Assembly (NCBI GenBank): GCA_000442015.1
Contig: KE561324.1
Location: 1 to 64,000 of the forward strand
Direction: 5' to 3'
DNA length: 64,000 bases
From: Rozella allomycis CSF55
Taxonomy: Eukaryota; Rozellomycota
Shown: piece after piece, positions 1-64,000 of the stretch
Layout: each line of letters begins with the position of its first letter
How positions within the stretch are numbered: the stretch's first letter is position 1
Notes under the pieces: model-generated
Seen by the model: only the letters and a program-made list of their open reading frames with translations
Databases searched by the model: none
Told to the model about the DNA's origin: nothing
Made by a program: the position numbers and the translations under genes

Positions 1-214
1 GGAATTAAAGATTTTGAATATGTTTTTAAAGTTGCCATATATAAACAATCTTATTGTTTAATGTTTTTATACTTTCCCAATTCTTAATGCCATAGTATGT
101 CACATCTTTAATGAAAGCCGTCTTTAAAAAAGGTTAAACAATATTATGTCAAACCCATATCAATATGTAATAATGTAAGTTCAAGTTAAGGTAAATTGCA
201 AAACAAACAAAAAT

Positions 215-1112
215 ATGGAAGCGATTTCTGGGCTTCCACTAGAACTCCTATTAAACATACTCCTCGTAGGATCTTTTATATATATTGGTAGGAATTGAAT
301 GATGATTTTCAAAATCTATCAAAATTATACGCGCTGACGAAAAAAATAATTGAAGATAAAGCATACTGGAATCTTAAAAAAACAAAGAAAACTATTCCGC
401 TTTTATCAAGATTTTTTAATGAATATGCAAGAATGGGTTCACGGCCTAAAGTAGATGAACTAACAAAAAGAAACATTTTGTCAAAACTTGATGAAAGCCA
501 GATCAAAAACGGCATATCATTAAATATCGAACAAATTCAGCTCGAATTCAAATTCAGAAAACTGTATTTGGTTAACAAACTTAAAAAGGGTCTAAGTAAT
601 CGGCCGTCCCCAAATGATTTAATCAAATTGCGAATATACAAGCCAACTCCAATTTCTTTGATTTTGGAATATAATATGAAGAAGGATATACTAAAAAAAG
701 CATTACTGCAAAGAATAAGTTCAAGAAGGACGTTCGAATGGGCTCACAAAACAAAAATACGTAAGCAAATAGGTGATGTGAATTAAAATCAGAATCTAAT
801 TGCTACCCAACATTAATAACAAAATGCCTGATACTCGACAAGCTTTTCAAAAGGAGGAAGTTATCTATTCATCTCATCATCAGACCAAGCAGGTATCTAG
901 TTGATCAAATTAACATACTTCCAAGCGAGCGAAAAACGCGTAATAATCAAATCCTTACTCCAAATTCGAGCTTTATAAAGTCAATAACGTCTAGACCTTC
1001 CGTTTCTTGCCTAAACAAACATAAACCTGTAGGTGAATTAAATATAGCATTAATAACTTGTCCCAGTATTAAGACTAAAATAGCATTTTTTGAGAATATA
1101 AACCGAAAATAA
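215..1112 (+). CDS. F-box-like protein, three exons
   Basis: Three exons (215-265, 292-760, 793-1112) joined by introns of 26 and 32 nt give 279 residues and keep one frame to a TAA. The N-terminus reads LPLELLLNIL at about residues 7-16, followed by a hydrophobic helix pattern and a Trp near residue 40. This is the layout of an F-box, which binds Skp1 in SCF ubiquitin ligases. The rest is basic and shows no LRR, WD40 or Kelch repeats, so no substrate domain is recognised. The third exon is not seen as an ATG-started frame because the splice removes the apparent stop at 784. The F-box call is inference from a short motif; the gene structure is better supported than the function. Confidence 0.5.
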
Positions 1113-1202
1113 TAAAATCATTATTTTTTCGCGTAAAAGTACTTTTTACTGAACAATACCAGCCCATTCCAAAAATTCGTTAACCCCATTTTATTTTTGC
1201 AG

Positions 1203-2758
1203 ATGAGTTCTGGAGACGTATATTTACGAGAACAATTTGAAAAAACAATCAAAGAACTTAAAAACATTAAACAGAAACTTGAATATACCGAAAAAGAAAA
1301 TCAACAATTAAAGAGATCCATTTTCGAATTGTCGTCTAGAATATCTAATTCTGTGATAAGAAGAAATCCTTTTATATTTGAGCCGGCAGAACCAGTTGTT
1401 GCTTCAGATGAAATTAAACCCAACAATGGAAAATCCTCGTCTCAATTCAGTGATAGCCGTCAATTTTTCAACAAATGTGACTTAAAAGTAATTCAAAGTA
1501 TATATTTGCCTAGGTAATGACTTTATTACAACCGGAATGCACAGGGACACTCCGGGGCTGTTTACACAGTAAAATTCAGCAATTGCGGTAGGTATCTGGC
1601 CAGCGGATCGTTTGACAAAACCATTCGAATATGGGATTTAGGAACTCAAAAAGAAGTACAACTTGTTATTGATAAGAAATAGATGGGGGTTTTGAATGGA
1701 CACACACTGAATGTGTCTGACATAGAATGGGGTCAGAGTCCAAATGAATTGCTCTCAGGCGGCTATGACTGCTCTTGTAAGGTAAGGAACTAATTTAAAT
1801 ATTTTCAGATATGGAATATTGAATACAAGAATGTGATCAATGATTTTCATACAGAAGGATTAAACCAGTGTGTGTCCTTTCATTCAGAGAATTTGGTTTT
1901 ATGTGGCACAAGTAGAAAAAAGATATGCGTATTTGACAAGAGACAAGCAAACCACGTGCTAGAATTTAAAAATAACTCAATTGTTAATTCAATGTAAGGA
2001 TTTAAGGTTTAGATCCTAGTTATGCTTACCGGGATGGATCACATATAGTGAGTGGTGACTCTTCTGGTTATTTAAAAACTTGGGATTTTAGAAGTTTGGG
2101 TACTATTTTTGCCACTTTGAATGAACCTTCGGGAAAACCTATTTCTCACATATCCACTTGCCTCAAAAATCCATGTATTTTTGAACTTTACTTCCTAATT
2201 TAGATCAGACTGAAGAGCCTCGATATATGGCTGTTAATAGTTATGATAATGGTACTAGGAATATATCTTGTTAATTAGTGTTAAGAGTATATGATCGCGG
2301 GCTAATACCTCCAAAAACTAAAAGAACTTTAATTCACTCACTTAGGAATCATAAAAATAAAAATTGGCCAATTAAAAGCTCATTTTTTCAAGGCATAGAA
2401 AGTGATAGCGTCAATTGTTTCTTTAATTAGGTGAGACTGACACAAAAGAGTCAGATAAAGGGGACACAGAGCTTTCATCAATTAATCATACGTAGTCTAT
2501 TAATTAAGTCTGATAAAGTTCCAATATATTCCTTGCTACAGGAAGCGTAGATCCGTACATATATGTCTATGATGTAAGCGGCCAACCAGTAAGATCTATT
2601 TTAGTATATATTAGGGGTCGGGTTCTTTATTGCAAAGATTAGAAGGGCATTCTGATAAAGTGTATTCCGTATGCTTTCATCCCAGTGAGCCCATTTTGGC
2701 AAGTGGATCTTCGGATAATTTGATTAAAGTATGGGTCCCAAAAACTAGAGTGGAATAA
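1203..2758 (+). CDS. WD40-repeat protein with N-terminal coiled coil
   Basis: Ten exons total 1281 nt (426 residues). Residues 1-50 form a Lys/Glu-rich coiled coil; from about residue 96 at least six WD40 blades follow. Recognisable pieces are GHSGAVYTVKFS, SGSFDKTIRIWD, LSGGYDCSCKIWN, SGDSSGYLKTWDF, ATGSVDPYIYVYD and a last blade with GHSDKVYSVCFHP ending SGSSDNLIKVW. WD40 propellers are interaction scaffolds; I do not recognise the orthologue, although NSYDNVLRVYDRG and the block before blade six look like family-specific signatures. Introns are 26-29 nt except the first, which is 57 nt and resolves into two abutting introns. The start is the ATG at 1203, preceded by a T-rich stretch. Confidence 0.85.
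1488..1544 (+). other. Two abutting introns with a zero-length exon
   Basis: The spliced WD40 gene needs 57 nt removed here to join a coiled-coil exon in phase 0 to GHSGAVYTVKFS. The segment splits exactly into a 26-nt GT-AG unit (1488-1513) and a 31-nt GT-AG unit (1514-1544) meeting at an AG|GT junction. Each half has the size of the single introns around it. Removing only the first half leaves a frame that meets a TGA, so both must go. Confidence 0.6.
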
Positions 2759-2808
2759 ATTTTGATTGGCAACCAATTTTCGCCTCAGCCACGTGGGGAG
2801 GTATCTTA

Positions 2809-3701
2809 ATGCTTTACAGGATCTTTGACAAATTCTCTACATTTTTCTTTGAACCCCTTTTTATTTTATGGAAACGTCTTTTTTTCAGAGGAATCGACTT
2901 CAAGTCCTTATCCCATCGCAATTCAAAATCAAACAAACTAATGTATCGCAAGAAGAAAAAGTATTCCCAGGTAGCTTCAAATTTTGAGGCTCGACAAATT
3001 CTCTCACCACAGTACGAAATTGAATCCCAGACCACACATGGAAACTTTCTGGAACCTATTCTTTCAGACATTTACAACTTTCCGTTAACTTCGACGAAAT
3101 CTAAGATCACATTGCCCAAAAAGAAGAAGACTTTGGTGCTAGATTTGGATGAGACCTTAGTGCATGCATCTATGGAGGACGATACAAATGTTAGTTGGCG
3201 AATTGAGGTTGAGGTTGAGGGTCTATCATGCCTATATTTCATTAGAAAACGCCCTTTTGTTGATTATTTTCTTGATATTGTTTCTAAATGGTATTCTTTA
3301 GTTATATTTACAGCAAGCAAGAGGGAATATGCATCTAAAGTTATTGATTTACTAGACAATGGTAGGAGTCTATTTAAAGATAGATACTACAGAGAAGTAA
3401 TGGTATTAATGATTTAACATAAAGTCTTGTATTTCAGAGAACGATACATCATATTACAAAAAGTTGGATATCATTGATTCTGACTTATCCAGCATATTCA
3501 TTATTGACAATTCCCCTTTGTCATTCGCTTTATTTCCAGGTATTTAAAAAATATGGCAATTTTTTAGATAATGGTGTTCATATAGAGACATGGAAAAACG
3601 ATAAAAACGATACTTCCTTATTTGACTTGTTATCGTTCCTAGATGCACTCAGATTTTGTAATGATGTTCGTTCAATTATATCATTAAAGCAATTCACATG
3701 A
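2809..3701 (+). CDS. NEM1: Nem1/CTDNEP1-type protein phosphatase
   Basis: HAD-family serine phosphatase with the DxDx(T/V) motif inside VLDLDETLVH at about residue 111. It is followed by KRPFVDYFLDIVSKWYSLVI, FTASKREYASKVIDLLDN and, after an intron, IIDNSP, then LLSFLDALRF and DVRSI. This arrangement matches Dullard/CTDNEP1 and yeast Nem1, which dephosphorylate lipin/Pah1 at the ER-nuclear membrane. The N-terminus is hydrophobic and basic, consistent with a membrane anchor. Two introns were placed: one of about 43 nt (3397-3439, acceptor ending CAGAG, exact site uncertain) and one of 28 nt (3540-3567). The stop at 3701 lies 7 bp from the stop of the convergent RRP40 gene. I see no Spo7 partner here. 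Confidence 0.9.
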
Positions 3702-3708
3702 AGATTAT

Positions 3709-4435
3709 TTATTTTGAAAGAATTTCTTCTATTATTCCTGATATGTTATCATCCGGAGAGTAATCTAGCCTTTTCAGCACCATCGATAACTGGATAGTTT
3801 CTTTATTGCTATTAGCCTTGATCCAAATTCTACCATTTAATCCCGTCGCGCATTCAAATGTAAAATTTGAACCAACCCCTTCAAGGATTTGAGAATCCGG
3901 TTTTAATGTTCTTTTACATAAGCCAGTGCTACAATGTACTATAAACCCATCGGATAACTCGCCAAATCCGTCTGATTTATTTAAAATTGACATGCAGCTT
4001 ATCTCTGGTTCTAAATCTTTGTTGGCTACAGTTACCCTCGCGTAGACAACACTTCCGACCTTTCAATTCTGAAATACTTTATTACGTTTAAATTTGGTCT
4101 ATTTCTTTTTGTAGCGCTTTCAAAAGCCAAGTTTGGTAGAATCGCCAACTGGTGACTTCCGATATCAACTCTGTAAAAATCGGTAAGTTTGGCTGTTACA
4201 ATACCAACAACTGGATCGTTTAAACTAGGAATATACTAGGAGAATAAATAAGTATACGTTTTACTCTTTTCTGTGAGCTTTCCAACCAGACTTTGTTATT
4301 TTCTTTATGCAAAATTCCAGGCTTTGTGCTTATAATTTTATCGTTTCTATACATCAGACCAGGTCCGATCTTTTTTGTGTCACTATTTTCACAATCATCA
4401 AGTTCAAAACCATCCCCAGGTAAAGCGATAGACAT
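3709..4435 (-). CDS. RRP40: Exosome complex component RRP40
   Basis: Cap subunit of the RNA exosome (S1/KH protein) acting in nuclear and cytoplasmic RNA processing and decay. Three exons join through introns 4236-4264 (29 nt) and 4060-4085 (26 nt). The N-terminal domain carries LPGD and a GPGLMYRNDKI segment. The S1 domain spans VVGIVTAKLTDFYRVDIG to VVYARVTVANKDLEPEISC. The KH domain carries the GLNGRIWI variant of the GxNG motif that typifies the Rrp4/Rrp40 family. Length (about 223 residues) fits the family. It is convergent with NEM1 with a 7-bp gap and divergent from the CFAP77-like gene with 97 bp between start codons. Confidence 0.9.
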
Positions 4436-4532
4436 TTTTTAGAAACGTAAATTTCGGTATTTACAACTATATTTGCTACCTCATAACGGACGCTACGTGT
4501 GTATAAAAATTACGTGGAAACCATAGCGACAA

Positions 4533-5345
4533 AATGGTTGTGAGTAACAAACCGAGTAATATTTTATTGCTAAAAAGCCCCGGTACACACAAAATTTACA
4601 TTCAATCATTTAGTTGGAAAAAGCAAACCTACTACATTTGATCTACCCGATGCTTCACATGTCTATGGGAAAAAAGTTGAAGAACCAAGGACAGCGCGGC
4701 AACCGGTACATAAATTTATATGTCTACATATCAGTGTTAACATCTTGGGTCGTCGTGGAAAAGAAACAAGAAGAAGAAAGGGGGTTAGATTTCATCACCA
4801 TGAACAAGGAAGCAACAAATAATGGTTACATAACTGCCAAAGACCAGCTGAAATGGAGAAAAGAACACGCAATACATCAGAAGAAAATAAACCACAATTT
4901 TCGATCGGAAAAAAAATTACAGTTACAGACGTCAAATAAAGATGGATATACGTATGGGATGGCTGTTAGGTAGGCTTGACGTGTATCTGATTAATTAGAC
5001 CATCAACGCCTGTATCAAGACTAATGACAGATTACTTCCAGGAAGAATGGCTAAAAAATCAAGAAAAGAAAAGATTGGAAAAAGAAAGACAAGAAGAAGT
5101 AATCATGTAGTATTCATTTAACGGAGGAACGTACCAAACAACACAAAGAACGATTGATGAAGTCGAACAAAATTCTCCAACAGAATCATACCCATGCGCC
5201 ACCAAAGGAGCGTAAAAGCCTAACTGCGGATCCTGCTGATTTATTCAAAATGACCAAGTTTAAAAACATTCCTCCCAAAATTGAATCAAAAAGAAATCCA
5301 GACGACCCTGCATTGATTAAGTATAAACAAAATATTGAAGTGTAG
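4533..5345 (+). CDS. CFAP77: Probable CFAP77 (DUF4483) axonemal protein
   Basis: The spliced reading gives an N-terminus with LLLKSPVGKSKPTTFDLPD and HVYGKK. Later segments are MNKEATNNGYITAKDQ, YTYG, RPSTPVSRLM and a Lys/Glu-rich helix. The order of short YG-containing blocks, a central MNKxA..GxxTAK block and a charged tail recalls CFAP77, a microtubule-inner or axonemal protein of motile cilia; this is recognition from memory. Introns near 4576, 4972 and 5099 splice cleanly (28-31 nt). The one near 4706-4734 does not: the expected GT-AG excision leaves the wrong phase. There may be a sequencing indel, a non-canonical site, or a longer 58-nt intron that deletes part of the motif. Other flagellar genes in the window support a ciliary role. 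Confidence 0.5.
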
Positions 5346-5352
5346 GAGATAT

Positions 5353-6690
5353 TTATTGTTTTGCCATTTTCAATTTCTTTAATCTTTTAATCTTTTCTTT
5401 TAAGTTTCTATCAATCAATTTAATTTTCGGAGCTGTGTAGTCGGTCTTTTTCAAAATTCCTTTGGGTGGATTTTGCGATGAATTTGACTGCGTTGAAGCG
5501 CCTTGTTCTTGTAGGGAAAGACGGACTTTTTTCTTTGCTGGCCTTTCAGACTTTTCAGAATTAAGTTTGATCTTGTTTTCTTTTACTTTCCTTTGCTTCC
5601 TCTTAGTTTTTGGCTTGGGCTTTTCCACTTCAAAAACTATGTTTAAAAACTAAATAACTTACTATATTTCTTTTCTTTTGGTAAAATGGATGATAGATTT
5701 TGAGGCAATTCAATATTGTGCAATTTAAGAGACTCTGCTATTATTTTCTTCATCTTTGAATGAATGGATGCAGAAGCAGAAATTTGAAGAAGATTCGAAA
5801 CAAACCAGTCCTTTTCTATAATACTACCAAGATTTCCATCGTTTTCTTCTCCTTCAAAAACATAATCTAAACTAACAAGAACCAATAATTTTACCTTCTA
5901 CCGCACCATTTAGTAAGGGATCAATGAAATAATCTTTAATTTTTTCAAAGACATTTTTCTTTTCACTTTGTTCAATCAATTCCATAATAGGTGTTAATAA
6001 AGCTGTAATAACGTTGGAAGGTACCTAAATCTAAATTATGTAGTATTTTTACTGAATCAGTTGAGCGTCTTAGACAACCGAGAAATTTGCTTATAATATG
6101 AAGCTTTATAGAATCTCTATCGGATTTTATACTAATTGAAGAAAGTGTTCTTTTGTTACCTTAAAGGACCCTCTTTCATAATCATTTTCCATTTTTCAAC
6201 CTGGACTAAATCCCAATTATTGTTTTTCAATAATAAGATTGAAGCTTGCAATACTTCTCTAAATAAATTGTAGTATTTGTTGAGTCTAGTGTTAATGATA
6301 AACCATTAAGCTACCTCCATTTATCAATCCCTGGCCATTCACGCATCATCGTATCCCAAAAGCATTTCAAGTGCAAGTCCCATTGTTTAGCGTTTAGAAA
6401 AAATTTCGCAAATTTCGAAGCAAGTTCTTGCTGAACCAGAGGTTTATCACTCATCCAATAACCTGATGACGTTGAAAATAAAATTTTACAATAATATAAT
6501 CCTTTCCAAACTTTCATACATTCAAGTTCAGTCATATCCATTTGTTGCGAAATAGTCGAAGAAAATTTTCGAAAACTTTGATCTCGGATTTTTTTGTCTT
6601 TTAATAAACGCAAATTATATTACCGGTATGAGCTAACAATTTCCCAAACTGTACTTGTTGCTCAGTTACATTATACTCATGTTCAACCAT
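5353..6690 (-). CDS. RRP1: Ribosomal RNA processing protein 1 (RRP1/Nop52 family)
   Basis: The N-terminal half reads FGKLLAHTDKKIRDQSFRKF, then MELxCMKVWKGLYYCKI-like sequence, SDKPLVQQELA, and a W-rich LHLKCFWDTMMREWPGIDKW. This is the diagnostic core of Rrp1/Nop52, a nucleolar factor for large-subunit (27S pre-rRNA) maturation. The C-terminal tail (5353-5628) is lysine-rich with PAKKKVRLS and KGILKKTDY, a typical nucleolar tail. The first intron is 26 nt just after the HT of the N-terminal block; several more short introns lie between 5640 and 6310 and were not all fixed. The stop is 7 bp from the stop of the convergent CFAP77-like gene. Confidence 0.87.
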
Positions 6691-6738
6691 TTGTTGTGGC
6701 TTGGCGACTTATAAAATATTTTAAAATAGTAGTAAAAT

Positions 6739-9700
6739 TTATTGTAAGATTAATCGATTATCGAATATGATTTGTCTTGAAATGTTTTTCAGCGAAAAAT
6801 GTTTTAATGTTTCAATAATGGCAATGTCTAATACGACTAGAATAAATGTGGATAGAAATATATTTGAAAATGAAATGTATAGAAATGTCTCTAAAGAGAT
6901 ATAAGACATCCATAATTTCCATTCGTATCTGCTTAATGAAAAAGGCAAGGGGCAATCTTCATTGATGACGGACATAACAGAGGCGGTAGAGATGTCAGGA
7001 ACTGATTTAAATATTTTTTCAGACCAACTTGGATGATGAATATAATAAATATACTCTTTGAAATTCTATCTCTATTGTTTGGAACAATTTACTTTGTTTA
7101 TAAAATGACATAGAAATCTATTTAGAAGTCTGTAACACTCGTATATCTTTTGATGTGGAGAGTTTTTGCTTAATTCATTGACAAGAGAGCAATTTAGTTT
7201 CTGATATACAGATTGAAAATTCTTATTAATGTAAAATTCATATGTCTGTATTGGGACAGTGATTAATTTACCTGAACGTCAGAGTTATCTAAACCGTGGT
7301 TTGACAATACAACCGCCTATATATATTATAATATAAATAGATTACATTTTCTTCGTTCAAATAATCCACCATCTTGTCGATTGTCATTTCACCGGATTCA
7401 TGAACGGTTTTCCCATGAATGTAAAATCCATGAAATGGTTCATCAAATATGAAAAGACTTTTATTTGAAAATGATAAAACATCGACAAGTTGCAACATGG
7501 GATTTCCTTTTATTTTGTTCACGAAAATTAATTCAAAAAGAACCTGTCAAAGAAAGTTGACGATTTTACTTGGGCGTATATTATAGTAAAAAATAAAGAT
7601 GTATGAAAGCCAAAAATTAGCAAGTACGATTTCACACCCTGGTTAATCGGATTGCTTACTCCAAAGAAACATAATGAAGAATAGCCAAACCATTCATTGG
7701 CAATCAGAAAGATAAAAATAGTCAAGAGAACATTTGTTCTTCGATTCAATCCAACTTTGACTATTTCATTCACTATAAACATAACTCTCCTAATTATGGC
7801 ATATTCATTCATTATACCATGCGCATGGATATTCTTTTCCTTCCCAATCCAATAGCAATATGGAACACGTCACAGATTTATAGAAATGTGAAATAATAGC
7901 GAAAGCACTTGTAATTACCAACGCTAACAATATTTGAATAAAAGTTGTCGTAATGGCAGAGTCATTTAATGGCAAAACATTGTGAAGAGCTCGTGTAACC
8001 TCATTGATAAAATTACTGTTACTCTGGACTTTATAAGTGAAAATCCAATAAAGAGTCAAAATATATAATGATAAAAAGGAATATAATGTGAATAAATCCA
8101 ATATTGATAGTAACCCTCTAGAAAAAGTCTATCGATCTTTAATGCACAAAATACCTCAGAATCGAATATAATTCCGTTTCTTTGCATCCTAAAACCCCAA
8201 ATGTACAGCGAATAAAGCCAAGAGCACACGAGCATTACAGAAACTATAGTTGCGACTATCGCTAGCACTGAAGTAGTGTTTGTATCATCAGACTTGTATA
8301 TCACGTCAATCTTAAATTATGTTTTGTATAATTGTCTACGGTTAAAGTCGCTGGCATCGCCACTGAAGCACTAGTAACAGAATAAGTCAACGTCATTATT
8401 GGCAGTTTCAATGTCTTTGTTTCCCAGTCTACATTGAATCTTCTTGAAAAAATATCTTCACATTTTACTCTATCGTAACAATTGAAACGTATTTTGTTAA
8501 TGCTGTACTAGATGACAAGCCAGTTATTGAATCTATTGGTACAAATCTTCGTACATAAACATCATCTTCAGAATATGCGTTATTATTAACAGACATTGAA
8601 AGTGGCTTAATCAAAATAGGCTGATAATTCCCATCGTCATCCAATATATCTCTCAACAATAAACTAAAACGTTACATGGTTCCAAAAATTCTTGATTTGT
8701 TTGCTTCAAGTTTAAGGCACATTTTACATTTTGATTGTTACCCAAGTATAATTGAAATTCTGAATCGATACAGCCAAAACCCTTTGAAGTCATTGGTAAA
8801 ATCCCCAAAAACGTTCCGTTAAGCGAATAGCGAAAAAAAACGATTTTCAGTTGTTTCTAAAAAATGAATTTCTTAGCTTTACTGGAAGTGTCAACTGTAT
8901 ATTTGAAGTGTAAGAATTCAAAGTAGAAATCGTATCACCTGAAAGTAATCGAACGTAGAGCCATGGGAATAATACCGGACTTTCGTCAAAGGAAATACTT
9001 TTTACATGTCTGAATTTATCCCAATACCGCTATTCCTTCTTCTATTTCTAGATATTGCTTGCACTAATGAACAAGGGGCGCTAGATTTTTCATAACCCGC
9101 CATCACACACATATTCACTAATGATTGGCACGAAGCGTCATAATTTAGTGACTGGCTCATTTTAAATGAAGATATTTACATTGCATTCGTAGGCAGTAGA
9201 AATGAAATATGTGGAGATATATGTAGACATCAAAGATATTGAAGGAATTAATCCAGAATTCGTGATGACGTTCTTTTAATATCAATTATTTAAAAAATTA
9301 CTTGAAAAGTCATACTGGTAATTGGATATTGCGAACTAATCGACGTAAAAGATGAACTTGGAACACATGCTGTATTATTGGAAGAAATCTGATGGCCAAC
9401 TGGGCATTGACACAAATTTCCATCAAATATCATCAAAGAGTCTGGGCACTTCAGGCATTTGGATTTATCAGACGATGGATAGGCATTGGTGGGACAAGGT
9501 AAGCAAGAAACCTGCCCCAACCGATTCCCAACCACATCAACATCCACTAGATATATTGTATTTTCATTACTTACCCAGGATGGAGGTTGAATTGCATTGA
9601 CATATTCGTGATGAAATGGAAATCCCGGGTTGACAATACATACAAACATTCCTATCAAATGAACTAGTTTGATTCAATAGACAAGACTGGCATTCGTCTA

Positions 9701-9930
9701 CATATATGCCACGGGAATTAAGTTGTCTAGTCTTTATATGACCAGTAACACACTCACAACTTCCCTGGGAATCTGTATTGATTTGTTACACATCGATAAA
9801 TACCTTGTAATGAATTCAAAGGACAATTGGAACATCTTAATTCATAAAGATCAAAGTATTGAGTTTGATCACACACCTGAGCGAGTGCACTGCCTAGAAT
9901 AAGGTAGAATGCATGTAATTGAAATTTCAT
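6739..9930 (-). CDS. TMEM67: Meckelin (TMEM67/MKS3) transition-zone membrane protein
   Basis: A signal peptide (FQLHAFYLILGSALAQVC) is followed by a cysteine-rich region with CxxC pairs such as CLPCPTNAYPSSDKSKCLKC and CQCPVGHQ. Then come a beta-rich extracellular part, several membrane segments (8300-7530), a soluble block with FHGFYIHGKTVHESGEM, and a terminal membrane helix (6739-6975). This order, and the conserved YYIHGxSVH block, match meckelin, a receptor-like component of the ciliary transition zone (MKS module). Many short introns split it, so exon edges are approximate. I take the ATG at 9930 because the frame upstream has only a TTG. Its presence implies a flagellum with a transition zone. 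Confidence 0.87.
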
Positions 9931-10023
9931 CAAAGCCCCCAAGTCAATTTTCTATAAATAAATATCAAAAATTAATAAAATTTATTGTAAAATTATCTAC
10001 TACTTATAATACGTGATCAATAA

Positions 10024-11948
10024 TCACTTCAAACTTGCCATTAGCATGGCATTGGTTAAGCCACTAACGTTAGTATCGAGGGGCTGCACTTTTGACCGGT
10101 TTTTATTTAAAATTGCTTTCGATCTATGAAGTTTTCCTTCTGAAGTTGTTCTTTTAGGAATATTGTCTAAATTGTGATTAGGGGTTATTGCAGTTAACGT
10201 CTTTCGCGAGAAATGATTTCTATTGTGGTAGCCGAATACATCTTCATCGTCGATTTCTAAATTTTCGTTAAATGGCTTTCTATTTTCTTGATTGGGAACC
10301 GGTCTATTGATCTTGCCAGTAGTAAGGTTTATTTGATCCTAAGATCTAATGATAGAAAAACTATTACAGATAGCAGGTATGATCTGTTAATTATAATCTT
10401 TTCAATCAATCTACTTGCATTGTTTGCATCTATAAATAAATCAATATTGCTGTTTGGAGGTGCCCGAAGTAGAGTTGGCCCAAAAACAATAGAAAGATTT
10501 TTGGCATCCATTTTCGTACTCTCATAATTTCTAATTATGAGATCGAAAAGTTCTAGCAAATGATTGAGTATTATCATATTCACTCTTGGAAGAAAGCCAA
10601 TTATCTTTTTTATGCATTCCAATCTTGTTTGCTCAAAATTTATTGCTTCTGCTGCCATAAAGCAGTCGTACAACTCAAAGGTAAGTAATGGTTCAGGTAG
10701 CTCTCTTAAGTAGCACTTCAAAAGTGATGCGATATTGTGGGGCGACTGGTCGGGTCCCAAAAACTTTCCAATCGCTCGACCTACTTCATGAAACTATAAT
10801 AAATTACCTTTGTTAATCTTGTATCTTAATTCCTTGACCAAAATTGTGCTACCAACGATTCGGAAAATGCCTTCTTCCTGTATTCCTATATATTTTAAAA
10901 TTGCACCAGCTTACCATATTTTTTTAAATATTCAAACAATTCATAAATAGGTTCAGGAATTCCTCCTTTTAAACCTAATGCAATGCGTAGGTCAACCAAG
11001 TCCCCTAGTACAGGCAAGCTTTTGCCGAATAAAGCTTCAACAGAGGACTCTTTCCGCCTTGTTAATTTCCTGAGCCTTTTAGGAAGTTCCATCACTCTTT
11101 GAAACAATTCAATGTGGCTAAGTAATTTAATGGCGGGATTTTCGACAAGGCTCGCAATGGTCGTTATTTGTAACACCGTTTTTACCTAATGCTTAAATAC
11201 TCTACAGATAATATTTTCTGTACAGTATTCAAATGTAGGAATATTGGAAGAGCAAACAGCATCCAGCAAGGCCAAAGCATCTTCATCTGAGAAAACAAAA
11301 GCGTTGTCATTTTTCAACTTTTTCAGTATTGAATTCGGCCACCAGAGACTGAAAATGGGTTTGATTGAGCTGTTCAATGCTAAGATTATCATCGAAAGGG
11401 AATATGACTCGAACAAATTCATTAATAGAACTATCAAAGCGACAAGTACTTTGGCAACGACGAAATCTCGATCCTTAAACAGTTTGTAGAGAACCATTTG
11501 TTTTCTCTTTCCAGATGGGATCGGATTGTGGACTCTGTATTAAAACTGTTCAGAGCATTTGACATGGAGTGAAGCCAAATGATTTTCTAAAGTCCGCAGG
11601 AATGTAGACTCTGCTTTTCTTTCGACATGCATGTAGGAAAAGGACAACGCAGAGTCTGCAGACTCGGGAGCGCTGGAAGGGAGCCATTCGACGAGCGAAG
11701 GATGGGAGAGACAATAAACGATTGGAAAACAGTATTGGACCAGTCACTGTTAGAATCGGGGATGCCAGGTGGGGCTTGATTTTGAGCCAAGGTGTATCAA
11801 AGAAGAGATCATTATCCAATTCATCATCGAATAAATGCGTTTCAGAGGACTGATGGAAGCTAGTATTAGAAAGAAGGGGACCTACCGTTTGTTTACTTTT
11901 AAGAAATTGAATTGGATGAATTTTTAAAGGCGTTGAATTTAGCGTCAC
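10024..11948 (-). CDS. Rho GTPase-activating protein (RhoGAP domain)
   Basis: The RhoGAP domain is clear from about 10960 to 10370: GIPEPIYELFEYLKKYG, then after an intron EEGIFRIVGS with the catalytic arginine finger, LLKCYLRELPEPLLTFELYD, and NLSIVFGPTLLR. The C-terminal tail (10330-10024) is Ser/Thr/Asn-rich and probably disordered, and the N-terminal part contains LFKDRDF and a hydrophobic helix bundle. RhoGAPs switch off Rho/Cdc42/Rac, linking to actin and polarity; the NADPH oxidase elsewhere in the window is a Rac-regulated enzyme class. The 5' exons (11186-11948) lie in overlapping frames that I could not join confidently. The start is therefore unresolved and no PH, SH3 or BAR domain is claimed. 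Confidence 0.75.
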
Positions 11949-12110
11949 ACTTCCTCTTACACCTCCTTGAATCGGGTGTTCGAAACTACTATGTAAATAT
12001 AAAATCAGACTTTATCGTATACAATAAAACATTATTTTAATCCATTAGAATAACGTGTAATATCAATTATAATCAAGACACCGCCAAGTTGTAAATTAAC
12101 TTCTTATGGT

Positions 12111-12387
12111 TTAGATTATTGCAACAATTAAATGCAACAACTCATATGCCTTCTTTTCTATTTCAATTAGTGTCGTTTTGTTACAGGAGGACTTCATCGG
12201 TATAAATCCCTTCGGTGAATCCTCTATTGACAGTAAAATATTGAAATAGTGTTAAGTCGATTTTCCATAGTCGTGCGTGAAGGGAAAGAAGAAACCAATT
12301 TCATCTGGTAACATCACAGAAACCAAACATGGCTCAAATGATGATTCATGTATGGAAGGAAAAGGGATATAAATTAAAGGATAAGAT
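12111..12387 (-). other. Protein-like reading frame with one in-frame TAA
   Basis: Directly downstream of the Crinkler stop, and in the same frame, about 45 codons (with LPDEIGFFFPFTHDYGKST) run to a TAA at 12252-12254. About 46 further codons in the same frame (with EDSPKGFIPMKSSCNKTT) then run to a TAA at 12111. The composition is protein-like, there is no good ATG, and no GT donor would splice out the middle stop. It may be a decayed gene, a remnant exon or chance. Nothing else is seen between 11949 and 12392. Confidence 0.25.
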
Positions 12388-12392
12388 TTTTA

Positions 12393-14293
12393 TTATTTTA
12401 AATCAACCGTAGCCTCCCCATGTACCGACTTGACTTTGGCATATTTGAATTCTGGTCCAAAAATCACCTTGAAGTAATGCCTGTCAATTATCACGTCATC
12501 GCTTTTTGTGGGCTGGTCATTATCATAAAAGTCCAGAACGGCATAATATTTTAACGGGATCTTGGAATATTTACCAGATTGTTTGTCAAACCGCCTAAAG
12601 TAAATACTGCTATAAGCAACCATACTCTAAGTGTTTATTTAAACGCTCACCATTTCTTAGTAATTCAAATCCAAAATTTAAATTATTGTTAACGTATATA
12701 TCCAAGAAGCCTATGATGTTTTAAAAACTATGGATTTACCCGCATGGTACGCCTGCCCAACATTTATAACTATGGTGCGAGTAGGTTTCATTAATTGATA
12801 CAATGAAAACATAATCGCTGTTTGATATGCCGACTCAAGTTTTAAGCCATCTACACCAACCGAATGACTACCGAATAATTTTGTATTATTTAAGTTAGCA
12901 ATTATCGCCAGCACCAGTTCAGGAGAACCGCTCTCGAGTACAACATCTTTCGTAGGAGCCAAATACACACAACAATATTCGAAGCGGTAATAATCTTCAA
13001 TCAACTTGCATGACATTTGACCACCATCAGCGTTAACCTTGGCAACAACTCCTTGATAGCAGAGGTATGCAAAACCAGGATCATTAGATGGCAGCCATCT
13101 TTCATACAGAAGTTTCTCAAAGCTGGACTGTAACTGTTGGTGTGTTATGGCGGGGGTGTCATCCTTATCACATTTTGGCTGCAAATCGTGAATAGGTATA
13201 AAACAACGAAGACCCCGCAATGGCTTATTTAGTCGACCAGATATGATATTTCGGTATACATCATTTGCTGTTCTAATGCCGTCTTTGTAAAAATTGAGGC
13301 AAATTTCAAGCAATGATCGATGAAAAAGTCCAGGGTGTCCTTGAGTGATGTCATGAAGCAACGTAAACAATTCTACCGAGTATAGATTTGGATACATTTC
13401 CCTGAAAATTCCATACACTTGCCTTTCCTCCTCTTGGTCAAAGTGCAGAAACGTAATACCCAACTTAACTTGAAAACATATTGGTGCTTTGACAGTTCCC
13501 AAAACGCGTGGCGCGTCATATGCCGAAAAAGAAATTAGACCAACTCTGTGTCTACTATTTGGTGTAGCTTTTAGAGCCAGCCAAAATTTCTACATTGTCA
13601 GAATGGTTAGTTCACTTACCTCAATTCCAAACACGTTTTGAGTTTCATCGGTTAACAGGATACAAGTTGATCTAATAATGTGATCAAAATCGATGCCTTT
13701 GGATTTGAAAAATTCCTTGAGATCATGGAACTTATCTTTTTCATTTGTGGCACTGTTAACAAACTCATTAAAAGATATGGCATAGAACGGAAAATTCCGT
13801 CTTTTTAACTCATTATAAACTAGTTGGCATAAGGCCGTTTTCCCTGAAAATTTCGGTGCAGATATTAACACGGGTCCAGTTTGTTGAACTGTGCGAATGA
13901 GAAGATCAACTTTAGCAGAGCGATCAATACACCCTGTATCTGGCAATCCCTCAAATATGCTAGCATCAAATATTTCTTTAGGTTTTAATGATAAATTTGT
14001 GTTTTTGTTGACTATTTCACTTCCTGTGTCTGACACTACAGGTATTTGATGTAACTCATTTTACTTGGTTGCGGTTGTTCCAGAAGCAGTGTTATTACAT
14101 TAATCAAATTATTCTTCTCCACTCTTAACTTTTCATGATTCACATATTGTAGTTTATCACTCTCACTCCACTCCTTCAAAGGTTTTTTTAGTACTTTTTC
14201 AATTTCTTGAAGTTTGATTGTCATGTTTTTGATTTCGTTTGCGAATATTTGAACTTCCATCAAAAAATTACCAGTTACCAGGGTACGTGTCAT
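12393..14293 (-). CDS. Crinkler/RHS-type effector: P-loop ATPase plus PD-(D/E)xK nuclease-like domain
   Basis: Five exons (14293-14065, 14035-13620, 13589-12740, 12710-12626, 12594-12393) separated by introns of 29, 30, 29 and 31 nt total 1782 nt (593 residues). An N-terminal Lys/Glu-rich helix precedes a Walker A motif, APKFSGKT, at about residue 126. A FWLAL...RVGLISFS segment is the likely Walker B/sensor strand. The C-terminal part holds ESAYQTA, then LDIYVN, FGFELLRNG and LERFDKQSGKY. The acidic D...ExL arrangement resembles the restriction-endonuclease-like domain of Crinkler and RHS proteins. Such proteins are host-directed or mobile-element-like effectors in oomycetes, chytrids and Rozella. 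No classical Crinkler header or signal peptide is visible; a hAT relic lies immediately upstream. Family assignment is from motif recognition. Confidence 0.72.
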
Positions 14294-14327
14294 GGAAACC
14301 TTAAAAAAGTAAGAAATCAAAAAAAAT

Positions 14328-14490
14328 TATGTTTCCTTCATTATGGCGAAAGATTATTTTGCGATAACAGGTACATCAGCTTCTTCTGAACGTTTGTTTT
14401 CATCTGGCCGTCAGCTTATCACGATAGTAATACAGGAAAATCAAAAAACCGAGTTTTATCAGTGTGCAACTGGAAACATCTAAATTTTAT
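14328..14490 (+). pseudogene. hAT transposase C-terminal fragment, frameshifted
   Basis: Reading from 14328, the frame gives MAKDYFAITGTSASSERLFS and then SGRQLIT. This is the hallmark of the hAT dimerisation domain (ADY..I..TS..SER.FS..G). After LIT the expected continuation appears in another frame (KNRVLSVCNWKHLNF, recalling the family's R..L......CL..W ending), so the copy is frameshifted. The rest of the transposase is absent because the Crinkler gene begins on the other strand 35 bp away. No terminal inverted repeats or target duplication were identified. The following 14490-14798 is AT-rich with a short direct repeat (GAAAACGAATA) and no gene. Confidence 0.72.
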
Positions 14491-14798
14491 TGTCAATTAA
14501 ATTATATTTATGTCAGTTACATATCATTAACGATTAGACTTCATTTGTTGTCGCAATATACAATTTGAACAATGTAGCCTGTAGGCTTCCAGAATTCAAA
14601 TTAGTCGCGGTATAAAATTTGGAGGGAAAACGAATATCTAGATCTAGAGAAAACGAATAGATCTTTTCTTATTGAGAATTTGAGAGCCATCGCATTTTTT
14701 TCGATTCGAATGTCCAATTGTAAGCATAAGTTGAATTGGCGGGAATTTGAATTTAAAAGATAAAAATTAAAAAATGTTAGCAATATTTTATAATACAT

Positions 14799-15511
14799 TT
14801 ATTTCTTTTTTGACCCAAATGACGCAAAATCAAATCCCATGTCTTTCATTTCAGCTGGTATTTCAGCATTATCGCTTTCTTCTTCTCTTTGTCTTTTCTT
14901 CTTTTCTTTCTTTTCCTCTTTTCTTTTTGCTTTCTCTGCTTCCAGTTTATTAATTTCTTCTTCAAAATCTCAAATATATTTTGATTTAAGTACTTACTGT
15001 ATTCTGTTGAATTTTGTCCTTTTTCTTTAAGTTTTAAAAATCTTCCTTGCACTTCTTCTAAAGTTGATCTTTGAACTCTAAGCGAGAAGCCGCAAAGTTT
15101 TTGATGTCGCCTACCGTTTATATGATCTAGATAAGCTTCCGAACTCTTCAAGATTACATCACACACTTTGCAATAAAAACCAGGTTGATCTGACAGAGGA
15201 CCAGAGACATTAACAACCTTTGTTTTGTTTAAATTATCAGCAAGGCCAAGATCGTCTTCTCTACTCTGCAAATACGCTCTTGTAGGTTCCAGTAAATGTT
15301 TCTTTAATAGTCTGGTTTCTATTTATTTTTTAAACAGGTGAATACCTTGCTTTTCTGCTTTGGCTTCGGCATTAGCCTTTAGTTTAGAAATGACAGGAAG
15401 ACCTTTACTTTCTCGACTATTTTTTTCTTCAAGTGCTTTTTTCCATTTATTTTTTAAATCTATCTGAAAACTAGTTTTGTATTTGGTTACTGCAGGTGGT
15501 TCATCAGACAT
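14799..15511 (-). CDS. SNU23: SNU23/ZMAT2, U4/U6.U5 tri-snRNP zinc-finger protein
   Basis: Starts MSDEPPAVTKYKTSF and carries a U1-type C2H2 zinc finger: FYCKVCDVILKSSEAYLDH followed by INGRRHQK. After this come SLRVQRSTLEEVQ and a charged coiled tail ending MGFDFASFGSKKK. This is the architecture of yeast Snu23 and human ZMAT2, a component of the spliceosomal B complex near the 5' splice site helix. Two introns (about 27 and 29 nt) restore the frame. Splicing factors are of interest here because introns are near minimal size. It is divergent from PAM18 with about 150 bp between starts. Confidence 0.92.
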
Positions 15512-15665
15512 TTTTCAAAATTTTCCAAACTTGTCGACAAACTTAATTTTTGAATCCAACGATCAACGAGATTTTCACTATTATTTTCTGTTAATGTAAT
15601 CCAACAAATATAAGCGTTTCATTGATAGCCGTGATTTATTTTGGAAATTTGAATATTTTCTATAA

Positions 15666-16048
15666 ATGGTAAAAAAGATGAATTTTAACGAGAAAGGCTT
15701 CTGCTTTGATCGTCGGGGCTGTTGTTACTGTTGGAGCAATAGGATTAAGGGCTGGAATTAATGCTTACAGGAATGCATCTATGAGAGCCATGATGACAGG
15801 AACAAGTATGTTTATGCACTATCCAGCTGGTGGGTTTGAAGCAAAAATGAGTAGGAGCGAGGCAGCTAAAATATTGAGTACACAGTAGGAATATATCAAG
15901 TCGAAAATGTAGTGAACATGCGCCTCTTGCTAAAATAAAGGAATCACATCGCCGAATAATGATGTTGAATCATCCGGATCGAGGAGGTAGTCCGTATTTA
16001 GCTTCAAAGATTAACGAAGCGAGGGATATGCTGGAACGAAAGCGATAA
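15666..16048 (+). CDS. PAM18: PAM18/TIM14 J-protein of the mitochondrial import motor
   Basis: Three exons total 327 nt (108 residues). The first coding exon is only the ATG (15666-15668), followed by a 28-nt intron. The protein has an N-terminal membrane segment ([19 protein letters not shown]), [10 protein letters not shown], and a C-terminal J domain with [20 protein letters not shown] containing the HPD motif. This matches Pam18/Tim14, which stimulates mitochondrial Hsp70 at the TIM23 channel. A second 28-nt intron (15885-15912) lies between the ILST and [11 protein letters not shown] segments. A mitochondrion with active protein import is implied. Confidence 0.93.
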
Positions 16049-16054
16049 AGAATC

Positions 16055-16215
16055 GACTAATTTTAAGTTTAAATGTTATAAATAAATTCATTATAATTTG
16101 AACATTAATTCATAACATTATGATTTGAATATTAATGGTAATATGATTTGAGCATTATTAGTATTACGATTAGAATTAATGAATTATAACTTGCATATTA
16201 TAAGTTGAATATTAA
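16055..16215. repeat. Degenerate AT-rich tandem-like repeat
   Basis: Variants of TATGATTTGAATATTAATG recur about every 25-35 bp between PAM18 and NOP14 (for example TTTGAACATTAAT, TTTGAATATTAATGG, TTTGAGCATTATTAG, GTTGAATATTAATGAC). It fills the gap between convergent 3' ends; no gene is seen in it. Confidence 0.45.
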
Positions 16216-16237
16216 TGACTTTAATGAATAGTTTATT

Positions 16238-18724
16238 CTAGTCTTCGTTTCCGATGGATCCATAAATCTTTTTGATCTTCTTTTGGTATTCCAGGTCTTT
16301 TTCTCTCCGTTTATCGTGTTTAACTTTGGAAAGAAATCTGCTATCTTTTCGAAGTTCTCTAACAGCGCCTTTGAATTCTTTCTTGTATTGGCGTTTCAGT
16401 TTAGCGTCTTCACATTGTTTCTTGTGGTCTAGATTATAGCTAGGATTACTATTGATAGCGATGAGTACCTTTTATTGTAAAGAGGATCATACATTGCAAT
16501 AGCTACAGGTTTAAACTGTTGTAAAGTGAGGTTCTTTCTAGAAGTGTTTAAGATTGAATCAGAAAGAGATAAAAGTTGATCACAAATATTCTAAATGAAG
16601 ATGAATTAAGTTTGATACTTGAAGGGGTTGGAATTGTTTGACATTGGCAACTAGAGAATGTACAGGAATAACAATGTCAGCAGCTGAATCGTATTCTTTG
16701 ATGTTTTCCATTGCAATTTTTATTAATTCTAAAGTTTTGTTTAGAATAGCTAAAGGAGAAGGTTTGACATTTGCTTTTGGCATTAAAGATTCAAAAGTTA
16801 AATCTAGAGAATCGTTTGAAGAACAAGAAGAAAGAAATTCCTTCAAACAAGGGATTTCTCTCTTAAGAAAACAATTTTTTTGATCAAAAGAAGAAAAATG
16901 GGAAAGAATGTTGAAAAGAAAATTAAATAATTCAGGAATAAACTTTTTAGATTGTTTTGTATAGATTAATAAAATTTCACAAATGAAAAGTCCAGCAACG
17001 ACGTCTTTTAATTTTCTTACTGAAGCCATTTCAAGAAAGCAACACATTAAAAGAGAAGAAGGCGTTGTTATGGGATTTCTAAAATCACTTGAACTAAAAA
17101 TTAATCCAAATATTTTCAAAACAAGAATCATTGAAGCTGTGGGCATTTTGAGCGAACCAGACGAAATGTCTCTCTTCAGTTTGATCAAGAACGATTCCAA
17201 CAAAGTCATGCTACAACGACTAACGACATCTGGGAATTGATGAGACAATTGAGACAAATGAGAAAATATTCCATTAAATACATCTCTAGGGAATGAATCC
17301 AAACTAATACACAAATATTGTAAATGTTCAAACATAATTCCAATTAATTTTTGCAATTGATTCTTATTATTTGGATGGAGTGAAACGTGATAACATTTTC
17401 TTAATCTTTCAATTGCAACCACGTGATCTTGAAGGCTTAGACCCTGTACTATTTTTAGAAATTCATCATGTGAATTTGGCATTGAAAGAACAAATGGAAG
17501 AGTTTTATTAATTTCAATTTCTTCATTTTCATATTCATCAGAATTCTCACTCTCATTATCAGAAATCTCTTCTAATCTATCATCTTGTTCCAAATCACTT
17601 CCATCTTCACTTTCACCATCTTCACTCTCATCTTCTTCACTCTCTCCATCTTCACTATCACCTTCATCATTCTCATCGTCACTAATTCCATCATATTCAC
17701 CATTATTCTCAAATTCCAAGTTAGTGTCCAATTCATCGCCTTCCAATTTTCTCTTCTTCACGTCCTCTTCATCGCTATCTTCCCCAAGCATTCGCTTCTT
17801 TCTCTTGCTTTCCATTTCCTTCAGTTTTTCATATTCCTCTTTTGCTATTTCTTCTTCTGTTTTCAATCTATCTGTTGGTTTAGCTCGCTTTTCAAATGCC
17901 AAGGACTTTACAAGTGAATCATAATTCGAATTTTGATTCAATTCCCTTGTCACTTCCTTATCTTGCTCCTGCAATAACAATTTATGAATATCGTCAAATT
18001 CTTCATCTAAATTTTCTCTAATATCTTCATTCTCGTCATTCATTTTTTGTCTCTCATATTTATACATTTTACTCTTCGCTATCAATTCTTTCATAATCTC
18101 ATTCTTCGATTTTGGTCTGCCCTCGTCTTCTTCTTGTTCAAAGCCACCAAAATTAAACTTTTCTACTAAATCTCTATCCAGCTGATCCGGCTCATTGTCT
18201 GAATCATTCAACGCTATTTCATCATCTTCAAAATCATCAAATTTAGATAACGATTGTCCCAAATGGGTCAATTCAACTTCCTCTCCTTGGTTCAAATTAT
18301 ACAAAGAACTGTTCCTGGTTCTTTTCTATGTCATCACTTTTAAATTACATTACTTGCTGTTCTTTGGAATATCTCTCCAACAACTTTTCTTCTACAGTCA
18401 TATTTTCATCATTTTCTCCAAATCTCTTATCAACAAACACAGACACCTTGTTCTGATTCTCCAACTCGGGCAACAACTTTTCTTCTCTCTATAGTCTCAC
18501 TAACAGAAATATTTTACAATTTTTGTTGCTTTTTTCTTGGCTAAAAGTGGCTTTCCAACCTGTCCTTTGATTTTTCTATTCAAAACATCGTGCTTGGTTT
18601 TAGTCATCTTCAAATCAAAAGGATTCACCGTAGGCTGAAGATCTTGCTTTTTTCCTTTTTTATAGCCAATGAAACCTGCACTCTTTAGTTTATTCTTAAT
18701 CTTTTTTAATGCAGATTCTTTCAT
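16238..18724 (-). CDS. NOP14: Nucleolar protein 14 (NOP14), SSU processome
   Basis: The N-terminal exon (18724-18500) holds LKKIKNKLKSAGF, VNPFDLK and KHDVLNRK, diagnostic of Nop14. Spliced onto it are VFVDKRFGEND, MTVEEKLLERYSKEQQ and NLNQGEEVELTHLGQSLSK. A long acidic Asp/Glu/Ser stretch occupies about 17520-17760, then a helical body, and the C-terminus near 16240-16440 reads KKQCEDAKLKRQYKKEFKGA and VRELRKDSRFLS. NOP14 is a scaffold of the small-subunit processome, needed for 18S rRNA maturation with Emg1 and Noc4. At least four short introns are present (about 29 nt near 18490 and 28 nt near 18330). The main exon is 574 codons. The plus-strand frames opposite the acidic stretch are composition artefacts. 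Confidence 0.93.
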
Positions 18725-19251
18725 TTAACCAGGGTTTAGTGGCTTAGTCGTCGCCGACGAGGTAACTTCAACAAGAAATAGTGTTTATTCATTATTATCT
18801 CTAATCTCTATTTAAATTTTACTCGAATTCTCTCCTCTTCCGAAATGACTCAAAAATTTGATGTCCATGAAAGAGAAGACGTGCAGTCTGCAGAAGCATT
18901 TTACAATTAAAATAACATTGTAGAAACATTGTGTATGCCTTTAGTGAAGTGTTTGGAGAAGGGACTGTGAGTTCTCCAATCACTCTACAAAAGAAGTGGC
19001 ATCTTCTTGATGCGTGTGTGTAAAATTGTGAAGTTCAATTATTCTCAGAATCTCAAATAAGAGCCCTTTTCTTCCAACGGGCTGTTAAGAGGCCACTTTT
19101 TTAAAGGACGCGATTTATTATCCGCGTGAAGGGCGAATTGACAGATTGTGTATTTTAAACTGTTTCCTGTGGGGCGCCAGCGTTTCTAGATAAGTTCTTG
19201 TCAAAATGTCTCCAGTGTAAGCAACGTTTAAAAAAGCAAGAATATTTATGT
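18725..19251. other. Gene-poor stretch between NOP14 and eIF2B-delta
   Basis: About 530 bp without a firm gene. A plus-strand ATG at 18844 opens 21 codons (MTQKFDVHEREDVQ). A separate protein-like stretch (VFGEGTVSSPITLQKKWHLL) occurs near 18950-19020, followed by a possible 29-nt intron. A small spliced gene is possible, but I could not make a single consistent frame. Local GC is higher around 19060-19100 than in neighbouring spacers. Confidence 0.25.
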
Positions 19252-20874
19252 TTATTGGTAATTTGCTCCATATTCTCTAATAACAACTGGCACAGATGTG
19301 CATGGAATTTGTCCAACTTCCGATATGACCTATACAATTTTAAAAAGTAGATTACCAGTGAAATGTATCTAGAAGGAGAAACATCATACATTATATTTAG
19401 TAGCTTTAATGATGCTATGTCTCTCCAATCAGCCAAAATAGCTTGATCGCCTTTTCCAATATCGATTAAACTATCTGGATCCCCTACTTCGTTAAAGACA
19501 ATCGAATCTAATTGCACTCGTTCAGAAAATTTATAAGTCTCACAAAAAGCGATCACAGGCAAATTGTACTCGTATCCCATCATTGCTATCAATGAACTAC
19601 CAACACGAGACATCACCGCGCCATTAGAAAATAAACAATGTGATCCCATAAATATCTTTGACGCCTGGATTATAGTGACAGAATTCTATTACTTGGCTGA
19701 TTATTGATCCAACAGATTCCAACAATAAGTAGGTACAATCTATACCACTCTCGTTCAACACTTGTAACGACTTTTTGCCTTCAAATAACGGTCTGCTGTC
19801 AACTACAAACACGTGAAACTTTTTTCCTTGCTGGTGAGCTTTAATCAATGTCCTCAAAACTACTGATGACCTATTTATGAAATTTCAGTAATGGCAAATA
19901 CTTGGCATAGATGATAATGCTATCGTTATCATGTATCTTGGTTATTCCATAATCGACAATCAATTCATCAGCTAAAACAATTCTGTCGCGGATGAAGTTG
20001 TCGATTGAACTACAAACCATTTCTTTCGCGTCCACTTCTGGAATGTCTACAGGGACATCTGCTATGGCCTTTTTCAAAAACCTAATCGCATTTGCCATAC
20101 TTACAGCAAGCGGACGAATTTGTACAAGATAATTTATCATTGGTTTCAAGTATAAATCCAAGTGACGACTAAACAATTCATTTGGTGGGGTGTGGTAATC
20201 TTCAATAACCTTAATAAATGACTAAAAGGGTTTTACTTGTTTGAATGCATTTAACATTGCTATACATCTTGAATTCGCACCTACTATTCTCATTTCTGCA
20301 AAAAGTAATCCCAATTGAATAACAATGGGATGAATTGCATCTTTTTGTTTTATATTAAGAGTAAACGAATTTTCCTTTTCATATTGTGGTAAATGTGAAA
20401 AGAGCGTAACAAGCTTCTGTGTAGGGGTTCTATGTACCTGTTGATTCTTTTGTGTTTTTGACCTCTTCTTTTGATCGTCATATAATATTGATTGTGGCAC
20501 TTGAAGTCTTTGGGCGTTTAATACAGGCGATATAGCACTACTTGGAAGTTCATTCGTCGTGTTAACACTGATTCCCTTGTCTTTGCTTTTCTTTCTCATC
20601 GCTTTTCTCTCTGCTTTGGACATTCTTGGAGTCATGCTTTGATCAACAGAACTTGCAATTTCAATAGAATTAGTGGTATTGGACCTATAATTTTCAAAAT
20701 TAAAAAGATACCTCTGCCTTTGAATTACTATTGGTTGGGCTTTTTGGGGTTCCGCAAAGCCAGAAGTTTCTAAAGACCGTGACAAATTCTATTAGAAAAA
20801 AGAAAATTATTTACAAATCCAACAGTAGTTTTTCTAGGAGTGCCTTCTATTCTAATACTTTTTTCTTCAGACAT
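19252..20874 (-). CDS. GCD2: Translation initiation factor eIF2B subunit delta
   Basis: Starts MSEEKSIRIEGTPRKTTVGF; a basic low-complexity region with SKAERKAMRKKSKDKG follows. The conserved eIF2B alpha/beta/delta Rossmann-like domain comes next: YLKPMINYLVQIRPLAVSMA, ADELIVDYGITKIHD, VVLRTLIKAHQQGKKFHVFV, VDSRPLFEGKK, FMGSHCLFSNGAVMSRVGSS and LPVIAFCETYKF. It ends with VISEVGQIPCTSVPVVIREY. The long basic N-terminus and domain order fit the delta subunit (yeast Gcd2), part of the regulatory subcomplex of the eIF2 guanine-nucleotide exchange factor that senses eIF2-alpha phosphorylation. Introns are about 25-28 nt. Confidence 0.93.
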
Positions 20875-21070
20875 ATGGTGGCTAGGGTTGCAATGGACTA
20901 GCGGATCCTTTCAATTGTCATGATGAACCAGTGAACCACTAAAGTATATGATATATCTTATTATGCCAACATCTATGTAATCAATCGAACTTTGGCTGAA
21001 TAATTTTTATTGCAAGTGAATGACTATGAATGAATAAATAACAAATTCAAAGAATAATAATTTCTTAATT

Positions 21071-21088
21071 CTTTTCTTTTCTTTTCTT
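21071..21088. repeat. (CTTTT)n pyrimidine microsatellite
   Basis: CTTTTCTTTTCTTTTCTT lies about 35 bp upstream of the acyl-CoA dehydrogenase start. It may be a promoter pyrimidine tract; that role is inference. Confidence 0.6.
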
Positions 21089-21124
21089 ATAATTAAAATC
21101 TCATAAAGAAATATCAGCCACTAA

Positions 21125-22787
21125 ATGAAGTCATTTACATTGGAAGAAGTTTCCAAACATAAAAGTGCAAATGACATTTGGATTGCAATTAATGGAAATG
21201 TTTATGATGTTACCAATTGGCTTATAGATCATCCTGGAGGAAGAGCTATTTTATTGAAACATGGAGGAACTGATGCATCAGAGCAATTTGCAAAGTTTCA
21301 TAATCCAAATATACTAAATTCAATAGGATCAAAGTTTCTCATTGGGAAATTGGGACTTCCACAGGCTATTGACAAAGAAGTAAAACCAAAGGAAGCGTTG
21401 AGCTTTGGTGATGGCGTCGCATTTGGCGACCCCCAATGGTAATGAAAAAGACGGTTTACAAATAGGTATCAAGGAGTGAAAAGCCCATATTATGATGAAA
21501 GCCATTATAGATTGAGAAATTGTATTAGAGAATTTGTTGACAAAGAAATCATGCCATTTGCTCATGAATGGAACGAACAGGGTTATTTACCAAAAGATAT
21601 TTATTTGAAATTCGGAAAGGCAGGTTATTTAGCTTGTATTTCCCCAATACCTGAAAAATATTTAAAGTACCCCATGCCATGTGGATTAACGTTAAAAACA
21701 TTTGATCCATTTCACGAATTAGTGTTGGCGGATGAGCTATGCAGATGTGGATCTGGTGGTGTAGTTTGGGGGTTGATTGGAGGTAAAATTGTTAATTAAT
21801 CAAAACATGGTAATTTTATAGGACTTCCACCAATATTGCATTTTGGGTCAGAAGAATTAAAACAAAAAGTTATTCCAGAATGCGTTTCTGGAGAAAAGAT
21901 TTGCTGCCTTTGCATCACTGAGCCTTACGCGGGGAGTGACGTTGCAAATATTAAGACTACAGCAACGTTAACTCCAGATGGAGAGCATTTTATTGTCAAT
22001 GGCGAAAAGAAATGGATTACGAACGGAATGTTTGCTGACGTAATTATTTTGGCTGATGGATTTAGTTTTTCACTGTTGCTGTTCGAACTGGGGGTGAAGG
22101 CGCCGGTGGGATTTCTCTTTTATTGCTTGAACGCTCAATGCCTGGATTAACAACGAGAAAAATCAACACGAGTGGCCAATGGTGTTCTGGCACTGCCTAC
22201 ATTACATTTGAAAATGTTAAAGTTCCAAAATCAAATATTATTGGGCAAATCAATCAAGGGTTTAAAGTAAAGCATATATTTATCATTAAAAGGTTATAAT
22301 GTACAACTTTAATCATGAGAGAGTTGGAATGGCGATTCAATGTGTTCGATTCTCTCGTGTGTGTTATGAAGAAGCGTTCAAGTATTCTCTAAAAAGAAAG
22401 ACGTTTGGGAAACTTTTAATTCAACACCCAGTCATTCGTCAAAAATTAGCAAACATGATAAGGCAAATTGAGTCATTGGCTGTTTGGACTGAATCCATTG
22501 TGTATCAAACTAAAACTTTATCAAAGAAAGAACAGAATCTTCTACTTGGAGGTCCCACGGCTTTATTAAAAGCTCATTCTTCATTTGTGTTTGAATATTG
22601 CGCTAGGGAAGCAGCCCAAATATTTGGTGGGTTAGCATTCACCCGTGGTGGTCAAGCAGAAAAAGTTGAAAGATTGTACCGTGATGTTAGGGCTTATGCA
22701 ATTCCAGGTGGCTCTGAAGAAATTATGTTGGATTTGGGAGCAAAGCAAGCTATTAAAATGTCTCAATTGAATGGTGCAAAACTTTAA
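21125..22787 (+). CDS. Acyl-CoA dehydrogenase with N-terminal cytochrome b5 domain
   Basis: Residues 1-80 form a cytochrome b5 heme-binding domain (FTLEEVSKHKSANDIWIAI and the heme-ligand block DHPGGRAILLKHGGTDA). A complete acyl-CoA dehydrogenase follows: LCLCITEPYAGSD-type motif, VNGEKKWITNGMFAD, TGGEGAGGISLLLLER, FNHERVGMAI, and the C-terminal QIFGGLAFTRGGQ with YAIPGGSEEIM holding the catalytic glutamate. The enzyme oxidises acyl-CoA with FAD. The cytochrome b5 fusion is known in filamentous fungi and differs from animal mitochondrial ACADs. Introns are 26-39 nt. No N-terminal mitochondrial presequence is seen, so a cytosolic or peroxisomal location is possible. Confidence 0.92.
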
Positions 22788-22858
22788 TAAATCTTAAAAA
22801 TAACTTGATTGTTTTCATTATTACAATAAACGCATTCTTGAAATTTCGTAATTTGACA

Positions 22859-45745: not shown

Positions 45746-47170
45746 ACTAAATTTTAATACATTCGATAGGATGCTCATACATCGAATGGATTAATGAATG
45801 GGTAGTAGACAAAATCCGATTAGTCGGTCGCTAGTTTATGAAAACGGAATAAAATACCTCATAATATTCTTTGATTTGATTTGTATTTCCTTCCGTATAA
45901 CCTGACTGATCTATATTTCCTTTAAGTTTAATTGGGCAAGATAATTGATTTTGCACATTCGGCTGGACATACCTAATTTTCACAACATAATATATGTTAC
46001 TTGTCTTTTTGTTCTGTTATTCCTGTATTCATAGTCGTTGGATAGTACAAATAGGTTGGATTAAAATCTTTAGCTGAGCCCGCCACTTGTTTTTTGCCAA
46101 TGCTGTATGAATTCAATCTTTCAAATGCTTCATTCCGATTAATATTTTTCGTGTAAACATCTGAATTTAAACTTTCATGTAAAACGCCCAAATTTACCTC
46201 TTTTTAAAGTCCTTTTCATATACTTTCTCTATTTCACCTATTCTTTTATTGATAAGAGGTAAAGGGTGATAACTATCAAAAGATTTATGGACGAACGTTT
46301 CATTTCCTTTGGTCTTCTTCGAGTAACCTGATTCCATAGTTTGAATCTCGGGCAAAGATTTTGCAGGATCGACAAAATCCTTCAAACTTAAAAGATTCTA
46401 ATGAGATCAATAAATTCGTTAATTACCTTTGAAAAATAAATATTTGTGGTTTCATAAGATTGTTCCCCGCAGTAACCAAATGCTAGTTTTTGTTGCAATA
46501 CCGAATCAAAGTCTTTTGTATATGGAGTTGATTTTTGCGAATCAATGCTAATTGAACTTTTTTCTATCATTTTCCCATGTGCGTTGAATATTTTTAAATG
46601 ATTTTTTGTTTCATCTACATTTGAATAGACACGAAGGATTACATTCGGCAGGAAGAACCTCATATGTTTTGTCCAATTTAGCAGTGTAAATATCTTCTGA
46701 TGGATTCTAATTATACTAATGTGTAATGCATACCGGATATATAGCACTTTTGTTGTCTTGGTTTGAGATTGTGTATCCTGAACCTTGAATTACTCTTGAA
46801 ACACCACGCGGAGTTTTAGTAGTGGGATGGTTTACAATAGGGAAGCGCTCTGTATATTCTGAGCTGTACCTTCTAAGAATAGCATGCACAAAATAATTTA
46901 CTTGTCATTTGAATACATATCAGGCATTTGGCTTGTTGAAATGTAAGGCAGGGTATTAGATGTATGTGCCGATCCCCGAATCATCTTTAGATTTAGATGT
47001 CTGCGTATTTCGTCCTTTAATTTATCAGATTGCATGCCTTTATCAAGATTCGCGTACTTTTTGAATTCTGTTGAATACGATGTACAATAAAAACTGGCAC
47101 TCGAGCGATGCGCCCCATTGGAAGCATTGATGTAAACACTTGGTCGTCCTTTATAAGGGTGAGTTTCCAT
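45746..47170 (-). CDS. Probable axoneme-associated protein with SGY(T/S) repeats (PPP1R32/IIIG9-like)
   Basis: Multi-exon gene with recurring short motifs: GSGYTISNQDNKS, ESGYSKKTKGNET, QSGYTEGNTNQIKEYYE, and blocks FERLNSYSIGKKQVAGS and YLYYPTT. Aromatic-rich SGY repeats separated by about 60 residues, with Asn/Lys-rich linkers, recall PPP1R32 (IIIG9) and related axonemal microtubule proteins. Identification is from memory and tentative. Two further C-terminal exons were added by splicing 27-29-nt introns (about 45967-45994 and 45857-45884), ending EHPIECIKI at 45746. The neighbouring TPPP, LRRC9 and CFAP299 genes favour a flagellar role. It is divergent from the PRELI gene with 122 bp between starts. 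Confidence 0.5.
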
Positions 47171-47292
47171 TGGAATGTTCAGAAAAATTGTAACCTTAGA
47201 AACAATGATTCGATGTGTAACATATGTGACTACATTAAAATTTGGTAAGTCAAAGTTTGAACATGTTAAAATAGGAAATTCTGGGAAACTTT

Positions 47293-47912
47293 ATGGTGGT
47301 TACTAGCGATGTAAACAAATTTGTTTATCAGTAGGATAAAATATATGTTGGTATAGGGCTCCATGGAATGAAGTAACTAGTGCTATTTGGCGAAAATATC
47401 CAAACCCCTATTCCAAGCACGTTTTGACTTCAGATATAATCGATTATCGGATAGACAGCAATAATCAAACACTGAAAGTTGTCAGACTATTAAAAAAGAA
47501 AGGGGTTTTACCGAACTGGATACGATGGGTAACAATTACGGTGATGAATTTTCAAGATAAAAGTGTCAAATGCATTTGTATTAGAAGAAACAGAAATTGA
47601 TTACAAGAATAAAATTCTAGTTAGGCGTTCAAAGAACCTATCACACTTGAATTTTCTGTACGTGGTTGAAAAACAAACGCTGAAAATGGATTCAAATTAC
47701 CATAATCGGTAAGATAAAGATGGTTACAATAACAGGACATTAGAAGATACATATTTTCAAAGTGTTTCAAAATGGTCGTGGGCTGAAAAGTTAGCGTTAA
47801 GTAAGCATCGTGAATATGTTCATGGGGTAATGTGTTAGAAAAGTCATCATCGTAGAGTCAAAAAGCAATATTATTTGTTTTGGAGAAACTCCGAGTGGGA
47901 TTAATAATATAA
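47293..47912 (+). CDS. PRELI/UPS-family mitochondrial lipid-transfer protein
   Basis: Built from five exons (47293-47330, 47357-47528, 47557-47708, 47736-47826, 47856-47912; total 510 nt, 169 residues); no single frame is long, so it is easily missed. It reads APWNEVTSAIWRKYPNPYSK and HVLTSDIIDYRI, then KKKGVLPNWIRW, LEETEIDYKNKILVRRSKNL, and W..AEKLALSKHREYVHG. This is the PRELI/MSF1 domain of yeast Ups1/Ups2 and human PRELID/SLMO, which with Mdm35 carry phosphatidic acid or phosphatidylserine across the mitochondrial intermembrane space. Introns are 26-29 nt. It pairs functionally with the PTDSS gene at 41.9 kb. Confidence 0.9.
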
Positions 47913-48005
47913 ATTGTAAAAATAAAGTAATCTTAACAAAGTATACCATAAGATGCGTTTTCGAATTTCGAAAATATTGAAAAAAAATTGTCAACTCTGC
48001 GGGAA

Positions 48006-48213
48006 GGCAGTGTGAAGCCGGCTTTTAGGAGAGAAATCTCTTGGGAAGGTCTGAGGAACCGCCAGTAGCTCTTAGCTGGAGCTCTCGAGAATTCGAGAGA
48101 GACTTACCAGAAATACACCCGCAAGGGATGGAAATGGTCTCTGGTAGATTACGGCAGTGCGATAAGCCGGGCGTCATTCGATGTAACCCAATTCAGACTA
48201 CTCTCACGCTGCC
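48006..48213 (+). ncRNA. RPR1: Nuclear RNase P RNA
   Basis: The CR-I block TTGGGAAGGTCTGAGG (48041-48056) and the CR-V block AACCCAATTCAGACTACTCT (48185-48204) are essentially identical to the universally conserved core of eukaryotic RNase P RNA. GTCTGA and TCAGAC pair to form helix P4. The termini GGCAGTGTGA (48006-48015) and TCACGCTGCC (48204-48213) form helix P1 with one G-U pair. An AGATTACGGCAG element near 48151-48162 fits CR-IV. About 208 nt is shorter than yeast (369) or human (about 340) RNase P RNA. It is the catalytic RNA that removes tRNA 5' leaders. A run of four T follows, as for RNA polymerase III. Protein frames across it are fortuitous. Confidence 0.95.
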
Positions 48214-48217
48214 TTTT
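48214..48217 (+). terminator. Pol III T-run terminator of RNase P RNA
   Basis: TTTT directly after the 3' strand of helix P1. The convergent LRRC9-like gene begins its coding end about 46 bp further on. Confidence 0.6.
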
Positions 48218-48262
48218 ATCATTATTGGATATAATGTGAAACTGTTAGTTTTATTAATTTCA

Positions 48263-51200
48263 TTAAAGGGTTACTTGGAGATCCTATTGTCTAATACATG
48301 TATGCTAAAATACCTTTGCTTTTTCTCTGTCAGTCATTGTTATAATTTTGTTATTGACAACACTAAGGCTTGGAATGTAATACAAAGCGCAATAGCGAGC
48401 AAATGGTTCATTCTCAATTTGATTGTTTAAGAAATTCAATTCTTCCAAGTTTGGCATATTGAGATTCTTTTTGATTAAATACGATTACTTTACAGATAAT
48501 TGCAATACATCAATGATTTTATTTGAAGTGATATCAAATCTTTTCAGAGTGTTTATGGTGCCCATGTCGGTGAGAGATCTAATTCGATTTTCCCTGTTTC
48601 AATAATGCCGAGTTTTTACTTTATAGTTAAAACTTCAAGCTTGGTACAACAAGAGAGAGGATTGTTCTGGAAGCTAACTATTTGGTTTTTGTCTAAATAA
48701 AGGTATTTAAGACTGCATATGCCCAAAGGCGTGTCGATCTATTTTAGAATTGAGACGTTTTTACTATTTTAACTCTATTTCCAGTCATGTTTAATAATTC
48801 TAGTTTTGGGAATTGATCGCCCTGAATCCACCATAGATTTTCAATCCCGTTAAGCATCAGATGAAGCTCTTTTAACTCTGGCAACACATATTTATTGGTA
48901 AAAGGATTTCCGAATATTTCGGTACTAATTTGATTTGAAGAAGCAGAGATTGTTTTTATCTTTTTCAAATAGACCAGGGGTTCAATAGAATTTAATTGGT
49001 TAAAGTCAAGATTGACAACTTCAATGTTTATGAATTCAGTTGACCCAAACTTTTTGAAACACTTAATGTCCTTCAAGTTACAATGAGAGATGTCCAAATT
49101 TCTCAAGTGTAAAGTTAAAAGATACACTTGTATGTCTTTATAATACAAAAAGGATATTTGAGAAATCCAAAGAAGAAATCTTTTCGCACAAGAATTCCCT
49201 TGTTAAAACACCCTGAAATTCTTTATTAGCATCTATAAAATTCTCAGCATTAAGATATTCTCCGTTTAAACACTACTAATAACGGAGTAATACGTTACTT
49301 TGAGAGAATTTAAGTGAAAGAGAATATATTTTTTCCAATTATTTGAATAGTCACATACGGGATTCAAGATAACGTCAATGGAGACAAGGTGAAGCGATTT
49401 AAGTTTGAAAAATTCCCAGTTTTCCTTCACGCGGTTTCCAGAAATATCTATCAATATTACAATTTTCTACGTTACAAAGTTCTTGAAGTGTCTCTATGCG
49501 TGCTATCCAATCCAAATTTTGGACTTTGTTGAATGATAAATTGAGTCGTTTAAGAGGCGATATCCCCCATTTAGATAGACTTATGTCATTGTTAGCAAGG
49601 CTAAGTGACCAAAGTTTTTTCAAATGACTTATTGGGCCAACTTCCTTTATTTGGTTATTATCAAGGTGAAGACATTCAAGATTTGGAGTCAATGAGTAAA
49701 TAAACGATGGATCTTGAATCCAATTTCCACACAACGATAGTCTTTCAACACTAGGCAGTACTCTATTATTGTAACTTTCTTACAACATTACATTGCTTGG
49801 AATAAGTCTAAATGACCCACATTGTCCAAAATTAGTATCTTCATTGTGTTTATTATCGATGGTCGAATGGGTGAATCAGTCATAAAAGATTTTAAATGAT
49901 TGACGCCATTAAAGCTTGTTGGACTGCATTTATCTGAAAAATCCAGTATGAATTCTTGCATAGGCAAAATTGGTGAAGATATAAAGTTTCCAACGCAAAA
50001 ATTCTTTCATAAAGATTATTAAAAATTACATTCCTTTTGAAATCTTTTCCATCTAATTTCTTTAATTGTTTCATGGAGCTAGTCAGTGCATATGGATATT
50101 CGCTGGATAATGCTATGGGATTGAACCGTAAATCTAAAGTTTGTAGCTGTTTTATGACTTTTATAACTTTGCAAATTCTATTCCAAGAACTAATTTTGTT
50201 AAATTTAGCTGAAAGTTCTTTTAACATTGGGAGGTTTACGATGGAATCAAACGAAGCCAAGAAACAGTAGTCAATGTTTAAATGCGTGATATTTATTAAC
50301 TCCCTTTGAATAACAAGGCCTGATAAATGGTTAAATTGTAAATTTAGAGCTTTTAAATTTGGCAAAGGATCCTTTATATTAAGCGTACCTTCAAACCCCG
50401 CCAAGTTTAAAGCAGCATCTTTAATATTGACATAACTCTGTAAATGTTCTAAATCTCTCTCCTTCTGCTTCTTATTTTTATAATTATCATCTTTAAATGT
50501 AGCTTTATCACAGAGTCTTGTCAAGTTTCGTTGGTATGCTGCCTCAACCAAGTCCTTCAATTCATGATCATCTTCATTTGTGTCTGTATGAAGCAAGTAA
50601 AGGGGATTTAAGTATTTATCAAATATCAAAATCCAACACTCGTGATTGACCACCGGCATGGTCCATTTTACTATATTTAACACTTCCAAATTGTACAAAC
50701 CCGAAAGGTTTTCAATGTGGATCAACAATTCATCTAAGGATCCTTCAATAAACCCAACAGTGGTGTCATTTTCGGGTTTTGAACCGGTGATAACAATTTT
50801 ATAGCAGCAATTTATTTTTGTATTGTCAAGGCTAACATATTTAAAATTTTTGTAGTCTGTTTCAAAGCAGAATTGATATCGACCCCCGCTTTGATATTCT
50901 ATTTGATTTAGTCGAATCAGGCAGTCATAATATTTGTTCACTTTTAATTTTAACGCATTCCAAAATTGAATAGATGAGCTGATATTAGATTCAAAGTCTT
51001 GAAGCTGATCACTTAAACGAGGCAGGCTTAAAAACTTTCTACCTTGAAGTTCAATGAGTTTCTTGATATTAAGAAACCAAAGAACTTTGAAGATCTCCTT
51101 GTCACGCTTAATTGTTTCGACCTTTGTTCTGAAATAGCTATATTACCAAAACTCGAAAAGTTACGTCAATCTTTGCTTAATAACATTCGACAATATTTTT

Positions 51201-51914
51201 CTATTTTGTTCATTCATGACAATTCCGTCAATACGTGAAAGGTTTAAATAGTAAGTCAACAATGACATGGAATTCGGCACTTCAAAAAGACTATTTTGTG
51301 CATACATCGAGTCAAATAGAATAAGGCTCTTAGAATTTATATGAAAGAGATCGTAAAAAGAGGCAATTGGGTTTCCTGCTATGTTTAGGTAGTTCAAGGA
51401 CAGGTTTGACAAAGCTAATCCAATTATTCTAATTTTATTGTTCGCCAAGTTTAAATCTTCAAGACTTTGATTCCCATATAAATTTTCAATTCTGTTTATC
51501 TCTTTAAACATCAATTTAGGCACGTACTGTTGTCGTTAAGCCAAAGCTTTTTTAGCCCAGAAAAAATTCTAATCTCGGGCGTTATGAGGGCAATATCATT
51601 CGAGTACCTATGTACAGCTTTTAAAATGTTTACAAGTATATTTCACTGGCTGATTTCGAAATGTGGCTCAAGACAACCAGTGACTTTATATTGCACTCAC
51701 ACAGCCAAATCTTTTGAATCGACGTAAACTCTTTGAAATTTACATAGTCTTCCTCATTAAGAACTACTGACATCAAAATCAAATTGGTAATTTGACACGC
51801 ATCGAATGGAACCACAAATCTCGAAGAAAAGGATAAGTCATATTCATGTCTAGGTTTTTGTAAGCTTGATTCACTATCTTCATCTAAAAAGTCCAGAGTG
51901 TCAGGGCCAATCAT
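48263..51914 (-). CDS. LRRC9: LRRC9-like flagellar leucine-rich-repeat protein
   Basis: Long multi-exon gene of SDS22-type leucine-rich repeats from MIGPDTLDFLDEDSE to the region near 48263. Repeats include SIQKIWLCECNIKSL, LEDLNLANNKIRII, LECLHLDNNQIKEVGPISHL, LEVVNLDFNQLNSIEPLVYL-like and LEELNFLNNQIENEP. The start block with a WICEC-type repeat, the interleaved non-LRR domains (50941-50400, with WILIFD), and the closing SLSVVNNKIITMTDREKAK agree with LRRC9, a protein conserved in ciliated organisms. I joined the 3' exons to a TAA at 48263 across a 30-nt intron; without it the stop would be at about 48304. Other exon joins are approximate. Confidence 0.85.
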
Positions 51915-52159
51915 TTAAAATATAAATAAAACAACAAAAAGTAAAATCTCTACCTTCATTTACTTAATAGAAACAAAACGCCAAATGGCAATTATCTAGT
52001 CTCTAGACCATCTTTTCTCTATATGCGATATATTCATATGCCCGTGTCTTTGAAATTATGAACTTGAGAATGAAAATTCGCAACTTTAGACTACATTTTG
52101 ACATCGATTATATAGTGTATTGATATTATAAAATATAAGTTTACAAGCCACAATAGATA

Positions 52160-53162
52160 ATGTCTGAGAACAATCCACTTCCATTTTATCTGCAGTTCAC
52201 TGCTGGAGCGATCGCGGGGGTTTCAGAAATATGCGCTATGTATCCCCTTGATGGTAATTATTTTAAATCATCTTTAATAGTTGTAAAAACAAGGCTTCAG
52301 TTAAAATTGGGGAATTCTCATTCCTCTATTCTCGATACATTTAAGAAAATAATTAGAAATGAAGGTTTCTTCAGATTGTATAGGGGTTTATTGGCCCCAA
52401 TATTGATAGAAGCTCCCAAACGGGCCACAAAGGTACCATTTATATGAATACATGGTAGTTTGCAGCAAATGAACAATATTCAGTAATCTACCGAAAACTA
52501 TTTAATACAAATGAATTGAATCAAAAACTATCTGTCTTGACTGGAGTAAGCGCTGGGATCACAGAAGGGGCTTTAATTGTACCCTTTGAGCTCATAAAAA
52601 TAAGAATGCAAGATAAGAACAATGTAATGATACTGAATATTGCTATTCAGGTAGGACTATACGAGACAACAATGGACTGCGCAACAAAAATTTATAGAAC
52701 CGAAGGATTAATGGCGTTTTACAAAGGCCTTGAAGCGACTCTTTGGCGCCATGCATTTTGGAATGGAGGATACTTTGGAACGATACATTACATTCGGCAA
52801 AGTATACCGCGCCGAAAAGTAAAACGGAGATATTAAGAATTTAGGAAGAGGATTCTCGATTAATTGATAACTTTATAGCTGGAACAATAGGTGGTACAAT
52901 TGGCACGATATTAAACACACCATTTGATGTGGTTAAAACAAGAATACAAGGTGACACTTCGACGATAAGTAGATCGTCATGGACGATGTCATATCTTCTT
53001 CAAATTGCAAAAAAAGAAGGGTATGGATCACTTAGACCTTCCATTAGATTTAGATCGTTGTATAAAGGGTTTACACCAAAAGTATTAAGGCTCGGACCAG
53101 GAGGAGGAATTTTACTAGTAGTATTTGAGCTGGTGACAAGATGGATGAAAAATATAGCATGA
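52160..53162 (+). CDS. ODC1: Mitochondrial 2-oxodicarboxylate carrier (ODC1/SLC25A21 type)
   Basis: Three mitochondrial-carrier repeats with signature PxD/ExxK/R motifs: YPLD...VVKTRLQ, VPFELIKIRMQD and TPFDVVKTRIQG. The ODC-specific block LYRGLLAPILIEAPKRATK|FAANEQY is formed across an intron near 52432-52465. The carrier exchanges 2-oxoadipate and 2-oxoglutarate across the inner mitochondrial membrane, feeding lysine metabolism. Introns near 52251, 52625 and 52818 are short. Length fits the family (about 290 residues). Confidence 0.9.
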
Positions 53163-53240
53163 GGAATTTTAAGCTCTGTGAAATAAACTTATTTTGTAAA
53201 TATTGAAAAGAAATTGAAAATTCCAAAAAATTGAGACTAT

Positions 53241-53390
53241 ATGATTCATGTTTTAACGAAGAACATCGTTTCCCCTTTCTTTCGTGGTTTCTTTAATGGA
53301 CTCGGTTTCTACAGCGTTATTCTCTTTGCTACATTATATTTAAGAAAGCTACCCTTGGGCTATATTCCCTATCACGAACCTTCGGTTTGA
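53241..53390 (+). CDS. Small single-pass membrane protein (49 residues), hypothetical
   Basis: ATG at 53241 opens 49 codons to TGA. An amphipathic basic start (TKNIVSPFFRGFF) is followed by a hydrophobic helix (GFYSVILFATLYL), RKLPLGYIPYHEPSV and stop. The composition resembles small mitochondrial or ER membrane subunits. An AATAAA-like element follows at about 53439, before RFT1 starts at 53496. I do not recognise the family; it could also be an upstream ORF of RFT1. Confidence 0.4.
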   Translation: MIHVLTKNIVSPFFRGFFNGLGFYSVILFATLYLRKLPLGYIPYHEPSV

Positions 53391-53495
53391 TTGCCATGTA
53401 TATCGATTTAACCGGAAGCTTCATATTATTAAATAAAGTTTTAATCAAACTGCTTTTCTGATTGAAATTTTCGAATTTGGAGTTCCCAACTTCCC

Positions 53496-55157
53496 ATGGG
53501 TGTTTTTCAGCAATCTTCAAATTTGGTGTTATTTAATGCCTTTTCAAGAATTTTTTCTTTCTTTTTGAACAATGTTCTTGTTAGAAATATTAATACAGAT
53601 GTTTTGGGACTTGTAAATGGTAGATTTGAATATCTTGGCCAGACCATTCTATTTTTGTCTCGAGAGGGAATACGTGTCTCATTATTGAGACACAATTTGA
53701 AAAAGGAAGACCAAGACATAAAAAAAAGAAAATTTATTAATACATGCTGGTTGGTAATACCATTAGGTGTTTGCATTTCGTCAATACTATATCTGATTGC
53801 TTTGAGTACACCTCCACAAGAGATTAGAGACTCGCCCAATCTTCTGAGTGTTTACCAAAAAACCATACTTCTTTACATCACTGCATGTTTTGCTGAATTT
53901 TCGTTTGAACCTATTTATGTATTAATCCAAAATAGCTTGGATTACAGAGACAGGATTGTTGCAGATTTTTTAGCAATTATGGTCCGATCAACGGTTTGTA
54001 TTCTATTTTTGTCTGGTAATAAATCCGAAGATTATGAAACACAATTGAGTAAAGGGTGCCTGGTTTTCGGAACCTCGCAGCTAGCAAGTTCTGTTACTCT
54101 TACGATCGCTTATTTTTACATTGGATTAAAAAAGTGCAAAAAGGATGATTGGCCGATAAAAAATATGTATGGCTACCTTCCCACCATACCAAAATTTGAA
54201 GTTGAAAGTTACTATGCAAATCTAGTGAAAACAATAACCAAACAAAGTTTGTTGAAGCATATATTGACAACAGGAGACACAATTACGCTTAATTTTCTTA
54301 GCAGCTTAAAAGATCAAGGCGTTTATTCTGTGGTTTCAAACTATGGTATGGGCCTTTGCTAACTTTTACCAAAGGTTCTTTGGTTGCAAGAATTTTACTG
54401 CAGCCGATAGAGGAAATTTGCAGAAACTATTTTAGTGTCCAATTCGGTGAATATTCTCTGCTAGATAACGAGGAGAGTAAGGAATCGAAATCCAAAGAAA
54501 TTATGGCTCTTTTTATGGGATTTATTAAATTTTCTATAATTTTTGGATTGTTTTTTGTATGCCTAGGATCACATTATTGTGACATTCTAGTTAAGATTCT
54601 CCTTGGTTCAAATTGGTCTAACGCTGGGATAAAGGAGTCCCTAAGTGTTTACTGCTATTATGTATTTTTTATTTCTATCAATGGAATTCTAGAGGCTTTT
54701 TTACAAAGTTTTATAACAGCAAAATCAATAGGGTACTGGAACAAATCTCTTATTGTTATTTCTGGCGTATATTTATTGATTTCAAATATATTTGTTGTAA
54801 TATGGGGACCTATAGGCTTAATTTATGCTAATATATGCAATATGATACTACGAATACTAGCATCCTATAAAATTATCACACGCGAACTTTGCATTTTCAA
54901 TTTGAGTTTAAATTTAGAAAATATCATTAGAAAAGAATTAATATATCTCTTTATTTTTAGTTCTTTTATTGCACACATCTCCTCTCAAATATACCATGAG
55001 TTATCAACGAGTAATGTTCTTATTAGAATACTCATTGGATTGGCTTTATTCGGGTGTCTCTTTTTGACAATGTAAGCAAATACATCAGCATTAATTTAGT
55101 TTCAAAACTGAAGGAGCATTTTTTAAGAAACATTTCAACTATAAAAAAACAAATTGA
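53496..55157 (+). CDS. RFT1: RFT1, ER membrane protein of N-glycan precursor assembly
   Basis: Multi-pass protein (about 12 helices) starting MGVFQQSSNLVLFNAFSRIF, then VNGRFEYLGQTILFLSREGI, GDTITLNFLSSLKDQGVYSV, and across a 29-nt intron NYGSLVARILLQPIEEICRN. These are the RFT1 signatures. RFT1 is needed for flipping or supplying Man5GlcNAc2-PP-dolichol in the ER. The last intron (about 55072-55099) leads to a short tail ending at 55157, 20 bp from the stop of the convergent hemoglobin gene. Full-length N-glycosylation is implied. Confidence 0.95.
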
Positions 55158-55177
55158 GATTATATTTTATTACACAT

Positions 55178-55555
55178 TTATTTTCCGAGTACATCAGATC
55201 TTGCAAATTCCGCTAAGCATAACAACTTTTTTCGATGTTCATAGCTTATTTGTTTAGATGTCGCTTGTTCCATCGCTTTGTCCAAATTTTCCAAGATCGC
55301 ATCGAAATGTTTGTCTTTTAAATCTAGCAAGCGCTTATGTGCGGATCTCATACTTTGTCCATTGTAAGGTGGTCCGCCGGATACACTACATAAAAATGAG
55401 GTTTGCATTCTCTTGAGTCTATCCACATCTACATTTTTGAAATATGTATTAATCCTTTTGTCCTTTAAAAGCATACTGCAGAATTTATCGACCACTAATG
55501 AAATTGTAACGACTCCCCCAATTTCTTCAAAAAGATTTTCATCATGATCTTTCAT
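55178..55555 (-). CDS. Truncated hemoglobin (2-on-2 globin)
   Basis: A 125-residue intronless gene with LFEEIGGVVTISLVVDKF, then FLCSVSGGPPYNGQSM and SAHKRLLDLKDKHFDAIL. The GGP.Y.G..M..AH block is the truncated-globin signature, with the His of SAH as proximal heme ligand. Length and motifs fit group I (trHbN-like) globins of bacteria and protists. Roles include NO dioxygenation or oxygen handling. Truncated globins are scattered in eukaryotes and often arose by transfer, but base composition here does not stand out by eye. Confidence 0.92.
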   Translation of the reverse strand: MKDHDENLFEEIGGVVTISLVVDKFCSMLLKDKRINTYFKNVDVDRLKRMQTSFLCSVSGGPPYNGQSMRSAHKRLLDLKDKHFDAILENLDKAMEQATSKQISYEHRKKLLCLAEFARSDVLGK

Positions 55556-55723
55556 GACGTAACTAGGTTACCGAAATTGAGAGCACTATATTAAATAAAA
55601 GGAACACTCACATTCATTGTTCAATGTAACTTGAAGCGTTTTATGGGGGCGATTGTCAAGGCATATTATTTCCAGTCAAAGTGTTGAGTGCTAAACTTTC
55701 TTATAAACAGTGGTTTCCTAGCA

Positions 55724-56567
55724 ATGACATCACAGATTGAATTAAACCAAGAAGCCCAGTCTGAAATTGCAAATATTGTTGCGGATAACGCAATTTCTGA
55801 ATTTGCTACTTATGAGGACTATTTGGATAGTCAGATAACTCAGCAAGATTTATATTATCTTGATGTAATCATTTTTTTGCGTTTTGACAGGATAAAGATT
55901 TGGCAAGACAGTTAGTTGAACTAGGTTATAGAGGGGCGGGCGACCCAATTAAACGTTCTGAATTTGAATCAAGGAAAGACGTTGCCGAGCAAGCAAGAAT
56001 AGCAAAGCGAAATAACAATAAAATATTGTCGCATACAGGAAAGAATATTTCATCGCCATTTCTGTCTGCTTTAGCAGAACGTGAAGAAGGAAACAGAAGT
56101 GGCAAACTCACTGTAATTTAGGTAGATTTGTAAAGATCTTAGTCTATTATTTTCCTTCGAGTTCTTAATTCGAAAGGACAAGAAATCAGCGGATACATAG
56201 ATTATGCCAGTCGCTTAAAAAACGAAAACTTTGACCAATACTTTAACAGGAATAGAGTCATGATGCCCAAATCTACAGATTTATCATTCTATAATTGGGG
56301 TAAATATATACTGTTTTATAAAACAGATACGCAAATTTGCACATGCAATTCAACGCAAAATTTTCAAGTAGTCACGGATAACGAAGGGGGACTTTTATTC
56401 AAAAATAAAAGGGACAGAAAAGTAATTAATGTAGATCCAAAGGTATTAAATTGAATTAATCACAAAATAAGGTTAAACCAACTGAAAACACCACGAGGCA
56501 TGAAATTATTTCTCCAGAATATATCCAGATTGTAATCTATGATCATATTACAAGAAGAAAATCATAA
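55724..56567 (+). CDS. CFAP299: CFAP299 (C4orf22) cilia- and flagella-associated protein
   Basis: Near full-length match in order: YEDYLDSQITQQDLYYL, DLARQLVELGYRGAGDPIKR, SEFESRKDVAEQAR, FLSALAEREEGNRSGKL, then after an intron GQEISGYIDYASRLKNENFD, MMPKSTDLSFYNW, LLFKNKRDRKVINVDP and IQIVIYDHITRRKS at the C-terminus. CFAP299 is highly conserved in organisms with motile cilia and is associated with flagellar assembly. Four exons joined by introns of about 27-35 nt. The gene is nearly diagnostic of a flagellated life stage. Confidence 0.95.
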
Positions 56568-56703
56568 CGAGCATATTAAAATAAAGAACAAATTCATGAT
56601 TCTCACTTTAAGACTGAATTGAACATTGTAAGACTAAGATTACGTATAAGTATTCCTTTATGGAAGAAATATGTTTGAGAAAAAGAAGTAAAAAAAATGA
56701 TAC

Positions 56704-58016
56704 TTATTCAAGCTGTTTATTAATCAAAATTTTTACAACATCCAAATCAAATGGAAGAGTTTGATCAAAGTTGATACACTCGATGAATAGTGAGAATGCA
56801 TTTTGAATTTTTAAATAACAAATTTGAATACTTGAAAATTTAAAAAGAAAACATTACCCCTTTGAATTGTATATTTTAAATGAATGTTCAGCCTCACCCA
56901 GCATTTCCAATCTATATTTAAACCCTGAAGAATTAAGAAAGTTGGCAATGTCATTCTTGTTTGAAAGATGAGCTGAAAGTATTAAAAATTTTTCAATCAA
57001 ATTAGATTTTTGGGGTTGCGATGAAACTATGCTTTTGTATTCGCGATAGTAGAGTTTAGAAAACAAGATAGAATTCATTGATGCTTCCGAAGCTGAAAAG
57101 TCAATTTTTTCTTTGCATTCTTTTAATTCGAATTTAAATAATTTGGACATGAACGTGAAAAAGACCTCATTGTCCTTAATCTGGCAACTAGAAAGTGTTC
57201 TTAATTCCTGAGATTCTCTGCAAATCTACATAATGACATTTAAATGATTTTTACTCTTTCAAATATTTGAATATTTTCCACATTCCTTTTAGCCCCTTCC
57301 AGCATATTTATAAACTCCAGATCATTGATCAATTCTTGATAAACTATGAGAGGCATGCCATTCAAATACACTCTCATCTTTGTTTTATGATGATTTGGCA
57401 AATCTATGAAAAATTCATTTTCTCTTGTCACTAACTCTGCTTCAAAACCCGCAAAGGTTCCCGAGTAATCAACAAATATCTTGCCATTTTTAGCGAATAG
57501 TTTCCATCGCTTTTCCCTTAAAGGAAGAATTAAATTTAAATAAAAGTTGTGGTTCTGCTTAATCGATGATGATATTGAAATCCTTGCACAGTCCAGTTTT
57601 GTATATGATTCTTGAAGCATCTAAAATATGCCTTAAAAATAAGTTACATTAGATTTTAAAGAATAATTGACTTTCTTTACTGCTGTATTGAATTGTTTCT
57701 TGGGCTCTTCAATGCTTGAAGATGCAAAGATGGCATCTGCAGGGTTTTGTGTTAAATAGAAGAGTATGTCTGATGCTACATCTAGCTCTGACTTTGCCCA
57801 ACTCATCTCCTCTAAAACTTTCTTTAATTTCTCGTCTTTGCTCTTGGTCTTATTGCTGTAATTTACGTATCTTTCCGCGAGATCATGGAATTGTGATTTT
57901 TGTCTATATAAATATATTTCTTTACGTTACAATTCCTTTATTTCGTTGCCACTTTGATCGTACTCATAAACGGGCTCCTTTTCAAACTTTGGGACAAGCG
58001 ATATCGAAAAAGTCAT
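56704..58016 (-). CDS. Possible Mediator subunit 17 (MED17/Srb4-like)
   Basis: Starts MTFSISLVPKFEKEPVYEYD, a helical, acidic/basic region with FHDLAERYVNYSNKTKSK and LSWAKSELDVASDILFYL-like sequence. Then comes NFYLNLILPLREKRWKLFAK followed by a beta-rich SGTFAGFEAELVTRENEF, and helices to a C-terminus ending ILINKQLE. A helical N-terminus, then an LR..W.L block followed by beta strands, recalls MED17, a head-module scaffold of Mediator. The similarity is weak and from memory. The last exon (56704-56858) is added across a 27-nt intron. Confidence 0.45.
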
Positions 58017-58063
58017 TTGGTAAATTTGTCACAACAGAAAATTGAAATATGGTTTATTAATCA

Positions 58064-59125
58064 TTAAATGGAATTATGAAAGAGAAAAGATATTGATTCA
58101 CCATTATTCACCCTTCTAATCGCCTCTGAAATAATATGGCTCATATCTATCACCACCAGTTTTGCAGATTCTTCATTAACTGGCAATGAGTTGGTGATCA
58201 ATAATTTCAAAATATCACCGCAAGAGTTAATTTTAGACAAAGAGTCACCAGACAAGACTCCATGTGTTGCGATGATGTAAATATCTGTCGCTCCCCTCTG
58301 TTTTAGCAAGTTGGCGGATAGAATAAAAGTATCGGCGCAATCAATTATATCATCCTTGAATATAAAATTAAGTATTTGAGTACATATATAAATGCTATCT
58401 TGCCAGAAATGTCCCCCATCAATGTCAACTGATGATCATTTTCAGCTTTCAAGTGATCATCGTGAATGATGGCAAATGGAATACAAAGCATATCTGCAAA
58501 AGATGTTACTCGTTTCGCAGCACCTAAAATTTGAATAATTCTGAAGGTTACCTGTGTTCTTCGCCACCACAACAGCATTCTTGTAATCTGGAATATTCTC
58601 CACGATAAACTTTGACAAAATGGGATCAACAAGCAAATTATCTACAGGAATATTGAAAAAAGATCTTATTTGAGGCGTATGAAGATCTAATGATATAATA
58701 TGGTTGACGCCTAAATTTCACGGGTTGTGACAAAATACCTGCAACTTCAAGCATATCTGCCACCACTATGAATAATTTTCATAATAAGAATTACATTTTG
58801 CTGCAATAGTTTCTCTTGATGTTTTCTTTTTCGAGTGTTTAGAGTACGGAAAATATGGCATTACAGCGATTATCTTTTTGGCGCTAGATTCTTTGCATGC
58901 CGCAATCATGAGAAGCAATTCCATTAAATTATCGTTGATTGGGCTGCTTCCTGTTTGTATTAGAAAAACATTTTGGTTCCGAATTGATACGCACAAATCC
59001 ACCTTGGTTTCACTATTAGGGTTCCTTTTGATTTTTGCTGGAGAGAGAACGCATGCTAGCTTTTGAGAAATCAATTTAGCTAACTCTTTATGTGAGGAGC
59101 CCGAGAATATTTTTGCTCCTTTCAT
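58064..59125 (-). CDS. Ribose-phosphate pyrophosphokinase family protein (PRPSAP-like)
   Basis: PRPP synthetase fold: KIFSGSSHKELAKLISQKL, KVDLCVSIRNQNVFLIQTGS, MELLLMIAACKESSAKKIIA, VMPYFPYSKHSKK, ISLDLHTPQIRSFFNIPVDN, DDIIDCADTF and the C-terminal HIISEAIRRVNNGESISFLF. The catalytic flexible loop, SPDAGGAKR in active enzymes, reads AKNTGAAKR across the 28-nt intron near 58526-58553. This is closer to PRPSAP regulatory subunits (AKSPDAAKR). It may therefore be a regulatory partner rather than a catalytic subunit. PRPP feeds purine, pyrimidine and NAD synthesis. I take the ATG at 59125; a GTG lies upstream in frame. Confidence 0.9.
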
Positions 59126-59237
59126 TGAAACTGAAATTTCAATCACTATAAATTAGATGAAACAACGAAAACTAGAGCCAACTGCCAAAATTGAAAATAG
59201 AATATATATATTTATTAGTTTTAACTTTTAACTAATA

Positions 59238-60448
59238 TCAGAGAGCGCCAATAAAGCACCACCTTCCTTCGCTCTTGGAAGAAAATTCATTGTTTTCTTT
59301 TGGTTTAATAGAGAATAAACCTCCAGGGCTTAAATTCTTTAAACTTTCCTCTTCAACAAAGTGGAAATTTGATGGAACCCAAACTTCTCCCTTTTCCTGC
59401 CGCGAGCGTCGAATGCTTCTTTGCTTTTCTTCTATTTCATTCTTTTCTTTGGTTGCCTTATTGTAATCGCCTGCCTTTAATGCTTCTGTGACCTTTGACC
59501 AGACCTTGAAAGTTTCATTTTCGCTTTGCTCTTCAATTGGTTTCACTTTCGGCTGTTCTATCGAGCTGGACTCTGCATCAAAAAGAAGGCATTCAAATGT
59601 TTCTGTATTTCGAGAATGAAAAACCTTTTCTGTCCATTTACCGTTTAGATAAACTAATTTTTCAGCCTCATTATTGGTAGTAAATATATATCCCTGTAAA
59701 GTATGATATTCTCCGGAGAACCACGGCTTTGGAATAAAATCAACAAAAGCGGATAATCCCGATGACGAAACAATACGAGAGTTTCCTGTCAATTCTAAAA
59801 ACATGCTGACGTTCATTATTCCTCTCAAGTGAAGCTCAGGAAAGGAAACAGTATATTCTTCTTTCCACTTTTCGAGGTATAAGGTCAAACTACCAGTTTG
59901 TTCAACTTTGATCGCAGTTCCTGTAAATTTCGTCTTTTGTCCACAATTTCCTACAAGAAAAGTTCCACTTTCTTTATTTTCAAAGTAAAATGCAGTAACT
60001 GGTGGGTGATGACTGACTACTTGTAGGAAGTGTCACTCCTATTACCTTGCTCGCAACACATCTTTATTTCCCCGTCATTCTTAGTCTCCCAAGAACCAAA
60101 AAACAACTCTCCTAGTATAGGGTTATACGGTTTCTTTTCATTTTTCCCTTTTGTCCATCGCGATGCATATGCACCATACAACTGTGAAACGAACCAGCGA
60201 ACCACAGCTATCATTCTATCTAAGGTAAATAATATTATGAAGCTTATACCTAAAGAATTTTCATAGCTACTAATCAAAATAAAAAGGTCTGGGTGATCCA
60301 TCCAATGAGCAGAATATTCCGTTAAAGATTGCCCACTCAGAAGAATCGAAGGACAACTCATACTACTTAAATCACCTGTCGCCGACGCAATTTGTTTTAT
60401 AAAACTCAAAAACGCACTTCTGTAATTTGCATTATTACCTTCGGTCAT
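59238..60448 (-). CDS. Oxysterol-binding-protein-related protein (Osh4/Kes1 type)
   Basis: Short ORP consisting of the lipid-binding domain only: SCPSILLSGQSLTEYSAHWM, RMIAVVRWFVSQLYGAYASR, KPYNPILGELFFGSW and the fingerprint EQVVSHHPPVTAF, formed across a 27-nt intron near 60017-60043. The C-terminal half has WFSGEYHTLQGYIF, and RSIRRSRQEKGEVWVPSNFH near the end. No PH or ankyrin domain, so it resembles yeast Osh4/Kes1, which exchanges sterol for PI4P between membranes. It lies 26 bp downstream of the NADPH oxidase stop codon on the same strand. Confidence 0.93.
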
Positions 60449-60474
60449 TCAAATTGCAAGGGTTAAGTGTATGA

Positions 60475-62253
60475 TCAAAAATTTTCTTTATTAAAAATAA
60501 ACTTGGCCCCATTGTTGCCAGGATCACTGTATATATTGCAACATATTTTTAACTTGTCGGATATAGGCTTTGGACCGCAGAAAAAGACTCCTACAGTACT
60601 ATCAGTATGCCGAGCTTTTATCTTTTGAAAAATTTGATCGAAATTTGGGCGACCAAAATATGTCGGTGAATGTAATCCAGTTATAGGATCTGCTCCGTCG
60701 ATAGCACCTCCATGCGCTAAGTAACCATGAATTTGGTCCAATAATAATTTTCCTGTCAAATATTGATATATCTCAATTAAATTATCGTGATCTTCATCTT
60801 CAATAGCCTTCAGTACGTCTAAAAACCATTCAAGGCTCTTTTACGGCGTAGTTGGACTTTTTACCTTGGTATCTCTAGATATAGCGACAAAATATACCTT
60901 CTTTAATGAAATCTTTTCCTTTGAATCAAATCTATGCCTTTCCTCTATTAATATGTATTTTACCAAATAGTTTTTAAGAGTGAGCAGAATGGAGTTTGTC
61001 CAATACCAGCTCCAACGCAAAGAACGACCTTGTAGTTACAAATCTTATCGCTCGCAGCTCCGTAAGGCCCATCAATAAGAATTTTTGGTGTAAGGTGTGG
61101 AGGAATACTCACAAATTCTTCGGGCGACTGCGTTAATGTTTTCATTCCAAGTTTGTTTGCAAGTGCAAAAGTCCAATCACCCCCAATCTTCATGTGTACA
61201 GATATAAAATCTTCTTTGGGGCAAGATGTAAGTGTAAAAGGATGCCATTGGAATTTAGATATATCAGGGCAATTCAAAAAAACATACTGACCAGCAAAAC
61301 TTTTAAACGCAACTTTTCTCATTTGTATCTCCATAACTTGAGAAGGATGGAGTATAATCTTCGTAACAAACGTACTTCTTCTTGCAGATATTTCACGATG
61401 TATTCTTTCCAATATGTAAAGGATTAAAGGGGCCAAAACAAGCTTGTAGTTTAATGGATCAACACAAGCTGAATACAGTTCGCCTCTAACAACACAATAA
61501 ATCCCATGAAACATGGTGCAAAAAAGGAAAACTACAAAAAGATGATGTGTATACCAAAATATTTCGAATCTTGCCCGTCGAATGTTCTTAAATGAAGATG
61601 TAAAGATCAAAAACAAAGAAATTACAGCCATGTGACCAGTCATCCCGGTGGGTGTCAAATATGAAAGATATTCTGGAGTTACAATACCGACCAACTCTGA
61701 GAGTCGTCTCATGTTATTATAATGACCACAAGCATGAATAAAGGAAAAGAGCACGATAGCATATCCAACTTTTTTGTGAAATGCAATATGCTTATCTAAC
61801 GGTACATATCTAATTATGTTTATATAGCTGGGCTTACCGATGAAATATGGTAGCTCTAAGAATTGTAATTGTTTTCCTACAAACAGGAAGCATTATCAAA
61901 AACATATTTAGATTAATGCATGCAGCCGCACCTCTAGAAAATGAAAGCGAAAATGACAGAACTTTGGCCATCGTTGCGTAATTATTGCCATAAGGAGAAT
62001 ACAAAAAGGCGTAATATGTAAATAAATATACATTTAATCCGACCCATAAAGAGGCGATTATTGATTTTGGACCTTCATTGATAAACCAAACTTGAACATC
62101 ATTTTTGAAAAGCTCGAGGGCCGAAAGCTGCGGTGGTGATATTTCATCAGCATGCAATGGATTTATGTCAAGAGTCTTTGATTTCTCTACAAAACTTTGG
62201 CGTCTTTCGTTGCCTATCACTGTTGACGTCAACTCTGACTCTATTGTATCCAT
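60475..62253 (-). CDS. NOX: NADPH oxidase (NOX family, no EF-hands)
   Basis: N-terminal tail of about 60 residues, then six membrane helices with paired heme histidines (HKKVGYAIVLFSFIHACGH and WYTHHLFVVFL...H). The FAD motif is WHPFTLTSCP; NADPH motifs are GPYGAASD, GAGIGQTPFCSLL and FFCGPKPISDKL, and the C-terminal FIFNKENF is typical. It transfers electrons from NADPH to extracellular or luminal oxygen, producing superoxide. Lack of EF-hands places it with gp91phox and fungal NoxA/NoxB, which need regulators such as Rac; a RhoGAP gene is at 10-12 kb. Short introns lie near 61790-61835, 60960 and 60760-60860. Confidence 0.95.
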
Positions 62254-62525
62254 TGTTTACTATTTTGTTTGTCACTTGCCTTAAATAACGATATTCATTT
62301 TTACTATTAATTTGTGATTTTGATGTATGACAATTATGACATTATATATAAACTATTAAGTACTAACCCTTGTGCAAAGTGTAGACTTTTTGTGCTTTGG
62401 ATTACATTAAAATTTAAAGTTCTTTGTTGCAAATGTGAAGATCTGAATCCTTAAAACCGCGAACCATAGTTGAATTGGGAAATCATAGATAATCTTCTAC
62501 TAAGCCCCCACAACTTTCACACTAT

Positions 62526-63265
62526 ATGATTCTTAATGTCGTCAGTTGGAAGAATTTTTTTAAGTCATCAATTTTATACATATATTATACAATAGCTCTT
62601 TCGTTCACAGGTTACATCATCTTGACATTCTTTTCCAAGCCTTGGACATCATGGAAAACAGTCTCTAACTATTCCTTGACATCTCATGGAGCCTCCTTCA
62701 TGGCTTTGCACTGGATTGGTGGGTGCGTTCTTAATATATGCATGGTGCTACAGATTCATCCTTACATAAGGACGAAATCGTTAAAGATTCATCGCAATAT
62801 TGGAAAAGTTTGTTGTTTTTTTGGTTTAATCACCAGTATTTTCGGCTGTCTATATATTTTCACTGTTGGAACTGTGGGTGGTATCGAAATGGACATTGCA
62901 TTTGCGTTGTACGGTTTCCTCTTCTTCTTTTTCACCGTCAAAACATATATGGCTGCCAGAAAACACAAAAGATTTGTGCATGAAATCTGGGCAGTGAGAA
63001 TGTTCGCGATGAGTGTTGGTAGTCCTCTGTATAGGTAAAATTACCCAATTTTAGTAATATCAGACTTTACATCTCACCGTTGTTTATAAAAGCTGTATCA
63101 TCGAAATTAACAAGCGTAGATAAAATTAGATATCTTAATGTTGCTGGATGGCTCATGTTTGTACCTAATTTGATCATTGCCGAGATCTATATCTATCGAC
63201 AGCTGCATAAACGTGATGACCCTAAACCTTCTTCGACATCTGATCAAGCAATCTTGGACGAATAA
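62526..63265 (+). CDS. DUF2306-type multi-pass membrane protein
   Basis: Predicted six or seven membrane helices. Conserved-looking histidine sites: FMALHWIGGCVLNICMVLQI, LKIHRNIGKVCCFFGLI, YMAARKHKRFVHEIWAVRMF. This pattern (HR..G, then H..W..R.F) fits the DUF2306 family of predicted membrane proteins, sometimes likened to heme or redox membrane proteins; function is unknown. One 29-nt intron (about 63035-63063) joins SPLYR to LYISPLF. It is divergent from NOX with about 270 bp between starts, which might allow co-regulation. Confidence 0.8.
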
Positions 63266-63319
63266 GCTTATAATCTATAAATATAAATCATAAAATATTT
63301 TATTGTTAAAAGTTATCTA

Positions 63320-63760
63320 TCAAACTAAATTTAATGGATTTTCGTGAAAGTGACCAACAGGCTCAACTTTGTATCGTTTCATGTCAATTAATATCAGCAT
63401 TGATATTTTCATTCGTAGTCTACTGAGGAAACTGAAGTTCAGTCTCTGCATTTTAATGGTATCACCAGTTTCTATAATGTCCAGACCGAATTCACGCCCC
63501 AGTGCGAGAACGTCACATACAAAATTGTTTTCCGCATTCAAAAAGTATTCCATTGGTATTTCCCAGGAAGTTATTTGGCTATTAGTTGCAACTTTCCAGA
63601 GGCCCTTGACAAAAGGATAAAAATAAAGTCTCTGGGAGTTTCTCCAAAAAAATAATTCAAGGTATATTTTTTTCTTGCAATTTTCTATTTCGTTTATGAG
63701 AAATTCTGTCCTTTCTTGAGCGACTTGTTGATGAAAGGCTTGGCGGTCATTATTGGCCAT
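63320..63760 (-). CDS. Hypothetical protein, 146 residues
   Basis: A single frame starting MANNDRQAFHQQVAQERTEF with a helical N-terminus rich in Gln/Glu, then ELFFWRNSQRLYFYPFVKGL and W-containing segments (SWEIPMEYFLNAENNFVC), and a basic C-terminus. No signal peptide or clear membrane helix; no family recognised. The frame is open and compositionally protein-like, and it is convergent with the DUF2306 gene 54 bp away. Confidence 0.55.
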   Translation of the reverse strand: MANNDRQAFHQQVAQERTEFLINEIENCKKKIYLELFFWRNSQRLYFYPFVKGLWKVATNSQITSWEIPMEYFLNAENNFVCDVLALGREFGLDIIETGDTIKMQRLNFSFLSRLRMKISMLILIDMKRYKVEPVGHFHENPLNLV

Positions 63761-63884
63761 GCTAGGGTATTCATTATTTTACCGAGGGATTAAAACAAGT
63801 ATTAAGAATGTTCTTAATAGATTTGAGAATCAGTTTCTATGCCACGTGACCAACATTAGGACCCTTGCCTCAGTTGGAAAAATT

Positions 63885-64000
63885 ATGACGACTAAAGAGG
63901 AACTTTCTAGTGAGATAACAGCTGTCGGCGACAGAATCCGAAATATGAAGCTTGAAAAGGCGAGCAAAGAAGCTCTTCAACCTCATATCGATCAGCTTGT
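63885..64000 (+). CDS. WHEP-domain protein, N-terminus only (probable aminoacyl-tRNA synthetase)
   Basis: ATG at 63885 opens a frame that runs off the window. It reads LSSEITAVGDRIRNMKLEKA then SKEALQPHIDQL, which fits the helix-turn-helix WHEP domain (G..IR.LK..KA.K......I..L). This domain is found at the N-terminus of several eukaryotic aminoacyl-tRNA synthetases (Gly, His, Trp, Met, Glu-Pro). Which synthetase cannot be told from 38 residues. Confidence 0.6.
   Translation, partial: MTTKEELSSEITAVGDRIRNMKLEKASKEALQPHIDQL

Follow-up and report, generated by a model that had tools for sequence, protein, structure and literature searches.

The parasitic fungus Rozella allomycis CSF55, placed by NCBI taxonomy in Fungi, Rozellomycota, has a nuclear RNase P RNA gene, complete at 206 nt, at positions 48007-48212 (+) of the window, the window being the whole 64,000-nt stretch of contig KE561324.1 that was analysed. 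The locus is confirmed as an ordinary member of the Rfam family RF00009, and we are nearly certain that the best overall explanation is a nuclear RNase P RNA that is shortened at P3 and P12 and would work with proteins of the Pop1, Pop5, Rpp29 and Rpr2 types. RNase P is the enzyme that trims tRNAs, and its RNA is nearly universal; in eukaryotes the enzyme is characterised by the P3 arm and the protein dimer bound to it, P3 usually consisting of a helix, an internal loop and a second helix that serve as the docking site of Rpp20/Rpp25. A reduced P3 is already known from the P and MRP RNAs of Giardia and, as a lack of P3b, from microsporidian MRP RNAs, and small size by itself is no novelty; what is new here is the reduction in both Rozella RNAs, that of RNase P and that of RNase MRP.

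Identity of the locus

The sequence-only reading had proposed an RNase P RNA gene at 48006-48213 and had named a covariance-model search as the check, and an Rfam cmscan of the whole 64-kb window bears out this identity: RF00009 (RNaseP_nuc) matches 48007-48212 (+) with 117.3 bits and an E value of 5e-33, well over the curated cut-off (gathering threshold) of 28 bits, in an alignment spanning positions 1-301 of 301, i.e., the full model. The proposed locus was right, its ends being one base too wide on each side. This is the one Rfam match in the window that reaches its gathering threshold, and a permissive rescan of 47000-49200 returned RF00009 again together with six further matches, each below its cut-off and under 20 bits. 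The gene had been called hidden, which is fair for protein-centred annotation only, since an Rfam scan detects it at once; Rfam or Ensembl lists may already contain the locus.

In the Rozella allomycis assembly searched (9.97 Mb, 213 contigs), the window locus is the sole RF00009 match at E<=0.001 among the 15 of 358 first-look candidates that were scored, and the same model gave matches in 0 of 14 control genomes. We take the published assembly to be somewhat larger than the one searched, for which reason the absence of a gene from the latter is weak evidence. A decayed copy or pseudogene of RNase P RNA would account for the short P3 and P12, both arms being truncated, and the searched assembly may be incomplete; this reading is nonetheless rejected as very unlikely, with no second RF00009 match among the scored candidates, the conserved blocks intact, nine pairs kept in P1 and an MRP RNA at another locus that is likewise without the P3 internal loop.

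The RNA also differs from its surroundings in base composition, with a GC fraction of 0.515 in 48000-48199, where the remaining 200-base bins of 47000-49199 range from 0.29 to 0.395. The RNA is overlapped by a frame of 129 aa with a TTG start (48041-48430), which invites the alternative that the region is coding, or part of an mRNA, and that the RNA match is fortuitous, but the chance of this is next to nil in view of the RF00009 E value over the window and of a GC rise that has its peak on the RNA. The frame, earlier set aside as spurious, does exist in the frame list, and the word spurious draws its whole force from the RNA that occupies it.

Folding of the 206-nt strand gives an MFE of -71.1 kcal/mol (z -2.24), a value matched or bettered by 3 of 200 shuffled sequences, so the RNA folds only moderately better than shuffled sequence; the unconstrained fold recovers P1 and the short P3 along with most of P4. 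An exact-pattern search for relatives with the compact spacing of CR-I to CR-V returned 0 in viral contigs and 0 in genome contigs, in collections from which records of this or very near genomes may be left out, and thus supplied no relative in which covariation could be judged.

Structure of the RNA

The RNA is closed by P1, in which 48007-48015 pairs with 48204-48212 over 9 bp including one G-U, in the Rfam structure line as in the MFE fold. P3 follows at 48027-48042 as a plain hairpin of 6 bp capped by a GAAA loop (AGGAGA GAAA UCUCUU), found in the alignment and in the folds, and leads into CR-I, GGGAAGGUCUGAG, at 48043-48055. Both CR-I and CR-V (UAACCC...CUCUC, 48184-48205) had been described as conserved almost base for base, and both are identical to the Rfam consensus letter for letter. 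In the alignment, P4 is formed by CUGAG at 48051-48055, the end of CR-I, pairing with UUCAG at 48192-48196 within CR-V, and the expectation that P1 and P4 could be drawn is upheld by alignment and fold. Between these core elements lies a 7-bp hairpin of the specificity domain (48082-48099; Rfam structure line and fold), which we take to stand at the P9 position of the model, followed by an AGAAAU ... GGAAAU region (48109-48135; alignment and fold) that is presumably the CR-II/CR-III region. A CCC-GCAA-GGG hairpin at 48118-48127, present in alignment and fold, is on our assumption a reduced P12, and AGUGCGAU at 48156-48163, aligned to the consensus AGUgCAAU, presumably marks the CR-IV region. 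All these elements lie on the forward strand.

The locus thus scores over the curated cut-off across the whole model, has the CR-I/CR-V core with P4 and the closing P1 helix, and is set apart from the MRP RNA of the same genome, for which RF00030 matches at its own locus. The one family feature not found is a P3 of helix, internal loop and helix, 16 bases in a plain hairpin standing in place of 45 model positions; this does not bar membership in RF00009, because Giardia is a published exception. Relative to human/yeast-type nuclear RNase P RNA, the full-model match, the letter-for-letter CR-I and CR-V, P1 and P4 are the same, whereas the Rozella RNA has 206 nt for 301 positions, a plain hairpin as P3 and a P12 of few pairs with a GCAA loop.

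The small size that had been remarked on is real: most RNase P RNAs measure 250-550 nt, according to the accessible part of PMC2996960. Set against RF00009, the Rozella RNA lacks 95 positions, and in the alignment 87 of the 95 belong to the P3 interior and P12. Inside the outer P3 helix there are 6 bases for 35 model positions, and the interior of the arm that we label P12 has 2 bases for 60. The P3 hairpin lengthens to 10 bp in the fold, and the gap from GAAGC to CR-I is 24 bases, which is too few for a two-helix P3 of 45 positions. With P3 (GAAA) and P12 (GCAA) both capped by GNRA loops, the RNA is short because these peripheral arms are cut to small GNRA-capped hairpins.

RNase MRP RNA of the same genome

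RF00030 exceeds its cut-off at one locus in the genome, where it delimits an RNase MRP RNA of 224 nt with 89.2 bits (G000:C128:70466-70689, equal to positions 1501-1724 of locus L002, minus strand), and a rescan of this locus gave RF00030 again. At E<=10, with 25 of 38 first-look candidates scored, the genome has two RF00030 matches, the second reaching 9.6 bits on contig C139; sub-threshold matches like this one occur in 13 of the 14 control genomes. The P and MRP families are related and share one Rfam clan (CL00002), which gives some ground for asking whether the window locus is itself an MRP RNA rather than an RNase P RNA. The clan winner at the window locus is RF00009, however, and that locus is absent from the two MRP-model matches at E<=10 among the scored candidates; given the distinct RF00030 locus, the MRP reading is rejected as extremely improbable. 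RNase P RNA and MRP RNA are two separate genes on different contigs.

In the alignment of the MRP RNA, both strands of the P3 internal loop, 8 and 9 positions long in the model, are wholly absent, and what remains is 25 bases against 47 model positions, at a posterior of only ~0.5. The length argument stands despite this posterior, because the gap from AAAGAAC to CR-I, 28 bases, does not depend on the alignment. Folded alone, this segment forms a single continuous hairpin, and P3 is again a continuous hairpin when the full-length MRP RNA is folded without constraints. The P3 internal loop is missing in the MRP RNA as in the RNase P RNA, and the occurrence of this reduction at two independent loci speaks against faulty assembly and against the decay of a single gene. 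Within 80 bases 3' of the predicted end of the MRP gene there is no T-run.

Candidate protein partners and possible meaning of the short P3

Four of the seven subunit families sought in the genome were matched, namely Pop1, Pop5, Rpp29 and Rpr2. The Pop5/Rpp14-family match (97 bits; G000:C205:109474-109785, plus strand) shares its 120-kb contig with the RNase P RNA gene, a linkage that is probably due to chance. There are two Rpr2-type loci, one over the cut-off; the second, with 25 bits, falls below it (G000:C124:24105-24335, plus strand) and could, on our assumption about the role of such proteins, be an MRP-specific Snm1-like partner. The remaining three of the seven, Rpp20, Alba and Rpp30, had no match in the 9.97-Mb assembly. 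Pop5 would be expected to have Rpp30 as its partner, and since Rpp30 too is unmatched, some genes are either overlooked by the method or missing from the assembly, which makes the lack of an Alba pair no more than a hint. In usual eukaryotic enzymes, P3 is bound by the Rpp20/Rpp25 (Pop7/Pop6) dimer, as stated in the available portions of PMC8509007 and PMC11621453, and the results hint that this P3-binding dimer may have been lost in Rozella.

The most economical reading is that of a working RNase P and a working MRP with a prokaryote-like P3. By analogy with characterised enzymes, the P1/P4 core would form, together with CR-I and CR-V, the active site at which pre-tRNAs lose their 5' leaders, and the tRNA would be read by the CR-II/CR-III part. 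The RNA would act with the Pop1, Pop5, Rpp29 and Rpr2/Rpp21 proteins, and as the P3 reduction is common to the P and MRP RNAs, the protein scaffold of both enzymes, and Pop1 in particular, is probably held in place without the usual P3 internal loop. Catalytic activity, Pol III expression and the protein contacts are inferred. In the 200 kb of the genome scanned with Rfam, one tRNA gene is present.

Comparison with known systems

A likeness in P3 is found in Giardia intestinalis, whose P and MRP RNAs both have a P3 that is short, without an internal loop and said to resemble the bacterial form, as far as the available text of PMC3228867 shows. Giardia differs in belonging to an unrelated lineage and in having longer P RNAs, of 246, 237 and 246 nt by the coordinates in Table 2 of that source, which likewise yield 251 nt for the P RNAs of Trichomonas at two loci. 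Microsporidia, treated in the accessible part of PMC6282948 as close to Rozella/Cryptomycota, have MRP RNAs without P3b (PMC1796607, in the portion available), a likeness to the reduced P3 of Rozella that covers MRP RNA; the literature searched yielded nothing on P3 in the P RNA of microsporidia. Nor did any of the papers listed in the searches, as judged mainly by titles and from sources available in part, describe this Rozella RNA or the joint P3 reduction; three of those listed, by title two mitochondrial-genome studies and one fungal genome study, mention both Rozella and RNase P RNA.

The sequence-only reading had linked the size reduction to a compact genome, a description that is apt only in part for an assembly of 9.97 Mb. 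The most compact microsporidian genomes are smaller. The reduction of both RNAs, already present in Rozella, is a more informative point than small size alone, and it offers a way to test whether the shrinkage of such RNAs follows compaction of the genome or loss of a protein partner. It is possible, if doubtful, that the P3-related loss predates the extreme genome compaction of Microsporidia and was not caused by it. For structural studies, Rozella also provides a naturally short P RNA.

U6 of the same genome is of normal length, with 109 bases for 105 model positions. SRP RNA, sought as a control for general RNA shrinkage, had no genome match with the metazoan model at E<=1 with 26 of 35 candidates scored and so gave no control; the SRP RNA of Rozella may have diverged, may belong to another type or may lie outside the searched assembly.

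Expression and putative promoter elements

As had been noted before, a T-run follows the RNase P RNA gene: TTTT lies directly downstream (48214-48217, plus strand) and is a likely Pol III terminator. Upstream, a PSE-like element, TACCATAAG, starts at -63 (47944-47952, plus strand), and AATATT, a putative weak TATA-like box, stands at -34 (47973-47978, plus strand). Upstream of U6 in the same genome, TACCCATAAG starts at -63 and TATATA stands at -29, and the MRP gene has ACCCCTAA at -45 and TATAAA at -34, the -63 element being missing from it at the same spacing. A one-gap comparison of the P and U6 elements, TACC(C)ATAAG, gives 9 matches. Among 3000 random pairs of upstream-sized pieces, 56 match equally well in position, and some of these, though few, overlap each other; the statistic is weak, having been picked after the motif was seen and with three gene pairs compared. 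The strict motif occurs 3 times in 528,000 strand-bases (the window plus 200 kb), one of these occurrences being that of the P gene itself. When the regions upstream of P, MRP and U6 were searched three ways for a motif without gaps, the score was at chance level (30 observed; 27-33 in 40 null sets), and ungapped pairwise upstream scores among the three were ordinary. Searches for the exact consensus of the A and B boxes came up empty near the P, MRP and U6 genes, and Rfam found no snRNA genes in 200 kb of the same genome. The PSE-like element common to P and U6 is suggestive only.

A SNAPC3/SNAP50 match covering 130 profile positions with 121.8 bits, and adjoined by a second stretch, is present at G000:C132:298679-299086 (minus strand). 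In human, SNAPC3 is a subunit of the factor that reads PSE-type elements (PMC9652321, in the part available), and yeast U6 uses another promoter type (PMC1796607, likewise in part). The presence of SNAPC3 in an early-diverging fungus would fit PSE-type snRNA promoters. We put forward as a hypothesis that this early fungus may have a gene-external Pol III promoter (type 3, PSE plus TATA).

Neighbouring frames

Elsewhere in the window, a frame of 533 aa at 27771-29372 had no Pfam match, and a Nop14 frame is 100% identical to a Rozella allomycis CSF55 protein over 98% of the query, the next hit having 34% identity; the homologues listed for the DHR1 helicase (120 of 7106) point more broadly to fungi and other eukaryotes. 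Downstream of the RNA gene, leucine-rich-repeat frames lie within 48744-50941 on the minus strand, those at 48744-49148 and 49892-50941 matching Pfam LRR families.
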